Assembly (NCBI RefSeq): GCF_016592575.1
Contig: NZ_AP017470.1
Span: forward strand, 1,553,501 to 1,617,500
Reading direction: 5' to 3'
Length of the DNA stretch: 64,000 nucleotides
From: Thermotomaculum hydrothermale
GTDB lineage: Bacteria; Acidobacteriota; Holophagae; Thermotomaculales; Thermotomaculaceae
Shown: in pieces, positions 1 through 64,000 of the stretch
How the letters are laid out: the number at the start of each line of letters is the position of its first letter
How positions within the stretch are numbered: position 1 is the stretch's first letter
Notes under the pieces: model-generated
The model's database searches: none
Seen by the model: the letters and a program-made list of their open reading frames with translations, nothing else
What the model was told of the DNA's origin: nothing
Made by a program: the position numbers and the translations under genes

Positions 1-351
1 CAGCCCCATAAGGGTAATGGTAATAAAATTAAAAACCTTAGGGATTAGAACAATCCCCATAATTAAAGTGATTAAAAAGTTTAAAAGAAAGGTAAAATTA
101 CGCAATTTTTTATAAGATTGCCTGTTTTTCACAAGTGCTGTTGAGGCTGTCATAAGCATAATAATTGGCGCTTCAACTATTAAAGCAAAAGAAAACGCAA
201 TTCCGTATGCAGCAAGGTTATATTTAGCATCACTTAACCTTGCAATTACAGCTGTAGTGTATGGCCCCTCAAAAGACATCATAAGCCATGTCAGGGCAAT
301 TGGGAACCAGAATTTGAATATATACTTTAAAGTCAACTCACCTTTTTTCAT
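1..351 (-). CDS. Partial multi-pass membrane protein, MATE/flippase-like N-terminus
   Basis: An open frame runs from an ATG at 351 to the window edge, giving 117 N-terminal residues with no stop; the rest lies outside the window. The start MKKGELTLKYIFKFWFPIAL is followed by long hydrophobic stretches (about residues 10-25, 45-70 and 85-115), which look like membrane helices of a transporter. The FWFPIALTW and EGPYTTAVIARL segments resemble the first helices of MATE/polysaccharide-flippase-fold exporters, but I cannot name a family securely. Upstream bases are AT-rich with no strong ribosome binding site. It is transcribed away from the next gene, so 352-560 is a divergent intergenic region. 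Substrate unknown. Confidence 0.6.
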   Translation of the reverse strand, partial: MKKGELTLKYIFKFWFPIALTWLMMSFEGPYTTAVIARLSDAKYNLAAYGIAFSFALIVEAPIIMLMTASTALVKNRQSYKKLRNFTFLLNFLITLIMGIVLIPKVFNFITITLMGL

Positions 352-471
352 CAAAATCAAATTAACATATCAATTTCAATAAAGAAACAAAAAATATAAA
401 ACCCGTATAAACAAATTTCTAATATTCCCTATTACTTTCTTTTGCTTTTATTTCTAACCAGATAATAGTTC

Positions 472-500
472 TTGACTTAATTCTTTTTTTATCCAATAAT
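472..500 (+). promoter_or_regulatory. Sigma-70-type promoter for the 561 gene leader
   Basis: TTGACT at 472-477 and AATAAT at 495-500 are separated by exactly 17 bases, a good housekeeping promoter. Transcription would start near 507, giving a leader of about 55 nt before the ATG at 561. The leader contains two hairpins, described separately. Confidence 0.5.
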
Positions 501-506
501 TTAAAA

Positions 507-555
507 AGGTAGAAATACCTCCTTGCAATCTGGCAGGTTTTACCTGCCCTTTTTT
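507..555 (+). terminator. Leader hairpin plus intrinsic terminator (attenuator-like)
   Basis: A small hairpin AGGTA-gaaa-TACCT (507-520) is followed by a strong one, GGCAGGT-ttt-ACCTGCC (532-548), and then C and six T (549-555). The second is a textbook intrinsic terminator on the plus strand, yet it ends five bases before the ATG of the next gene and just downstream of a good promoter. ACCT at 517-520 can also pair with AGGT at 535-538, so an alternative fold could prevent termination. Either this is an attenuator for the 561 gene or it is a roughly 50-nt independent RNA. Confidence 0.55.
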
Positions 556-560
556 ATTGG

Positions 561-2330
561 ATGGTTAATATGGAACTATTTGAAAGCCTGTCTCAGATTG
601 AGCAATCCTACTTAAAAGTTTTAAATCAAATGAGAAGACAGGATTTTTCCGACAAAGAGTTAGGTTTCGTCCTTAATGTAGCAAGGTTTACTTCATCCCC
701 TATTTTGCTTGCCTTTATTATGGCCTGTCCAAAGTGGTACAACAGGCCTGAGATAAAAGAAGTGCTTTCCCACCACGAGTTGATACCATCAGGTTTAAAA
801 AATTACTTTAGAAAGGTTTTAAGTGTTATTGACCTTTTCAAACAGGCGGGGCAATCTCAAAACCAAGAGGAGAAAGAAAAATTACTCTTAAGAGCAAAAC
901 TGATAATTGATCATCTAATGGATATAGACAAAGAATTTCTCAAAAAATACCTTACAAAATCATTAACTGAAAAGGGTTGCCCAGAGACAGACGAAGCTTT
1001 TCTAAAAAAGGTTCAAGAGGTCTACGAAAACTACTTCCAGAAAGAAGAATCGCTCTCAATAGATGAAAAAACTATAGAAGAGAAAATTATAAAGGCAAAA
1101 ACCTCTACGGACTCTAAAGAGTTGATGGCTCTTGCTTTAGATCCTGATAGAAGGGTATGGGAAACAGCTATATCTAACAGATACCTTGAGGAAAAAGAGA
1201 TAATTGAAGTTTTAAATAAAACTGATAAATCTGAAGTAATTACCTATATTTTCAACACTCCAAGGTGGTTTTTCAAAGAATCGGTGAGGAAAGCTATTGA
1301 AAATCATAGTGCAACTCCTGAAGCTGTTAAATTTTCTATAAGGAAGAGTGAACATGTGTTAACACTGTTTGAAAAACTTTCAAAACTAAAGAGAAATATT
1401 TCAGAAAGGGATAAAACAATAGAATTAATTGTTGATGAACTAAAAACCTGCTCTGAGCTTGAACTTCAATACATTACCGTTGGTGTTAAGAGAAGATGGC
1501 CTAACTTGCTCAACATTATAAAGATTGTTTACAACTTTATGGATAAAAAGGGGTTGTTTGAGAGAGAGACAATTGAAAAAGAAATTGAATTAAGCCAGAA
1601 ACTTGAAGAATCAGATATATTTAAACTTATCCAGAGAGCAGCCTTTTCTAATGACCCGAAAGAATTGGAAATGCTAATAAACTATAATGATTTAAATGTA
1701 TTTAGGAATGCCCTTGCAAATCCCAACTTAAAAAGAGAAAACTTAATCCCTTTTATTCATTCTTTTAATACAAGAAAGCTTTTAATTCTTGCTAATTCAC
1801 CGAAATGGAATAAAGACATAAAAGTTATCTCAACAATGCTACATAACAAAAACCTCCCTGAACAATATGGGCTAAAGTTTGTAAAGGAATTAACAGATTT
1901 AAAAGACTTGCTTGATGTTTTAAGAGATAAAAAGATTGCCTCTATTGAAATCAAAAATGTTGCATACTCTACCCTTTTGAAAAAATTTAATGAAATGTCC
2001 AACTATGAAAAGGCAAAGTTTATTATTGATACAAACGGAGAAATTTTTAGAGAGCTGTGGAGTGTTATATTTAACGATGAAAAACTGCTCGAAACTCTTC
2101 TTACAGAATTTAAGCCAGGAGAAGATGTTGTGGCAAGAATAGTACACTCAAGGCTTACTCCTGTATCTATTCTAAAATTAATTATAGAAAAAGGAATTCA
2201 TTTAGACAATATAGCAGTGGTAATTGAATTTTTCTCAAACCCCAAAACTGGCTTATCCTTGCAGGAGCAATTATTAAATAAAATAAGCCCTGAAATAAAA
2301 GAACAATTAAAAAAGAGAAATTTGATTTAA
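561..2330 (+). CDS. Hypothetical alpha-helical repeat protein (589 aa)
   Basis: I do not recognise a named family. There is no signal peptide and no membrane segment, so it is probably cytoplasmic. The sequence is helical and shows a recurring unit: PKWYNRPEIKEVLSHHELIP near residue 57, PRWFFKESVRKAIENHSATP near 233, and a similar PKWNKDIKVI unit near 415. Related ALDPDRRVW and ALANPNLKR segments lie between. This looks like a HEAT-like or leucine-rich-repeat-variant solenoid, which usually binds other proteins. The ATG at 561 has no clear Shine-Dalgarno sequence; a second ATG lies at 570. The terminator-like hairpin immediately upstream suggests conditional expression. Its 3' end overlaps the convergent sensor kinase by four bases. 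Confidence 0.75.
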   Translation: MVNMELFESLSQIEQSYLKVLNQMRRQDFSDKELGFVLNVARFTSSPILLAFIMACPKWYNRPEIKEVLSHHELIPSGLKNYFRKVLSVIDLFKQAGQSQNQEEKEKLLLRAKLIIDHLMDIDKEFLKKYLTKSLTEKGCPETDEAFLKKVQEVYENYFQKEESLSIDEKTIEEKIIKAKTSTDSKELMALALDPDRRVWETAISNRYLEEKEIIEVLNKTDKSEVITYIFNTPRWFFKESVRKAIENHSATPEAVKFSIRKSEHVLTLFEKLSKLKRNISERDKTIELIVDELKTCSELELQYITVGVKRRWPNLLNIIKIVYNFMDKKGLFERETIEKEIELSQKLEESDIFKLIQRAAFSNDPKELEMLINYNDLNVFRNALANPNLKRENLIPFIHSFNTRKLLILANSPKWNKDIKVISTMLHNKNLPEQYGLKFVKELTDLKDLLDVLRDKKIASIEIKNVAYSTLLKKFNEMSNYEKAKFIIDTNGEIFRELWSVIFNDEKLLETLLTEFKPGEDVVARIVHSRLTPVSILKLIIEKGIHLDNIAVVIEFFSNPKTGLSLQEQLLNKISPEIKEQLKKRNLI

Positions 2331-5300
2331 TCACTCAAACTTTCAAAAATTACTCTTTTAAAATCTTCAAGCAGATAAGGTTTAGGCAGAACATTTACAA
2401 AACCCAGCTTTTTAAACTGAGACATGGCAGCTGAATGTGCATAACCGCTTGAGACAACAACCTTTACATCAGGGTCAATTTTCTTTAACTCTTTTAATGT
2501 TTCCTCTCCACCCATCCCACCAACAACTGTTAAATCAACAAAAACAATATCAAACCTTTCACCTCTATTAAGTGCATCTTTATACTCTTTTACAGCGTCT
2601 TCTCCATTGGCAACACATACTATGTTGCAATTTAAAGCATATGCAAAATCCTCGGCAACATCCCTTACATCTTCTTCATCATCCATAAAAAGTATGTTCA
2701 AGCTTGAAAAATCAAAATCCTCTATAGTCTCTTTCCCACCTTTTTTGAGAACACTATGGGGAACATCTTTCTCTTCAATTTTTACAATTTTTGGTTTAGG
2801 TTTTTCCTCTAACCCTTCTTTTACAGGCAAATAAATATGAAAAATTGCTCCACCTGATGGATTATTTTCAGCGGTTATATATCCTTCATGTTTTGAAATT
2901 ACAGAATATGCAACTGCAAGACCCAGCCCTGTACCGTATTTTTTGGTTGTAAAGTAAGGCTCAAAAATTCTTTCAAGAATCTCATGGGGAATACCTGGGC
3001 CATTATCTTCAATCGTTATATGAATATATTTTAGATATTTCTCTTTTAATGGCAATGAAGCATACTTTTTTTTATCGTAGAAAAAGTTTTCTGCTTTTAT
3101 TGTAATTGTTCCTTTGTTTTTTAAAACATCCCTTGCATTGGTAAAAATATTATTAAAAACCTGTTCCAGCTGAGTGGGATCTGCTTCAATTGGATACAGA
3201 TCAGGAGCAATTTCAAAAATTGTCTTTATTGAACTGCCTGCAAGGAAAAGATTTGCCATATTTTTCAGAAATTCTCCCACATTTTCAATTTTCTTTTTTA
3301 TTGGTGCTCCTCCTTTGGCAAAAGTCAAAAGCCTTTGAGCCAATCCTGTTGCCTTCTTTAAAGAAATTTGTGCCCTTTCAAGAATAGGTTTTAAATCATC
3401 AGACGCCTTAATCAAAGCTAATTCAATATTACCCTGCAAAACTTGTAGTAAATTGTTAAAATCGTGTGCAATACCAGCAGCAAGGGTAGCCAGTGATTCA
3501 AGTTTCTTCTGTTTTACAATTTCTCTTTTGTAAATCTCATGTTCGGTAATATCACTTATTACTACAATACCCCCTAAAATTTTTTGATTAATCCTGACAG
3601 GAGAGCCTGAAACAGCGACAAAAAGCTCATCTCCATTATCTTTATAAAGAAAAAGCTTATCATTCTGATAACCTTCAATAATTTCTTTAAAACTCAGGGA
3701 AACTTTCTTAATTTCCCTTGTGCCTAATTCATCCTCAAAATAAAAAGAAAGCACCTCGTTGCAATTCAGGCCTACAAGATCCTTCTCTTTCTGGTTAAAC
3801 AATTTTTCCGCAGCCTTGTTCACTATACTTACTCTTCCCTTTTCGTCAAGGACAACAACTCCTTCCGCAATGCTTCGTAAAGTTGCGGCAAGCTTTTCTT
3901 TTTCCTGTTTTAGCCCTTCCTGGTAAACCTTTCTTGGGGTTATATCAATGGCAGTACCTAATGCTAATTTTCTATTTTTTATCTCTATGTGATCAGCAAC
4001 AAATTCAATCCATCTCACTTTGCCGTCTTTTCTTACAATCCTGAACTCGTATGATTGCGGGACTTCGTCTCCTTCTAACCTCTTTAATCCCCTTTCTTTC
4101 ACAAGCATCTGTTCTTCCGGGTGAACAACCTCCCAGAAATGCATTTTTAACATCTCTTCTTCTGAATAGCCTAATATCTGACATGTTGCTGGATTCACAT
4201 ATTCAAAATACTCGCTATAAAGGAAAACAGCAGCTTTGGTATTTTCTGCAAAAGCCCTGAACTTCTCTTCACTTTCCTTTAATTTTTCCTGCAATTTTAC
4301 CTCTTCGTCTATATCATGCACAAGGGCAATAAAATATTTTTCACCCTTTAAAACCACCACACTTAATCTGACAAATATCCAGAATGACCTTCCATCTTTG
4401 GATTTTGCAATCCAACGAAAGCTGGTTAACCCATTTTTTAATGCTTCCTCTAAATAATTTTTAAACAGGTTTTTTGAAAATGTTTCATCACTTAAATCCA
4501 TAACATTCATATTTTTTAATTTTTCTTCTGAATATTTAAACATTTCAACAAAGCTTTCATTTACCTGGAGGATATTCCCCCCTGAATCCATTAAAACAAA
4601 CCCATCAGGCATCGATTTTAATAGTATGCTTAACTCCTCATTAACCTCGCTTAATTCATCCTCCCTGCTTTTTATTGCATTTACCATCTTTTCTATCTCA
4701 TTTAGAAGTTTTCCAAATTCTCTAAATTTCACATCTCGACCAATAGCATCATACTCATACTTACCCTTTTCAACCTCCTCAATAGCATCACTTAATATTT
4801 CAAATGGAACTAATATATAATTTTTAATTAAATACCTGCTTCCTATTAACATAATGATTGTAAGCACAACAATCAAACATAGCATTAGCAATATATAAGA
4901 ATTGACAAAACTCTTTAACCTTTCTTTAGAATAAAGAATCTCCACAGCACCTATTTTTTTATTATTAAAAAAAACAGGCTTAATAATTTTTTTACTCAAT
5001 TCTGCGGGAATTGCCTCTTTAGAATATGGAGAAACCCAGGAAATAACAGTTTTACCAGCATCATCAAAAACACTAACTGCATACACATCTTTGTTTTCTG
5101 CAAAAACCTGAGTATATCTCCCTACTGCGTCAAAATCATAACTCCAAAGGGGATATGCAATTACATTTGCAAAAGATTCAGCATAACTGTTAATCTCCTT
5201 TAAAAATGTTTTATTCTTTTGAAAATATGAAACCCCCATAAAAAGAAAACCGCTTATGGTAAAAGCAACAAGTATTTGAACAAGGTAGGCTACTGAAAAT

Positions 5301-5335
5301 TTATTGAGAATAGAAGGGACTTTGCTCTTTTTCAT
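2327..5335 (-). CDS. Membrane hybrid sensor histidine kinase with PAS domains and receiver
   Basis: The 1002-aa protein has an N-terminal membrane helix (about 12-32), a periplasmic sensor, a second helix (about 148-168) and a HAMP-like linker. Three PAS domains follow (about 240-350, 360-470 and 480-605). The HisKA motif LAAGIAHDFNNLL supplies the phosphorylated His near 635. The HATPase part has ENDxG-type EDNGPGIP and GTGLGLAVAY. A C-terminal receiver (about 875-1000) has acidic DDEED, the phospho-Asp in FVDLTV and a KPY lysine. I chose ATG at 5335 because the GTG at 5341 falls inside the GAGGTGAG ribosome binding site. The ligand and output partner are not shown; it stands alone and faces the 561 gene. 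Confidence 0.9.
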   Translation of the reverse strand: MKKSKVPSILNKFSVAYLVQILVAFTISGFLFMGVSYFQKNKTFLKEINSYAESFANVIAYPLWSYDFDAVGRYTQVFAENKDVYAVSVFDDAGKTVISWVSPYSKEAIPAELSKKIIKPVFFNNKKIGAVEILYSKERLKSFVNSYILLMLCLIVVLTIIMLIGSRYLIKNYILVPFEILSDAIEEVEKGKYEYDAIGRDVKFREFGKLLNEIEKMVNAIKSREDELSEVNEELSILLKSMPDGFVLMDSGGNILQVNESFVEMFKYSEEKLKNMNVMDLSDETFSKNLFKNYLEEALKNGLTSFRWIAKSKDGRSFWIFVRLSVVVLKGEKYFIALVHDIDEEVKLQEKLKESEEKFRAFAENTKAAVFLYSEYFEYVNPATCQILGYSEEEMLKMHFWEVVHPEEQMLVKERGLKRLEGDEVPQSYEFRIVRKDGKVRWIEFVADHIEIKNRKLALGTAIDITPRKVYQEGLKQEKEKLAATLRSIAEGVVVLDEKGRVSIVNKAAEKLFNQKEKDLVGLNCNEVLSFYFEDELGTREIKKVSLSFKEIIEGYQNDKLFLYKDNGDELFVAVSGSPVRINQKILGGIVVISDITEHEIYKREIVKQKKLESLATLAAGIAHDFNNLLQVLQGNIELALIKASDDLKPILERAQISLKKATGLAQRLLTFAKGGAPIKKKIENVGEFLKNMANLFLAGSSIKTIFEIAPDLYPIEADPTQLEQVFNNIFTNARDVLKNKGTITIKAENFFYDKKKYASLPLKEKYLKYIHITIEDNGPGIPHEILERIFEPYFTTKKYGTGLGLAVAYSVISKHEGYITAENNPSGGAIFHIYLPVKEGLEEKPKPKIVKIEEKDVPHSVLKKGGKETIEDFDFSSLNILFMDDEEDVRDVAEDFAYALNCNIVCVANGEDAVKEYKDALNRGERFDIVFVDLTVVGGMGGEETLKELKKIDPDVKVVVSSGYAHSAAMSQFKKLGFVNVLPKPYLLEDFKRVIFESLSD

Positions 5336-5483
5336 TCTCACCTCTTAGTAATTAAATAATACTATCTATTTATTTTTTTTCAACATTCAAATAACACAAG
5401 AACTCTACCCATTGTGGCAAATTGCAAAAAGCTCTTTATTATGCTAATCTTTTTTAAGAGATGATAGCAACGGAGGGAGTAAT

Positions 5484-5930
5484 ATGGCTGTAAAATTATT
5501 TGAGGAAGGATTATCACTGCTTGCAAAAAAGGATTATAAAAAAGCTATGGAAAAATTTAATAAAACTGTTGAACAAACAGATAATCTTCAACTTGTAGCA
5601 AAATGCAAAAGTTTTATTAACTTATGTAAAGAAAAAATTAAAGAAACAGAAAAAAAGAATGAAGAGATCGATTACGGATACGCTGTTTACCTTATAAACA
5701 ACGGGAAATTTGAAGAAAGCAAGGAGATACTTGAAGAAACATTTAAAAAGAAAAAAGATAAAACCGATACCTATTATTATCTTTACGCAATAGCAGAAGC
5801 AGGAAGCAACAATCATGTAAATGCCAAAAAATATTTACAAAAAGCAATAAGTCACAATCCATCTATTATTCATTTAGCCCTAAAAGAACCTTTATTAAAA
5901 GACATTGCGGTAAAAATAGCGGAGAAATAA
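5484..5930 (+). CDS. Small TPR-like protein (148 aa)
   Basis: Cytoplasmic, no signal peptide. Residues 1-50 (GLSLLAKKDYKKAMEKFNKT) and 65-135 (YAVYLINNGKFEESKEILEE, then YAIAEAGSNNHVNAKKYLQK) show the small-residue and aromatic spacing of tetratricopeptide repeats, two to three units. Such proteins act as protein-interaction scaffolds. The ATG follows a good GGAGGGAG ribosome binding site. The stop is one base before the glmU start, so it leads an operon TPR-glmU-DUF4388-TonB-like. Its precise partner is unknown. Confidence 0.75.
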   Translation: MAVKLFEEGLSLLAKKDYKKAMEKFNKTVEQTDNLQLVAKCKSFINLCKEKIKETEKKNEEIDYGYAVYLINNGKFEESKEILEETFKKKKDKTDTYYYLYAIAEAGSNNHVNAKKYLQKAISHNPSIIHLALKEPLLKDIAVKIAEK

Positions 5931-5931
5931 A

Positions 5932-7308
5932 ATGACAATTAAATGGCTTATTCTTGCCGCAGGAGAAGGGAAGAGGATGAAATCCTCAATCCCCAAGGTT
6001 TTCCATAAAGTAGCAGGGATTCCTATACTTTTTAGAATATTAAGAATAGGGGAAAGCTTAAGAATTAAAACAGGAGTGGTTTTAGGCAAAAATATTAACA
6101 AAGCAAAAGAATTTTTACAAAACATTCCTGTGGAGCTATTTGAACAAAAGGAGAGATTGGGAACTGCCCACGCAGTAATGTGCGCTTCTGAATTTTACTC
6201 TAATCCAGAAGGGTACACTTTAATTACTCCAGGGGATATACCGCTTTTAGAAAAAGAGGATATAGAAAACTTTATAACATTCACTTTGGAAAGGGATACC
6301 GATGCTTCCATTCTGGCGTTTTATACTAAAAACCCTGCAGGATACGGAAGGGTTTTTGAAAAAGACGGAGAGTTTTTCAACATAATTGAAGAAAAAGACG
6401 CAAATGAAGAAGAGAAGAAAAACAATCTGGTAAATTCAGGAATCTACCTCTTTAAAAATTCCCTTTTAACTCAATATTTAAAAGAGATATCAAACAATAA
6501 TGCGCAGGGGGAATACTATTTAACAGATTTACCTGCAATACTTAAACATAAAAACTATTCGGTTGTGGTTTACAAAACAGAAAAGGAAGAAAATTTTTAC
6601 GGTGTAAACGATAGAAAACAATTAGCAGATGCTGACAGAATAGCTATACACAGAAATATAGAAAAGCATTTGGCAAACGGTGTAACAATTTATCAACCTG
6701 AAACTGTAAGGATAGAGGATAATGTTGAAATAGGAAATGACACAATAATCTACCCGGGAGTAATTGTTGAACAGGGAAGTAAAATTGGTAAAAACTGTGT
6801 TTTAAAATCTGGTTGTGTAATTATTGAAAGTTTAATAGGGAACAATACTACAATTCTTGAATACTCTCATTTAGAAGGAGCTAAAATCTCCTCTAACTGT
6901 TCAATTGGACCTTTTGCAAGGCTGAGGCCTGGAACAGAAATTGAGACCAATGTTAAGGTTGGAAACTTTGTGGAAACAAAAAAAGCAATACTTAAAAATG
7001 GAGTAAAAGCTTCTCATCTTTCATACCTGGGAGATTGTGAAATAGGAGAAAACACAAATATAGGAGCAGGAACAATTACCTGCAACTACGACGGTGAGAA
7101 AAAACACAAAACAATTATAGGAAAAAATTGCTTCATAGGAAGCGATACTCAACTTGTTGCCCCGGTGAAAATAGGAGATTTTTCATACATAGGTGCTGGC
7201 TCAACAATAACAAACAATGTCCCTGAGTGTAGTCTTGCTTTATCAAGGGCAAAACAAAAGGTAATAGAAGGCTGGCCTAAAAAAAAGGGTAAAAAATGCC
7301 ACAATTAA
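5932..7308 (+). CDS. glmU: Bifunctional UDP-GlcNAc pyrophosphorylase / GlcN-1-P acetyltransferase
   Basis: GlmU acetylates glucosamine-1-phosphate and then uridylylates it to UDP-GlcNAc, the precursor of peptidoglycan and lipopolysaccharide. The N-terminal nucleotidyltransferase shows LILAAGEGKRMKSSIPKVFH, and the UTP/metal-binding region includes GTAHAV and TPGDIPLL. The C-terminal half (from about 250) is a left-handed beta-helix of hexapeptide repeats with the acetyltransferase signatures RLRPGTEI, KVGNFVETK, SHLSYLGD and GAGTITCNYDG. At 458 aa it is full length for the family. It is translationally linked to the next gene, whose ATG lies inside the glmU 3' end (13-base overlap). Confidence 0.97.
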   Translation: MTIKWLILAAGEGKRMKSSIPKVFHKVAGIPILFRILRIGESLRIKTGVVLGKNINKAKEFLQNIPVELFEQKERLGTAHAVMCASEFYSNPEGYTLITPGDIPLLEKEDIENFITFTLERDTDASILAFYTKNPAGYGRVFEKDGEFFNIIEEKDANEEEKKNNLVNSGIYLFKNSLLTQYLKEISNNNAQGEYYLTDLPAILKHKNYSVVVYKTEKEENFYGVNDRKQLADADRIAIHRNIEKHLANGVTIYQPETVRIEDNVEIGNDTIIYPGVIVEQGSKIGKNCVLKSGCVIIESLIGNNTTILEYSHLEGAKISSNCSIGPFARLRPGTEIETNVKVGNFVETKKAILKNGVKASHLSYLGDCEIGENTNIGAGTITCNYDGEKKHKTIIGKNCFIGSDTQLVAPVKIGDFSYIGAGSTITNNVPECSLALSRAKQKVIEGWPKKKGKKCHN

Positions 7309-8390
7309 AAGGCTCTTTAGAATTAATGGGAATTGCTGATGCAATGCAATTCCTGTCTGTAAGTGGCGACACAGGTGTTTTAAAAATTACAAATTATAAA
7401 GAAACCAAAAAGGTTTATTTTAAAAATGGAAAAATTATAGCAACTGCTTCAGAAAACCCAAACGAATACCTGGGACAATTCCTAATAAGTTATGGAATAA
7501 TTACAGAAAAGGGGTTAAAAGAAGCCATAGATGCACAAAAAGAAAAAAAAATGATGTTAGGCAAGATGCTTGTTGAAGAAGGAATTGTTAGCGAAGAAAA
7601 AATGAAAGCCTTTATTAAAACAAAAATAGAAGAAACCATATACAGTGCTTTTACATGGGAAGAAGGGGAATACGAGTTTGTCCCTGGAGAAACTATTGAA
7701 CTTGATATGCTGGAGGTAGAGGTAGATCCTAACGCAGTTATCTTAGAAGCAGCCAGAAGGGTTGACGAATGGGAGAGGATAAGAAAGGTAATTCCTTCAA
7801 GAGATTACATTCCAGTTATTATCTTTGACAAAGTTGTTGACTCTTTACCTCTTTCTCCCAACCATGCCAAACTTTTGAGAGCCATAAACGGGAAAAAAAG
7901 TGTTGAAAATATTGCAATGGAATTCCGCTCTCCTGAATTTTATGTGTTTAAAAACCTTTTTGATTGCTACCAGAATGGTTATATAAAGTTTAAAAAACCA
8001 GGCGAAATAGACCTTTCGCTCGCCAAAAAAAGCATTAGAAACAAAGTTTTTAAATTAATAGAACAGGGTTCATTTTTAGAAGCATTTACACTTATTGAAG
8101 TACTATCCTTTAAATACAGAGACCCCAAGCTTGCAAACGATTTAAACAAAGTACTCCAGAAAAAGGTTGAGGAAATTGTGGGAGACGGAAGCAAAATACC
8201 AAAATTAACAAAAACAATTAATGAAATTGCTGCAATGACTTTTTCACCTGAAGAGGGATTTTTAATTTCAAGGATTAATGGAAGCTGGGACATAAACTCA
8301 ATTATTAAAATTTCTCCAATAAAGGAAAACAAAGCAAGAACAATATTTGCTGAACTTTATCAAAAAGGTATAATTAAGTTTGATGGATAA
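7296..8390 (+). CDS. DUF4388-domain protein
   Basis: The N-terminal 100 residues match the DUF4388 (PATAN-type) pattern: GSLELMGIADAMQFLSVSGD, then TGVLKI, VYFKNGKIIAT and GEYEFVPGE near 130. These domains occur in regulatory proteins of diderm bacteria, often with two-component and motility systems. The C-terminal part (about 185-364) looks like tandem winged-helix or repeated helical modules (INGKKSVENIAMEF near 195 and INGSWDINSIIKI near 325). It is cytoplasmic. The start overlaps glmU by 13 bases and the stop overlaps the next start, so translational coupling is likely. The exact role is unknown. Confidence 0.75.
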   Translation: MPQLKGSLELMGIADAMQFLSVSGDTGVLKITNYKETKKVYFKNGKIIATASENPNEYLGQFLISYGIITEKGLKEAIDAQKEKKMMLGKMLVEEGIVSEEKMKAFIKTKIEETIYSAFTWEEGEYEFVPGETIELDMLEVEVDPNAVILEAARRVDEWERIRKVIPSRDYIPVIIFDKVVDSLPLSPNHAKLLRAINGKKSVENIAMEFRSPEFYVFKNLFDCYQNGYIKFKKPGEIDLSLAKKSIRNKVFKLIEQGSFLEAFTLIEVLSFKYRDPKLANDLNKVLQKKVEEIVGDGSKIPKLTKTINEIAAMTFSPEEGFLISRINGSWDINSIIKISPIKENKARTIFAELYQKGIIKFDG

Positions 8391-9423
8391 GAAAGATGTT
8401 TTAAAGGATTTAGAGTTTGAAAATCCTGTTGAGATTAGAAATATAGAAGAACTACCTAAAAAAAACAGGAACTATATCTATGTGTTAATTATAGTTTTAC
8501 TTATAGCAGGGATAGCATTTTTAGGATACAGAGAATTTACCCGCCAGAATGAAATTAATAAATTAAAAAAGCAAATAGAAGTTTTAAATAAAAAATTGTC
8601 CCAGAAAGAAAATGAATTGGCAGAAATCTCACAAAAACTTGAAAATATTCAGTCTGTTTTCTCAAAAACAAGCAAAAACAAAAAAGAATTGCTAAAAAAC
8701 ATAACCAGACTTGAAAGCCAGGTAAAAGAACAAAAGAAAAAAGTTAAAAAATTATCAAAGAAAATAACCAGCCTCCAAAATGAATTAAAAAGGCTTGAAA
8801 ACAAAAATAAAAAATTAGAAACTGAAAAGAAAAAACTTGAGAAAATAGTTGAAGAGAAAGACAAAATGATTGCAAAAAAGGATAAAGAAATAAAAGAGAT
8901 TTCCAACAAACTTGAACAGCAATCAATAACCTTAAAAAACCTTAGAGAAACATTCTCAATGGAGTCAACTGCTTCAAAAAAACTCATTTCAGAGTTAATT
9001 TCTGAACAAAAGAAAAACCAAAAACTATTAAAAGAAAACCTTGAATTAAAAACTAAAATTGAAAAACTTAACAAAAAGATTTATAAACTTGAGACAGTAG
9101 AAGAAGGGGATCTGGTGCCCTCTTCAGAGATGCTCACCCTTGCCAAACCATTAATATCTATGCCTGCAAAAATAAAAACGAGGGGACTGTTTTCAAAGGT
9201 TAAAGGTTTTGCAGTTGTAAACGCACTAATAGACGAATATGGAAAAGTAAAAAATGCTTATTTTATTTCTTCAAATATCCCTGAAGACAAAGTGGACAGG
9301 GGAATTTTAATAAACAGGGTATTAACAACTGTGAAAAAGTGGAAATTCTCCCCACCCCTTTATAAGGGGAAAACAGCAGTTAAAACCTGGCAGCCTGTAA
9401 TTGTCCCTGTTGAAAGTGAATAA
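8383..9423 (+). CDS. Membrane-anchored coiled-coil protein with TonB-like C-terminus
   Basis: The 346-aa protein has a cytoplasmic tail of about 30 residues, one membrane helix (IYVLIIVLLIAGIAFLGYRE, about 31-50), a very long Lys/Glu-rich coiled coil (about 55-235) and a C-terminal domain (about 250-346). The C-terminal domain, with FAVVNALIDEYGKVKNAYFI and VKKWKFSPPLYKGK, is the pattern of TonB/TolA-type C-terminal domains. It therefore probably spans the periplasm and contacts an outer-membrane partner, though no ExbBD genes are adjacent. ATG 8383 overlaps the stop of the preceding gene. It converges with comF without a gap. Confidence 0.7.
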   Translation: MDKKDVLKDLEFENPVEIRNIEELPKKNRNYIYVLIIVLLIAGIAFLGYREFTRQNEINKLKKQIEVLNKKLSQKENELAEISQKLENIQSVFSKTSKNKKELLKNITRLESQVKEQKKKVKKLSKKITSLQNELKRLENKNKKLETEKKKLEKIVEEKDKMIAKKDKEIKEISNKLEQQSITLKNLRETFSMESTASKKLISELISEQKKNQKLLKENLELKTKIEKLNKKIYKLETVEEGDLVPSSEMLTLAKPLISMPAKIKTRGLFSKVKGFAVVNALIDEYGKVKNAYFISSNIPEDKVDRGILINRVLTTVKKWKFSPPLYKGKTAVKTWQPVIVPVESE

Positions 9424-10119
9424 TCATCTATCAATAACCATTGCCAAAGTTAAAAAATAAACTTTTTCCGCTATTTCTTCTCTTTTTAACAATTTTGAAA
9501 TTCTATTTACCGTTGCCCCTGTTGTAAACACATCGTCAACCAAAAGCAGACTTTTATACTGATGTTTGCTCCTTACCCTGAAAAAACTCTTTACAATTTT
9601 TCTCCTCTCTGAAGCTGTTTTTGTTGATGACAAAAGCTTTTTAAAAGGTTTTCTAGTGAAAACCAATTTTTTTAACGGAATTCCCAGACTGCTTGATAAA
9701 ATTTTCCCGATCTCCCTGGGAACTGAATATCCTCTTTTCAAATAATGGTAAATTGAAGAAGGAACATAAGTTAAAACCTCAATCTCCTTATCTTGCAAAA
9801 ACTCGTGTATTTGTAAATTAAAAGATTCAAGGATTTTCAGATATTCAATTTTATCCTTAAACTTTATACTATGAATAAGCGCTTTCCCACAATCATTATA
9901 GGGGAACAGAAAAAATCCCCCGTCAAACTCCCTCTTTTCTTTAAAACACCTTCCGCATATATTTGAACCAGAAGGCAAAGGAAAAGAGCAATACTTACAC
10001 CTTGATTCAAACTCAACTTTAGTTAAAGACCCAAGACATTCTTCACATAGACCAAATTTAATTCTCTTTACCACCTTTTTACAGCAATAACATTCAGGAT
10101 AAATTATCTTTTCAAGCAT
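9424..10119 (-). CDS. comF: ComF family phosphoribosyltransferase-like protein
   Basis: The 231-aa protein carries N-terminal zinc-finger cysteine pairs (CYCC near 11, CEEC near 26, CKYC near 41, CGRC near 55) and a C-terminal phosphoribosyltransferase fold with the PRPP loop LLLVDDVFTTGAT near 190. This arrangement is diagnostic for ComF/GntX proteins, which in several bacteria are needed for uptake of single-stranded DNA in natural transformation. Length is normal for the family. It stands alone and converges with the TonB-like gene; their stop codons are adjacent. No other competence genes are visible in the window, so a role in transformation here is family-level inference. Confidence 0.9.
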   Translation of the reverse strand: MLEKIIYPECYCCKKVVKRIKFGLCEECLGSLTKVEFESRCKYCSFPLPSGSNICGRCFKEKREFDGGFFLFPYNDCGKALIHSIKFKDKIEYLKILESFNLQIHEFLQDKEIEVLTYVPSSIYHYLKRGYSVPREIGKILSSSLGIPLKKLVFTRKPFKKLLSSTKTASERRKIVKSFFRVRSKHQYKSLLLVDDVFTTGATVNRISKLLKREEIAEKVYFLTLAMVIDR

Positions 10120-10184
10120 GTAAAAATTATAAAAAAAGTATTAGAAGATTAAAACAAAAATGAGGCTAAAAAGAAAAGAAATGT

Positions 10185-10865
10185 TTAACCGAAAAGCCTG
10201 TTTAAACTATTTTCAAGCTCAGAAACTTTATCTCCATTGTATTTTTTCAAAATTATATTTTTAAACTTATCAATATCTCCGCTGTACAGACTCTGAGCAA
10301 TGTCAAGAACAGAGTTTGCGTTTACTCCAAAAAAAGGGGAAATTGCAAGCAAAACCTTGTCCCTTTCAACATTACCGATAAAAACACCCTTTTTCCCTGC
10401 CTTAAAATTCAGAGAGTTAGCTATTATAAACCTTACCTTATGCTCTATCACTACCCTCAAATTCTCGTCAAGGTCATTTAAAAGGTTTGAAACAAACGCC
10501 TCAATATCTGGAGAATTATTTACGGCATCATTCCATATAACATTCATAGCCGCACCAAAATAAGGAGCAATTATATCTACAATTTTTGCCTTTAATTCTT
10601 CAGGAAAGTAAAATTTAAAGGCGGTAGTTTGTTTAACCTCTTTAAGCTTAGCTCCCTCTTTCAATCTGTTTAAAACAAAATCATGAAACTCGGAAATTAG
10701 CTGATTTAAATCCTGGCTTTCTTCAACCTTTTTTTTAAGTTTTTTTAACGCTTTACCGTCTTTAAAGATATTGCATATAATTGTTCCTGTTGCCTTGTAA
10801 TACTCAGTTTGCACATGGAAAACACTGTTGCCGAACTGTAAATTATCATTGTAAGAAACAACCAT
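10185..10865 (-). CDS. Hypothetical protein with N-terminal HVQTE motif
   Basis: The 226-aa protein has no signal peptide. Its first 20 residues end in SVFHVQTEYYKATG, which matches KVFHVQTEDKG at the start of the protein at 13303. This indicates a shared N-terminal module of about 30 residues used in different protein contexts. The rest is helical, rich in Leu, Asn and Lys, with no motif I recognise. The ATG is preceded by GGGAGGC. A following gap of about 65 bases separates it from comF on the same strand. Function unknown; the shared module may be a localisation or partner-binding tag. Confidence 0.65.
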   Translation of the reverse strand: MVVSYNDNLQFGNSVFHVQTEYYKATGTIICNIFKDGKALKKLKKKVEESQDLNQLISEFHDFVLNRLKEGAKLKEVKQTTAFKFYFPEELKAKIVDIIAPYFGAAMNVIWNDAVNNSPDIEAFVSNLLNDLDENLRVVIEHKVRFIIANSLNFKAGKKGVFIGNVERDKVLLAISPFFGVNANSVLDIAQSLYSGDIDKFKNIILKKYNGDKVSELENSLNRLFG

Positions 10866-10933
10866 AAATGCCTCCCATTAATATTTTAACACAAGAAAAA
10901 AAATGATTAAAAAACAAAAAAAAATAAGAACAA

Positions 10934-13057
10934 TTAAAAATTGATTAAAAATCTTTCAAAGGGAGGAAAAGTTATGCCTGTTTCAAAAAAGCCAAATTCA
11001 GGAATTCTTGTTTCTTTCATTCCCATAACACTTAATGCAAACTTCAGTGTATCCCTACCCTCAAAGTTAAAAACATCTCCATTAATTTCTATTTCAACCA
11101 CTTTATCCACTCCAACCTTTGCAAAAAACTCAGTATTTTCAAAATCTCTCCCCTTTGAAATAGAAAGAGGAACTTTAAAAACGCCCTGAGTTAAAGGAAA
11201 ATTGAGACAAAAAAAGTTTTTGTCCTGCAAAAAAAGTTTTATTGATTCTACTTTATCTCTTAAAGCAATAAGAAAATAAATGTTTTTTAAATCCTGGCCA
11301 AACATTATTTTTTCAACAGGTGTTTCACCCTCAAACATTGCCCCCCCTTTACCTTGAGGGGTAAACTCTCCTGCCCCATTCCATTCAAAGAAGTTTGTAA
11401 TTTCCCCATCTATGTCGGGAGAGATAAGAGAAACAGGCATTTTCGGTTTTGGCAATGATGTAGGCTTCTTTATAGGTGTTTTTAAAAATACAGGAACCTC
11501 TTCCCCTAAAAACCTGTACACATTTGACAGATGTTTTAAAAATAACAAATCAAACTTCTCCTGACCCTTTACCTTAAAATCATCTCCATACCACCAGAAC
11601 CAATCGCTACCCTCGGCTACCATCAACTCTTTTTTAGCCTTTTCAAGTAATACCTCATCTTCAAAACCTTTTGACTTCTCTTCAAAAAAGGCAGCAGTCC
11701 TTCCCAAATAAGACCATGCAGTATTCATTTCGTGATGCCCTATCCATATAGCAAAATTTGCATTAATCCATGAACCAGGCCAGATTGACTCTAAACGTTC
11801 TCCCCTAAAGCTTTCAACAACCTGATAAAAGGTTGAAGTTTCTGCAAAATTACTCCCCTCAATTCCTTCAAAGAGAGAAAAAAGAAAGTTTACCGCTAAA
11901 TCAGGATAAAACTCCCATGGATTTTCCCCGTCAAAGATAACAGGAACAATAACACCTTTATCCTTGTTAAAATTATAAATTTTCTCAATATGGGCTAAAA
12001 AATCCTTTACCGCATCATCTACTTTGAAATTGTAATAAACAAAGCCTATTTTGTCTGAAATCTCTCTATCTCTGAAAAAACACGACAATTTATCTCTAAA
12101 ACTATACGGTTTGTATAAAAACTCAAACTTATGCCTGTTTCCAAACCCACTCTTTTTTAAAATCTCTTCATCTGTTGCAATCCACTTTAACCCACAATCT
12201 GAAATCAATTCAAGGGCATCGTCTGAAACTGAGCCTTCAGACGGCCACATACCATAAGGCTTCTCTCCGAAAACCTCTTCAAAAAGCCTGATACCCTCAG
12301 TTACATGCATCCTTGCATGCTCAGGATATGAAAACTTTGGAGGAAAAGGTTTGTCAGGCAAACTAATTTTTCCAATATCAGAATCAATAATGAGGGGTAA
12401 AATAGGGTGAAAATAAGGGGAAATTGAAATCTCTATCTTTCCCTCTTTTAAAAGCTTTCTATAAAGGGGAATAATCCTTTTTAAAACCTTAAATTGAATA
12501 TCAACTATAAGCCTTATATCTTCTATTGAATAATTGCCCTGTTTCTCAAAAAGAGTTTTAAGCTCTTTAAACTCCCTTCTTGCAGCAAAACCAAACCATG
12601 AAAGGTTGAACAATGCCTGCAAATCCCTTAAATCTGAGTTTGTAAAATAGGAAAGCCTTTTCCTTAATTCATCCAAATCATCTGAGTCTCCCCTCAATTC
12701 AAAAAGCCTCTTGTAATTGGAATTAGGCTCAATAAAGTTTTTAAAATTCACCGAGAAAAAGTTGTCTATAAGAAAAAGTTTCTCATTATCACTCATTAAA
12801 GCAGGGTCTTTAAGTGTTAAATCAAGGTACAAATCACTTATCTTTCCCTCAGAATAAAGATTTATTTGCTCTATCAATGAGGGCACAAGGTTGACTGTTA
12901 TTTTAGTATTTTTAAGTTTATCAATAAGATAGGGGATATCATAATACCCCTTAATCCCGTGAAGCCTTACCCATGGCATTATAGCCTTTCCTTCTGCTAT
13001 ATCCACATAGTATGGCTGGTGCATATGAAATAAAAAAAGAATCTTTGCTTTACCCAT
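10934..13057 (-). CDS. Glycoside hydrolase family 57 (alpha-amylase/amylopullulanase type)
   Basis: The 707-aa enzyme lacks a signal peptide and is presumably cytoplasmic. The N-terminus ILFLFHMHQPYY is the first GH57 motif. YGMWPSEGSVSDDALELI near 270 carries the candidate nucleophile Glu. VPVIFDGENPWEFYPD near 375 carries the candidate acid/base Asp. NTAWSYLGRTAAFFEEKSK and EGSDWFWWYGDD follow, typical of the helical domain. Residues after about 545 form an extra beta-rich domain (LISPDIDGEITNFFEWNGAG onward), as in long amylopullulanases. It probably acts on stored alpha-glucan (glycogen). Start ATG 13057 has a GGAGTGG ribosome binding site. Confidence 0.92.
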   Translation of the reverse strand: MGKAKILFLFHMHQPYYVDIAEGKAIMPWVRLHGIKGYYDIPYLIDKLKNTKITVNLVPSLIEQINLYSEGKISDLYLDLTLKDPALMSDNEKLFLIDNFFSVNFKNFIEPNSNYKRLFELRGDSDDLDELRKRLSYFTNSDLRDLQALFNLSWFGFAARREFKELKTLFEKQGNYSIEDIRLIVDIQFKVLKRIIPLYRKLLKEGKIEISISPYFHPILPLIIDSDIGKISLPDKPFPPKFSYPEHARMHVTEGIRLFEEVFGEKPYGMWPSEGSVSDDALELISDCGLKWIATDEEILKKSGFGNRHKFEFLYKPYSFRDKLSCFFRDREISDKIGFVYYNFKVDDAVKDFLAHIEKIYNFNKDKGVIVPVIFDGENPWEFYPDLAVNFLFSLFEGIEGSNFAETSTFYQVVESFRGERLESIWPGSWINANFAIWIGHHEMNTAWSYLGRTAAFFEEKSKGFEDEVLLEKAKKELMVAEGSDWFWWYGDDFKVKGQEKFDLLFLKHLSNVYRFLGEEVPVFLKTPIKKPTSLPKPKMPVSLISPDIDGEITNFFEWNGAGEFTPQGKGGAMFEGETPVEKIMFGQDLKNIYFLIALRDKVESIKLFLQDKNFFCLNFPLTQGVFKVPLSISKGRDFENTEFFAKVGVDKVVEIEINGDVFNFEGRDTLKFALSVMGMKETRIPEFGFFETGITFPPFERFLINF

Positions 13058-13241
13058 CTACCACTCCTAACATTGCCATTTTATTATACCGCGATTAAAA
13101 AAATAATGACATTTCTGGTTGTTGTTAAAAAAGCTAATTAAAAAACATAAAAAAATCAACCAGGAAAAACACCGCACAACCGGAAATTGTTTATTTTTTA
13201 ATGATAGACATATCTCCCACATACCATAACCTTTTTTATTA

Positions 13242-13270
13242 TTTACATTCAAAACAAATAAATCTATAAT
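13242..13270 (+). promoter_or_regulatory. Strong sigma-70-type promoter
   Basis: TTTACA (13242-13247) and a perfect TATAAT (13265-13270) are separated by 17 bases. It sits 33 bases before the ATG of the HVQTE protein at 13303 and would drive the 13303-14354 gene pair. The rest of the 13058-13241 gap is AT-rich with no other structure that I see. Confidence 0.7.
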
Positions 13271-13302
13271 AAGTTAGATAAAAGTTTTTGCGAAGGGGAA
13301 GC

Positions 13303-13950
13303 ATGATTACAGGGTTTAATACTGATGTAAAGCACGCAGGCAAGGTGTTTCATGTGCAGACTGAAGACAAGGGAATAAATAACCCCCGCATAGAAACCCT
13401 TATCTATGTTGGCGGACAGATTCTTGACTCTATAAGGCAGGATTACTCTGACAAGATAAAAGATGGATATAATGAAGACTTGATAACTCAAATGATGGAA
13501 GAGCAACACCAGAAGGTTATAAGGGATATTAAAACCGGAAAGTACGATACAGACAATGAAGAGATTGAAAACATTATTTCAAATAAAAACCTTGATGATG
13601 TTGTTCTTGAATACCTGCTTGCCACAACCTTCAAAGATGATTTAGTGCTTCTTTTAGATGAAGAGGGAATGGAATTTTACGACAATTCAGATGTTGAAAT
13701 TACTGTAAACGCTTACAACAGAGAGTCTTACAATGGAATTCCAAAAACAAAAATTTTAATTAAGATTTTAAGCCTTGATACAAACCCAGCTCTCCTTGCA
13801 GAGGGGTATACAGATAATGATGGGAAATTTAAAGCAAAGTTTAAAATTCCTGAATTACCAGATGGAGTTTATACCCTGCTTATTGAGGGGGAGCATCCTG
13901 AAATAGGCAAATCCCAGATTAAGTACATAATCAAGAAAAAGAGGAAGTAA
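13303..13950 (+). CDS. HVQTED-motif protein with C-terminal Ig-like/beta-sandwich domain
   Basis: The 215-aa protein begins MITGFNTDVKHAGKVFHVQT, an N-terminal module I have seen at the start of uncharacterised acidobacterial and deltaproteobacterial proteins; it is shared with the gene at 10185-10865. The middle (about 55-110) is helical and acidic. Residues about 120-205 form a beta-rich domain (DVEITVNAYNRESYNGIPKT, then GYTDNDGKFKAKFKIPELPD and GVYTLLIEGE), like a bacterial Ig or carboxypeptidase-regulatory-like fold. No signal peptide. The start is ATG 13303, after AAGGGGAAG; an upstream in-frame TTG at 13288 would place that site inside the gene. Function unknown. Confidence 0.75.
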   Translation: MITGFNTDVKHAGKVFHVQTEDKGINNPRIETLIYVGGQILDSIRQDYSDKIKDGYNEDLITQMMEEQHQKVIRDIKTGKYDTDNEEIENIISNKNLDDVVLEYLLATTFKDDLVLLLDEEGMEFYDNSDVEITVNAYNRESYNGIPKTKILIKILSLDTNPALLAEGYTDNDGKFKAKFKIPELPDGVYTLLIEGEHPEIGKSQIKYIIKKKRK

Positions 13951-14354
13951 TGACAAAAGAAAAACTTGAGTTTGAAGACTATAAATACCTGATTTTTGCG
14001 TGGCTTTTTCCTGGATTGGGGCATTACCTTTTAGGATTAAAGAAAAAGGCCTACATTTTAGGCGGAATTGTAATCTTTATGATAGCATACGGCCTTTACT
14101 TAAAAGGGCATATTTACACCCCCTCAGACCAGTTGCAATTATTTCAATTAGGCTCTTTATTTGAATTGGGGATGGGGCCTGTTTACTTTATACTTTCCTT
14201 CACTCCATTGAGAGAGGGTGTTGTTAAATCCTTCACCTTTGAATACGGCACTTCATTTATTCTTACAGGGGCTATTCTAAATTACTTTGCAATAATTGAT
14301 GTTGCAGACCATATTTTAGGAAGGCATAAAGACTCAATCTGGGAAGAGAAATAA
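13950..14354 (+). CDS. Small membrane protein, DUF6677-like
   Basis: The 134-aa protein has a cytoplasmic N-terminus and four hydrophobic helices (about 15-30, 33-50, 70-95 and 105-125). The first is YLIFAWLFPGLGHYLLGLKK, a pattern shared with TM2-like and DUF6677 proteins, which I associate with Acidobacteriota. The ATG overlaps the TAA of the preceding HVQTE gene by one base, so the two are co-transcribed and probably translationally coupled. No catalytic residues are apparent. The family name is from memory and moderately secure. Confidence 0.65.
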   Translation: MTKEKLEFEDYKYLIFAWLFPGLGHYLLGLKKKAYILGGIVIFMIAYGLYLKGHIYTPSDQLQLFQLGSLFELGMGPVYFILSFTPLREGVVKSFTFEYGTSFILTGAILNYFAIIDVADHILGRHKDSIWEEK

Positions 14355-14408
14355 AAGTTTAAAAAAAAGTAAAAATTTGCCTCAAATCAAAAATCTATCC
14401 TTTTTCTG

Positions 14409-14417
14409 TGCTATAAT
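14409..14417 (+). promoter_or_regulatory. Extended -10 promoter of mrp
   Basis: TGCTATAAT at 14409-14417 is an extended -10 element (TGN plus a perfect TATAAT). The -35 region is weak. It lies 33 bases before the mrp ATG, which has TGGAGG as ribosome binding site. Confidence 0.6.
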
Positions 14418-14449
14418 CAATCGGAAAATTTAGTATTCTGGAGGTTCAA

Positions 14450-15490
14450 ATGGTTAAAGTTTCAAGAATAGACATTTATGAAAAGTTAGATAAAGTTATT
14501 ATCCCGGGCGCAAATGTTTCGCTTGTAAAATATAAGGGGATTAGAGGCCTTGAAATTGACGAAGACGGAAATGTTGACATCAAAGTTGAGGTACCAAAGC
14601 AGGCTGAAAACAATTTAAAAGAGCTTGAAGAAAGTGTTGTTAAAGCAATAAAATCTGTTGAAAATGTGAAAGAGGTTAAGGTTAATATCTCTGTCAACGA
14701 AAAGCCTTACGGTACAGTTGAGTTTAAAAACCTTATCCCAAATGTAAAATTCCCCATACTTATAGGAAGCGGCAAAGGCGGAGTTGGGAAATCAACTGTA
14801 TCATCAAACCTTGCAATAGCAATGGCAAAATTAGGGCATAAAGTTGGGCTTTTAGACGCTGATTTTTACGGCCCAAGCATTGCTATGATGTTTGGCATAA
14901 AGGAAGAGCCTGTTGTAAATGAAAAAGAAAAACTTGTACCCTTTGAAAAATTCGGGGTAAAGGTTATGTCTTTAGGCTTTCTTTTAGAAGAGGATACCCC
15001 GGTAATCTGGAGAGGCCCTCTCTTAATGAAGGCATTGACACAGTTTCTTGAAGATGTGGAATGGGGAGAACTTGATTACCTTTTAATAGACCTGCCTCCT
15101 GGAACCGGAGACATTCAACTATCCCTTGCGCAAAATGTTAAGGTAAAGGGGGCAATAGCAGTTACCACTCCTCAGGATGTTGCGCTTTTAGATGTTAAAA
15201 AGGCTGTTACAATGTTTGAAAAATTAAACATTCCAGTTATGGGTGTTATTGAGAATATGAGTTACTTTATCTGCCACAACTGCGGAACAAAGCACTTTAT
15301 TTTCAGTGGAAATGAGATGGATACTGGTGATAAATTAGGGCTTCCTGTTTTAGGAAGAATACCAATTGACTCTGCTATTAGAGAAGGTGGCGATAAAGGA
15401 TTGCCAATAGTAGTTGGGTACCCTGAATCCCCTGTTACAAAGGAATTTTTAGAAACGGCAAAGATAATTGCGGAGAAAAGCGGTTTATAA
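14450..15490 (+). CDS. mrp: Mrp/ApbC family P-loop ATPase (Fe-S cluster carrier)
   Basis: The 346-aa protein begins with a MIP18/FeS-assembly-P type domain (about 1-85) and continues with a Mrp/NBP35 ATPase. The deviant Walker A GSGKGGVGKSTVSSNLA (about 105) and DLPPGTGDIQLSL (about 205) are diagnostic. The CHNCG pair (about 275) is the CXXC that binds a bridging Fe-S cluster in dimers. Mrp proteins load Fe-S clusters into apoproteins in the cytoplasm, which suits an organism with many redox proteins. It has its own promoter. The tRNA-Sec gene begins 30 bases after its stop and may be read from the same transcript. Confidence 0.93.
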   Translation: MVKVSRIDIYEKLDKVIIPGANVSLVKYKGIRGLEIDEDGNVDIKVEVPKQAENNLKELEESVVKAIKSVENVKEVKVNISVNEKPYGTVEFKNLIPNVKFPILIGSGKGGVGKSTVSSNLAIAMAKLGHKVGLLDADFYGPSIAMMFGIKEEPVVNEKEKLVPFEKFGVKVMSLGFLLEEDTPVIWRGPLLMKALTQFLEDVEWGELDYLLIDLPPGTGDIQLSLAQNVKVKGAIAVTTPQDVALLDVKKAVTMFEKLNIPVMGVIENMSYFICHNCGTKHFIFSGNEMDTGDKLGLPVLGRIPIDSAIREGGDKGLPIVVGYPESPVTKEFLETAKIIAEKSGL

Positions 15491-15519
15491 TATAATTTAC
15501 TGAAAGGTTTATACCTTAC

Positions 15520-15617
15520 GGAAGCGAATGGGGGCTGGTGTCCCCCCCGGTCTTCAAAACCGGTGGGCCTATACGGGGGTATAGGTCGGTGGGTTCGATT
15601 CCCACGCGCTTCCGCCA
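15520..15617 (+). tRNA. selC: Selenocysteine tRNA, anticodon TCA
   Basis: The acceptor GGAAGCG (15520-15526) pairs with CGCTTCC (15607-15613), followed by discriminator G and an encoded CCA. The D arm has a long GGGGG/CCCCC stem. The anticodon stem CCGGT/ACCGG encloses loop CTTCAAA, anticodon TCA at 15554-15556. A long variable arm CCTATAC/GTATAGG is followed by a T arm GTGGG-TTCGATT-CCCAC. The GGTTCGATTCC T loop, the oversized variable arm, the extended D stem and the TCA anticodon are the tRNA-Sec hallmarks. With CCA excluded it is 95 nt. It implies that UGA is decoded as selenocysteine in this organism (selA, selB and selD must lie outside the window). Confidence 0.96.
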
Positions 15618-15638
15618 TTTTAATCCCAGAGGTTTAAT

Positions 15639-16493
15639 ATGAAAAAAACATTTTTATGGATTCTTGCTTTTTTGATTACAGTAACCCTTGCCATATATCA
15701 AAAAAGAACAGGGCCAACCTACCCTGTTTCAGGGCATTTAAAGATTGACGGCGTAAAAATTGACTATACCTTTAACAGAAGCCACGGGGGGCCTGGAGAC
15801 CAGGAGGTAAGCATTTTCCTTGAAGGGGACAAACCTATCTCAGCCTATCTTGTTTACAAAAGGTACAGGGTTAAAGAAGACTGGGTGGAAGTGAAAATGC
15901 AAAAAATAGGCAAAAATTACACAGCATTTTTGCCCCACCAGCCACCAGCAGGAAAGTTAGAATACTATGTTAAGGTAAATATTGACGGAAAGTACTACAG
16001 TATCCCTGCAAAAAGCGTGGTTACCAGGTTTAAGGGTGCCGTGCCATTATACATTCTCATTCCCCACATAATCTTTATGTTTTCTTCATTACTGTTGTGT
16101 GTAAGGATTGGGCTTGCTTTAATATTCAAAGAGCCATACAAAAACCTTGTTTACACCTGTGTGGGATTATTCTTCATTGGTGGGTTAATTTTAGGCCCAA
16201 TTGTTCAAAAATTTGCCTTTGGGGAATTGTGGACAGGCATTCCCTTTGGCTGGGATTTAACTGACAATAAAACACTTATTGCCTTTTTATTCTGGCTTCC
16301 GGCACTTTTCTTTTTAAAGAGAGAATACTCAAAGAGAAGCATTGTCTCAACAGCAATAGCCATAATTGTAATGTTTTCAATATATCTAATCCCCCACTCT
16401 GTCTGGGGTTCTGAATTTGATTACTCAAAGAATCAGATAACAACAGGAAAGAAACCTGCTGTTATTGAAACAAATGAAGGGGAAAACCAATGA
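15639..16493 (+). CDS. Hypothetical membrane protein (284 aa)
   Basis: An N-terminal membrane anchor (about 4-20) is followed by a soluble beta-rich domain (about 25-130; GHLKIDGVKIDYTFNRSHGG, VKEDWVEVKM) and four C-terminal helices (about 135-160, 168-190, 208-225 and 232-250). The soluble part probably lies outside the cytoplasmic membrane and resembles an Ig-like or adhesin-type fold. I do not recognise a named family. It starts after AGAGGTTTAAT, 22 bases downstream of the tRNA-Sec. Its TGA overlaps the epimerase ATG by four bases, so it is the first gene of the run that continues to cmoA. Confidence 0.7.
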   Translation: MKKTFLWILAFLITVTLAIYQKRTGPTYPVSGHLKIDGVKIDYTFNRSHGGPGDQEVSIFLEGDKPISAYLVYKRYRVKEDWVEVKMQKIGKNYTAFLPHQPPAGKLEYYVKVNIDGKYYSIPAKSVVTRFKGAVPLYILIPHIIFMFSSLLLCVRIGLALIFKEPYKNLVYTCVGLFFIGGLILGPIVQKFAFGELWTGIPFGWDLTDNKTLIAFLFWLPALFFLKREYSKRSIVSTAIAIIVMFSIYLIPHSVWGSEFDYSKNQITTGKKPAVIETNEGENQ

Positions 16494-17461
16494 AAATACT
16501 TGTTACAGGGTGTGCCGGCTTTATTGGAAGCCAGACTGCAAAACTTTTTCTTGAAAACGGGTATGAGGTAATTGGTGTTGATAATTTAAACGATTACTAT
16601 GACCCTAAATTGAAGGAGTACAGGCTAAAATTTTTGAAAGAGCACAACAACTTTACCTTTTACAAGCTTGACATTGAAAAAACAGAGGATGTAAACAGCC
16701 TTTTTGAAAATCATAAAATAACTCACATAGTAAACCTTGCTGCAAGGGCCGGGGTGCGCTATTCAATTGAAAACCCCTATGTTTATTCCCTGACAAACAC
16801 TTACGGTACATTAAACCTTCTTGAAGCAGGGAAAAAAAAGGGTATTGAAAAGTTTGTACTTGCTTCAACATCTTCCCTTTATGCCGGCCAGAAAATGCCA
16901 TTTAAAGAGGATTTACCGGTAAACGAACCAATTTCTCCCTATGCTGCATCAAAAAAGGGTGCTGAGGCAATGTGCTATTCATACCATCATCTTTACGGCG
17001 TTGACACAACAATATTGAGATACTTCACAGTTTACGGGCCTGCTGGCAGGCCTGATATGGCATACTTCAGGTTTATTTACTGGATAGACAACAATATGCC
17101 AATAACTCTCTTTGGAGACGGCACACAAAGCAGGGATTTTACCTTTATAACCGACATAGCAAGGGGCACATTTAAAGCAACCTTAACAAAAACAGGCTAT
17201 GAAATTATAAATTTGGGAAACGACAACCCGAAAAAGTTAAACTATATGATTGAATTGATAGAAAAGGGGTTAAACAAAAAGACTAAAATTGATTACAAAC
17301 CATTCCACAAAGCAGATATGAAAGACACCTGGGCAAATGTTGAAAAGGCGAAAGAGATTTTAAACTGGCAGGCTAAAGTTAGCCTTGAAGAGGGAATAGA
17401 AAAAACGGTTAAGTGGTATATTGAAAACAGAGATTTTGTTAATTCCCTGGAGATAAAATGA
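16490..17461 (+). CDS. NAD-dependent sugar-nucleotide epimerase (UDP-glucuronate 4-epimerase-like)
   Basis: The 323-aa extended short-chain dehydrogenase has an N-terminal Rossmann motif VTGCAGFIGSQTAKLFLENG, the catalytic Ser region LASTSSLYAG and the YAASKKGAE Tyr-Lys pair near 150. VDNLNDYYDPKLKEYRL and VYGPAGRPDMAYFRF match UDP-glucuronate 4-epimerases and related WbpP/CapI enzymes more than GalE. It would supply a sugar nucleotide for envelope polysaccharide. The start overlaps the preceding gene by four bases and the stop overlaps fetA by four bases. UDP-glucose or UDP-GlcNAc epimerase activity is a possible alternative. Confidence 0.88.
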   Translation: MKILVTGCAGFIGSQTAKLFLENGYEVIGVDNLNDYYDPKLKEYRLKFLKEHNNFTFYKLDIEKTEDVNSLFENHKITHIVNLAARAGVRYSIENPYVYSLTNTYGTLNLLEAGKKKGIEKFVLASTSSLYAGQKMPFKEDLPVNEPISPYAASKKGAEAMCYSYHHLYGVDTTILRYFTVYGPAGRPDMAYFRFIYWIDNNMPITLFGDGTQSRDFTFITDIARGTFKATLTKTGYEIINLGNDNPKKLNYMIELIEKGLNKKTKIDYKPFHKADMKDTWANVEKAKEILNWQAKVSLEEGIEKTVKWYIENRDFVNSLEIK

Positions 17462-18159
17462 GTACACCGATTTTTCGCTTTGAAAATGTTTATCTTGAAA
17501 AGGAAAACAAAACAATTCTTGAAAATATAAACCTTGAAATTTATCCCAATGAATTTTTTGTAATTTTAGGTGAAAACGGAAGCGGTAAATCATCCCTTTT
17601 AAAACTATTCAACAGGCTTGAAATAAACACAAAGGGAAAAATATTCTTTAAAGACAGGCCAATTGAGGAAATTCCAATTCACGAGTTGAGAGAAAGGGTG
17701 ATTATGATTTTGCAGGGGGCAACACTTTTTGAGGGAAAGGTAAAAAATGTGCTTGAAACATATATTGAAAAATTAAAATTGAAATACACTCCGAAACAGA
17801 TACTTGACATAATGGGGCTTGATTACTCAAACCTTGAAAAGAAAACGGAAAATCTATCAGGGGGAGAGGGGCAATTAATAGCAATATCCCTTGCAATAGC
17901 AAAAGACCCTGAAGTTTTACTTCTTGACGAAATAACATCAGCCTTGTCAATTACAATGGGAGCTTTGGTTAGAAAAAAAATGAAAGAGTTGCAAAAGCAG
18001 GGAAAAACAATTATCTGTATAACCCACAACATGGAAAATGCTGTTGAGGTTGGGGAAAGAGGGGTATTCTTAAAAGACGGGCAAATTGTAAAGATGGGGA
18101 AAATCAAAGAGTTAATTGAATGCTTTGGAAAGGATGAATCACAATGTACGAAAAGGTAA
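17458..18159 (+). CDS. fetA: ABC transporter ATP-binding protein, FetA (YbbL) type
   Basis: The 233-aa ABC ATPase has Walker A GENGSGKSSLLKLF (near 35), Q-loop MILQGATLFEGKV, signature LSGGEGQLIA (near 138), Walker B VLLLDEITSAL and switch His in ITHNMENA. It is followed, with a 16-base overlap, by a UPF0014 permease. This pair is the FetAB (YbbLM) arrangement, implicated in E. coli in iron export and peroxide resistance. The LDEITSALS sequence and the short length fit FetA rather than a sugar or phosphate importer. Iron-export function is inference from E. coli. Confidence 0.85.
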   Translation: MSTPIFRFENVYLEKENKTILENINLEIYPNEFFVILGENGSGKSSLLKLFNRLEINTKGKIFFKDRPIEEIPIHELRERVIMILQGATLFEGKVKNVLETYIEKLKLKYTPKQILDIMGLDYSNLEKKTENLSGGEGQLIAISLAIAKDPEVLLLDEITSALSITMGALVRKKMKELQKQGKTIICITHNMENAVEVGERGVFLKDGQIVKMGKIKELIECFGKDESQCTKR

Positions 18160-18887
18160 TATATTCAGCAGTATTACTCATCCTTGCAATTGCAGTATCA
18201 TACTTTAATAGATTAAAGGCAGAAAAAGATTTAATTGTTGGCGGAATCAGGGCGGCAATTCAACTTGTAATAATAGGCTATATCCTTCATTACATATTTG
18301 ACCTTAACAAACTCTGGGCACAGTTGCTTCTTCTATTTGTAATGAGCCTTATTGCTGCACACACAGCAAAGGGAAGGGCAAAGGAGGTAAAAAACGCAGG
18401 GCTGTTTTCCTTTATTGGAATTGTATGCGGAACAACGGTTTCAATAGGCTTGCTTCTTGCCGTTGGGTTTATAAAACCAGAGCCAAAATTCCTTATCCCT
18501 TTAGGGGGAATGGTAATAGGCAATACAATGACGGCATCTGCCCTTGCACTTGACAGGTTTCACAGTGAGTTAAAATCAAATCTGCCTAAAATACTCTTTG
18601 CACTATCCCTTGGAATGAGCACAAGCGACGCTTCAGTTTTTTATGTTAGAAAATCAATCAAAGCGGCAATGACACCGATAATAAATACATTAAAGATTGT
18701 CGGGATTATTCAGTTGCCCGGCGCAATGACCGGAATGCTTATTGCCGGCGCTTCCCCGATGAAGGCTGCAATGTTTCAACTGGTAATTATGTATATGATT
18801 GCATCTGCAGTAAGCATTGGAAGTTCTGTTGCACTTTTAATTGCAAGGAAAAAACTCTTTTACAAAGACATTACGGTAAACATATAA
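18144..18887 (+). CDS. fetB: ABC transporter permease, FetB/UPF0014 family
   Basis: The 247-aa integral membrane protein has about seven hydrophobic segments. It shows the UPF0014 signatures GGIRAAIQLVIIGYIL (about 34-50), IPLGGMVIGNTMTASALALD (about 113) and LPGAMTGMLIAGASP (about 190). It is the membrane partner of the overlapping ATPase gene and together they should form an exporter, by analogy with E. coli FetAB. The ATG lies inside the fetA 3' end. The next gene, cmoA, starts one base after its stop. Confidence 0.9.
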   Translation: MYEKVIYSAVLLILAIAVSYFNRLKAEKDLIVGGIRAAIQLVIIGYILHYIFDLNKLWAQLLLLFVMSLIAAHTAKGRAKEVKNAGLFSFIGIVCGTTVSIGLLLAVGFIKPEPKFLIPLGGMVIGNTMTASALALDRFHSELKSNLPKILFALSLGMSTSDASVFYVRKSIKAAMTPIINTLKIVGIIQLPGAMTGMLIAGASPMKAAMFQLVIMYMIASAVSIGSSVALLIARKKLFYKDITVNI

Positions 18888-18888
18888 A

Positions 18889-19611
18889 ATGGAAGAAAAA
18901 AAAGACAGGATATTCCAGGTTGAAAAAATAGAAAGCGATTTCAGATTTGACAGAGAGGTTGCAAACATATTTGACGATATGCTTAACCGCTCAATTCCCT
19001 TTTACCGACAGGTTATAGAGGCAACAGGGGAAATCCTCTTAAAAACAATGCCTGACAATCCAAAGATTTACGATTTAGGCTGCTCAACAGGCAACACATT
19101 GATTTACCTTGCCTCTATTTTAAAAGACAAGAAACCTGAACTTATAGGAGTTGACAACTCAAGGGATATGGTTGAGAAGGCAAGGGAAAAGGCAAAGGCT
19201 TACAACAAAAAGATAGAATTTGTGGTTTCAGACATTGAAAAGATTGAAATTAAAAACGCAGATGCGGTAATTATGAATTACACACTTCAATTTATAAGGC
19301 CTTTGAAAAGGCCGCAGATAATTGAAAAAATTTACAACGGACTAAAAGAAAATGGAATTTTTATACTGAGTGAAAAGGTGATATTTGAACACCCAAAACT
19401 AAATAGAAACTTTGTTGAAATATACTATAACTTCAAGAAAAAACAGGGCTATTCAGAGCTTGAAATTGCAAAAAAAAGGGAAGCACTTGAAAATGTATTA
19501 ATCCCCTTCACAATTAACGAGAACATTCAACTCCTCAAAAACGCAGGCTTCTCTTACACCACCCCCTTCTTCCAGTGGATAAACTTCACCTCATTCATTG
19601 GGATAAAGTAA
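18889..19611 (+). CDS. cmoA: Carboxy-S-adenosyl-L-methionine synthase
   Basis: CmoA converts SAM and prephenate to carboxy-SAM, used by CmoB to make the wobble uridine modification cmo5U34 in tRNA. The 240-aa sequence is collinear with the family: FDREVANIFDDMLNRSIPFY near 20, the SAM-binding motif IYDLGCSTGNTLIYL near 60, IGVDNSRDMV near 86, and NYTLQFIRP near 120. The C-terminus FFQWINFTSFIGIK resembles the family's FQCFNFASFLAIK ending. cmoB is not adjacent, which leaves the partner unplaced. Last gene of a co-directional run. Confidence 0.92.
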   Translation: MEEKKDRIFQVEKIESDFRFDREVANIFDDMLNRSIPFYRQVIEATGEILLKTMPDNPKIYDLGCSTGNTLIYLASILKDKKPELIGVDNSRDMVEKAREKAKAYNKKIEFVVSDIEKIEIKNADAVIMNYTLQFIRPLKRPQIIEKIYNGLKENGIFILSEKVIFEHPKLNRNFVEIYYNFKKKQGYSELEIAKKREALENVLIPFTINENIQLLKNAGFSYTTPFFQWINFTSFIGIK

Positions 19612-19719
19612 AAAACCAAAAAGATAACATTCTGATTTTTTTATTGGTGCTACATTTCTAACACTTTAAAGCAGTCTTCTTTTTCTTTTTTATTTGCACT
19701 ATAAACAAAAATATTTCTG

Positions 19720-22248
19720 TCACTCACCCCAAACTTTATCAATTACTTTTTTAATCTTTTCTTCATAGGTTTTTATAAGCTTGCGGCAGCCATCTATCAC
19801 TTTTCGCTCTGCTTCTATTTTTCCCACAATACGCTGCTGTACTTTCAACGGGGGGAGGGGGATAATTAAATTTTTTACATCGTTCGAGTTTATACTAGGA
19901 TATGCCCCTTTTCCCATTTTTTTTATCATTTGATTAATGATAAATTCAGAATATATACAGCTAAAAAGGTATTCTGGTATGATATAGTTCTTACTTCTCA
20001 ATACAGCAAAACCTGTTGATGCTACTATCTTCTGAGGCAAATTTTTAAGAATAGTAAAAGCTTTTAAATTTGGCCGAACGGTTGACAATAAAACATCATT
20101 TTCTTTCACTATTCTTCTTGCACGACTGGGGGCATTCTTGGTTAAAATTCTGTTATCAAAAGAAACCTTACCTGTTCCATTTTCTACTGAATTAATGTCA
20201 ATATAAATAACTTCACAATCACCATATAAATCATAAGGATTTGCTGATTCTGGATTTATCTCACATACTTCTCCCAGTTTTACCATTGGCCAGCCGTCGG
20301 AGAGTTCTTCTTTTTTTTCTGGGTGCTGAGCAAGGTATTCTTTTAACTCCTCGTCAAGATAGCCTTCTACATCAGGCTTCCAGTTGTCTATCACCTGCTT
20401 GCAGCCATCAATAATCTTCTGGTAGCCTTCTATCTCTGATACAATCTCCTTCTGTACTTCAAGGGGAGGAAGAGGAATATAAAGGTTTGAAAATTCAGAT
20501 ATCCAATACCTTTTATGCTGAGTTGTATCAATATTAATTTTTTGCATTATATAAAATGCATACTTAATATTAATTCTTTCAGTAGCTAATAAAATTTTCA
20601 TCGCAGATGATTTCACTTTAAAAGGGAAATCAACAAATTTTCTTGCTGTAGTAAAATCATCAAAAATAATTACTGGTAATTTTTCTTTTGGAAAGATACC
20701 ATCTTCTTCATTTGTATAACCAAGTATAAAAGTTTTACCTGCAGTAAGTACTGGTGTTTTAAATTCATTGCTATAATTTTCAGATTTAACAATATAGTTA
20801 GCAGGCTGTTCATAAATTAATACATCTCCTAATTTCACCATTGGCCATTTCTGATTTATCCGTTTTTCTATTACTCTATATCTGTCGCCGGTTAGGTTAT
20901 AATCGCCATTTTCGGCAAGTTTTTCTTTCTTTACCAGCAGGGCTGAGCAGGGGTTTTCATCTGGATTAAACTCGTCAACCTTCCCACTTATCACCTTTTC
21001 AATGTACTCTCTTATAACATTCAGGGCATCGGGCAAATCGTTTTTATCAATTGGGCGGCGCTGAGCGCCTAAATCAAAGCCGTCGTTTTCAATTTTTATA
21101 AACAAAATACTGTCAGCCTTTTTGACAAGTACCTTATCCATAAGCAAAATTGAGGTTTTTACACCAGAATAGGGCTGAAAAACTCCAGCAGGAAGTGATA
21201 CCACAGCATAAAGATAGTTTTCTACAAGCATTTTGCGTAGTTGCTTGTATGCTTTGGCACTCTGGAAAATAATACCTTCAGGCACAATCACCCCAGCCCT
21301 TCCCGTGGGTGTTAGGTGCTCAGCTATATAGTTTACAAAAAGCACTTCACTACGCTTACTCTGAACACTAAAACGCCTGTGTGGCTTGATTCCACCTTTT
21401 GGCGACATAAAAGGTGGATTGGCAAGGATTACATCAGCATATTCGTTCCATCTATCTTCACTGGTTAGAGTGTCATATTCGTATATTTGAGGATTTACAA
21501 AACCGTGTAAATACATATTCACAAGTGAAAGCCTCACCATATCTGGTGAAATATCATAGCCTTTAAAATTTTTATACAATTTTTTACGCTCATCAGTGGT
21601 AAGCAAATCACCCATACAAATTCCATTGTGGGATTTATATTTTTCTGAAGTATTTTCACATAAAATATGTTTATATGCTGAAATCAAAAATCCAGCAGTC
21701 CCGCATGCTGGGTCAAGTATGAGTTCATTTTTTTTGGGGTTAATTATTTTAACTATAAAATCAATTATATGGCGGGGGGTTCTAAACTGGCCAGCATCAC
21801 CCTGACTGCCTAAAACAGAAAGCAGGTATTCAAAAGCATCTCCAAGGCGCTCTGAATGGTCGTATTCAAATTCATTTATTGTTTTTAAAAAAAGTTTTAG
21901 AGTTTCAGGGTCTCTATATGGCAAATAAGCATTTTTGAAAATATTACGGAAAAGCTCTGGAAGATTGGGGTTGTGGCTCATTTTAGTTATTGCTTCTGCA
22001 TATAGATTAAGCATTTCAAAACCACCAAGCCGAGGATTAAAGATATTGCGCCAGCTATATTTTTCATAATCACCGGTGAAGAAGCTACGCTTTCCACCCA
22101 TTTCTATTGATTCTCTGTCCATGTCATCCATAAACTTGTAAATAAGGGCAATTGTAATTTGTTCTACCTGACTTTTGGGGTCAGGTACCTTCCCTACGAG
22201 AATGTCACGGGCTGTGTCAATTCTTCTTTTAGTCTCAGCATCAAGCAT
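19720..22248 (-). CDS. hsdM: Type I restriction-modification HsdM-HsdS fusion
   Basis: The 842-aa protein fuses two normally separate subunits. Residues about 1-465 are an N6-adenine methyltransferase: an HsdM N-terminal helical domain, then FRTPRHIIDFIVKIINP, SAM motif ILDPACGTAGFLI and catalytic NPPF in DVILANPPFMSPKG. Residues about 475-842 are a specificity subunit with two target-recognition domains, each opening with WPMVKLGDV or WPMVKLGEV and each closing with IPLPPLEVQKEIV or IPLPPLKVQQRIV plus a helical dimerisation segment. It should methylate a bipartite DNA site set by the two TRDs and join HsdR for cleavage. Start ATG 22248 follows AAAGGGGAG. Confidence 0.92.
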   Translation of the reverse strand: MLDAETKRRIDTARDILVGKVPDPKSQVEQITIALIYKFMDDMDRESIEMGGKRSFFTGDYEKYSWRNIFNPRLGGFEMLNLYAEAITKMSHNPNLPELFRNIFKNAYLPYRDPETLKLFLKTINEFEYDHSERLGDAFEYLLSVLGSQGDAGQFRTPRHIIDFIVKIINPKKNELILDPACGTAGFLISAYKHILCENTSEKYKSHNGICMGDLLTTDERKKLYKNFKGYDISPDMVRLSLVNMYLHGFVNPQIYEYDTLTSEDRWNEYADVILANPPFMSPKGGIKPHRRFSVQSKRSEVLFVNYIAEHLTPTGRAGVIVPEGIIFQSAKAYKQLRKMLVENYLYAVVSLPAGVFQPYSGVKTSILLMDKVLVKKADSILFIKIENDGFDLGAQRRPIDKNDLPDALNVIREYIEKVISGKVDEFNPDENPCSALLVKKEKLAENGDYNLTGDRYRVIEKRINQKWPMVKLGDVLIYEQPANYIVKSENYSNEFKTPVLTAGKTFILGYTNEEDGIFPKEKLPVIIFDDFTTARKFVDFPFKVKSSAMKILLATERINIKYAFYIMQKINIDTTQHKRYWISEFSNLYIPLPPLEVQKEIVSEIEGYQKIIDGCKQVIDNWKPDVEGYLDEELKEYLAQHPEKKEELSDGWPMVKLGEVCEINPESANPYDLYGDCEVIYIDINSVENGTGKVSFDNRILTKNAPSRARRIVKENDVLLSTVRPNLKAFTILKNLPQKIVASTGFAVLRSKNYIIPEYLFSCIYSEFIINQMIKKMGKGAYPSINSNDVKNLIIPLPPLKVQQRIVGKIEAERKVIDGCRKLIKTYEEKIKKVIDKVWGE

Positions 22249-22270
22249 AGTTTCTCCCCTTTGTACTACT

Positions 22271-22362
22271 CATTTCGTCATATTTATAAAACATGTTGAA
22301 ATTTAGCCTTTTTTTCGACATATAAAAAAAACATGTTGAAATTTACATTTTTTTTCGACATA
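22271..22362. repeat. 40-bp tandem repeats of an imperfect inverted repeat (operator-like)
   Basis: Two tandem copies with a 40-base period start at 22291 and 22331, each containing ACATGTTGAAATTTA, a T-run and TTTCGACATAT. A diverged partial third copy (TTTCGTCATA) sits at 22273-22282. Within each copy ATGTTGAAA and TTTCGACAT form an imperfect inverted repeat. The array fills the gap between the fic stop codon and the hsdMS leader. A related TTTCAACATA occurs at 26176-26185 upstream of hsdR. This looks like a regulator binding array for the restriction genes. Confidence 0.7.
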
Positions 22363-23448
22363 TTAATTCTCTTCTGATATTAAATTAAAATCTTTAAATA
22401 GCTTAAACAAAGGTTCATTTATATAATAATTATTTCTACCAATTTTTTCCTTTTTCAAAAAACCTCCTTTTACCAATTCATCAAGATAACTTGCTGCCGT
22501 TTGCCTATGGATATTTAAATCTTTCTGCAAATAATCAATTTTCGTGTAAGGGTGTTTAAAAAGGTTATTTAATAAATCCTGAGAATAAAATTTATACTGG
22601 TTTCTTATTTCATGTTTATATTTTTTCATTAACTTTGATATTTCATTAATAAGGTAAATTGTTCCTTTAGATGTAATTTCTACCCCTTTCAACATATATA
22701 AAATCCACTCTTCCCAATTTTCTTTATCCCTGACTTCCTGAAGCAAACGATAGTAATCCCCTTTTGTTCTAATAATATAACTACTTAAATAAAGTATTGG
22801 TAAGTCAAGCAAATCTTTTTGAACTAAATATAGTATATTAAGTATTCTTCCTGTTCTTCCATTGCCATCATAAAAGGGATGGATTGATTCAAACTGATAA
22901 TGTATTATTGCCATCTTTATTAAAGAATCTACAGGGTGTAAGTCATCATTATTTATATATTTTTCAAGATTTTGCATTAATTGAACAATTGTCTCATAAT
23001 CCTGTGGGGGGATATATACAGTTTCACCTGTTGCAGCGTTTTTAAGTTCAGTTCCAGGTAGTTTTCTATATCCTGCATTGTTTGAAACTATTATTTCTTG
23101 AATATCTAATATAATTTTATTGGTTATTAATTTTTTTTCTTTTAAAGCATTATAACCAGTTTTTAAAGCTTTTGCGTATTGGTGGACTTCTTTAGCATTT
23201 GGATTTGATATAAAACTTTCAAAAAGACTTTCTTTATAGACTTCATCATGAGTAGTTATAATGTTTTCAATTGCGGAACTATCTTTAGCTTCGAGCAAAG
23301 GTAAAGTATTAATTAAAATAGCTTCATTGGGAATTGTTTTTGCAATTCCCTTTAGTTCGGCAAGGTATCTATGTGATTGAGAAAGCTGTTTAAGAATTGC
23401 TTTTGTTTCAACATCAATTTTAGGGGGTAATAAATTTAATTTTTCCAT
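22363..23448 (-). CDS. Fic-domain protein adenylyltransferase with winged-helix C-terminus
   Basis: The 361-aa protein carries the canonical Fic motif HPFYDGNGRTGR at 190-201, which transfers AMP (or another nucleotide moiety) to hydroxyl side chains of target proteins. An inhibitory motif of the class II type, S57-x3-E61-N62 (SSAIEN), precedes it on the same chain, so basal activity should be autoinhibited. Residues about 300-350 (TKIDYLQKDLNIHRQTAASY, then LDELVKGGFLKKEK) form a winged helix, suggesting DNA binding and self-regulation. It sits between hsdR and hsdMS on the same strand, a frequent position for Fic/DOC-like proteins in type I loci. The target is not evident. Confidence 0.92.
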   Translation of the reverse strand: MEKLNLLPPKIDVETKAILKQLSQSHRYLAELKGIAKTIPNEAILINTLPLLEAKDSSAIENIITTHDEVYKESLFESFISNPNAKEVHQYAKALKTGYNALKEKKLITNKIILDIQEIIVSNNAGYRKLPGTELKNAATGETVYIPPQDYETIVQLMQNLEKYINNDDLHPVDSLIKMAIIHYQFESIHPFYDGNGRTGRILNILYLVQKDLLDLPILYLSSYIIRTKGDYYRLLQEVRDKENWEEWILYMLKGVEITSKGTIYLINEISKLMKKYKHEIRNQYKFYSQDLLNNLFKHPYTKIDYLQKDLNIHRQTAASYLDELVKGGFLKKEKIGRNNYYINEPLFKLFKDFNLISEEN

Positions 23449-23466
23449 TTTTTCTAATTACTCCTT

Positions 23467-25989
23467 TTATGCACTAAATATATTTAATGGCACATAATCC
23501 TTTATGTATTCTGGTATAGCTTTTCTGAGTTCAGGTGGTAATTTTTTATAAGATTCTCCATAGGGTGAAATATTTAACATGGCATAATTGCCACTATCTA
23601 TAATTTGCCTGAATTCCGGGTCAACGATATAGGCTTTAAAAACTGTTTTTGCATATTCAAAATATTCTTCTTTCGGTAAATAACGGCTATCAAATTTATC
23701 AAATTCTTCTTCAAGGAGTTCTTCTTTTGTCTTAAAATAGGGAATTATGCCAAATATTTTTTCAATAATCTCTTTCAGAGTAATACGCCTATCTATGTTA
23801 ATTGCTTTTCTCAACTTATCAAGAGTAAAATATTCTTCAGGTTTATCCATAATATTCTTTTCAATGTAATCAAGTAGCTCTTCCCAATTCCCTTCTTCAA
23901 CTTTTTGTTTTATATAAGGATGATCTATAATTTTATTTTCAAATTTTTCAAAATACATTCTGTCAATTTTCATCCCCTCAGTACCAATGGCTTTCTGCTC
24001 AAAGGATAGTATATGGTCATCTTTTTTGCTATGGTATTCATCACTATCTATTATTATTCCCTGAGTTCCTGAAGAACTACCTCTTCCAATAGGAAGCTCT
24101 ATTATTTCGTCATAATTGAATTTTTCTTCAAAATATTCACAATTAGCAAAGAAATCAAAAAGCTTAAAGTATTTTTTTTGTTTTTCACCTATCTCTGCTT
24201 TAAGTTTTTCATCAATTAGATTTTCAGTAAAGTTATGCTTTCTCGTCCCCCTTCCTTTTATCTGAATAAATTCAGTTGGGGAAAAAATAGGTCTCATCAA
24301 ACAAATATTTAAAATATCAGGGCAATCATATCCTGTTGTCATCATTCCCACTGTAACACAAACACGAGTTTTGCTTGTTCTATATACCGGGTTAAAATTT
24401 CCATAACCTGAAAGATTGTTATTGGTAAAATTAATTGTAAATTGCTGAGCATCATGAATAATTGATGTTACCTGAATAGCAAAATCTGAATTGTATTTAC
24501 CTGGAAACATTTTATCCGCAATTTTGTTTAAAATCTGAGTGATTTTAGCAGCATGATTTTGTGAAACACAAAAAACTATTGTTTTCCCAATTTCTCCAGT
24601 TATTGGGTCTCTGAGGGCGTTTTTCATGAATGCCTCGCAAAAAGCCCTGTTGGTGCTTTCTGAAAAAAACTTCTTTTCAAAATCTTTATGTACATATGTC
24701 TTTTCTACTTCTTCTCCTTCTTCATTGATTGTTGTTACCGCGTATCCTTCATCTGAAAGAAGTTGAGTAGTAATTTCAGTTCTTGCATCAACTACAACAG
24801 GGTTTACCAGATAACCATCTTTTACACCATCAATAAGAGAATACCGAAATGTTGGCTCTCCATTCTCACAACCAAAAGTCCTATAAGTATCAAGAAGAAG
24901 TCTTCTTTCAAGCTGCCTTGGGTCATTTTCTCCAAGTTTAGATACATCAATATTTTTTAAGTAGTTTTTGGGTGTAGCAGTTAACCCCAATTTATAGCCG
25001 ATAAAATATTCAAATACAGCACGGCTATTCCCACCTATACTTCTGTGGGCTTCATCAGAAATTACAAGGTCAAAATCATCCGGCGAAAAAGACCTTTTAT
25101 AACGATTCTTGGAAAGAAAAGTTTGAATTGTTGAGACTACAATTTCAGCCTTTCGCCAATCATCTCTATTTTCTTTGTAAATAACTGTGGTGTAATCATT
25201 TTTAAGATAATCATTAAAGGCTCTGTACGCCTGATTTTCAAGTTCCAACCTATCTACTAAAAATAATACTCTTCTGGCATTGCCTGTTCTTAAAAACAAT
25301 TTTATAACTGCTGCTGAAACAAGAGTTTTTCCTGTACCTGTTGCCATTTCAAAAAGAAATCTATCTTTACCCTGTTTTACTGCATTCTGTATAGATTTTA
25401 CAGCCATAAGTTGATATTTCCTAAGAAACCGTAGTTTATTTTCATCTATAAATTTCTGTCTTGTAGATTCGCTTAAATATGAAGGATCATGTTTATAATC
25501 AGGCCGTTGTGTTAGAACAATATAGTCTTCTTCAACTATTTCTTCTACAAGCCGATTTTGATCCGGTTTGAAATTTGCATATCCTTGCACCGCTTCTGGG
25601 GTAGGGAATTTGCTAATTATCTGCGGATTACCCCTTTCAAGATCCCAGAAATAATGTATATTCCCATTTGAAAGGATAACAAACCTACACCCCTGAGATC
25701 TCGCATATTTTCTTGCCTGCTCCTTGCCAAATAGCGGATTTTTATCTTCTGCTTTTGCTTCCAGAACAACCAAAGGAAATCCCTTTTCATCAAGGAGTAG
25801 AAAATCAACAAAACCATTTGATGTATGTTCGAAATTTTCACCAAACTCGTTTAGCTTTTGCTCTGTCATCTTAACATTATTTTCTAAAAGGACATTTGCT
25901 TTTCCTTCTTCAGTGTCGAAGAATCTCCAGCCTGCCTCTTCAAGTAGTTTATTAATTTTTATCCTTGCTTTTGCTTCTTTTTCAGCCAT
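23467..25989 (-). CDS. hsdR: Type I restriction enzyme R subunit (HsdR)
   Basis: The 840-aa protein combines an N-terminal PD-(D/E)xK nuclease (GFVDFLLLDEKGFPLVVLEA followed by K, about 60-83), a superfamily 2 helicase with Walker A MATGTGKTLVSAAV (about 215), DEAH in LVISDEAHRSIGG and VGMMTTGYDCPDILN, and IKGRGTRKH (motif VI). It translocates DNA and cuts when its site is unmethylated. I start it at ATG 25989, six bases after AGGA, rather than an upstream TTG. The stop is 18 bases before the fic start, so the operon reads hsdR-fic-hsdMS. Key motifs look intact. Confidence 0.93.
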   Translation of the reverse strand: MAEKEAKARIKINKLLEEAGWRFFDTEEGKANVLLENNVKMTEQKLNEFGENFEHTSNGFVDFLLLDEKGFPLVVLEAKAEDKNPLFGKEQARKYARSQGCRFVILSNGNIHYFWDLERGNPQIISKFPTPEAVQGYANFKPDQNRLVEEIVEEDYIVLTQRPDYKHDPSYLSESTRQKFIDENKLRFLRKYQLMAVKSIQNAVKQGKDRFLFEMATGTGKTLVSAAVIKLFLRTGNARRVLFLVDRLELENQAYRAFNDYLKNDYTTVIYKENRDDWRKAEIVVSTIQTFLSKNRYKRSFSPDDFDLVISDEAHRSIGGNSRAVFEYFIGYKLGLTATPKNYLKNIDVSKLGENDPRQLERRLLLDTYRTFGCENGEPTFRYSLIDGVKDGYLVNPVVVDARTEITTQLLSDEGYAVTTINEEGEEVEKTYVHKDFEKKFFSESTNRAFCEAFMKNALRDPITGEIGKTIVFCVSQNHAAKITQILNKIADKMFPGKYNSDFAIQVTSIIHDAQQFTINFTNNNLSGYGNFNPVYRTSKTRVCVTVGMMTTGYDCPDILNICLMRPIFSPTEFIQIKGRGTRKHNFTENLIDEKLKAEIGEKQKKYFKLFDFFANCEYFEEKFNYDEIIELPIGRGSSSGTQGIIIDSDEYHSKKDDHILSFEQKAIGTEGMKIDRMYFEKFENKIIDHPYIKQKVEEGNWEELLDYIEKNIMDKPEEYFTLDKLRKAINIDRRITLKEIIEKIFGIIPYFKTKEELLEEEFDKFDSRYLPKEEYFEYAKTVFKAYIVDPEFRQIIDSGNYAMLNISPYGESYKKLPPELRKAIPEYIKDYVPLNIFSA

Positions 25990-26341
25990 ACTCAATCCTA
26001 AATTAATTCCTATTTGTATCCCTTTTTCTTTCTTTGTTCATTAAGGTAAAGCAAACTCTGAATTGTTTACATTTGCAGTTTTTTAAACGGCTACCATTAC
26101 TTTCAATTTTTATTTTATCATCAGATATTTTATTTTTTCTCGTTTTCACTATCATAAAATTTCCCTACTCTAAAATTTCAACATACTCCATTCTATATTT
26201 AAATTTATTTTAACATACAAAACTTACAAGTGTATGACATTATTAGAGATTTAATCATTCCAATTACAAATATTGCTCATTTGAAATCATTTTAATATTT
26301 ATCCTTTTAATACGGTATAGAAGTCTTTAATTTTTACTAAA
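25990..26341. other. AT-rich intergenic region upstream of hsdR
   Basis: This 352-base stretch has no convincing ORF. It must contain the minus-strand promoter for hsdR-fic-hsdMS. The only structure I see is TTTCAACATA at 26176-26185, matching one half of the tandem repeat at 22271-22362. The base composition is more AT-rich than neighbouring genes, as is common at the edge of restriction islands. No integrase or tRNA is adjacent. Confidence 0.4.
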
Positions 26342-27136
26342 TTACTTACACCTTTCTTTTAAAGCTTTTTTGATGTTTGGGGGGATTTTTGTTGCTTGAG
26401 AGATTATTTGTTTTGCTTGAGCGCAGTTTCCTGCAAAGGCAAGGGAGAGGGCGTATTTTGGGTAAAAGGATTTGTTTTCAGGGTAGTCTTTTGCAGCAAA
26501 CTGGAATTGCTCCACAGCCTTTTCAAACTTTTTCATTTTCATTAAGGTTTCAGCGTAGCCTATTCTAAAAATCAATGGATACTTCTCATTTTTTAAGGTT
26601 TCAAGCCTTCTTTTTAAGTATGAAATCCTCTCCTCAATGTGTTTCAATTTCATCTCATCAGTTGCCTTTTCCTCAGCCTTTCTATTGTTTAATTCAAGAC
26701 TTGCAGCACTTCCACACATATAATCCTGAGTCCCACTTACTGAATCCCCCTCTAAAGATACCTTCGACTCTAATTTTTTCCTTCTCCTTTCAAGAATTTT
26801 CAGGCTTTCCTTTATGCTTTTTTCAAGTGTTTTTTTGTATGAGGGGTAAAGGGAAAGGGCTTTTTCAAAATTTTTTTCAGCATTTTTGTAATCATTTTTT
26901 TTCAGATAAACAATCCCCTTATATCCGTATGCAGAGTAGTTTGAAGGATAGTTTTTAATGGCAGCATCAAACATTTTCATTGCTTTATCAAGTTTGCCTT
27001 TTTTAAGGTATTTCACCCCCATATTAACCCTGCGAATTGATGCAGGGAGAGGCTTTAATCTTATGTGAATTCTTTTTGCCAGAACAGGAGAAAAATAAAA
27101 GGTTAAAAAAATCAAAAAAACAATGCTTTTTTTCAA
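26342..27136 (-). CDS. Secreted TPR protein (264 aa)
   Basis: A signal peptide (KKSIVFLIFLTFYFSPVLA) leads to tetratricopeptide repeats at about 35-105 (MGVKYLKKGKLDKAMKMFDA, then YPSNYSAYGYKGIVYLKKND) and again at about 200-250 (ETLMKMKKFEKAVEQFQFA, then YALSLAFAGNCAQAKQII). A coiled, charged linker lies between. It is probably periplasmic and acts as an assembly or scaffold protein. I take the TTG at 27136 as start, since GGGGG lies six bases upstream; an alternative TTG is at 27142. It is divergent from cvpA and has no obvious partner. Confidence 0.75.
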   Translation of the reverse strand: MKKSIVFLIFLTFYFSPVLAKRIHIRLKPLPASIRRVNMGVKYLKKGKLDKAMKMFDAAIKNYPSNYSAYGYKGIVYLKKNDYKNAEKNFEKALSLYPSYKKTLEKSIKESLKILERRRKKLESKVSLEGDSVSGTQDYMCGSAASLELNNRKAEEKATDEMKLKHIEERISYLKRRLETLKNEKYPLIFRIGYAETLMKMKKFEKAVEQFQFAAKDYPENKSFYPKYALSLAFAGNCAQAKQIISQATKIPPNIKKALKERCK

Positions 27137-27243
27137 AACCAACCCCCTTTTTTAAAATTACAAAAATTCTTTTGCCTGACTTAATTATACCCGTAATATC
27201 AAAAAATTGTGACAATAGACACCTGAATTTAAAATCAATTTAT

Positions 27244-27251
27244 GCTATTAT
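27244..27251 (+). promoter_or_regulatory. Possible leaderless promoter of cvpA
   Basis: The extended -10-like TGCTATTAT (27243-27251) ends seven bases before the ATG at 27259. Transcription would therefore start at or next to the start codon. No Shine-Dalgarno sequence is present (the bases between are nearly all T). The -35 region is weak. Confidence 0.4.
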
Positions 27252-27258
27252 ATTTTTT

Positions 27259-27741
27259 ATGAACTGGATAGATATTGCCGTTATTACAATAATTATCGCT
27301 TCCGGAGTTTTTGCCTTTTTCAAAGGCTTTATAAGAGAGGCTTTTTCAATTATTGGATTAATTGTTGCTACTGTTTTATCCTTCAGGTTTTATAGGCCTT
27401 TTAGCATCTACCTTAAATCAATAATAGCTGCAAAGCCTTTAAGGGAGTTTATAACATTTTTGTTAATTTTCTTTATTTTATTGGGGATTGTTGCACTTGT
27501 TTCTTATTTAGCAAAAAAGCTATTTCAGAAAGCGGGGCTTACATTTTACGACAAGCTTTTAGGGCTTTTATTCGGGCTTGTTAGAGGGCTTTTGATTGCC
27601 TATGTTCTTGTTCTCATTATTGAGACAACAAACATTGCCCCTAAAGACTTAAAAAATTCAAAAACCTACTATGCTGTTAAGAAAACGGCATCTTTATTTA
27701 TTGACAAGGGAACAAAAGTATATAAAAGGATAAAAAAATGA
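27259..27741 (+). CDS. cvpA: CvpA family membrane protein
   Basis: The 160-aa protein begins MNWIDIAVITIIIASGVFAF and has four predicted helices (about 4-22, 27-47, 60-82 and 100-122). The FFKGFIREAFSIIGLIVATV segment and the later GLLFGLVRGLLIAYVL segment are hallmarks of CvpA/colicin V production proteins. E. coli CvpA is needed for colicin V export and envelope stress resistance; its mechanism remains unsettled. The open frame extends upstream, but residues before this Met are unrelated to the family. Its stop overlaps the following Fis-like gene by four bases, placing it first in the cvpA-HTH-AAA-tmk-holB-yjbQ operon. Confidence 0.88.
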   Translation: MNWIDIAVITIIIASGVFAFFKGFIREAFSIIGLIVATVLSFRFYRPFSIYLKSIIAAKPLREFITFLLIFFILLGIVALVSYLAKKLFQKAGLTFYDKLLGLLFGLVRGLLIAYVLVLIIETTNIAPKDLKNSKTYYAVKKTASLFIDKGTKVYKRIKK

Positions 27742-27950
27742 GAAAACAGTTAGAAAAGATTTTTGAAGAAATGCTTGATAACGGAATAGGGTTACAGGAT
27801 TTTTCCAACCTTATTGAGAGGATTTATATTGAAAAGGCGCTTGAAAAAAACAACTTTAATATTGTGCAAACTGCAAAAAAGCTTAAAATTCACAGAAACA
27901 CCCTTTCAAACAAAATAAAAAAACTTGAAATAAAGATAAATGGAAAATAA
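27738..27950 (+). CDS. Small Fis-type helix-turn-helix protein
   Basis: The 70-aa protein ends with a Fis-type HTH: IEKALEKNNFNIVQTAKKLK followed by IHRNTLSNKIKKLEIKINGK. This is the motif that normally forms the C-terminal DNA-binding domain of NtrC-family sigma-54 activators. The N-terminal 25 residues are a short helical lead. The next gene, overlapping by 11 bases, is a sigma-54 AAA+ activator that has lost exactly this domain. The two products probably form one activator in trans. Start ATG overlaps the cvpA stop. Confidence 0.82.
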   Translation: MRKQLEKIFEEMLDNGIGLQDFSNLIERIYIEKALEKNNFNIVQTAKKLKIHRNTLSNKIKKLEIKINGK

Positions 27951-29040
27951 AAAGGTTTTTTTAGACAAAAGCTTGAGCAAAGAAAATTGGATAATACCAG
28001 ATTATTTTGATACAGAAAATTTTTCTTCTACCGAAGATATTTCAACAAGCCCTTTTGCTGTTATTATCCCCTATGAAAAAGCAGAAAGTTTAAGTCTGGA
28101 TTTTTACCTCACAAACAGGGTTATTATTGACTGTGCTGAAAATGAAATCTCAAAAAAAGAATTAAGGGATTTAATACTAAAAAAGCCTTTCTACATTGTT
28201 ATTGATAAAGATGAGAGAAACCTTGAAAATATTTTTAAGAAAAAGGGAATACCATTAAAGCCTGAAATTAACCAAACATTCTTCGGTATGGTTTACTCAT
28301 CAAAGGTGATGGAAAATATTGTATCAATGATAAAAAAGGTGGCAAAAACAGATGCAACTGTTTTAATTCGTGGAGAAAGCGGAACAGGAAAGGAGTTGGT
28401 GGCAAAGGCAATACATAGTTTAAGCAATAGAAAGAACAAGCATTTTATCGCAGTAAACTGTGCCTCAATACCTGAAACACTTCTTGAAGCAGAGTTATTC
28501 GGGCATAAAAAAGGGGCGTTCACAGATGCCTATGCTGATAGAAAGGGAAAATTTGAAGAGGCAGACGGGGGAACCCTATTTTTAGACGAAATAGGCGATA
28601 TGCCTTTAAGTTTACAGGCAAAGATTTTAAGGGTTTTGCAGGAAAAAGAGATAACCCCCCTTGGAAGCAACAAAAATATAAAGGTAAATGTCAGGGTTGT
28701 ATCAGCAACTTCAAGAAACCTTGAGGAGATGGTAAAAAACGGGGATTTCAGGGAGGATTTATACTACAGGCTTAATGTAATCCCGATTAACCTTCCCCCT
28801 TTAAGGGAGAGAAAGGAAGATATACCAGAACTTGCTGAATTTTTCTTAAAAAAATCCTCTCAAAAACACAATATTCCAGAACCGGAATTAACTAAGAGTG
28901 CAATTAAAGTTTTAAAAGAAATTGAGTGGAAGGGGAATATCAGAGAATTGGAAAATTTTGTTGAAAAGGTTGTTATCTTCAATATTGGTGCAAAAAAAAT
29001 AACCGATAAAGAGATAAAAAAAGGAAAGAAGGAATTTTAA
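27940..29040 (+). CDS. Sigma-54 interaction AAA+ activator lacking its HTH domain
   Basis: The 366-aa protein has an unusual N-terminal region (about 1-105) that resembles a degenerate receiver or effector domain without a clear phospho-Asp. It is followed by the sigma-54 AAA+ core: MVYSSKVMENIVSMIKKVAK, Walker A RGESGTGKELVAKAIHSL (about 143), the sigma-54-contact loop KKGAFTDAYADRKG, Walker B GGTLFLDEIGDMPLSLQAKI and the sensor regions LREDLYYRLNV-like (FREDLYYRLNV) and WKGNIRELENF. The chain ends about 15 residues after the AAA+ lid without a DNA-binding domain. The loop reads GAFTDA rather than the common GAFTGA. The missing HTH is supplied by the preceding gene. Confidence 0.9.
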   Translation: MENKKVFLDKSLSKENWIIPDYFDTENFSSTEDISTSPFAVIIPYEKAESLSLDFYLTNRVIIDCAENEISKKELRDLILKKPFYIVIDKDERNLENIFKKKGIPLKPEINQTFFGMVYSSKVMENIVSMIKKVAKTDATVLIRGESGTGKELVAKAIHSLSNRKNKHFIAVNCASIPETLLEAELFGHKKGAFTDAYADRKGKFEEADGGTLFLDEIGDMPLSLQAKILRVLQEKEITPLGSNKNIKVNVRVVSATSRNLEEMVKNGDFREDLYYRLNVIPINLPPLRERKEDIPELAEFFLKKSSQKHNIPEPELTKSAIKVLKEIEWKGNIRELENFVEKVVIFNIGAKKITDKEIKKGKKEF

Positions 29041-29684
29041 TGGTAAAAGGGCTGTTTATAACATTTGAAGGAATTGAAGGGTGCGGAAAATCCACTCAGG
29101 CAAAACTTTTAAAAGAATACCTTGAAAAAAAAGGGCTTAAAACAATTCTGTCAATGGAGCCCGGGGGAACTGAGATAGGGCAAAAAATAAGGAACATACT
29201 TGTAGACCCAAAATACAAAGGCATACTCCACCCTGTAACAGAAGCTCTTTTATATCAGGCTGACAGAAATCAGCATTTGAAGGAGAAGATAATCCCTCAC
29301 CTGAACAATGGATATGTGGTAATTTGCGACAGATACCAGCACTCTTCTTTGGCTTATCAATGCTATGGAAGAGAGCTTGATATTGAAAAAATTGAATGGG
29401 TTTTCAGAAACATTGTTGAAGGCATTGAACCTGATATAGTTTTTTTAATTGACATTGACGAAGAAACTTCTTTAAAAAGGGTAAATAAAAGGGCTCAAGT
29501 TGAAAATATTGAGCTTTCAAGGTTTGAAATTGAGCATAAAAACTTTCACAAAAGGGTGAGGCAGGGATTTTTAGCCCTTGCAAAAGAGAACAACAACTTT
29601 GTGGTAATTGACGGAAAAAAGAGTATAGAAGATATTCACAAGGAAATAGTATCAATAGTTGAAAAAAGGCTGAAAAATGTTTGA
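29040..29684 (+). CDS. tmk: Thymidylate kinase
   Basis: Tmk phosphorylates dTMP to dTDP. The 214-aa protein has the P-loop FEGIEGCGKSTQAKLLKEYL (about 8-27), the DRY-type motif VICDRYQHSSLAYQCYGREL (about 95) and the LID region TSLKRVNKRAQVENIELSRF with DIDEET before it. Length and order match the bacterial family. Its ATG overlaps the stop of the AAA+ activator and its stop overlaps holB by eight bases, the common tmk-holB linkage. Confidence 0.96.
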   Translation: MVKGLFITFEGIEGCGKSTQAKLLKEYLEKKGLKTILSMEPGGTEIGQKIRNILVDPKYKGILHPVTEALLYQADRNQHLKEKIIPHLNNGYVVICDRYQHSSLAYQCYGRELDIEKIEWVFRNIVEGIEPDIVFLIDIDEETSLKRVNKRAQVENIELSRFEIEHKNFHKRVRQGFLALAKENNNFVVIDGKKSIEDIHKEIVSIVEKRLKNV

Positions 29685-30672
29685 TATTGTTAAAGGACAC
29701 GAGCATATAAAAAGATTTTTCAAAAATGCCTACAAAAACAATAAACTTCACACAACATATCTTTTCAAGGGGAGAGAGGGGATTGGAAAAAGGCTTTTTG
29801 CCAAAGTGGTTGCAGCAATGATTCTGTGCGAAAACAAAGGGAACTCCCCCTGTGGCTTTTGTAAACACTGCTTAAAGATAAAAAACATGATTGAAAACCC
29901 TGATACAGACAACCCACACCTTGATTTAATTGAGATAAAACCAATGGAAGGCAAAAACGAAATCACTGTTGATGACATAGAGACAATTTTAACAACAACC
30001 AACTTCCCCCCCTATGAAGGGAAAGCAAGGATATTTATTATTGACAATTGCCATTTGATGAACAAAACATCTGCAAATATGGTTTTAAAAACCCTTGAAG
30101 AGCCACCTGAAAACACATACTTTTTTCTTATTACTTCAAAACCTGACGCTTTGTTGCCCACCATTGTCTCAAGGTGTCAGCAGGTATACTTTAATCCTAA
30201 AGGTCTTGAGAAATACATTGATATTCCAGGTTTTTCAAGGGAAGAGATTAAGGCTCTTATAAACTCAGGCAGCGGCTATATTCAATCTCAAGATGACATT
30301 GAGGAATTAAAAAGAGAAAGGGAAATCGCTCTTTTTATACTGGAAAGCATATTTAACAAATCAAGTTTTATTGAAATTGAGAAAGAAATACAGCCTCAAA
30401 TTGAAAAAAACACAAGAGAGGACAATAGCAGGCTTTTTTTCATTATTTATACATTTTTAAGGGACATTCTTGCTGTGAAAAGCGAGAGTGAAAATTTAAT
30501 AAACAGGGATTTTAAAGAAAAAATAGAAGAAATTTCCGCAAAAACCTCTCCTGATTTTATCTTTGAACTTTTTGAAATAATAAAGAAAACACAAACAGGA
30601 CTTTACTTTAATTTAAAACCTATTCAATTGATTTCTTTGATTATTACTGAGGGAAGGAGGGTTAAGTTATGA
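29677..30672 (+). CDS. holB: DNA polymerase III delta-prime subunit
   Basis: The 331-aa clamp-loader subunit has an AAA+ core beginning [22 protein letters not shown]-loop [14 protein letters not shown] lies near 30, and a zinc-finger region [20 protein letters not shown] near 51. Motif [20 protein letters not shown] contains the Walker B-like part, and [21 protein letters not shown] plus SRCQQVYF (SRC motif) follow. These are standard for delta-prime. It loads the sliding clamp with the tau/gamma subunits. It overlaps tmk at the start and yjbQ at the stop. Confidence 0.93.
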
Positions 30673-31064
30673 AGTTTTATACTGAATACCTGTGGTTTAA
30701 CACAGAAAAAAAGAGGGAGTACATAAACATTACTTCAACATTAAATTCAATACTTAAAAAAAGCGGAATAAAAGAGGGAATGATGCTTGTCTCTGCAATG
30801 CACATTACAGCGGGGGTATGGGTTAACGATGCAGAAGACGGGCTTTTGCAGGATATAGATGAATGGCTTGAAAAATTAGCGCCTTACAGAGATGATTACA
30901 GACACCACTGGACAGGGGAAACAAATGGAGATGCTCACCTTAAAAGTCTTCTGGTACATCACCAGGTAATCATTCCAATAACAAATGGAAAACTTGATTT
31001 TGGCCCATGGCAACAGGTGTATTATGCAGAATTTGACGGAAAAAGAAAAAAAGGGTTGTCGTAA
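30669..31064 (+). CDS. yjbQ: YjbQ/UPF0047 family protein
   Basis: The 131-aa protein has the UPF0047 signature residues: [20 protein letters not shown] (about 43), [20 protein letters not shown] (about 76) with the paired His and Asp/Glu ligands, [20 protein letters not shown], and VYYAEFDG. The family (E. coli YjbQ) has been linked to thiamine-phosphate synthase activity, apparently as a secondary reaction; the physiological role is unsettled. It is the last gene of the cvpA operon and overlaps holB by four bases. Confidence 0.9.
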
Positions 31065-31119
31065 AGGTGATGGGAGAGTAAACTATAAGTAGTTACCCCA
31101 AAACTTGCAGGAGGAAAAA

Positions 31120-32079
31120 ATGAATACCAAGATTGTTGTCGTTACCGCAAAAGGTAAATTTGAACATGAAATTGACAAACCCTACATTTCAATAGGGAGA
31201 AGCAAAGATAATGATATTGTGATTGACGATTTAAGTGTTTCCAGAAGGCATGCTATTTTAGAAAGAGATGAGACTGGAAAATTCTTTCTTACCGATTTAA
31301 ACAGCTCAAATGGAACCTTTGTAAATAATGTAAGAATTTCTGAAAAAACACCCATTACAACAAACGACCACATACTTTTAGGAAAAACAACCCTTGTTAT
31401 AGAAGTGCCTGAAGATTTTCAGGGAACAGTCCGGGTTGATGCTTCACAGTTACAGGAAAAATTAAAACAAGAAGAACAGGGCACAGTTCAGGGAGCAATT
31501 CCCACCCCACCACCAGTGGCTCAAACCCCTCCTCCACCTCAACCTCAACAGGTGGTTACTCCACCTCCTGTACAGGCACTCCCCCAAACTCAACCTATCC
31601 CTCCTGCACCTCAGCCTCAGCAACAATCTTATCAACACAGTGAGCCTTACAGGGGAAATATTGAATACGGTGGTATTTTACAGAGGTTTTTAGCACTTTT
31701 AGTAGACGGGATTATCGTTGGGATAAGTTTTTCAATTATAAGTGGTATTTTTTCATTTATATTTTTCAGAATTCTTCCTGTGGGGCTTGCAAGCTGGCTT
31801 TCTATATTGATAAACCTTGTGCTTTTTGTAGGTGTTTTTGCATACTATGCAATAGGATATGGAAAGTATGGAACAACAATAGGAAAGAAGTTATTCAAAT
31901 TATACATTGTTGACCAGAAAAAACTAACCACTCCAACAATGTCTCAGGGAATTATAAGGGCATTGGTACAGTTTTTCTTAAGCGGTATTTTCTTTATAGG
32001 GTATATAATGGCATTCTTTAACCCTGAGCATAAGACTTTGCACGATATGTTAGCAAAAACCTATGTCATTAGAAAATAA
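31120..32079 (+). CDS. FHA domain - RDD membrane protein
   Basis: The 319-aa protein has an N-terminal forkhead-associated domain (about 5-100; YISIGRSKDNDIVIDDLSVS, RRHAILERD, LTDLNSSNGTFVNN) that binds phosphothreonine. A Pro/Gln-rich linker follows (about 125-180), then an RDD membrane domain (about 190-319; YGGILQRFLALLVDGIIVGI, three helices and HKTLHDMLAKTYVIRK). FHA proteins usually read Ser/Thr-kinase signals; no kinase is adjacent. ATG 31120 follows CAGGAGGAAAA; the TTG at 31105 would put that site inside the gene. The 3' end overlaps rnhA by 17 bases. Confidence 0.9.
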   Translation: MNTKIVVVTAKGKFEHEIDKPYISIGRSKDNDIVIDDLSVSRRHAILERDETGKFFLTDLNSSNGTFVNNVRISEKTPITTNDHILLGKTTLVIEVPEDFQGTVRVDASQLQEKLKQEEQGTVQGAIPTPPPVAQTPPPPQPQQVVTPPPVQALPQTQPIPPAPQPQQQSYQHSEPYRGNIEYGGILQRFLALLVDGIIVGISFSIISGIFSFIFFRILPVGLASWLSILINLVLFVGVFAYYAIGYGKYGTTIGKKLFKLYIVDQKKLTTPTMSQGIIRALVQFFLSGIFFIGYIMAFFNPEHKTLHDMLAKTYVIRK

Positions 32080-32503
32080 AATTCTAATTTATACAGACGG
32101 TGCATGCAGCGGCAACCCGGGACCCGGTGGGTTTGCCGCTATTTTGTTGTACAAAGACAGAGAAAAGATTATTTCAGGTTTTGAAAAAGAAACCACCAAC
32201 AACAGAATGGAATTAAAAGCAGTTATAGAAGGGCTTAAGGCTATAAAAAACAAAAATCTCCCTGTAGTGGTTTATACAGATTCAATTTATGTGCAAAAAG
32301 GTTTAACAGAATGGATTGAAAACTGGAAAAAAAGAGGGTGGAAAAAGGTCAAAAACACAGACTTGTGGAAAGAATTAGATTTAATTGTAAATCAATTTAA
32401 AAATATCGAATTTAAGCACATAAAAGGACATTCTGGGGAGAAATACAACGAGCTTGCAGATAAAATTGCAAGGAATGAAATTCGAAAAAATCAAAGCTTA
32501 TGA
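32063..32503 (+). CDS. rnhA: Ribonuclease HI
   Basis: The 146-aa enzyme degrades RNA in RNA-DNA hybrids. Motifs are intact: IYTDGACSGNPGPGGFAAIL (Asp 1), ETTNNRMELKAVIEGLKAI (Glu), VVYTDSIYVQKGLTEWIENW (Asp), KKRGWKKVKNTDLW and IKGHSGEKYNELADKIA (His loop, Asp). The handle region WKKRGWKK is of the E. coli type. ATG 32063 lies within the 3' end of the FHA-RDD gene, so translation is coupled. Its stop overlaps the convergent dnaG 3' end by 13 bases. Confidence 0.95.
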   Translation: MSLENKILIYTDGACSGNPGPGGFAAILLYKDREKIISGFEKETTNNRMELKAVIEGLKAIKNKNLPVVVYTDSIYVQKGLTEWIENWKKRGWKKVKNTDLWKELDLIVNQFKNIEFKHIKGHSGEKYNELADKIARNEIRKNQSL

Positions 32504-34194
32504 AAATCTTTTTGCAATTGCACCTTTTGATTTAAAAGCATAAGCTTTTCATCGTCAGTCAAGGAATCTGCAAATGTTTTCAATTTTTCATTTATATTTT
32601 CAATCTGTTTCTTAATTGAAAGCCTTTTAATGGTTTTTAAAATAACCCTTAAATCGCTTGTGACAGAATCAACGGATGAGAGAATTTCTTTTAATTCCTC
32701 AGGCAATTCGTGTGCAATATGCCCAATTATTTCATAATCCAATTCCATAAGTTTTTGATAAAAAGGATAACAGGGTAAAGTTTCTATATAGCCCTTTAAT
32801 TCTCTATCAATCTCACTCTTTTTTTGGGAATTAAATGCAATAAAGCACAAAAGAGCCTTTTCCTCTTCTGAAAACAAAACTTTTCCTTTTTTCTCCTCCT
32901 GTTTTACATAGGTTCTAAAGCTATTTTTATCGGATATTTTTTTCAATTCAGATAAAAGATTGTTTTCAGGGACATCAAGCATTGAGGCAATCTCCCTTAC
33001 ATAGTAACCCTGCCTTACCCTGTCATCAATTTTTGAAACTGTTTCAAGAATTAATTTAATTGATTCAAGTTTCTCCCTTAATGATTTTGAGTGAAAATCT
33101 TCTTTGTTTAGAAAATACTTTGTTAGAAATATTGGAATTTCATTTGCGCCTTCAAGAAGGATATAAAAACTTTCCTTACCAAATTTTCTAACAAAACTGT
33201 CAGGGTCTTCCCCCTCAGGCAAATCTATGGCATAGACAAATAATCCTTCGTTTGCAAGTATTTCAAAACTTCTTATTGCCGCTTTTAAGCCTGCCTGGTC
33301 TGCATCAAAACTTAAATAAACCTTTGAGGCAAACCTTCTTATCAACTTTGCATGCCTTTCTGTAAATGCGGTACCTAATGCCGCAGCAACCTCAAAAACC
33401 CCATTTTGAAACAGGGAAGCAAAGTCCATATACCCTTCAACAAGTATTACAAAATCCCTTTTTCTGATATAGTCCTTTGAAAAATTCAAACCGTAAAGAA
33501 GTGTCTTTTTCTCAAAAACCGGGGTGGTAGGAGAATTTAAATACTTGGGAGCATTTTCTGATTTTTCAATAATCCTTCCCCCAAACCCAACAACTTTATC
33601 AAAGAGGTTGAATATAGGGAACATAATCCTTTTTCTAAACCTGTCTATACCCCCTGAAATAGTTAACCCCGCTTTTTCTATAACATCTCTGTCAAATCCT
33701 TTTTTCAAAAGGTAGTTTATCACCCCACTTTCAGGGGCAAAACCTAATTTAAGAAATTCAATAGTCTCTTCAAGTATGCCTCTTTCAGTCAAATATTTGT
33801 ATGGTTTTGAATCTTTTTTTAGATTTTGCCTGTAATAGTTCTGTGCCTCCTGCAAAACATCAAATATTGCATCTTTTTCTGTTTTATCATACCCATCTGA
33901 GGTGTACTTTATAGGGATATTGTACTTTTCTGCAAGAAATTTAACAGCCTCGTTAAAATCAAGGTTTTCAATCCTTTCAACAAAAGAAATTACATCCCCG
34001 GAAGCCTTGCATCCAAAACAATGGAATAACCCAGAATCAGGATTGACATAAAAAGATGGGGTTTTTTCAGAGTGAAATGGACACAAAGCCCTCAACCTGC
34101 TTCCTGCCCTCTCTAACTTCACATACTCCCCTATCAAGTCTTCAATATTTATCAACGATTTTAATTCCCTTATAAAATCAGGAGAAAACCCCAT
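32491..34194 (-). CDS. dnaG: DNA primase
   Basis: The 567-aa primase synthesises RNA primers at the replication fork. The N-terminal CHC2 zinc domain has C38, H41, C59 and C62 (LCPFHSEKTPSFYV, FHCFGC). The RNA polymerase core contains FPIFNLFDKVVGFGGRII. The TOPRIM domain has VILVEGYMDFASLFQNG and VYLSFDADQAGLKAAIRSFE. The C-terminal helicase-binding region (about 430-567) is helical and diverged. I start it at ATG 34194, nine bases after GAGGG. It is convergent with rnhA; no rpsU or rpoD is visible nearby. Confidence 0.95.
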   Translation of the reverse strand: MGFSPDFIRELKSLINIEDLIGEYVKLERAGSRLRALCPFHSEKTPSFYVNPDSGLFHCFGCKASGDVISFVERIENLDFNEAVKFLAEKYNIPIKYTSDGYDKTEKDAIFDVLQEAQNYYRQNLKKDSKPYKYLTERGILEETIEFLKLGFAPESGVINYLLKKGFDRDVIEKAGLTISGGIDRFRKRIMFPIFNLFDKVVGFGGRIIEKSENAPKYLNSPTTPVFEKKTLLYGLNFSKDYIRKRDFVILVEGYMDFASLFQNGVFEVAAALGTAFTERHAKLIRRFASKVYLSFDADQAGLKAAIRSFEILANEGLFVYAIDLPEGEDPDSFVRKFGKESFYILLEGANEIPIFLTKYFLNKEDFHSKSLREKLESIKLILETVSKIDDRVRQGYYVREIASMLDVPENNLLSELKKISDKNSFRTYVKQEEKKGKVLFSEEEKALLCFIAFNSQKKSEIDRELKGYIETLPCYPFYQKLMELDYEIIGHIAHELPEELKEILSSVDSVTSDLRVILKTIKRLSIKKQIENINEKLKTFADSLTDDEKLMLLNQKVQLQKDFHKL

Positions 34195-34261
34195 ATAGTA
34201 CAACCCTCAAATTTAATTTCAGATTAAAGTATAGCACAGAGAAAATATTTTTATTTACCAC

Positions 34262-34288
34262 AAAAAAAGCCCCGGCAAAACCGGGGCT
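34262..34288 (-). terminator. Strong intrinsic terminator after the MtrB-like gene
   Basis: On the minus strand AGCCCCGG-ttttg-CCGGGGCT (34268-34288) is followed by seven T (34262-34268). It lies 26 bases downstream of the TAA at 34314. Its placement shows that the natural transcript of the MtrB-like gene runs through the in-frame TGA at 34749-34751 to 34314. Confidence 0.9.
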
Positions 34289-34313
34289 AAACTTCCACAT
34301 AAAGGATAAGCGG

Positions 34314-36440
34314 TTAGAAGAATAACCTGAATCCTAACCTACCATATACCCATTTTCCATCCTGATCACCGTAAACATACGGTTGATCATCGGTGGCTTT
34401 GTTGTAATCAATCTCAGCAAGAATGGAGAGGTCTTTGGTAATGTAGTAGTAAAATTCTGCCTTGAACTGAAGGATTTCAAAATCAAGATCAGAGTACTGG
34501 TCAATTTCTGAATAGCCTTCAAAATCAAGGTGCTCAATTGAATCAATAGGTCCATCCCAGCTTGTTATTGGGTCAAAGTGGGCTTTTGCATTAGAAATAG
34601 ATGTTGTTAAATTAATCTCAACATTTTCAAACGGCATTGAATTCAATGAAAGATAGTAAGTGTTTGCAGTCTGGTGGTACTCTGTTAAAGAGGTAGCTGT
34701 ACCGTAATGTAACCATCCTCCGACACCGTCGGAGAGAACTGCGCCGCCTCACCCATCCATTATGGGCACGGCAAACAGCGTTGTTTGAGAGCCGTTTGAA
34801 TAATCGTACCCTAAAGTAATAACGGTATTGTCATTCAACTGAACAAAGTAATCAAATCCAGCATTTTTAGCTGTCAAATCCATTTTGTAAGTGTTTAACT
34901 CGTCATTCTCGCCGTCTCTGTAATTTCCGTAGATATTCAAAGAGGAGTTGTCAGTTAAATCAATTGTAAATGAACCCTTAATTTTAAAGTCCTGATTGGG
35001 CAATGAAGTAGCCTCTCCACTTCTTTCCCTTAAATAGTACCAAAGTGGTCCATTACTATAGTTGTGATAGGATTCTTCGTAAATTCCATTATAGCTTTCA
35101 AAAGGATGATCAATGTCTTCGTAGGATACTTCAAAGAATGCCCTTGATCCTTCAAACCTTCCGTCATACCTTATTTTAAACAGGTTCTTTGTTGTGTCAG
35201 TTGATTTGTTTTCATAGTTAACAATCAGATTATCCCTATCAATCTGCTGGTACCTGTAGGTAAAGGTTAACCTCTGATTTGGAGAGAATTTGTATATTCC
35301 CCTTAATTTGAAGTAAGATACATCTCTGTTAAAAGAAGAGTATCTTGTGAAAGCCATTGGGTCTCCGGTTACTCTCCAGTTTGGAAGATCAACAAAGTAA
35401 TCGTCATTGTCTATTGTGTAATAGGAGAAATAAGCATCAAATCTGAAGTTTTTAGAGAATTTTCTTGTGTAACGGAGAGAACCTGCTTTAGTGTCCATTT
35501 GCAGGTCAATGGCTTTATTCTTCTGAGTAGAATAGAGAAGTTTAGCATAAATTGTGTCTTTTGGTGAAATTACACTTTCAATAGAAACTGCATTTTCAAA
35601 CATCTCATTATCATTGTTGTAATCTGCAGGAAGTCTTTCCCCACCAAAGATTGTCCTTGAGGCAAATTCATCTACCAGAGTGCCTTTTACAGGGTGTCTT
35701 GGTAAATCATAGTAAAAGGAGTATTGATCAGCCCTGTTGTTGAATTTTGAGTATGTTCCTTTGTAAGAAATATCAGTATTACCAACCTTTGCGTCTGCCT
35801 TTACCCATAAATCATAAGTCATTTCATCAGTCTTCCCTGCCTTGGAAGTGATGTGGCAGGAATCACAGTGAGACAACCCATTAATCTGATGATAACCTTT
35901 TCTGCCCATTGAGCTTAAACCAACCTGAACATGTTTAAATGGGCTATCATTGTCAAGGTTAAAATCAAATACCTGGCTGAATTTTTCATAAACAGTGTAG
36001 TAATCTACATCAGGGTCATAATCTTCGTGAAATACGAATTTTCCACCAGGGGTGTTATTAACTGGATCAACCGATTCTCTTCCTTCCAGGTTTGCTAATT
36101 TATCATGTCCAAGCCTGTGGAAGAATTTGTTATAGGTGGTTGTAGATTTAAACCATGTTCCACTGTTTATAACAAGTTTGAAATTCATATCAGAATGGGA
36201 TTCAACTTCACCTTCCCATTTTATCTTTACATCACCGTCTGTTTTAACCCACCTGAACTTTAAACTTCCTTCAGCATGAGTAATAGCTTCATCATATTCA
36301 GCTGCCTTGGTGCCGTCTTTAGTTACTGAGCTACCGTGTGCCCCAATTTCAGCGTAGTTTGCGCTCTCTTTTTTGGGTTCACCGGCAAAACACCAGGCAG
36401 AAACAAACAATATTGCGAGAAGTGCAATTAACTTCCTCAT
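34314..36440 (-). CDS. MtrB/PioB-like outer-membrane beta-barrel with in-frame TGA (putative selenoprotein)
   Basis: The frame has 708 sense positions with one TGA, at codon 564 (34749-34751). Residues 1-19 are a signal peptide. CDSCH at 192-196 is a c-type haem or Cys-pair motif near the N-terminus, where MtrB-family barrels carry a CXXC. The rest alternates short aromatic beta-strands and acidic turns, typical of a large barrel. After the TGA the frame continues in phase: first GGAVLSDGVGGWLHYG, then more strands. The end, YGRLGFRLFF, has the terminal Phe needed for barrel assembly. Without read-through the protein lacks its last strands. The fragment 34314-34646 has no ribosome binding site of its own. 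It follows a decahaem cytochrome by 10 bases, forming an MtrAB-type conduit. Sec is inferred; a nonsense mutation is the alternative. Confidence 0.82.
34713..34751 (-). promoter_or_regulatory. Candidate bacterial SECIS element directly after the in-frame TGA
   Basis: Starting from the TGA (34751-34749) the mRNA has 21 nt and then loop GGU (34727-34725). The stem is UCCGAC (34733-34728) paired with GUCGGA (34724-34719), extended by C34734-G34718. If U34735 is bulged, C34736-G34717 and U34737-A34716 extend it further. A short stem, small apical loop starting with G, a bulged U and about 20 nt from the UGA match bacterial SECIS elements read by SelB. The segment is far more GC-rich than the surrounding gene. 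Confidence 0.72.
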
Positions 36441-36450
36441 AATTCCCTCC

Positions 36451-37368
36451 TTACCTGGTTAATGCCTTACCCTGTCCGCTTAAGCCCTCGGACGGGAGGT
36501 CTGTACCGTGAACCCTTGTATGACACTGGGTGCACTTGGTAGTAAACGCTCTCTTAAAAGACTGCCTATCTGAACGCACAACCCTATCCGGATGGTTAGG
36601 CTCTGTTGAAGTTCCCTCATATCCGGGTAAAGTTGCATGGAAATGCATCTGGTGGCACTGTAAGCACAGGAAAGGCTCATTTTTCTTCAAAAGATTATCA
36701 GCAACTGCTCCATGAGGATTGTGGCATATTGTACAATTCTCAGCAACTGGAGCATGCTCGAATACAAATGGACCTCTGTACTGTGGATGACAGCTTAAGC
36801 ACTTTGCATTTACCCTTTCATCCAGCTTGTTTTCTTCTGAGCCATCAAACTTGTGACAATCAATGCATTTCATCTTTCCTTCTTTTACAACCGGGTGGTG
36901 AGAAGGAAGTAAAAACTGTGCTCTTTCCTTTTTGTGACAGGAAATACAGAGTTTGTTCTCCTCTTTTACCAGACTACCTTTAAAAGCAGGCTGGTGAACC
37001 TTGTGACAATCTGTGCAGCCTACTCCATACTCAATAACATGTTTTTCTTTTAATCCATGAAGAACATTAGAGTGGCATTTTAAGCACTGTTTTTCAAGTT
37101 TAAATTTGTTGTTAGAAGGGCCATAAATCAAAGACGGGTCCTCTTCATCTGCATGCTGTTCGCCAGGACCGTGACATGCTTCGCACTTAAATTGGTCGCC
37201 TTTTTTAAAGTAAGTGGCATGGAATGACTTATCAAAAGCCGTTACCACATCTTCATGGCAACCTGAACATGTGTCCACTCCGACAAAACCTTTGTCGGCA
37301 GAAATTGCCAGGCTTGGGAAAAATAACACAAACCCGACAACCAAACAAATTAAAGTTAACCTCCTCAT
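36451..37368 (-). CDS. Periplasmic decahaem c-type cytochrome (MtrA/DmsE-like)
   Basis: The 305-aa protein has a signal peptide (to about residue 24, SLAISA) and ten CXXCH haem motifs: CSGCH, CEACH, CLKCH, CTDCH, CISCH, CIDCH, CLSCH, CTICH, CLQCH and CTQCH. Length and haem number match the MtrA/DmsE/PioA family, which passes electrons from the inner membrane through an MtrB-type outer-membrane barrel to the cell surface. The barrel gene follows 10 bases downstream. No MtrC/OmcA-like surface cytochrome is adjacent. ATG 37368 follows GGAATGGAGAGG. It probably supports extracellular electron transfer. Confidence 0.93.
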   Translation of the reverse strand: MRRLTLICLVVGFVLFFPSLAISADKGFVGVDTCSGCHEDVVTAFDKSFHATYFKKGDQFKCEACHGPGEQHADEEDPSLIYGPSNNKFKLEKQCLKCHSNVLHGLKEKHVIEYGVGCTDCHKVHQPAFKGSLVKEENKLCISCHKKERAQFLLPSHHPVVKEGKMKCIDCHKFDGSEENKLDERVNAKCLSCHPQYRGPFVFEHAPVAENCTICHNPHGAVADNLLKKNEPFLCLQCHQMHFHATLPGYEGTSTEPNHPDRVVRSDRQSFKRAFTTKCTQCHTRVHGTDLPSEGLSGQGKALTR

Positions 37369-37573
37369 AACCTCTCCATTCCTTTCGAATTTAAGAAGGT
37401 TAGTACCAGAAACCCCACGCTCATTAATAAAACCTTATCTTTTTATATGATAATACCTTAAATTACATTTTGCAATAACTTTTACCTTTAATAGCTTTGT
37501 AAAAATTAAAACACACGCAGTAATCTTTATTGGCAAAATTTTTTCGAAATATCGGATTAATATTTTTTACTTT

Positions 37574-38479
37574 CTAATACCTGTAAACATCACAGAGTTT
37601 CGTTGAAAGGTATCTTTCTCCTCTATCCCCGCATATAAAAACAATATTCGCATTTTCAACCTTTTCAGCAATCTTTAATGCCTGACATAGGTTCGCCCCG
37701 CTTGATATCCCGGCAAAAATACCTTCTTTAAGTGCTAATTCTCTTGTGTATTTGTATGCTTCCTCGTCTGTTACAGTTTCAAGTGAGTCTATTTTATCCT
37801 TATCCCAGATAGGTGGGACATAACTTCCGTCAAGGTGCAGCAAACCTTCAATATGGCTTATCGGAGTGGCAGGGTGAACCCCTATTATCTTTACTCTATC
37901 TCCAAATTCCTCTTTCAAAGCTTTTGAGACACCCATTAAAGTGCCACCTGTTCCCAATCCTGCCACAAAGTAGTCAACCCCCTCATCCTTTAAATCCCGT
38001 GCAATCTCTTTTCCAGTTATATAATGGGCTTCTGTATTGCCCTGGTCTCCATTCTGGTTAAAGTAATAGTATTTTTCAGGATCTTTTGAGCACAACTCCT
38101 CTGCAGCCTCAATATGGCTATTCTGATTGGTTGGATCTGTCAAAATCAACTCTCCTCCCCAGGCCCTTATCATTACCCTTCTTTCCATACTTTTGCTTTC
38201 AGGCATAAAAATCCTGCACTTGTATCCTTTTAAATTGCATATCATTGAGAGGGCAATACCTGTATTTCCACTTGATGCTTCTACAATTATCATATCCTTT
38301 TTTAATTTTCCTTCTTTTTCAGCCTTTTCAATCATGTATTTAACAATCCTGTCCTTTAATGAACCAGAAGGATTAAACATCTCCAATTTTGCAAAAATAC
38401 GCACATTTTTTTCAGGTTTTGAAAACCTCTTTAATTCAACAAGAGGTGTGTTCCCAACTAAATCCAGAAAAGTTTTCAT
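37574..38479 (-). CDS. cysM: Cysteine synthase (O-acetylserine sulfhydrylase, CysM-like)
   Basis: This PLP enzyme makes cysteine from O-acetylserine or a related acceptor and sulfide. The 301-aa sequence has FLDLVGNTPLVELKRFSKPE, the PLP lysine in NPSGSLKDRIVKYMIEKA (about K42), the substrate loop VEASSGNTGIALSMICNLKG (about 67), the phosphate-binding GLGTGGTLMG (about 173) and the ISSGANLCQALKIA tail. It is slightly shorter than CysK and the IRAWGGELILTDP segment resembles CysM. In the sequence shown, it stands alone; the upstream gene is radC. An alternative acceptor such as phosphoserine cannot be excluded. Confidence 0.92.
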   Translation of the reverse strand: MKTFLDLVGNTPLVELKRFSKPEKNVRIFAKLEMFNPSGSLKDRIVKYMIEKAEKEGKLKKDMIIVEASSGNTGIALSMICNLKGYKCRIFMPESKSMERRVMIRAWGGELILTDPTNQNSHIEAAEELCSKDPEKYYYFNQNGDQGNTEAHYITGKEIARDLKDEGVDYFVAGLGTGGTLMGVSKALKEEFGDRVKIIGVHPATPISHIEGLLHLDGSYVPPIWDKDKIDSLETVTDEEAYKYTRELALKEGIFAGISSGANLCQALKIAEKVENANIVFICGDRGERYLSTKLCDVYRY

Positions 38480-38550
38480 ATCCCACTCCCGTAGTTTTGG
38501 TTCTCAAATTTAAAGTTTACCAGAATTCAAGCAAAATGTTAAAACTTATA

Positions 38551-39201
38551 CTAAATAATTCCCTCTGATTTGAAAGAAAAATACCCCTGAGGGTTATAGA
38601 TTATGTGGTCTATCAATTCAATTTCTACTATATTGCATGCATCTAAAAGCCTTTTTGTAAACCTGATATCCTCATTGCTTGGCTTAATATTCTCAGTTAA
38701 ATGGTTATGGGCGACAATTATCCCCCTGCTTCCCTTTCTTAAAGCCTTTTTTAAAATCTCTGAGATAAAAAGGGGGATAGAGTTCACATTTCCCATAAAA
38801 AGTGTTTCACAATCTATTAGATTTGAAGCATTGTTTACAAAGAGGACACTGAATTTTTCCCTATCTTCCCATTTAATTGAAGACATTAAAAACTTATATA
38901 CACTTTCTGGATTTTGTAACTTAAACTCAGATAATGTTATCTTTTCCCTGAAATATCGGTGAACAATCTCCAATAATGCTTTTAGCAAAGTTGCCTTTGA
39001 AGTATTTAATCCTTTTACTTTGATTAAATCCTTTATATCTGCGTCAAGCAAACCAGAAAATCCACCAAATTCTTTTAAAATTTCCTTTGAAAACTGAACA
39101 ACAGGCTTTCCTTTAATCCCTGTCCTCAAAAGAATGGCAAGCAATTCTTCGTCTTTTAACTTATTTGCTCCACATTCAATTAATTTTTCTCTCGGTTTCA
39201 T
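38551..39201 (-). CDS. radC: RadC/JAB-domain protein
   Basis: The 216-aa protein has the N-terminal helix-hairpin-helix region (KLKDEELLAILLRTGIKGKP, then LLDADIKDLIKVKGLNTSKA) and a JAMM/MPN+ domain with zinc-ligand motif VAHNHLTENIKPSNED. The family was named for DNA repair, but its role is disputed and some members act in competence or mobile element biology. Length matches the family. The ATG overlaps the nucleotidyltransferase 3' end by four bases, so it ends a five-gene run (HD protein to radC). Confidence 0.92.
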   Translation of the reverse strand: MKPREKLIECGANKLKDEELLAILLRTGIKGKPVVQFSKEILKEFGGFSGLLDADIKDLIKVKGLNTSKATLLKALLEIVHRYFREKITLSEFKLQNPESVYKFLMSSIKWEDREKFSVLFVNNASNLIDCETLFMGNVNSIPLFISEILKKALRKGSRGIIVAHNHLTENIKPSNEDIRFTKRLLDACNIVEIELIDHIIYNPQGYFSFKSEGII

Positions 39202-40040
39202 ACAATTATTTTATTTTCTATTTGCTCGCCTTTCAAGTTTAAGTACGCATTTTCATAGATTATTGAGTTTATTATTTCCCCGTATCCCTCAACCTTTGCA
39301 TTATAGATTACTGAATTTTTTAGAGTGATATTTTTTGAGACATCACCACCCGGATAAACAACTGAATTTCCAGAACCAAAAATATACTTATTTGCGTTTA
39401 TCAAGCCTGATAGTGTTCCGCAATCAAACCATGTCCCCCTAAATTCTACAAAGCCTATTTTCTTAGTAGGAATAAGTTTTTTGTAAACATCAACAATAGA
39501 GTACTCTATTAATGGGATTATTTCAGGGGAGAGCATCTGCAATCCTGTGAAAAAATAATCTCCCCCTTTACCTATTGATTTAATTGATTGTCCCTCAACC
39601 TGAAAAGGAGTGGCTTTTTCACCTTTTAATTTTTTCAAAACAAGTGTTATAAGGTTTTTATTTTCAATGTGACTTTTAATGAGTCTGTCTAATATGCCTT
39701 CATCATTGAAGAATACAGTGTCGCAGTTTATTGTAACCATATATGCATCAAAGAATTTCCTTAAATTTGTAAGATAGCCACCTGTTCCTAAAATCTCTTT
39801 TTCGTAAAATGGAATTAAACCGTTTTCTTTAGCGAATTTTTCCAATTGCTCTCTTTTATGGTGAATATTTAACCCAATTTCTTTAATTCTATTTTTTTTA
39901 AACAGATTTAATCCGTATTCAATAAGAGTTTTATCTCCCAATGTTACAAGAGGTTTGGGTATGTTATCAGTGATTGGCTTTAGCCTTGTTCCCAACCCTG
40001 CAGCAAGGACAAAGCCTTTTATTTTGAAGTTAAATCTCAA
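39198..40040 (-). CDS. Sugar-phosphate nucleotidyltransferase
   Basis: The 280-aa protein starts with GFVLAAGLGTRLKPITDNIP followed by KPLV, the NTP-binding signature of mannose-1-phosphate guanylyltransferase and N-acetylmuramate-1-phosphate uridylyltransferase families. TINCDTVFFNDEG holds the metal Asp and GTWFDCGTLSGLINAN the sugar-binding end. The C-terminus (about 230-280) has a short left-handed beta-helix. It activates a sugar for envelope or cofactor use. MurU-like function is possible, but no kinase is adjacent. It overlaps its MBL neighbour by 11 bases and radC by four. Confidence 0.85.
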   Translation of the reverse strand: MRFNFKIKGFVLAAGLGTRLKPITDNIPKPLVTLGDKTLIEYGLNLFKKNRIKEIGLNIHHKREQLEKFAKENGLIPFYEKEILGTGGYLTNLRKFFDAYMVTINCDTVFFNDEGILDRLIKSHIENKNLITLVLKKLKGEKATPFQVEGQSIKSIGKGGDYFFTGLQMLSPEIIPLIEYSIVDVYKKLIPTKKIGFVEFRGTWFDCGTLSGLINANKYIFGSGNSVVYPGGDVSKNITLKNSVIYNAKVEGYGEIINSIIYENAYLNLKGEQIENKIIV

Positions 40041-40776
40041 TAATTTCCCCGTCCTTCAAAATTTTTACATCAAACGATTTCAATTCTTTTTCAATCAAAT
40101 CTTTATAATGTGGTTTTAAGTGAAAGACAAAGATATTGTCAAATTTGTCCATCTTTTTTAATTCTTGAATAAATGTTTCAACAGAGAGGTGATAGCTTAC
40201 TTCAGCGATTTTTCCCCTCTTTGAAGGGAAAGAACATTCAGTAATAATTGACTTTACCCCTTTTTCATAAAGTTTTTTCCATAACCCGTTTGTTTGGTAT
40301 GTATCTGCCGTATATGCCAGTTTTGATTTTTCATCACTTATAATAAAACCTATACTTCCCTCTGTGTGATATACATTAAAAAACTCAATCTCGTATCCCT
40401 CAATTTTCAAAACCTCTCCATCTGAAACCTCTTCGAATATCAAAGTAGGATTCTCTCTGTCTGGAATTTTTCTAAAATCCGGCCATATTTTCCCGTTAAA
40501 AACATTTTCTGAGATTAATTTCAATGTTTCTTTTGTCGCAAAAATTCTAAGATTTTTCCCAGAAATAGATAGATTATCTGCAACAAAGGGAAGGTCGCAT
40601 ATATGGTCAAAATGTGCATGTGATATAAAACAAACTTCAATATCTCCCTGTCTCTCTACAGAGAGTGAAGAGCATACAGAACCACAATCAAATAGAATTT
40701 TGCCATCAATTAAAAAAGAAGGAAGATTCGAATTTTTGTCTTTTCCGCCTGAGCAACCTAATACTTCAACCTTCAT
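40030..40776 (-). CDS. MBL-fold hydrolase, cyclic-nucleotide phosphodiesterase-like
   Basis: The 248-aa metallo-beta-lactamase-fold protein has MKVEVLGCSGGKDKNSNLPS, the metal motif FISHAHFDHICDLPFVADNL (about 52), YTADTYQTNGLW and FHLKPHYKDLI near the end. The lack of an RNase Z exosite, and GCSGG plus SHAHFDHICDL, resemble class II 3',5'-cAMP phosphodiesterases (PdsA-type). It overlaps the HD-GYP gene by 11 bases, so a nucleotide second-messenger role is plausible. Ribonuclease Z-like or other MBL activity is the alternative. No signal peptide. Confidence 0.75.
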   Translation of the reverse strand: MKVEVLGCSGGKDKNSNLPSFLIDGKILFDCGSVCSSLSVERQGDIEVCFISHAHFDHICDLPFVADNLSISGKNLRIFATKETLKLISENVFNGKIWPDFRKIPDRENPTLIFEEVSDGEVLKIEGYEIEFFNVYHTEGSIGFIISDEKSKLAYTADTYQTNGLWKKLYEKGVKSIITECSFPSKRGKIAEVSYHLSVETFIQELKKMDKFDNIFVFHLKPHYKDLIEKELKSFDVKILKDGEIIEI

Positions 40777-41857
40777 TCAACTCCCTCATAACCTTTTCAT
40801 TGATAATAGTTTTGAACACTTCAACAACCCTTGGGTCAAACTGTTTTCCAGAATATTTATCAATTTCCTCAATTGCTTTTTGATAACTTAAAGCTTTTCT
40901 GTAAGGCCTATCAGTTGTCATTGCGTCAAATGTATCACAAACAGATATTATTTTTGCAAACAAAGGAATTTCTCCATTCTTCAAGCCTTCAGGATATCCG
41001 CTTCCATCCTCTGTTTCATGGTGATACAAAATACCGTCTAAAGCCTTTCTCAACCCTTCAACTTTTTTTACAATCTCATATCCTAAAACAGGGTGTTTTT
41101 TCATAATTTCCCTTTCTGCACTGTCCAATGGTGCCTGCTTGTTTAAGATTGCATCCGGAATACCTATCTTGCCTATATCGTGAAGAATTGCAGATAGAGA
41201 AAGCCAGTACAACTGCTCTTTTGAAAAGCCTAACCTCTCCCCAATCATCACACTATACTTCATAACTCTTCTTGTGTGCCCGGCTGTATAGTAATCCCTT
41301 TTTTCAATAGCATCGGCCAAAGCAAGTGATGTTTCAAAGAAAATATTTTTAAGCTCATTATACATTTTTGCGTTAACAAGGGCTGTTGAAATTGGGATTG
41401 CAATCATTTTAACCTTTTCAGAATCTTCTTTCGAAAAACCATCTCCCTTAATTTTATTAATTAGCTGGATAGCACCTATAACCTCCCCTTTGTATTCAAG
41501 GGGGACTGATAAAATTGACTTTGTTTCAAAATGGCTTACGCTATCCACTTTCTTTGACCAATAAGGTGATTGTTTTACATTGTTGATTATAATAACTTTT
41601 TTTTCAGATATTGTGTGACCTACAACACCTTCACCCATTTTAAGCCTGATTTCTTTTAGTTTTTCGCTCTCATCTCCACTTAAAATTCTGAAAAAAATCT
41701 CATTTTTATCAGAATCAATTTCCCAGATTGAACTTCTTTCAGCCCCTATCTCCTCTTCAAGTAAACTCATAGCATTTGTAAGCACAAAATCAATATCTAA
41801 CTCTGAGTTTAACCTTTCCCAGATTGTTAACAATTTTTCGTAAAAATTGTTGTTCAT
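40766..41857 (-). CDS. GAF - HD-GYP domain protein (c-di-GMP phosphodiesterase)
   Basis: The 363-aa cytoplasmic protein has an N-terminal GAF sensor (about 15-165; ERSSIWEIDSDKNEIFFRIL, VGHTISEKKVIIIN, SILSVPLEYKGEVIGAIQLI) and a HD-GYP domain (about 180-350). The latter shows GHTRRVMKYSVMIGE, LHDIGKIGIPDAIL, KHPVLGYEIV, HHETEDGSGYPEGLKNGEIP and CDTFDAMTTDRPYRKAL, with all metal ligands and the GYP signature present. It should hydrolyse cyclic di-GMP (or 3'3'-cGAMP) in response to a GAF ligand. It starts one base before the end of the preceding secreted coiled-coil gene. Confidence 0.94.
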   Translation of the reverse strand: MNNNFYEKLLTIWERLNSELDIDFVLTNAMSLLEEEIGAERSSIWEIDSDKNEIFFRILSGDESEKLKEIRLKMGEGVVGHTISEKKVIIINNVKQSPYWSKKVDSVSHFETKSILSVPLEYKGEVIGAIQLINKIKGDGFSKEDSEKVKMIAIPISTALVNAKMYNELKNIFFETSLALADAIEKRDYYTAGHTRRVMKYSVMIGERLGFSKEQLYWLSLSAILHDIGKIGIPDAILNKQAPLDSAEREIMKKHPVLGYEIVKKVEGLRKALDGILYHHETEDGSGYPEGLKNGEIPLFAKIISVCDTFDAMTTDRPYRKALSYQKAIEEIDKYSGKQFDPRVVEVFKTIINEKVMRELNEG

Positions 41858-41858
41858 A

Positions 41859-42623
41859 TTAAATCAAATCTCTGTACCAACCTGGAAGAGCCCCCGATTT
41901 TCTCGCCTGTTCTTGTAAATCCTCTTTTTGTTTTTTTAGTGTTTTTAATCTTTCTTGAAGTTTTTTCTTCTTCTTTTCAAGTTTTGTCATTTGGGCATTT
42001 ATATTCATTATCACAATATTATCATCGGTATTAAGTTTTTCCGTCATCAACCTGTTTAGCTCTTTCTGTATTGCATCAATTTCCTCTTTAGTTTTCTTAA
42101 TTGAATTATTCAGGGTGATAAATTTCTCCCTCCAATACTTTTCAGCCTGCTCTTCACTCATCCCTTCAGTTGGAGACATTGCAGCAGCACTATCATTTGT
42201 TATATCTGCCTCTGGTTCCTCATTTTTCCAGGACATATAGGGGTTAGCCTTTTTATTCTTTTCCTTTTTTTTATCTTTTTTTTCTAACTTCACTGTGCTT
42301 TCTGTAATTATCAATGGTTTTTTCTTCGATTTTTTTTCAATTGTCTCTTTTGAGTCTAAAATTTTTATTGTTTTTTTCTGAGTCTCTACTACTTTTTTCT
42401 TTTTCTCAGGTTTATTTGCCTCTTCTGTCTTTTTAAAATCTACCAGTTTTTTTGGGAAACTTATCTTTTTCCCATCAGGAGTTATCCCTATAATTACCTT
42501 TTTAGAAAAATCAGGCTTCTCTTTTAAAACCAGAATTCCGCCGTTAATAAAGTAAACCTTGTATATCCCGGCAAACAGGTTGAAAGCAAAAAGGACAAAT
42601 AACATTACAACAACCTTTTTCAT
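41859..42623 (-). CDS. Secreted Lys-rich coiled-coil protein of unknown function
   Basis: The 254-aa protein has a signal peptide (MKKVVVMLFVLFAFNLFAG, about 1-19), a short beta-domain (about 20-60; YKVYFINGGILVLKEKPDFS), a Lys/Glu-rich low-complexity linker (about 65-125), then a coiled coil (about 165-245; a long helical run with LQERLKTLKKQKEDLQEQAR). It ends GALPGWYRDLI. I do not recognise a family. It is probably periplasmic. It is the first gene of the run toward radC and is divergent from nrdR. Confidence 0.65.
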   Translation of the reverse strand: MKKVVVMLFVLFAFNLFAGIYKVYFINGGILVLKEKPDFSKKVIIGITPDGKKISFPKKLVDFKKTEEANKPEKKKKVVETQKKTIKILDSKETIEKKSKKKPLIITESTVKLEKKDKKKEKNKKANPYMSWKNEEPEADITNDSAAAMSPTEGMSEEQAEKYWREKFITLNNSIKKTKEEIDAIQKELNRLMTEKLNTDDNIVIMNINAQMTKLEKKKKKLQERLKTLKKQKEDLQEQARKSGALPGWYRDLI

Positions 42624-42697
42624 AATACCCCCTCTAAGTATGTTTCTTTTTTAATTTTAACATTAAAAAACTCAAGCATTGCATTAAATTAATAAAT

Positions 42698-42725
42698 TTG
42701 ATTTTTATCACTTTAAACTTATAAT
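42698..42725 (+). promoter_or_regulatory. Promoter of nrdR, probably leaderless
   Basis: TTGATT (42698-42703) and a perfect TATAAT (42720-42725) are separated by 16 bases. The nrdR ATG begins at 42732, six bases after the -10 element, so the transcript should begin at or within one base of the start codon. No Shine-Dalgarno sequence lies between. Confidence 0.6.
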
Positions 42726-42731
42726 TAGAGT

Positions 42732-43199
42732 ATGAGGTGTCCGTATTGTCGTGAAAACAAAGATAAAGTAATAGATTCAAGAGAGATTAACGAAGGAAGG
42801 GTTATAAGAAGAAGGAGAGAGTGTTTAAACTGCGGAAAGAGGTTTACAACTTATGAAAGGGTGGAAGAAAACCCTTTAAGGGTTATTAAAAGAGATGGAA
42901 GAATTGAAAGCTTTAACAGGGACAAATTGCTCAGAGGAATTTTAAAAGCCTGCGAAAAAAGACCTGTAAAAATTGAAGATATAGAAAATTTAATAGATGA
43001 CATTGTAGTTCAGTTGTATCAAAAGGGGGACAGGGAAATACCAGCGACAGAGATTGGTGAGATAGTTATGGAAAAGCTAAAAAGCCTTGATTCCGTTGCC
43101 TATGTGCGCTTTGCCTCTGTTTACAGAGACTTTAAAGATGTTGAAGAATTTTTAAAGGAAATTCAAAGGTTAATGAAAAAGGGGGGCAAAAGTGATTAA
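42732..43199 (+). CDS. nrdR: Transcriptional repressor NrdR
   Basis: NrdR is the ATP/dATP-sensing zinc-finger repressor of ribonucleotide reductase genes. The 155-aa protein has zinc ligands C3, C6, C31 and C34 ([20 protein letters not shown]) and an ATP-cone (about 48-138; [39 protein letters not shown]). It is full length. No nrd genes are in the window. The GTG start of hsp20 is inside its stop region (8-base overlap), making an nrdR-hsp20-lon run. The promoter looks leaderless. Confidence 0.97.
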
Positions 43200-43617
43200 T
43201 GACATCTTCTATGAACTTAAACACCTTGAAGATGAAATAAAAAGAATAATATCTCTTTCCCCTGAAAGACAGGTAACAGGGTTTGTTCCACCTATGGATA
43301 TCTTTGAAAAAGAAGGTAAGGTTATTATCTACATGGATCTACCTGGATTCAATGCAAAGGATATAAAAATAGAAAGCGAAGGAAGACATTTGAAAATCAG
43401 CGGTATAAAAAGAATTGACAAAACAGGGGATAAGGACTTAAATTTCATATGTATCGAGCGTAAGTTCGGTAATTTTGAAAGAAGAATTTTCCTTGGAAAT
43501 ACCCCCGACATAGAGAAAATTGAAGCGGTTTTATCAAAAGGGGTTTTGAAAGTAACAATCCCATTTGTTCAAGAACAAGCAAAAAAAGTGGAAGTTAAAA
43601 TCAAAGAAGAGGAGTAG
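43192..43617 (+). CDS. Small heat-shock protein, Hsp20 family
   Basis: The 141-aa alpha-crystallin-type chaperone has [20 protein letters not shown] (about 26), the beta-sandwich with [46 protein letters not shown], and the C-terminal GVLKVTIPF signature near residue 122. It binds unfolding proteins as an oligomer. Start is GTG 43192, overlapping the nrdR TAA by eight bases. lon follows two bases after its stop, so a chaperone and a protease are co-expressed. Confidence 0.92.
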
Positions 43618-43619
43618 GT

Positions 43620-45983
43620 ATGGAGAAGCAGTTAGAAAATTTTACAGAACCAGAAATAAATACTCCGGACATTCTGCCGGTGTTACCATTAAGGGATGTT
43701 GTTGTTTTCCCCTATTTCTTAATTCCTTTATCTGTTGGAAGGCCTGCCTCAATAGAAGCTGTAAATGCTGCACTTGAAGGACAGAGGTTTATATTTCTTG
43801 CAACCCAGAAAAATCCTGAAATTGAAGAGCCTACCATAGACCAGTTGTACCCGATAGGAACTGTTGCAGTGATAATAAAAATGCTTAAAATGCCTGACGG
43901 GACACTGAGAATACTGGTTCAGGGAATTCACAGGGCAAAGATTAAAAGTTTAAACGACGGAAAGCCTTATTACAAAGCCGCAATTGAAAGGGTTAACGAC
44001 AAGGTAATTGAGAAGGATGTCAGGGTTGAAGCCTTAATGAGAACAGTTCTTGAACAGTTTGAAAAGGCAGTAAAATTAGGAAAAACAGTCCCCCCTGAGT
44101 TTTTAAGCCTTATCGCAACAATTGAAGAACCGGGGAAACTATCAGATTTTATAACAAATCACCTTAATCTTAAAATTGAAGAACAGATTGAATTGCTTGA
44201 GGAAACAAACCCTATTAAAAGGCTTGAAAAAATAAACAATTACCTTGCAAAGGAAATTGCAGTCCTTGAGTTGCAGCAAAAAATCACCCTTGAAGCAAAG
44301 GATGAAATTGATAAATCCCAGAGAGAATACTTTTTAAGGCAACAATTAAAAGCCATTCTCCATGAATTAGGCGAATCAGAAGACTTTGAACAGGAATTAG
44401 AAGAATACAGGGAAAAATTAAAAAAGACCCCTTTAAACGAGGAAGCAAGGAAGGAAGCTGAAAAACAGATTAAAAGGCTTGCAAGAATGCACGGTGATTC
44501 TGCCGAGGCAAGCGTTGTTAGAACATACCTTGACTGGCTGTTTGACCTACCATGGGGGAAATTTACTGAAGACAACCTTGATATTTTAAAGGCCAAAAAA
44601 ATTCTGGACAAAGAGCATTACGGTTTAAAAGAGGTTAAAGAGAGAATTTTAGAATACCTTGCTGTGAGAAAAATAAAAAAGGATATGAAAGGCCCTATTC
44701 TTTGCTTTGTTGGACCTCCAGGAGTCGGGAAAACATCTTTAGGCCGCTCAATTGCAAATGCTTTAAATAGAAAGTTTATAAGAATGTCAATAGGCGGTGT
44801 TAAAGATGAAGCAGAAATCAGGGGGCATAGAAGAACCTATGTTGGTGCAATGCCTGGAAGAATTATTCAGGGGATAAAACAGGCAGGCACAATGAATCCT
44901 GTATTTATGCTTGATGAGGTGGACAAAATTGGCGCAGATTTCAGGGGAGACCCATCAAACGCATTGCTTGAGGCTTTAGACCCTGAACAGAACAATTCGT
45001 TCAGAGACCATTATCTTGGAGTGCCATTTGATTTATCCGGTGTTATGTTTATTACAACTGCAAACCAGTTAGACACAATTCAACCTGCTTTTTTAGACAG
45101 AATGGAGGTAATCCACATACCAGGTTACACGCTTGAGGAAAAGGTTGAAATTGCAAAAAGGCATTTAATCCCCAAACAGATGAAGGAAAACGGTGTACCA
45201 AAGGGTAAAATAAAAATTACTTCAGGGGCAATTAAAAAGATTGTTGAAGGCTACACAAGGGAAGCGGGAGTAAGAAATTTAGAGAGACTGATAAATAAAT
45301 TGATTAGAAAAATCATCTTTAAAATGGTTGAAAACAACGAATTTGACAATCCTGAAATTAAATACGCAGTAAAAGCAAAAGATGTAAAAGAATTTTTAGG
45401 TGCAGAAAAAATACTTGAAGATAGAAGGCTGAAAGAAAACAGAATAGGAGTTGCAACAGGGTTGGCATGGACACCTTTTGGCGGAGATATTCTTTTCATA
45501 GAAACCTCAGTTATGAGGGGAAATGGAAGGCTTATTTTAACCGGGCAATTAGGGGATGTAATGAAAGAGTCTGCACAGGCTGCTTTAAGCTATTTAAGGG
45601 CTAATGAAAAGAAATACGGCTTAGAAGAATTCCCCTTTGATAAAAAAGATATTCATATCCATGTCCCCGCAGGGGCAATACCTAAAGACGGGCCATCTGC
45701 TGGAATTACACTTGCAACCTCTCTCTTATCAGCCTTAACCGAAAGGGAAGTTAAGGCAAGTGTTGCTATGACAGGAGAAATCACTTTAAGGGGAGATGTA
45801 CTTGCCGTTGGTGGTCTTAAAGAGAAAATACTTGCTGCAAAGAGGGCGGGTATTGTTGACATTATTGCACCTAAAGAAAACAGGAATGAGATTGAAGAGA
45901 TTGAGCCTCAATACCTTGAAGGCTTAAAAATACACTATGTAAAGAATGTTGATGAAGTCTTTAAGCTTGCATTGGTAAAATAG
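43620..45983 (+). CDS. lon: ATP-dependent protease La
   Basis: The 787-aa LonA has an N-terminal substrate domain (about 18-210; LPVLPLRDVVVFPYFLIPLS), a AAA+ domain with Walker A GPPGVGKTSLGRSIANAL (about 361) and Walker B FMLDEVDKIG, and a C-terminal serine protease. The catalytic Ser lies in KDGPSAGITLAT near residue 686 and the Lys in GGLKEKILAAKRAGI near 729. It degrades misfolded and regulatory proteins. It is full length and ends the nrdR-hsp20-lon run at a hairpin (45983-46002). Confidence 0.98.
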   Translation: MEKQLENFTEPEINTPDILPVLPLRDVVVFPYFLIPLSVGRPASIEAVNAALEGQRFIFLATQKNPEIEEPTIDQLYPIGTVAVIIKMLKMPDGTLRILVQGIHRAKIKSLNDGKPYYKAAIERVNDKVIEKDVRVEALMRTVLEQFEKAVKLGKTVPPEFLSLIATIEEPGKLSDFITNHLNLKIEEQIELLEETNPIKRLEKINNYLAKEIAVLELQQKITLEAKDEIDKSQREYFLRQQLKAILHELGESEDFEQELEEYREKLKKTPLNEEARKEAEKQIKRLARMHGDSAEASVVRTYLDWLFDLPWGKFTEDNLDILKAKKILDKEHYGLKEVKERILEYLAVRKIKKDMKGPILCFVGPPGVGKTSLGRSIANALNRKFIRMSIGGVKDEAEIRGHRRTYVGAMPGRIIQGIKQAGTMNPVFMLDEVDKIGADFRGDPSNALLEALDPEQNNSFRDHYLGVPFDLSGVMFITTANQLDTIQPAFLDRMEVIHIPGYTLEEKVEIAKRHLIPKQMKENGVPKGKIKITSGAIKKIVEGYTREAGVRNLERLINKLIRKIIFKMVENNEFDNPEIKYAVKAKDVKEFLGAEKILEDRRLKENRIGVATGLAWTPFGGDILFIETSVMRGNGRLILTGQLGDVMKESAQAALSYLRANEKKYGLEEFPFDKKDIHIHVPAGAIPKDGPSAGITLATSLLSALTEREVKASVAMTGEITLRGDVLAVGGLKEKILAAKRAGIVDIIAPKENRNEIEEIEPQYLEGLKIHYVKNVDEVFKLALVK

Positions 45984-46002
45984 GGGGGATTATTCCCCCT
46001 TT
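45983..46002. terminator. Bidirectional hairpin between lon and pgeF
   Basis: A GGGGG stem starting at 45983-45988 pairs with CCCCC at 45995-45999 around an ATTATT-type loop. T-runs are short on both sides. It spans the lon TAG and the pgeF TAA and probably serves the convergent genes. Confidence 0.5.
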
Positions 46003-46643
46003 ATCCCTATAAAATTCACATTTCTGAATTCTGTTTTATTTTTTCTGTAAGAATGAAAGTAATTGTGGTGCATTGTGCAATATGGGGAAATAGAAATACT
46101 CTCTTCTTTTAAACCTGAAGACAGAAGTTTGTTAAAGGCGCATAACTTTAAATTTAGAAGGAATTTATTTTTTCCCCTTTTTAAAAATTTTTCCGAAAAA
46201 TGCTTTGCAACATCCTCCCCCACTTCATAACAGTTACCGCAAATAGAAACACCAATAATTGCCTTTAATCTTTTGGAATTTACCCCTCTTTTTGTAATCT
46301 CTTCAAAAAAGTTTTCAAAGATATTGTTAACAAATCCTCTCCAGCCTGCGTGAATTATACCTGCAAAATTATCAGAATAGATGTAAACAGGCACACAATC
46401 TGCAGTAAAAACTGAAAGCATTATCCCTTTTTCAAATGTAAACAGTGCATCTCCATCTATTCCTTTAACAGGTTCATTTACCTCAACAACCTTTCCAGAG
46501 TGAATTTGATTAAGGTATGAAAAATCATTAAAACCTACAAAATCTTTTATCTTTTCAGCAAGAACAATCTTTTTTTCTTCTGTTTTAAAACTAACCCCTG
46601 CAAGAATATTTCTCTCATTAACAGGAAAAACCATAACTTTCAT
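45990..46643 (-). CDS. pgeF: Polyphenol-oxidase-like purine nucleoside enzyme (YfiH/LACC1 family)
   Basis: The 217-aa protein has the family motifs LNQIHSGKVVEVNEP (about 45), TADCVPVYIYSDNFAGIIHA (about 80) ending in HAGWRG, and GVSICGNCYEVGEDVAKHF (about 130), with the conserved Cys and His zinc ligands. The family was first called multicopper oxidase, but members act as purine nucleoside phosphorylase/deaminase, and E. coli YfiH has been implicated in peptidoglycan quality control. The length is slightly short (the usual is about 240). It converges on lon. Confidence 0.88.
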   Translation of the reverse strand: MKVMVFPVNERNILAGVSFKTEEKKIVLAEKIKDFVGFNDFSYLNQIHSGKVVEVNEPVKGIDGDALFTFEKGIMLSVFTADCVPVYIYSDNFAGIIHAGWRGFVNNIFENFFEEITKRGVNSKRLKAIIGVSICGNCYEVGEDVAKHFSEKFLKRGKNKFLLNLKLCAFNKLLSSGLKEESISISPYCTMHHNYFHSYRKNKTEFRNVNFIGIKGE

Positions 46644-46725
46644 TTTTTAATAACCCTTTATTTAAACTCAATGTATTTTTCAAGAAAAGAATCAAGGTCA
46701 ACATAGTTTATAAAAGCCATTAAGC

Positions 46726-48270
46726 CTATCCTTTTTTTTCTACAAAAGGCAAAAATACAATAAATTTAGCCCATTTATCTCTTTCACTTTCTACCGTAAT
46801 ATTCCCGTTATGTCTCTCCACTATCCTTGATACAATTGACAAACCTAATCCAACTCCTTCAACCTTGCCAGAGTTTTCCCTATCTCTGAAAAATCTTTTA
46901 AAAATCTTTTCTATTTTACTCTTATCAATACCAACACCTGTGTTAAAAACAGAAAATTCTACACCATTTTTTACTTTTCTACCTTCAAATTTTATTAAAC
47001 CATCTTTCTCATTATTAAACTTTATAGCATTGGAAATAAGGTTAATAAAAACATAGGGGAGTAAATCAACATCTGCACAAACTAATAATTTTCTATGGCA
47101 ATTTATCTCAATTTTAATTCCCTTTCTTTCAATTTCATCTTTGAATCTCTGGATAATATCCATGAACATCCTGCATATATCAACTGCGACAGGCTCTATC
47201 TTATACTCTGAATCAACCCTGGTCATTACAAGAATATTATCAAATAACTGGCTTAATATCTTTCCGTTTCTCTGAATTGTATTTACTATTTTATGGTACA
47301 ACTCTTTATTCTCTTTCACCTCTGGTTTAGTTAAAAGCTCTGAGTAGGAAATTATTTTTGTCATAGGTGTTCTAATCTCGTGTGCAATAAGATCAAGCAC
47401 CTCACTCTTATAAGTATTAGCTTTTTTAAGTTTTAAACTCTTTAACTCCAATTCTTTTATAACCCTGTCATATTTTTCCGATAATGCTTTAATTTCCTCT
47501 TTTAGTTTTTCCTCACTTTTAGCAAGTTTCCCTACCATTGAGTTAAAACTATTTGACAGATCTCCTATCTCATTGTCATAGTTAATATTAACTTTTACAT
47601 TGAAGTTTCCTGACTCAATTTCTTTTGCTGCATCCTTAATTAAAAGAACAGGTTTTATAACATAAAAATAAACAAGAAGAATTATAGAGAAAATTACTGC
47701 TATATAGAGCAAGGTTATCGAAGAAGTCAGAAAAAAACTGCTTTTGTAAACATAATTTTCTAAATCCTCAACTGGTATTGTAATTGATATTCCACCTCTG
47801 AAATCACCTACTTTATAACCTTGATAACTATGGCACTTTAAACAGGTTTTCTTTATATACAAAGGCGCCATATACCTGAAAAAAACCTTTCCACTTTTAT
47901 CTGTTTTAAAAGAATAAACCTCTTTGCTACCTTTTTTAAAAAAAGCAATCGCTTTTTTTTCAAATTCATCAGGTTTGTTTTCTGGATTTATTAATTTATC
48001 ACTTGTTATGTGGAAAGAGAAATTAGAGTAATTGTTTGCATAATTGGATAATTCCTTGGTTACAATTGCAGGGACAGGCTTTACCTCATCTCTTCTGTCT
48101 GCAACCCATTGTCTTGTCAAAACAAGCATATTAAATAAGGTTTTTGCCCTTGTTTTTGCAATATTTAAAAGCATTTCCTCCTGAAAATTTTTGAAAATAG
48201 AAAATAGAAAGATTGAAAGCACCAGAATTATTACTGAAAGAAAAACTGTTAATCTTAAAATTAATTTCAT
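46726..48270 (-). CDS. Haem-binding (DUF3365-type) sensor histidine kinase
   Basis: The 514-aa kinase has an N-terminal helix (about 5-25), a periplasmic DUF3365/Tll0287-like domain with c-type haem motif CLKCH at 143-147 (KTCLKCHSYQGYKVGDFRGG), a second helix (about 177-203), HAMP, and HisKA with LDLIAHEIRTPMTKIISYSE (His near 298). The ATPase has FINLISNAIKFN, EFSVFNTGVGIDKSKIEKIF and GLGLSIVSRI. It probably senses redox state or a haem ligand such as NO. Its start overlaps the response regulator stop by four bases. The pair is divergent from the NrfH/HAO genes it probably controls. Confidence 0.93.
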   Translation of the reverse strand: MKLILRLTVFLSVIILVLSIFLFSIFKNFQEEMLLNIAKTRAKTLFNMLVLTRQWVADRRDEVKPVPAIVTKELSNYANNYSNFSFHITSDKLINPENKPDEFEKKAIAFFKKGSKEVYSFKTDKSGKVFFRYMAPLYIKKTCLKCHSYQGYKVGDFRGGISITIPVEDLENYVYKSSFFLTSSITLLYIAVIFSIILLVYFYVIKPVLLIKDAAKEIESGNFNVKVNINYDNEIGDLSNSFNSMVGKLAKSEEKLKEEIKALSEKYDRVIKELELKSLKLKKANTYKSEVLDLIAHEIRTPMTKIISYSELLTKPEVKENKELYHKIVNTIQRNGKILSQLFDNILVMTRVDSEYKIEPVAVDICRMFMDIIQRFKDEIERKGIKIEINCHRKLLVCADVDLLPYVFINLISNAIKFNNEKDGLIKFEGRKVKNGVEFSVFNTGVGIDKSKIEKIFKRFFRDRENSGKVEGVGLGLSIVSRIVERHNGNITVESERDKWAKFIVFLPFVEKKG

Positions 48271-48971
48271 TTTTTTGCCCTGTAACCTACACCTGGTATT
48301 GTCTGAATATATACAGGATTTGCAGGATTGTCTTCAATCTTTTTTCTTAAATGGTTTATGTGTACATCAATAGCCCTTGACCATCTATAAAGGGATTTTT
48401 CTCCCCAAAGAGTCTCAACAATATCTTCCCTCTGAAAAGTTTTCCCTCTGTTTTTGGCAAAAAACAATATTAGATCAAACTCTTTTGGGGTAAGAGCAAT
48501 TTCTTTTCCTTTTTTCAAAACTTTTCTTCCCAAAGGATTTATTTCAAGCTCCCCCCATCGGATTCTTTTTTGCAAATCTTCCTTATTCTCAGACAGAAAT
48601 CTCTTTTTGCTCCTTCTTAAAACACTTTTTATTCTGGCAACCAACTCAACAGTTTCAAAAGGTTTTACAATATAATCATCCGCCCCATATTCAAGACAAA
48701 GCACCTTTGTTGCAACATTATCTTTTGCAGAAACAACAATAACCGGAATATCATAGTTTTCGCAGACAAATTTGCACAAATGCTCACCGTCAATATCAGG
48801 AAGCCCTAAATCAAGTAATATCAAACTATATTTTTCTCTTTCAAGCATATTTTTAAAGTCAATGCCTCTTTCCGCAATATCGATTTCAAAACCTTCCATC
48901 GTTAAAATAAGGTTAAAAATCTCCAACAACTCTTTATCATCTTCACATATAAGAATCTTCACTTTTTCCAT
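48267..48971 (-). CDS. OmpR-family response regulator
   Basis: The 234-aa regulator has a receiver domain (KILICEDDKELLEIFNLILT, phospho-Asp in ILLDLGLPDIDGEHL near 55, Lys in VKPFETVELVARIKSVLRR) and a C-terminal winged helix (about 135-232; LTPKEFDLILFFAKNRGKTF, AIDVHINHLRKKIEDNPANP, TIPGVGYRAKK). It is co-transcribed with the haem-sensing kinase that overlaps its 3' end. The intergenic region to the NrfH-like gene carries spaced direct repeats of the type OmpR-family proteins bind, so it is the likely activator of that operon. Confidence 0.94.
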   Translation of the reverse strand: MEKVKILICEDDKELLEIFNLILTMEGFEIDIAERGIDFKNMLEREKYSLILLDLGLPDIDGEHLCKFVCENYDIPVIVVSAKDNVATKVLCLEYGADDYIVKPFETVELVARIKSVLRRSKKRFLSENKEDLQKRIRWGELEINPLGRKVLKKGKEIALTPKEFDLILFFAKNRGKTFQREDIVETLWGEKSLYRWSRAIDVHINHLRKKIEDNPANPVYIQTIPGVGYRAKK

Positions 48972-49013
48972 ACAGTAAAATTTATCATTAAAAAAAAGTA
49001 ATGTAAAGATAGC

Positions 49014-49074
49014 TTAACAAAATTTACACACTTTAACACCCTATTTACATAATTAACTTTAAACTTAAATTAAC
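49014..49074 (+). promoter_or_regulatory. Direct-repeat operator region upstream of the NrfH-HAO operon
   Basis: TTAAC elements occur at 49014, 49033, 49053 and 49070 (spacings 19, 20 and 17) and TTTACA elements at 49023 and 49044 (spacing 21). The compound unit TTAACA followed by TTTACA is therefore repeated at about two helical turns. This is the pattern expected for an OmpR-family regulator. It lies between the divergent response regulator and the cytochrome operon. Confidence 0.5.
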
Positions 49075-49094
49075 GGAAAGGAGGTGAGTTTATT

Positions 49095-49670
49095 TTGGAT
49101 GAAAAAAAAGGGTTAATAAAAAAAATTAAATCATTTTTTAAAGACAGGATCTTTGTAAAAGGATTAATTGTGGGGGTTATATTTGCCACCGTTTTCATAA
49201 TCTTTCAAATAGGAATAATTGAACACACCTCAACACCTGAATTCTGTGCCAGTTGTCATTCAATGGAAGTTTTTCATGTAGCATGGGAAGAGGGGGTACA
49301 CGGTACAGGGAAAAAAGGTATTGTTGTGGCAAGGTGCGTTGACTGTCATCTTCCCCACGACAATTTAGTGCATTATCTATGGGCTAAAGGTGTTTCTGGT
49401 ACAAAGGATACTGTTGCCACAATATTCGGTTACCAGCCTGACTGGATCAAAAACCTTGAAAGAAGGGAAGAGTTTACCTATGAGTCAGGTTGCAAAAAGT
49501 GCCATGTAAATTTAGTTGCTCCGGGAATTCCCATCAAAGCATTTAAAGCCCACAGACAGTATGAATTAGGGGAGACAAATAAAACCTGTATATCCTGCCA
49601 TCAGGATGTGGGGCACGGTGACTTAAAACTTAAACTCTCAAATAAAATTGTTAACAAGGAGGCTTTATGA
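49095..49670 (+). CDS. NapC/NirT/NrfH-family tetrahaem quinol dehydrogenase
   Basis: The 191-aa protein has one N-terminal helix (about 22-42; [20 protein letters not shown]) and four CXXCH motifs (CASCH, CVDCH, CKKCH, CISCH) in the periplasmic part. This matches NrfH/NapC proteins that take electrons from menaquinol. The start is a TTG at 49095, seven bases after GAGGTGAG; the ATG at 49099 is out of frame. Its ATG-proximal neighbour, overlapping by four bases, is an octahaem HAO-like protein, so the pair forms a menaquinol-to-HAO module similar to the epsilonproteobacterial HaoCA. Confidence 0.93.
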
Positions 49671-51016
49671 GAAAAGGTGTCTTAATTCTGGTATTATTCG
49701 CATTTACTGCCCTTTTTGCCTACGGGGAGAATAATGCGACAAAAGGTAACAACTATCCAAACCTTTCAAAAGCGGATCTAAAAATTAAGAGAGGTTATTC
49801 AAAAGAAGCGTTGAAGTGTATTCAATGCCACTCTGAAAAGACACCAGGGATAGTTGCAGACTGGAAAGACGGAAGAATGGCTCATGCAGGGGTTTCCTGT
49901 TATGACTGCCATGTTGTTAAAAAGTCAAACCCCATGGCATCTCAATGTCCTGGAGTTAAGGGGACAAACATTTACATCTCTCCAATGGTGTCATCAAAAA
50001 CCTGTCAAAAATGCCATCCAACTGAAGTTGAACAATTCCTTAAAAGTGGACATGCCAAATTAGCCGCTGCTCCAGTGGTTGACAAAGCAAAGTTTCAAAA
50101 ACTTATGTACCATTTTGAAGGTGGAGAATTTATGGGTGTAAAAAAGGGAATAGGGAAAAATACTGCTACAAGGCGTTCCGGCTGTCAGATGTGCCACGGA
50201 ACAAAGGTTGAGGTTAAAAACGGAAAACCAATAAACGGCACATGGCCTGCCGGTGTAGGAACAAGATACCCTGATGGAGGCATAGGAAACTGCTCTGTTT
50301 GCCATACAAGGCACAGATTCTCCATTGAAGAGGCAAGGAAGCCAGAAGCGTGCGCATCCTGCCACTTAGGCCCCGACCATCCAAATATAGAGATTTATCT
50401 CGAGAGCAAGCACGGTCAGATGTATTTAACAGATGGTGAAAAGTGGAATTGGGATTCAGCCCCTGATGCGTGGGAGCCTGGAGATTATAGAGCACCAACA
50501 TGTGCAACCTGCCATATGAGCGGAATTGGAGAGTTAAGCACAACTCACAATGTTAACGAAAGGTTGCACTGGGATTTGATGCATAAAAAGAGTGTTGTAA
50601 GAAGCGGAGAAAGAGGAAACGGGAAAAAAGGAAGACCTTTAATGAAAAAGGTTTGTCAGAATTGCCACTCAAAAACTCAGACAGATGCAACATTTGAAAC
50701 TCTTGATGATTCAGTTGCTCTTTACAATGAATATTTTGAAAAAGCAGATAAAATGTTAAAAGACTTAAAGGCAAAAGGCTTACTTAAAAAAGACCCATGG
50801 TCAGATTCTTTCCAGGAACTTTACTACTTCTTATGGCACCATGTTGGAAGAAGGGCAAGAATGGGAGCAGCAATGAATGGGCCTGATTACGCCCACTGGC
50901 ATGGATTCTTCCAGTTATTCCAGGTATTCAAAGATATGCAGGAGATTTATAATTACAGAATTAAGCATAACAAGATTGAAGAAGTTTCATTTGTAATGTC
51001 AAGTGCACCTTTATGA
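49667..51016 (+). CDS. Octahaem hydroxylamine oxidoreductase-like cytochrome (HAO/epsilonHao type)
   Basis: The 449-aa secreted protein has a signal peptide (about 1-20) and eight CXXCH motifs (CIQCH, CYDCH, CQKCH, CQMCH, CSVCH, CASCH, CATCH, CQNCH). The C-terminal region [20 protein letters not shown] followed by AHWHG is typical of the HAO family. Members oxidise hydroxylamine or hydrazine, or reduce nitrite. With the adjoining NrfH-like quinol dehydrogenase, a reductive role toward nitrite or hydroxylamine is more likely. The cross-linking Tyr that makes P460 haem in oxidative HAO should be checked by alignment. A strong terminator follows. Confidence 0.9.
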
Positions 51017-51022
51017 TACCGT

Positions 51023-51048
51023 AAAAAGGGGGGAATCCCCCCTTTTTT
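51023..51048 (+). terminator. Intrinsic terminator after the HAO-like gene
   Basis: AAAAAGGGGGG-aat-CCCCCCTTTTTT at 51023-51048 is a near-perfect stem with a three-base loop and T-run, seven bases after the TGA. The porin gene downstream, starting at 51079, would be read only by leak or by its own promoter. Confidence 0.9.
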
Positions 51049-51078
51049 ATTTAAAAAAAATCAAGGAGGAAGCCAGAA

Positions 51079-52290
51079 ATGAAAAAATACCTATTATCCA
51101 TTATTTCAATTTTATTAATGTTTACATTTATTCCCGCATTTGCAGGTGGTTTTCTTGACTCAATAAAAGACGGCAAGGCAACACTTGAACTAAGGTTCAG
51201 TTTTGAATACTCAGATTTAGACGACCCTGCAGATTTAGACAGTGCAAAAGGGCTTAACTTACGAACAAGATTAGGCTTTAAAACAGCAGATTACAACGGT
51301 TTTTCAATGTTTTTACAGATGCACAACCTTTCTCAAATAGTTGATGATTACAGATGGCCTGGCGGTGGAGACCCAGCATACGATGTTATTGCTGACCCTG
51401 ATGGCTCAAGGGTGCATCAATTCTTTTTCACCTACAAATTTAACAATATTTTCTCAATTAAAGCTGGAAGACAGGAGATTATTTTTGATGACGCAAGGTT
51501 AATAGGCAATGTAGGCTGGAGGCAGAATGGCCAGTCTTTTGACGGAGCGGTACTTGCTGTAAATACTGATAGAAATAATTTAAGTTTCGCATACATTTAC
51601 AGGGTAAATACAATTCTTCTAACCCATGTTGATCTTGATGGGCTTTATGCAGTACACGATACATTTAAGGTTAACAAAAATATGAAGATTACAGCATTTG
51701 CCTACCTGCTTGACACAGAAAGCGACTCCCCTGATTCAAGAGACAGTGGCACATACGGATTAAGGTTTTTAGGTTCAATCAACAATTTCAACTACGACTT
51801 AACATACGCTATCCAGAATGATTTTGCTGATGGTGAAAATCATGGCGGAGATATGGTTAACGCCTTTATTGAATACAAGTTTGAAAATTTTGCACTTGGA
51901 GTAGGTTGCAATTTAATCTCTGGACAGGATGGAAACGACAGGCCATTTGACACCCTTTTCTCAACCGCCCATAAGTTTAATGGTTGGGCAGACCAGTTTT
52001 TAGGAACAAATGGTGGAAAGCTTGTTAATGGACTTGACGATTACTTTGTCCAGTTTTCAACAAAAATCTATCAACACAAACTTGTAATTGTTTACCACAG
52101 CTTTGATACAAATGAAAATGTAACATATGGGGAAAAGTACGGAGATGAACTTGACATTCTGGTTGTTAGAAAAATCAATAAAAATTTAAGTTGCCTTGCT
52201 AAAGCTGCATTTTACAATGCAAAAAATTACGAAAATAACCCGACACTGGATGAAAAAGTTGTCTGGTTCAGGGTGATGTATAAGTTTTAA
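51079..52290 (+). CDS. Outer-membrane porin-like beta-barrel (403 aa)
   Basis: A signal peptide (MKKYLLSIISILLMFTFIPA, cleaved after AFA near 22) precedes alternating beta-strands with aromatic girdles and acidic loops. The end WFRVMYKF has a C-terminal Phe, the barrel-assembly signal. Segments such as FFTYKFNNIFSIKAGRQEII and RQNGQSFDGAVLAV resemble the alginate-export/OprD-like porin superfamily. AAGGAGGAAG supplies the ribosome binding site. It probably gives access to substrates for the NrfH-HAO module upstream, but a terminator separates them. Confidence 0.82.
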   Translation: MKKYLLSIISILLMFTFIPAFAGGFLDSIKDGKATLELRFSFEYSDLDDPADLDSAKGLNLRTRLGFKTADYNGFSMFLQMHNLSQIVDDYRWPGGGDPAYDVIADPDGSRVHQFFFTYKFNNIFSIKAGRQEIIFDDARLIGNVGWRQNGQSFDGAVLAVNTDRNNLSFAYIYRVNTILLTHVDLDGLYAVHDTFKVNKNMKITAFAYLLDTESDSPDSRDSGTYGLRFLGSINNFNYDLTYAIQNDFADGENHGGDMVNAFIEYKFENFALGVGCNLISGQDGNDRPFDTLFSTAHKFNGWADQFLGTNGGKLVNGLDDYFVQFSTKIYQHKLVIVYHSFDTNENVTYGEKYGDELDILVVRKINKNLSCLAKAAFYNAKNYENNPTLDEKVVWFRVMYKF

Positions 52291-52314
52291 CAATCCACAA
52301 TTATTTTTTCACAT

Positions 52315-52343
52315 AGGCGGGGGTTACCCGCCTTTTTTGTTTT
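52315..52343 (+). terminator. Intrinsic terminator after the porin
   Basis: GGCGGG (52317-52322) and CCCGCC (52327-52332) form the stem around a short loop, followed by TTTTTTGTTTT. It lies about 25 bases after the porin TAA. Confidence 0.9.
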
Positions 52344-52404
52344 CCGAAAACACAAAAAAGAAAATCTTCGTATAAAATAAAGTAAGTTTTTTTAGGAGGG
52401 AAAA

Positions 52405-52611
52405 ATGAATGAAGGATATGTTTGTCCAAAATGCGGAAACAGGGAATACAAAAAGGGTGAAATGAGAGCAACAGGCGGCTTTTTCAGTAAAATTTTTGAT
52501 GTACAAAATAAAAGGTTTACAACCATCAGTTGTACAGTTTGCGGGTACACTGAATTTTACGCAAAAGATTCAAGCACTCTGGGCAATATTTTCGACTTCT
52601 TTACAAATTAA
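52405..52611 (+). CDS. Small zinc-ribbon protein (68 aa)
   Basis: Two Cys pairs, CPKCG (7-11) and CTVCG (about 46-50), form a zinc ribbon resembling the COG3478 nucleic-acid-binding family. The sequence MNEGYVCPKCGNREYKKGEM and YTEFYAKDSS fits this family. The ATG follows TTAGGAGGG. It is a monocistronic gene between the porin terminator and a dispersed repeat. Its target is unknown. Confidence 0.85.
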   Translation: MNEGYVCPKCGNREYKKGEMRATGGFFSKIFDVQNKRFTTISCTVCGYTEFYAKDSSTLGNIFDFFTN

Positions 52612-52631
52612 TTTGTTGGAAAATTTTTCCT

Positions 52632-52776
52632 TAATCTAAAATCCAGCATTCAAAATTCAAAATTTTTTATTAGAAGATGTTAGATTTTGGTTGATGAATT
52701 ATGGATTAAGGTAAAAATCCTTTTATTTAAAGAAATCATGCCTCAATCCAGAATCCAACATCAAGAATCCAAAATT
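52632..52776. repeat. Dispersed AT-rich palindromic repeat, copy B
   Basis: This noncoding stretch contains arms such as CTAAAATCCAGCATTCAAAA and CCTCAATCCAGAATCCAACA that can fold on themselves. Reverse-complemented, it resembles 61494-61610: both have TTTTGGATT-TTGATGTTGGATT-GGATTGAGG followed by TTCTTTAAAT and CCTTAAT. The copies are diverged and lie in opposite orientation 9 kb apart. It looks like a small hairpin-type intergenic repeat. Confidence 0.6.
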
Positions 52777-54093
52777 CTATGTAATAGGATTGTCTTTCGC
52801 AAAAATCTTAAGCCTCTCTTCAAGTATGGGCATTTCCTCCATTTGAATAAGGGAAGTGCAGGCCCTTATTCCCTCTTTTCTCTCGCTTCCTGCAATTATC
52901 AGAGAAATTGCACTTATTCCGTGAATTAACAACTCTTCAAGTAACTTTTCAGCATCCATCCCAGGATAGGACAGGGTAAAGTAAAATCCATCAGCAATAG
53001 GCTTGTCAAGATCTTTATCGTAAACAATTTTAAATCCGTACTTTGTAAACAACTTTTTCATAATCTTTGCCTTTTCTCCATAAGGCTTAACATATTCAAC
53101 AAAGTTTACCCTGCCGTCGTTTGCCGCTTTAAGCATTGCAGCAAGTGCATACTGTGCCGAGTGAGAGGTGCCTGAAGAAAGGGAGTAAACAGCACCGAAA
53201 ATTAAAGCATCTCCTAATTTTTCTGAAGTGTAATACCTTAAAAGCCCTTTTTCCCTTCTATCCCACAACTTGTCTGAAACAACAATCATTGCAATTCTCT
53301 CCCCTGCATAGGAGAAAAACTTTGAAGAAGAGATAAGAAGCACATAGTTATCTGTATACTTTGCAACTGTTGGCTGATATGGAGGTTCTCCAGGCTTTGA
53401 GTAATCTTTTCTGAAGTCCATTCCAAAATATGCAAGGTCTTCAATAACAATAACATCGTATTCATTTGCAAGCCTGCCAATAATTTCAAGCTCTTCCTCT
53501 GTAAATGTAATCCAGGTTGGATTGTTTGGATTTGAATACAAAATTGAGGAAACCTTCCCGGTATCAAGGAATTCCCTCAACTTTGCCTCTAACTTTTTCC
53601 CCCTGTAATTGTAAACATCAAAACTCATATAATCGTGGCCTAAAACCTTGCACTGCTGTTTTTGAACTGGAAACCCCGGGTCAATGAAAAGCGTGCCTTC
53701 CCTGTCCGGCCACATCCTGTTTATTGTCATAAAGCAAACAAAAGCCCCCATCATTGAACCAACAGTTGGAACGCAATGCTCAGCGTCAACATCTATGTTT
53801 AAGAAAAGTTTTACAAACCTTGAAATCTCTCTTTTTAATTCAGGAACACCCTGAATATCTGGATAGATTGCAGCAACCCCTTTTTTTAAAGCATCAATCT
53901 GTGCTTCAACCCCTTCTTTCAAAGGTGGAAGGCCTGGAATTCCCATTTCCATTCTTATAAACTTTTCTCCAGTATCCCTTTCAAGTATGTCTGCAAGCTT
54001 TTTTATTTCCCTGATTGAAGCGGTTGAAAGGCTGTTTATTGAACTTTCACTTAATCTTTTTTTAAAAAGTTCTCTATCAATTGGTATAGCCAC
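52777..54093 (-). CDS. PLP-dependent aminotransferase class I/II
   Basis: The 438-aa fold-type I aminotransferase has IRMEMGIPGLPPLKEGVEAQ (about 45), DIQGVPELKREISRFV, CVPTVGSMMGAFVCFMTINR, the Asn/Pro-rich SNPNNPTWITFTEEELEIIG (about 190), the Asp-Tyr EDLAYFGMDF and the PLP lysine in ISSSKFFSYAGERIAM (about 258). The long N-terminal helical extension is seen in aspartate/alanine-type family members. Substrate cannot be named; it may belong with tnaA in aromatic or amino acid catabolism. Last of the minus-strand run from dxs. Confidence 0.88.
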   Translation of the reverse strand: MAIPIDRELFKKRLSESSINSLSTASIREIKKLADILERDTGEKFIRMEMGIPGLPPLKEGVEAQIDALKKGVAAIYPDIQGVPELKREISRFVKLFLNIDVDAEHCVPTVGSMMGAFVCFMTINRMWPDREGTLFIDPGFPVQKQQCKVLGHDYMSFDVYNYRGKKLEAKLREFLDTGKVSSILYSNPNNPTWITFTEEELEIIGRLANEYDVIVIEDLAYFGMDFRKDYSKPGEPPYQPTVAKYTDNYVLLISSSKFFSYAGERIAMIVVSDKLWDRREKGLLRYYTSEKLGDALIFGAVYSLSSGTSHSAQYALAAMLKAANDGRVNFVEYVKPYGEKAKIMKKLFTKYGFKIVYDKDLDKPIADGFYFTLSYPGMDAEKLLEELLIHGISAISLIIAGSERKEGIRACTSLIQMEEMPILEERLKIFAKDNPIT

Positions 54094-54182
54094 AATCTCC
54101 TCCCCTTACTTTTTTCAAAAACCCATTCTTTTTTTAACACAAAATTATTATTTTTAAAGGAAAAGTTTATTTTTAGAGTAAA

Positions 54183-54746
54183 TTATCCCTCAAATCCCAA
54201 CTCTTTAGCACACTCTGTTAAAGCTGTAATAACATTTTGAATGTGCTCCTCAAGGGGGATTCCCAATTCCTCTGCCCCCTGTTTTATTTCATCCCTGTTT
54301 ACCTGTCTTGCGAAAGCCTTATCCTTCATCTTCTTTTTAACCGATTTAACCTTTACATCACCAATAAGTTTTGAAGGCCTTACAAGGGCAACTGCAATTA
54401 CAAAACCGCTTAATTCATCAACAGCAAAGAGTGTTTTTGCCATTAAAGTTTTTCTTTCAACCCCTGTGTATGACGCATGGCCTAAAACAGCCTCAACAAA
54501 CTCTTTGTCAAACCCCTCTTTTTCAAGTATCTCTGCTCCTCGATACGGATGGTTTTCTGCGTCAGGGTATTTTTCATAATCAAAATCGTGTAATAATCCG
54601 CAGGCATACCACCTGTCTTCATCTTCCCCAAACTTTCTTGCATACCATTTCATTGAACAGGCAACCGCTTTAAGATGCTTTTTCAATGAATCGCTTTTTA
54701 CATACTCATTTACAAGTTTTTCAGCCTTTTCAACTATGTTTTCCAT
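54183..54746 (-). CDS. HD-domain hydrolase (HDIG-like)
   Basis: The 187-aa cytoplasmic protein has a metal-dependent HD motif (LHDFDYEKYPDAENHPYRGA near 55) preceded by WYACGLLHD, and a further His near AVLGHASYTG. Typical small HD phosphohydrolases act on nucleotides. Its start is about 9 bases from the tnaA stop, so it is part of the dxs-tnaA-HD run. No catalytic substrate is evident. Confidence 0.85.
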   Translation of the reverse strand: MENIVEKAEKLVNEYVKSDSLKKHLKAVACSMKWYARKFGEDEDRWYACGLLHDFDYEKYPDAENHPYRGAEILEKEGFDKEFVEAVLGHASYTGVERKTLMAKTLFAVDELSGFVIAVALVRPSKLIGDVKVKSVKKKMKDKAFARQVNRDEIKQGAEELGIPLEEHIQNVITALTECAKELGFEG

Positions 54747-54755
54747 TTTACCCCC

Positions 54756-56129
54756 CTATTCAACAGGCTCAAACTTTGCTGTAAAGTGCCTTAAAAATGG
54801 AGGCTCCCAGGTAATCTTCATCCCCTTTGCATTCTCTCTGTCTTTAAAGGTTTCAATAATCTTTTCAATAGCGTAATCAAAATGGCTTTGGGTATAAACC
54901 CTTCTTGGAAAGGCAAGCCTTACCAATTCCATTGGTGCTGGAATCTCCTCTCCAGTTTCTTTATCCTTTTTCCCAAACATTACGCTGCCAATCTCCACAC
55001 CCCTAATACCGCCTTTTTTATACAATTCGCAAACAAGAGTCTGGCCTGGAAACTGTGACGGTGGAATGTGAGGATAAAATGCCTTTGCGTCAATGTAAAC
55101 AGCGTGTCCCCCTGTTGGCCTTATTATGCTTATTCCTGCATCAAGCAATCTCTCACCCATATACTCTGCAGTTCTCAGCCTGTATTTCAGATAATCCTCG
55201 TTTAAAACCTCTTCAAGACCAACTGCAAGTGCTTCAAGGTCTCTACCTGCGAGCCCACCGTAGGAAGGAAAGCCTTCGGTTAGTATAAGCAAAGTCCTTG
55301 CTTTCATTGCAAGTTCATCGTCATTCATTGCAAGAAAACCGCCTATATTTACAAGCCCGTCCTTCTTTGCACTCATTGTGCATCCGTCTGCATAAGAGAA
55401 AATCTCCTGAGCAATTTCAAGGACTGATTTATTTTCATACCCTTTTTCCCTTAACTTGATAAAGTATGCGTTTTCAGCGAAACGGCAGGCGTCTATGAAG
55501 AACGGCATATTATATTTGTGGAGAAGCCTTGATACCTCTCTAATATTTTCCATTGAAACAGGCTGGCCACCACCTGAGTTATTTGTAATTGTAACCATTC
55601 CAAGGGGGATTCTGTCGTGGTATTTTTCAAGCAACTCTTCTAACTTTTCTAAATCCATATTGCCTTTAAATGGATGCTCCAATTCTGGAATTTTCCCCTC
55701 AGGTATTACTAAGTCAACTGCTTCTGCATCGTTGAACTCAATATTCGCCCTTGTTGTATCAAAGTGGGTATTGTTGGGAACAATATCTCCCTTTTGCACC
55801 ATAATTGAAAAAAGAATTCTCTCTGCAGCCCTTCCCTGATGTGTGGGGATTATGTGCTTAAAACCTGTTATTTTTTTTACAACTGATTCAAACCTGAAAA
55901 AGCTTCTGCTTCCCGCATAGGACTCATCCCCCTGCATTAAAGCACCCCATTGCCTGTCACTCATTGCCCCTGTACCGGAGTCTGTAAGAAAATCTATCAA
56001 TATATCGTCTGACTTAATTAAAAAAGGATTATAGTGCGCATTCTTTAATATCTCAACCCTCTCTTCCTCTGTTGTCTGTCTTATTGGTTCAACAACCTTA
56101 ATTCTGAAAGGCTCAATTATAATGCTCAT
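54756..56129 (-). CDS. tnaA: Tryptophanase (tryptophan indole-lyase)
   Basis: This beta-eliminating lyase splits tryptophan to indole, pyruvate and ammonia. The 457-aa sequence has FRIKVVEPIRQTTEEERVEI, LTDSGTGAMSDRQWGALMQG, PTHQGRAAERILF, GGGQPVSMENIREVSRL and the PLP Lys in DGCTMSAKKDGLVNIGG. At the specificity position the motif is VEIGS (as in E. coli tryptophanase, which reads VEIGS), whereas tyrosine phenol-lyase has Arg there. The ATG overlaps the dxs TGA by four bases (ATGA). Indole could also act as a signal. No TnaC-like leader is visible. Confidence 0.88.
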   Translation of the reverse strand: MSIIIEPFRIKVVEPIRQTTEEERVEILKNAHYNPFLIKSDDILIDFLTDSGTGAMSDRQWGALMQGDESYAGSRSFFRFESVVKKITGFKHIIPTHQGRAAERILFSIMVQKGDIVPNNTHFDTTRANIEFNDAEAVDLVIPEGKIPELEHPFKGNMDLEKLEELLEKYHDRIPLGMVTITNNSGGGQPVSMENIREVSRLLHKYNMPFFIDACRFAENAYFIKLREKGYENKSVLEIAQEIFSYADGCTMSAKKDGLVNIGGFLAMNDDELAMKARTLLILTEGFPSYGGLAGRDLEALAVGLEEVLNEDYLKYRLRTAEYMGERLLDAGISIIRPTGGHAVYIDAKAFYPHIPPSQFPGQTLVCELYKKGGIRGVEIGSVMFGKKDKETGEEIPAPMELVRLAFPRRVYTQSHFDYAIEKIIETFKDRENAKGMKITWEPPFLRHFTAKFEPVE

Positions 56130-58036
56130 TCAATTTCCCCCCTATTTTTCTTTTTTGCGTATCGGTACTGTTTTACAAAATCCTTAATTCTGTAATAAAG
56201 GTGTGTTTCAGTCAGTTTTAACTCGTCCAGCAACTCTTCCGGGCTTCCCTGATGAACAATTCTGTCTGGAATTCCAAGCCTTAAAGCAGGCACAAGAATG
56301 TTGTTATCCTGAAGCAATTCAAGAACCGCACTCCCAAAACCGCCATTTAAAATTCCCTCTTCTGCTGTTACAACCACTCCACACTCTTCGGCAGATTTTA
56401 AAATCTCGCTTTCATCAAGTGGCTTAATAAACCTTGCGTCAACAACTTTTACAAATATGCCGTCCTGTTCAAGTTTATCTGCAACCCTCTTTGCCTTCCA
56501 TACCATTGAGCCAATAGCAAAGATAACCGCATCATCTCCATCTTTTAAAACCCTGCTTTTTCCTATCTTTATCTCTTTTAATTCTTTATCTAAATTAACT
56601 CCCTCTGCACTTCCCCTCGGATACCTGATTGAACAGGGGAAGGAAAGCTTGCTTGCTGTATAAAGCATATGTCTTAATTCATTTTCATCTGCTGGTGCCA
56701 TCATAACAATATTTGGTAAAGGCCTTAAATAGGCAATATCATAAAGCCCGTGGTGTGTTTCCCCGTCAGCGCCAACAACACCACCTCTATCCATACAGAA
56801 AACAACAGGAAGGTTCATTAAGCAAACATCGTGTATCACCTGGTCGTAAGCCCTTTGCAAAAATGTTGAGTAAATTGCAACAAACGGCTTTTTACCTTTA
56901 ATTGCAAGCCCCCCTGCCATTGTTACAGCGTGTTGCTCTGCAATTCCAACATCAAAAAACCTTTCAGGGAATTTTTTTGCAAATTCAGTTAAGCCTGTGC
57001 CAGAGGGCATTGCAGCAGTAATTGCCACTATATCTGGATTTTTTTCAGCAAGCTCAATAATTGTTTTTCCAAAAACAGAAGTGTAGCTTGGAGTACCCTT
57101 TGATGATTTGTAAACCTCACCAGTCTCCCTGTCAAAGGGGGAAATACCGTGCCATTTTTCAGGCATCTTTTCAGAAAACTTATACCCTTTCCCCTTTTTT
57201 GTTTTTATGTGAATTAAAACAGGGTCGTCGTAATCTTTATACTTTTCAAAAACCTCAATTAATTTTTCAATATCGTGTCCGTCAACAGGCCCAACATACT
57301 TAAAACCCAACTCTTCAAAAAGCATTCCAGGAACAAAAAGCCTCTTTATTGTCTCTTCCATCCCCTTTGCCATCTTAATCATTGGAGTGCCTATTGTCCC
57401 CATTGACTTTAAAATGTGTTCAATCCTGTCTCTCATCCTCTTGTAAAACTGGCCTGAAAGAATCTGGTTAAGGTATCCGTTTAAAGCGCCAACATTAGGG
57501 GCAATAGACATATCATTGTCGTTTAAAATAACCATCATCTTTTTCTTTAAATGCCCTGCCTGATTCATTCCTTCAAAAGCAAGCCCTGCAGTTAGAGAGC
57601 CATCCCCTATAAATGCAATAACCTGATAATCTTCATTGTTTAAATCCCTTGCAATAGCCATTCCAAGGGCGGCAGAAATAGAGGTTGAAGAATGTCCTGT
57701 ATTAAAATGGTCGTACTCGCTTTCTGTAATCTTTGGAAAACCGGAAAGCCCGTTAAACTTCCTTAAAGTATGAAATCTATCTTTTCTCCCGGTTAATATT
57801 TTATGAACATAAGCCTGATGCCCCACATCCCAGACAATTCTGTCTTTCTTAAAATCAAAAACATAGTGAAGGGCAATGGTTGCTTCAACAACCCCTAAAG
57901 ATGATGCAAGATGCCCCCCTGTTTTTGAAACAGAGTCAATTATAAACTCCCTTATCTCCTTTGCCAGAGTTTCAAGCTCTTTCTTATCAATCTTTTTTAA
58001 ATCATAAGGAGAATTTATCCTCTCAATGTAAGCCAT
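56126..58036 (-). CDS. dxs: 1-deoxy-D-xylulose-5-phosphate synthase
   Basis: Dxs joins pyruvate and glyceraldehyde-3-phosphate in the first step of the MEP isoprenoid pathway, with TPP. The 636-aa sequence has the N-terminal HLASSLGVVEATIALHYVFD, the TPP/Mg motif GDGSLTAGLAFEGMNQAG, GPVDGHDIEKLIEVFEKYKD, and DVGIAEQHAVTMAGGLAIKG with the catalytic Glu, plus RGSAEGV and the C-terminal transketolase domain. Family length is normal. GGAG precedes the ATG at 58036. It is unusually coupled, through ATGA, to tryptophanase. Confidence 0.97.
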   Translation of the reverse strand: MAYIERINSPYDLKKIDKKELETLAKEIREFIIDSVSKTGGHLASSLGVVEATIALHYVFDFKKDRIVWDVGHQAYVHKILTGRKDRFHTLRKFNGLSGFPKITESEYDHFNTGHSSTSISAALGMAIARDLNNEDYQVIAFIGDGSLTAGLAFEGMNQAGHLKKKMMVILNDNDMSIAPNVGALNGYLNQILSGQFYKRMRDRIEHILKSMGTIGTPMIKMAKGMEETIKRLFVPGMLFEELGFKYVGPVDGHDIEKLIEVFEKYKDYDDPVLIHIKTKKGKGYKFSEKMPEKWHGISPFDRETGEVYKSSKGTPSYTSVFGKTIIELAEKNPDIVAITAAMPSGTGLTEFAKKFPERFFDVGIAEQHAVTMAGGLAIKGKKPFVAIYSTFLQRAYDQVIHDVCLMNLPVVFCMDRGGVVGADGETHHGLYDIAYLRPLPNIVMMAPADENELRHMLYTASKLSFPCSIRYPRGSAEGVNLDKELKEIKIGKSRVLKDGDDAVIFAIGSMVWKAKRVADKLEQDGIFVKVVDARFIKPLDESEILKSAEECGVVVTAEEGILNGGFGSAVLELLQDNNILVPALRLGIPDRIVHQGSPEELLDELKLTETHLYYRIKDFVKQYRYAKKKNRGEIE

Positions 58037-58159
58037 AGCACACTCCAGAAATGTTTTTTCATTCCTATAATATCACAATAAAATTTAAATTGTATTTGCA
58101 AAGCGTTATAACTAAAACAGGATAAAATCTGTTTTCATTGTGAGTTTAATAAAGTAAAA

Positions 58160-58236
58160 GGGGACGGAATTAAAAATAATTTTTACCAAAAGGTAGGCGT
58201 AATTAGATGCCAGAATTCGGCAGGCATCCGTCCCCC
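58160..58236. repeat. REP-like palindromic element with GGGGACGGA ends
   Basis: GGGGACGGA (58160-58168) and TCCGTCCCC (58227-58235) form 9-base inverted ends. Inside are smaller hairpins, TACC-aaa-GGTA near 58184 and ATGCC...GGCAT near 58207-58226. The whole lies in the 58037-58282 gap between dxs and the arsG-like gene and could fold to a long hairpin. It resembles GGGGACGG-type repeats associated with IS200-like/RAYT transposases, but no transposase is nearby. The remaining gap shows no gene. Confidence 0.6.
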
Positions 58237-58282
58237 CAATTAATTTAATTTTAACACTATAATAAAACAAAGCAAAAAAACT

Positions 58283-58984
58283 CTACTGTAAAATTTTTGG
58301 AACAATTAAATACACATAAATATAATAACCGCCTACTCCAACAAAAATAACCCCTGTTGCTCTCCGAAACCATTTTTCAAGCTGTGTTATTTTATTAAAC
58401 GCCTTGCCAACACTCTTTGCCCCAAAAGCAATGCCTATTGCAAAAATAAGAACAGGCAGAGCCGTCCCTATTCCAAATGCTGCGGGAAAAATAACTCCTG
58501 AGTTAAATTTTGCTGCAAGGGGAATAAGGCTTCCAAAAAACAACGCCGCAGAAATTGGACAAAACGACAATGCAAAAAGTGCACCTAAAAGTAATGCCCC
58601 TATTCTTCCCATTTTCACAAGTTTTTTAGAGGATTTTTGAAGAAAATCCCCACCAAATGCAGGAAGAGAAATTATGTCCAGTAATAAAAATCCGGCAAAA
58701 ATTAGGATAAAACCCAACACCTCATTTATACGCTGTTGCAAAAAGGTCGCCACATCAAAAACTGCAAGAATGCTTGAAACAAGGAGAACCCCAAGTACTG
58801 TATAGCTTATTGTACGGCCAAGTGTGTAAAGTAAACCGTTAATTGCTGTTTTAATCGGGGAATCTATATCCTGGCTGATATATGATACTGCAGCAATATT
58901 GGTAGCAAGGGGACAGGGGCTAATTGATGTTAGAATCCCAAACCAGAAAGCAGTTGCAACTGCTACAACCATACTGCTAATCAT
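58283..58984 (-). CDS. arsG: ArsG/CcdA-like permease
   Basis: The 233-aa membrane protein has about six helices and paired Cys-Pro motifs: ISPCPLATNIAAVSYISQDI (C24) and FALSFCPISAALFFGS. The family is CcdA/DsbD-like (thiol-disulfide or export). In the organic arsenical resistance operon arsEFG, ArsG is the permease for aromatic aminobenzyl/trivalent arsenicals, and order and motifs match here. Cytochrome-biogenesis CcdA is the alternative. The 58984 start follows the arsF-like stop by four bases. Confidence 0.78.
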   Translation of the reverse strand: MISSMVVAVATAFWFGILTSISPCPLATNIAAVSYISQDIDSPIKTAINGLLYTLGRTISYTVLGVLLVSSILAVFDVATFLQQRINEVLGFILIFAGFLLLDIISLPAFGGDFLQKSSKKLVKMGRIGALLLGALFALSFCPISAALFFGSLIPLAAKFNSGVIFPAAFGIGTALPVLIFAIGIAFGAKSVGKAFNKITQLEKWFRRATGVIFVGVGGYYIYVYLIVPKILQ

Positions 58985-58988
58985 TAAC

Positions 58989-59420
58989 TCATTCCTTCAT
59001 AAAGTTTTTTACAGAGTTAACTATATAGTTTTCAAACTCATAAGGCTCATAGACAACTTGCCATACCTTTTGAAGGATTTTATACCTTACAACCTTTCCA
59101 TTCTTAATTTTGGCTAATACAAGGGATTTTGTATAAAGCTTGAACTCCTTGATAAAATGCTTATTTTCAGGCTTATCCACATCAACTGGCTTCCAGGCAA
59201 GAACACCTTTTTTCAATTCTTTTTTAAAATGCTCTTTAACCACAAAATCTGCATTTGCCTCAATTGCCTTACAGGTGGAACACCTTGGATAAGAGTAAAA
59301 ATAATATAAAACAAATGAGTGCTTTTTCACAGAAGATGAAGCACCCTTTATAGTACCCTTAGCTAAAGCAAAAGAGAAAGCTGTTAAAACAACCATAACC
59401 ATTACAAAAATCTTTTTCAT
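58989..59420 (-). CDS. arsF: ArsF-like secreted thioredoxin-fold protein
   Basis: The 143-aa protein has a signal peptide (about 1-20, FSFALA) and a thioredoxin fold with RCSTC (C47, C50; YYFYSYPRCSTCKAIEANAD). This matches the 'nitrophenyl compound nitroreductase subunit ArsF' family, found between arsE and arsG. ArsEFG together have been linked to resistance to nitro- and amino-substituted aromatic arsenicals. It probably acts in the periplasm. The assignment rests on motif and gene order. Confidence 0.75.
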   Translation of the reverse strand: MKKIFVMVMVVLTAFSFALAKGTIKGASSSVKKHSFVLYYFYSYPRCSTCKAIEANADFVVKEHFKKELKKGVLAWKPVDVDKPENKHFIKEFKLYTKSLVLAKIKNGKVVRYKILQKVWQVVYEPYEFENYIVNSVKNFMKE

Positions 59421-59421
59421 A

Positions 59422-59667
59422 TTAAACTCCCGTTTCTTTTAGAACTTCCTGAATTTTTTTAACCATAGGCACATGCCCAACAAATTTCACCTCACCATTA
59501 ACCACAAGCGCGGGAGTCATCATAACACCGTGACTCATAATTTCCCGAATATCTGTAACCTTTTTTAACTCATAGGGGATGCCCAACTCCTCAACCGCTT
59601 TAATAGCCCTCTCTTCTAAAAGGCGACATTTAGGACATCCTGTCCCTAAAACTTTTAACTCAATCAT
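59422..59667 (-). CDS. arsE: ArsE-like small thioredoxin-fold protein
   Basis: The 81-aa protein MIELKVLGTGCPKCRLLEER has the redox CPKC at C11 and C14 and the cis-Pro in MMTPALVVNGEVKFVGHVP. It belongs to the TM0996/'redox-active disulfide protein 2' family and is cytoplasmic (no signal peptide). Gene order permease-arsE-arsF-arsG matches the ArsEFG set. The arsF-like start is one base beyond its stop. Confidence 0.82.
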   Translation of the reverse strand: MIELKVLGTGCPKCRLLEERAIKAVEELGIPYELKKVTDIREIMSHGVMMTPALVVNGEVKFVGHVPMVKKIQEVLKETGV

Positions 59668-59738
59668 TTAAAACCTCCTGCTTATAATTTCTTTTTACCT
59701 GCAAATAAACTTAGATTAAGCCTTTTATTTACAAATTT

Positions 59739-61037
59739 TCAAACAAACATTCCAAACAATATACCGCTAATGGTTGCCATAACAACCACAATTGCAACAA
59801 ACACAATTGTTTTTTTGGTACCTAACACACTTCTTATTACCAGCATATTTGGCAAAGACAATGCCGGCCCTGCAAGAAGCAAAGCCAATGCAGGCCCATT
59901 ACCCATACCACTGCCAAGTAACCCCTGTAAAATAGGCACCTCAGTTAATGTTGCAAAATACATAAAGGCACCTACCACCGATGAAAACAAATTAGCAGTT
60001 AAAGAGTTTCCGCCAACCAGAGAAGACACCCATGTTGAAGGAATTATCCCCTCATGACCTGGACGGCCAAAAGCAAAACCAGCAATTAAAACACCAATCA
60101 ACAGCAAAGGCAAAATCTGTTTAGCAAAAGTCCATGTAGAATTAATCCATTCCTTCATTTCACCCTCAGTTGTCATAGCTGAGATAGTTACTCCTACTGT
60201 TGCAACAACAAAAATCCATGCATACTGATCAGGGAAAAGAAGCCAGGCAATTACTGTTAAAACACCTGTCAACAACAGCTTCCAGGCTTTGATACCAAAC
60301 CAAACTGTTAAAATAACACCAAGAATCACAGCAAAAACAGAAGTAATTACCCACTTCCACACATAAAGGAAATGAAAAACACTGCTTGTATCATCAGCCT
60401 TTCCCCAGTTTGCAAAAACAAGAATTCCCACCATTGCAAAAAGAAGAGAGGCGTTATGCAACAACGGTCTTCCGCCGTCAGAATTAACATTCTTAACATG
60501 TGCCGCCTGCCTTTTCTCCTCACTATCTCTAAAGATAAAAGCCATAAGCCCACCAACAACCAGACTAAACAAAATTGCCCCTATCGCTCTTGCAATCCCT
60601 ATTTTCATCCCCAAAACCTTTGCCGTAAGAACAATTGCAAGGATATTTATGGCTGGGCCTGAATAGAGAAATGCAGTTGCGGGACCAAGGCCTGCGCCCA
60701 TGGTGTAAATTCCTGCAAACAATGGAAGGACTGTACAGGAACAAACGGCAAGAATTGTTCCTGAAACTGAGGCAACACCGTAGGAAGTTAATTTAGGGGC
60801 ATCAGGTCCTAAATAACGCATTACTGAATCCTGACTTAGAAAAACTGAAATAGCGCCTGCAATAAAAAAAGCGGGAATCAAACAGAGAATGACATGCTCC
60901 CTTGCATACCATTTAGCAAGAGCCATTGCTTCGAAAACTGCATTATCAAACCTCGGATTGCCAACGGGAAGAAAATATAAAAAAAGAAAAGAAACTATTA
61001 TTAGAATTAAAATTAACTTTTCAGACTTAAAACTCAT
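59739..61037 (-). CDS. Permease of the COG0701 (DUF318; ArsP/SO_0444-like) family
   Basis: The 432-aa membrane protein has about ten helices. Family motifs are GTILAVCSCTVLPLFAGIYT (with the Cys-Ser-Cys) and ATAFLYSGPAINILAIVLTA in the first half, and LTEVPILQGLLGSGMGNGPA and LLAGPALSLPNMLVIRSVLG in the second. Family members export organoarsenicals (ArsP) or metals (SO_0444). The ArsR regulator immediately upstream, overlapping by one base, and arsE/F/G downstream support arsenical or metal export. Substrate is not proven. Confidence 0.9.
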   Translation of the reverse strand: MSFKSEKLILILIIVSFLFLYFLPVGNPRFDNAVFEAMALAKWYAREHVILCLIPAFFIAGAISVFLSQDSVMRYLGPDAPKLTSYGVASVSGTILAVCSCTVLPLFAGIYTMGAGLGPATAFLYSGPAINILAIVLTAKVLGMKIGIARAIGAILFSLVVGGLMAFIFRDSEEKRQAAHVKNVNSDGGRPLLHNASLLFAMVGILVFANWGKADDTSSVFHFLYVWKWVITSVFAVILGVILTVWFGIKAWKLLLTGVLTVIAWLLFPDQYAWIFVVATVGVTISAMTTEGEMKEWINSTWTFAKQILPLLLIGVLIAGFAFGRPGHEGIIPSTWVSSLVGGNSLTANLFSSVVGAFMYFATLTEVPILQGLLGSGMGNGPALALLLAGPALSLPNMLVIRSVLGTKKTIVFVAIVVVMATISGILFGMFV

Positions 61038-61381
61038 TAAAAATCCTCCACATTATTCACTGATGATATTTTTTCTATCTGGTGACTTTCTTTATTATTA
61101 GTGGCAACCTTATGAACACACGAATAAAAATTTAAAATACATGGACTTTTTAACTGGTAGAAAACCATTAAACCCTTTTTCTCAGACTCCACAATTCCAA
61201 CTTTCTTTAAAATAGAAAGATGCTTTGAAACGGTTGAAATATCTGCCCCAACCAACTCAGTTAAATCACAAACACACCGAGGCCCATCTCCTAACTCTAA
61301 AACAATAAGAGCCCTGCTTGGATGACCTAATGCCTTCATTACTTTTGCCATTTCTTCTGCCTTTGTTTTTTTAGAACCCAT
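61037..61381 (-). CDS. arsR: ArsR/SmtB-family repressor
   Basis: The 114-aa winged-helix repressor has MKALGHPSRALIVLELGDGP, the metal site RCVCDLTE (C36, C38, as in the CVCDL of classical ArsR) and the recognition helix DISTVSKHLSILKKVGIVES. C-terminal SPCILNFYSCVHK adds two Cys and a His, possibly a further metal or thiol ligand. It should dissociate from DNA on binding trivalent arsenic. ATG 61381 follows GGGAGGTG; the longer frame from 61411 would overlap the promoter. Confidence 0.92.
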   Translation of the reverse strand: MGSKKTKAEEMAKVMKALGHPSRALIVLELGDGPRCVCDLTELVGADISTVSKHLSILKKVGIVESEKKGLMVFYQLKSPCILNFYSCVHKVATNNKESHQIEKISSVNNVEDF

Positions 61382-61395
61382 TACACCTCCCTTGC

Positions 61396-61429
61396 TTGGC
61401 AATATTACCAAATACTAATTTACTGTCAA
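61396..61429 (-). promoter_or_regulatory. arsR operon promoter with overlapping operator
   Basis: On the minus strand TTGACA (61429-61424) and AATATT (61406-61401) are separated by 17 bases. The -10 element lies within the 16-base imperfect palindrome TTGGCAATATTACCAA (61396-61411), the size and position expected for an ArsR operator. It would allow self-repression of the arsR-permease-arsEFG operon. Confidence 0.72.
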
Positions 61430-61493
61430 GAAAAAAAATATAGAAATTAAACTGCCCCATCCTGAAAAAAGAGGAGACAAGCTATTTAATAAA

Positions 61494-61610
61494 TTTTAGA
61501 TTTTAGATTTTGGATTTTGAATGTTGGATTGAGGAAGGGATTCTTTAAATTAAAGTTTAACCTTAATCAAGAATTCAGAATTTAGAATTTAAAATCTTTT
61601 AAAAAAGGAT
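61494..61610. repeat. Dispersed AT-rich palindromic repeat, copy A
   Basis: The noncoding stretch between arsR and the 5S gene contains TTAGATTTTGGATTTTGAAT and, further on, AATCAAGAATTCAGAATTTA, which can fold together. It resembles the reverse complement of 52632-52776. With that copy it flanks the 9-kb block from the aminotransferase to arsR as inverted repeats. No other gene in 61430-61636. Confidence 0.6.
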
Positions 61611-61636
61611 TTTTACCTTTTTCATAAAATAAAAAA

Positions 61637-61753
61637 GCCTGGCAGCGACCTACTTTCCCACGACTAAACGCCGCAGTATCATCGGCCCTGAGGGGCTTAA
61701 CTACCGTGTTCGGAATGGGTACGGGTGTGGCCCCCTCGGTATGGCTACCAGGC
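61637..61753 (-). rRNA. rrf: 5S ribosomal RNA
   Basis: The minus strand reads GCCTGGTAGCC at the 5' end (61753) and GCTGCCAGGC at the 3' end (61637). The ends pair, giving a 117-nt 5S with the conserved CCGAACACGG loop. An immediate T-rich run on the minus strand (61626-61636) may end the rrn operon. It is more GC-rich than the nearby genes. Confidence 0.97.
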
Positions 61754-61788
61754 AATATCTTAAATCAAGAGAATGCAAAACAGGATTT

Positions 61789-64000
<2,212 letters not shown>

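Follow-up and report, generated by a model that had tools for sequence, protein, structure and literature searches.

The window, by which we mean the whole 64,000-nucleotide stretch of Thermotomaculum hydrothermale DNA analyzed here, carries on its minus strand two adjacent genes, one for a decahaem c-type cytochrome and one for an MtrB-like porin, and the frame of the latter is interrupted by a single TGA codon (Table 1). Translation of 34314-36440(-) yields 563 residues, the TGA and 144 further residues ending in Phe, followed by TAA, confirming that one TGA splits an otherwise open 708-codon frame, with the predicted selenocysteine (Sec) as residue 564, as had been noticed in an earlier reading made from the letters alone (the sequence-only reading). 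The Phe-terminated C-terminus and the terminator 26 bases later, described in the same reading, were both seen downstream of the TGA: a terminator-like stem starting at 34288 lies 26 bases beyond the porin stop, and although the window holds 3 such sites versus 2.9 expected by chance, this one is credible because of its position just after the stop. By direct reading, no Shine-Dalgarno-like stretch precedes TTG 34646, the listed start of a separate downstream ORF, as had been claimed; instead, AAGGAGGG precedes the porin ATG and shares bases with the cytochrome stop codon. Just two TGAs in the window are flanked on each side by 80 or more open codons, namely, the porin TGA and one at 29404, whose minus-strand frame faces larger ORFs on the plus strand.

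Table 1. Features of the porin-cytochrome locus and the tRNA-Sec gene, in window positions.
Feature	Position	Strand	Remarks
tRNA-Sec gene (selC)	15520..15613	+	76.3 bits, gathering score 47
dnaG-like gene behind the porin	32491-34203		no CXXCH
Terminator-like stem-loop, then T run, after the porin	34268..34288	-	
MtrB-like porin gene, read through the TGA	34314..36440	-	708 residues, Sec at 564
Post-Sec 144 codons	34317..34748	-	last five predicted strands and C-terminal Phe
bSECIS-like hairpin UCUCCGAC-GGU-GUCGGAGG	34717..34735	-	within published limits
In-frame TGA, predicted Sec codon	34749..34751	-	residue 564; same column in 31/31 read-through loci
Porin CXXCH motif	35853..35867	-	residues 192-196, invariant; predicted to lie at the tip of an extended hairpin on the outer side
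AAGGAGGG, likely ribosome-binding site of the porin	36445..36452	-	direct reading
Decahaem c-type cytochrome gene	36451..37368	-	10 CXXCH; GSU2203/OmcK and MtrA relative
PLP enzyme gene, other neighbour of the pair	37574-38479		no CXXCH

Porin-cytochrome conduits transfer electrons between cells and minerals, electrodes or partner cells. The pairing of the porin with a decahaem cytochrome, asserted in the sequence-only reading, holds: the product of the upstream gene, with its 10 CXXCH motifs, matches NF041028 (GSU2203 decahaem cytochrome) with 375.2 bits over a cut-off of 325. It also lies above the cut-off of TIGR03508 (DmsE-type), and its best solved match is 6r2q_A (E 7e-39), a chain of an Mtr complex entry shown under an odd molecule name, which we take to be MtrA. 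A same-strand upstream ORF with 10 CXXCH motifs was found in 32 of the 34 distinct loci for which the upstream flank was read, and in the other two (L042 and L043) the upstream ORF carries 8 CXXCH motifs up to the point where the sequence ends. The pairing extends to the Cys forms described below and to a paralogue without Sec, and the gap between the two genes is 13-42 nt in most loci, a few gaps being too large because the porin start was guessed in some loci.

Within the flank read, which covered 1449-1497 nt in 31 of 35 loci and 53-444 nt in the other 4, no multihaem ORF lies behind the porin in 34 of the 35 loci, and in the window no outer-surface multihaem MtrC is encoded next to the pair, both of whose neighbours (dnaG-like and PLP enzyme) are devoid of CXXCH. 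The sole case is L052 (G168), with a 13-CXXCH ORF on the same strand 164 nt after the porin stop; its product is perhaps an outer-surface partner, and a surface cytochrome is thus not always missing. The own genome carries a second porin-decahaem pair, L019 (G000:C1:2155055-2157004, minus strand), which is without the TGA and scores 335.6 bits against NF041027, just under its cut-off of 350. Elsewhere in the window, positions 49095-51016 (+) code for an NrfH-like protein with 4 CXXCH motifs and, after it, a protein with 8 that is weakly similar to hydrazine dehydrogenase, both below curated cut-offs, and the window closes with minus-strand 5S and 23S rRNA genes (61637-64000).

The porin itself belongs to a family that already has a name. 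It matches NF041027 (GSU2204 family CXXCH-containing (seleno)protein) with 387.2 bits over the cut-off of 350, and the match to this 580-position model ends exactly at residue 563, one before Sec; at E 0.001, the model matches all 16 members of alignment A1. The NF041027 name is also carried, from NCBI, by 2 of the 55 database relatives of the Cys-type query introduced below. The tables of a 2022 and a 2026 review list the GSU2204 (seleno)protein family, with the motif given as '-' (PMC9312934, PMC13188914). Hence, the claims of the sequence-only reading that this is a new selenoprotein family, and that no described selenoprotein is a conduit porin, are not supported; the window porin is a well-supported new member of a catalogued family of predicted selenoproteins. 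Among the open-access literature matches listed, these two tables were the print found to join such a conduit with selenium, and no text on the role of Sec in the GSU2204 family was found. The main texts of the two papers cited, one from 2008 for the family in the 2026 review and one from 2016 for the entries next to it in the table, contain none of the terms MtrB, porin, outer membrane, cytochrome or beta-barrel. What is added here is comparative support in Acidobacteriota together with RNA covariation, the split between Sec and Cys forms, in which hairpin and SelB are both lost from the two Cys-form genomes, and a model that places the residues after Sec in the last five predicted strands, with one-sided conservation.

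For the fold, PF11854 (MtrB/PioB porin) scores 30.2 bits (gathering score 23), TIGR03509 matches 3 of the 16 A1 members at E 0.001, with the window protein listing NF041027 only, and the porin profile has no sequence-level match among solved structures up to E 1. A first structure model (25 alignment rows, mean pLDDT 65.8) was replaced by a second one (77 rows, 84.0), which has 26 predicted MtrB-like strands and matches the MtrB fold well above other barrels. The 144 post-Sec residues supply the last 5 of the 26 strands, and Sec falls into the loop that links predicted strand 21 to strand 22 (residues 563-575, pLDDT under 50), bearing out its suspected location near the last strands. C192, C195 and H196 are invariant in the porin alignment, and the porin CXXCH may, judging from the motif, carry a haem. 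Of the conserved positions, 30 of 31, including the CXXCH and Sec, map to the outer side of the model, where the loops are long; this bias is weaker in the wider alignment A4 (without P0021, P0022, P0056 and P0069), where the outer half holds 53 of the 59 conserved columns.

We searched the genomes of relatives with the read-through protein, which gave matches in 16 of 150, and genomes of the phylum Acidobacteriota with alignment A1, which gave matches in 49 of 396. Read-through loci in Acidobacteriota, in which one TGA lies inside the homologous frame, number 31, including the window, and the TGA column is identical in all of them (29 in the first alignment and two more). Identities among the matched porin relatives go down to about 25%. 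The Sec codon usually stands in the context P-[VIL]-x-D-G-U and is followed by [AG]-[AG] in every read-through locus; neither TAA nor TAG was found at this column among the loci aligned to it. L020 and L032 are one gene, the matches in G188, G361, G369 and G408 are unclassed, being too short or else truncated or disrupted ahead of the column, and roughly a dozen weak, incomplete matches from the phylum search stand outside the counts. A profile search with A1 added a single fragment, P0021, to the first protein search, and no porin relative was found in a scan of IMG/VR.

The same column holds TGC (Cys) in two genomes of one family, G210 and G419. No Cys forms were found among database proteins with the earlier queries; they were seen once a Cys-type query was used, which has 55 database relatives. 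Of these, 46 have Cys at the Sec column, including 44 full-length proteins of >640 residues; another 7 terminate at the residue immediately before the column, one has Gly and one falls short. Gly at this column, which the sequence-only reading had named as evidence against Sec, thus occurs in one full-length relative, P0077, whereas 44 of the 45 full-length relatives have Cys; the proposal to look among homologues for TGA or Cys was therefore answered by TGA in 31/31 read-through loci and Cys in 46/55 database relatives. P0075, to which P0077 is related, is cut at the Sec position, and the Gly of P0077 perhaps arose through a one-base loss of the Sec codon. Lys stands at the column in the own-genome paralogue L019, a more distant relative, and, depending on the alignment, Tyr or Asp in L018 (G148) and in the same protein in G232; these two genomes, which carry one and the same distant relative, are not independent. 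The existence of the Gly, Lys and Tyr/Asp forms indicates that the barrel can do without Sec or Cys.

Database proteins matched by the window protein number 20, with 563 to 595 residues, and all of them end in Gly before the column, that is, they are cut at the UGA. Together with the 7 mentioned above, 27 database family members stop at the column, every one of them Gly-terminated, and thus lack about a fifth of the protein. Behind the UGA, dN/dS is 0.07-0.12 in seven gene pairs, which are not independent, and in front of it 0.03 to 0.12 in six pairs (for the window and L006, dS of the upstream part was not computable); the ratios are rough, as several dS values exceed 1, and the codons after the UGA look to be under purifying selection. 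Given the same column in 31/31 loci and these codons, the in-frame TGA in the porin gene is confirmed as a real observation and more than chance.

The tRNA-Sec gene reported in the sequence-only reading is present at its place in the window (Table 1), and the own genome, a single contig of 2.3 Mb, further encodes SelA (569.5 bits), SelB (355.1 bits) and SelD (340.9 bits). SelB scores above the cut-off in 30 of 31 genomes with the Sec form versus none of 4 with Cys or other forms; in the remaining Sec-form genome, G008, SelB is in two pieces. Likewise, with the threshold for tRNA-Sec set by us at 60 bits, within the gap from 54.4 to 60.8 bits, 25 of the 31 Sec-form genomes have this gene versus none of the 4 others. 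The six misses (G007, G107, G120, G175, G298 and G344) are all multi-contig assemblies; five are without any match at E 1e-8, and G298 has one of 50.5 bits. The SelD gene of the own genome, L057 (G000:C1:901670-902596, minus strand), itself has an in-frame TGA (AAGUAGKLG) and thus provides a control for Sec decoding. SelD is a cytosolic enzyme. Its gene resembles that of the porin in having a hairpin after the in-frame TGA (AGGUC-CGGGA-GACCU, with G in the first two loop positions and the loop 16 nt after the UGA), although a weaker one, of -5.3 kcal/mol; this control hairpin itself misses the published energy limit.

Bacterial SECIS elements are described as having a loop of 3-9 nt with G in its first two positions, a stem of 4-16 bp, an energy of -7.5 kcal/mol or lower and a UGA-loop spacing of 16-37 nt (limits published in PMC13188914). 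The window hairpin, with a 3-nt apical loop (34725-34727) 21 nt after the UGA, 8 pairs and -10.4 kcal/mol for the hairpin alone, falls within all of these limits, and so, with an uninterrupted hairpin, do 25 of the 31 Sec-form genes, whereas six fail this strict test; a SECIS-like hairpin after the TGA, for which the sequence-only reading had proposed a search, was thus found. Neither of the two Cys forms has a hairpin within the limits. Elsewhere in these genes, sampled at every second codon in 29 of them, 6% of positions are within the limits, or 1.8 of 29 expected, and 0.9% in the window gene. In the family of the window's own genome, the hairpin CUCCGAC-GGU-GUCGGAG underlies the peptide SDGVGG, and in other Acidobacteriota mostly a GGCC-AGUUU-GGC-like hairpin underlies GQFG, with the loop 22-23 nt after the UGA.

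In 21 sequences of the GGCC-AGUUU-GGC type, stem covariation exceeds that in shuffled alignments for double-change cells (28 vs 11.6; 0/500 shuffles) and for the covariation score (0.334 vs 0.118; 0/500), the latter dropping to 0.087 to 0.214 when the partners are slid by 1-3 columns. The two of the five measures that are least swayed by relatedness, pairs changed on both sides (4 vs 4.0) and further pair types (12 vs 12.0), are both at shuffle level. Of 14 genes, 12 use TTT for the Phe in the loop, versus 2.25 expected from each gene's own usage, and the hairpin stretch falls within the most stable third of its own gene in 29/29 cases (median 0.086). Compared with dinucleotide shuffles, hairpin stability shows no excess (z about 0 for short stretches); comparison with other gene positions, covariation and codon use were taken instead.

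The comparisons show a UGA that keeps its column, Cys in its place in relatives, a hairpin with covariation, Sec machinery in the same genome and a recurrent pairing of cytochrome and porin. The UGA is very likely read as Sec, so that the pair would form an MtrAB-like conduit in which the last five predicted barrel strands lie behind the Sec codon; we put the probability of this reading at roughly 0.8. Weighing against it are the two covariation measures at shuffle level, the hairpin stability that does not exceed dinucleotide shuffles, the six Sec-form genes outside the SECIS limits, the weak SelD hairpin, the six Sec-form genomes without a tRNA-Sec of 60 bits, the relatives with Gly, Lys or Tyr/Asp at the column, the weaker one-sidedness in A4 and the multihaem ORF of G168. 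Sec at residue 564 of the porin is a strongly supported prediction, as is, through the UGA column, Cys partners, hairpin and SelB, the original proposal, which placed Sec in a porin of MtrB type that pairs with a decahaem cytochrome. The UGA would be decoded as Sec through SelB and the hairpin, and read-through is predicted, from fold and pairing, to complete the barrel around the decahaem cytochrome, as MtrB sheathes MtrA. A C-terminal Phe is usually needed for outer-membrane assembly. Without Sec, the 563-residue product would lack five strands and this Phe and would likely be degraded, so that Sec decoding may gate assembly. At the outer mouth, the putative haem of the porin CXXCH and Sec might form the last redox site, placed between the cytochrome wire and extracellular acceptors, and might thereby do part of the job of the separate surface cytochrome in MtrCAB. 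Tentatively, and with odds that we consider to be against it, one can go further and picture a selenium-gated conduit, in which the porin haem and Sec on two extended hairpins would constitute a haem-selenolate exit replacing the surface cytochrome and which, with the last five strands behind the UGA, could be built only when selenium is available.

The alternative that survives best, possible although doubtful, accepts Sec but assigns it a structural or regulatory role outside electron transfer, for instance, as a sensor of selenium supply that sets the amount of conduit. It would accommodate the Gly and Lys forms and the lack of a CXXU-type redox motif, in line with the '-' in the tables of the 2022 and 2026 reviews; however, the exchange of Sec and Cys at an otherwise conserved Gly-Sec-[AG]-[AG] and the clustering of conserved residues, the CXXCH among them, on a single side of the model favour a chemical role. 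Considerably less probable is a porin acting as a transporter or channel for metals or selenium oxyanions rather than as an electron conduit: ExtI, a porin-like member of a Geobacter cluster linked to Sec, influences the reduction of selenite and tellurite (PMC5877670), but the pairing with an MtrA-like decahaem cytochrome, the match to the MtrB fold well above other barrels and the treatment of OmcKL as a porin:cytochrome conduit (PMC10553843) all speak against this. That the TGA is a true stop after a 563-residue product, the downstream frame being a separate or decayed piece, is what gene callers assume in ending the 20 database proteins there, yet we consider it very improbable in view of the TGA column common to all 31 read-through loci, with neither TAA nor TAG there in the aligned loci, the full-length Cys forms running through it, the dN/dS behind it, the missing ribosome-binding site before 34646 and a shorter product with 21 of 26 predicted strands. 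Equally improbable is reading of the UGA as another amino acid (e.g., Trp or Gly) or by general UGA suppression, since, apart from the one Gly, the column holds Cys in nearly all full-length relatives of the Cys form, the Sec machinery and a hairpin within SECIS limits are present, and TGA is the terminal stop of many window ORFs. The true-stop, sequencing-error and two-gene readings were rejected on the basis of the conserved column, the open Cys forms and the selection behind the UGA.

Returning to Sec in an MtrAB-like conduit, if the sheath needs Sec both to be completed and to form an outer redox site, mineral respiration in these bacteria would depend on the supply of selenium as its control, and expression of the two genes in a host that lacks a suitable Sec signal would yield a truncated porin.

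Among known systems, no difference in kind was found between NF041027 members and the window porin, the CXXCH and the neighbouring NF041028 decahaem cytochrome being common to both. With MtrB of Shewanella MtrCAB (6r2q_B) and PioB/MtoB, the window porin shares a 26-strand barrel (predicted here) and an adjacent MtrA-like decahaem gene. MtrB is not known to have a CXXCH, and the window porin thus differs from it in having its own CXXCH as well as a Sec codon; the porin loci also differ from MtrCAB in that, within the flank read, all but one of the 35 have no multihaem ORF behind the porin. The OmcK/OmcKL conduit (GSU2203-2204 relatives; HotSeep-1) is likely the same gene pair as that in the window, judging from the model name GSU2203 and the identity of OmcK with GSU2203. 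It is termed a porin:cytochrome conduit, and OmcKL-type pairs have been proposed as conduits in syntrophic sulphate reducers, in a main text in which 'seleno' does not occur and Sec is not discussed (PMC10553843). As a hint at function, in G. sulfurreducens, GSU2203 (OmcK) and GSU2204 are up 2.68-fold and 2.36-fold with hematite, and 1.65-fold and 1.53-fold with magnetite, respectively (PMC4070692, Table 2). ExtKL of Geobacter is, according to PMC5877670 and the table of PMC13188914, also a predicted selenoprotein tied to extracellular electron transfer; however, ExtKL is a predicted Sec-bearing multihaem cytochrome, whereas the window protein is a barrel.
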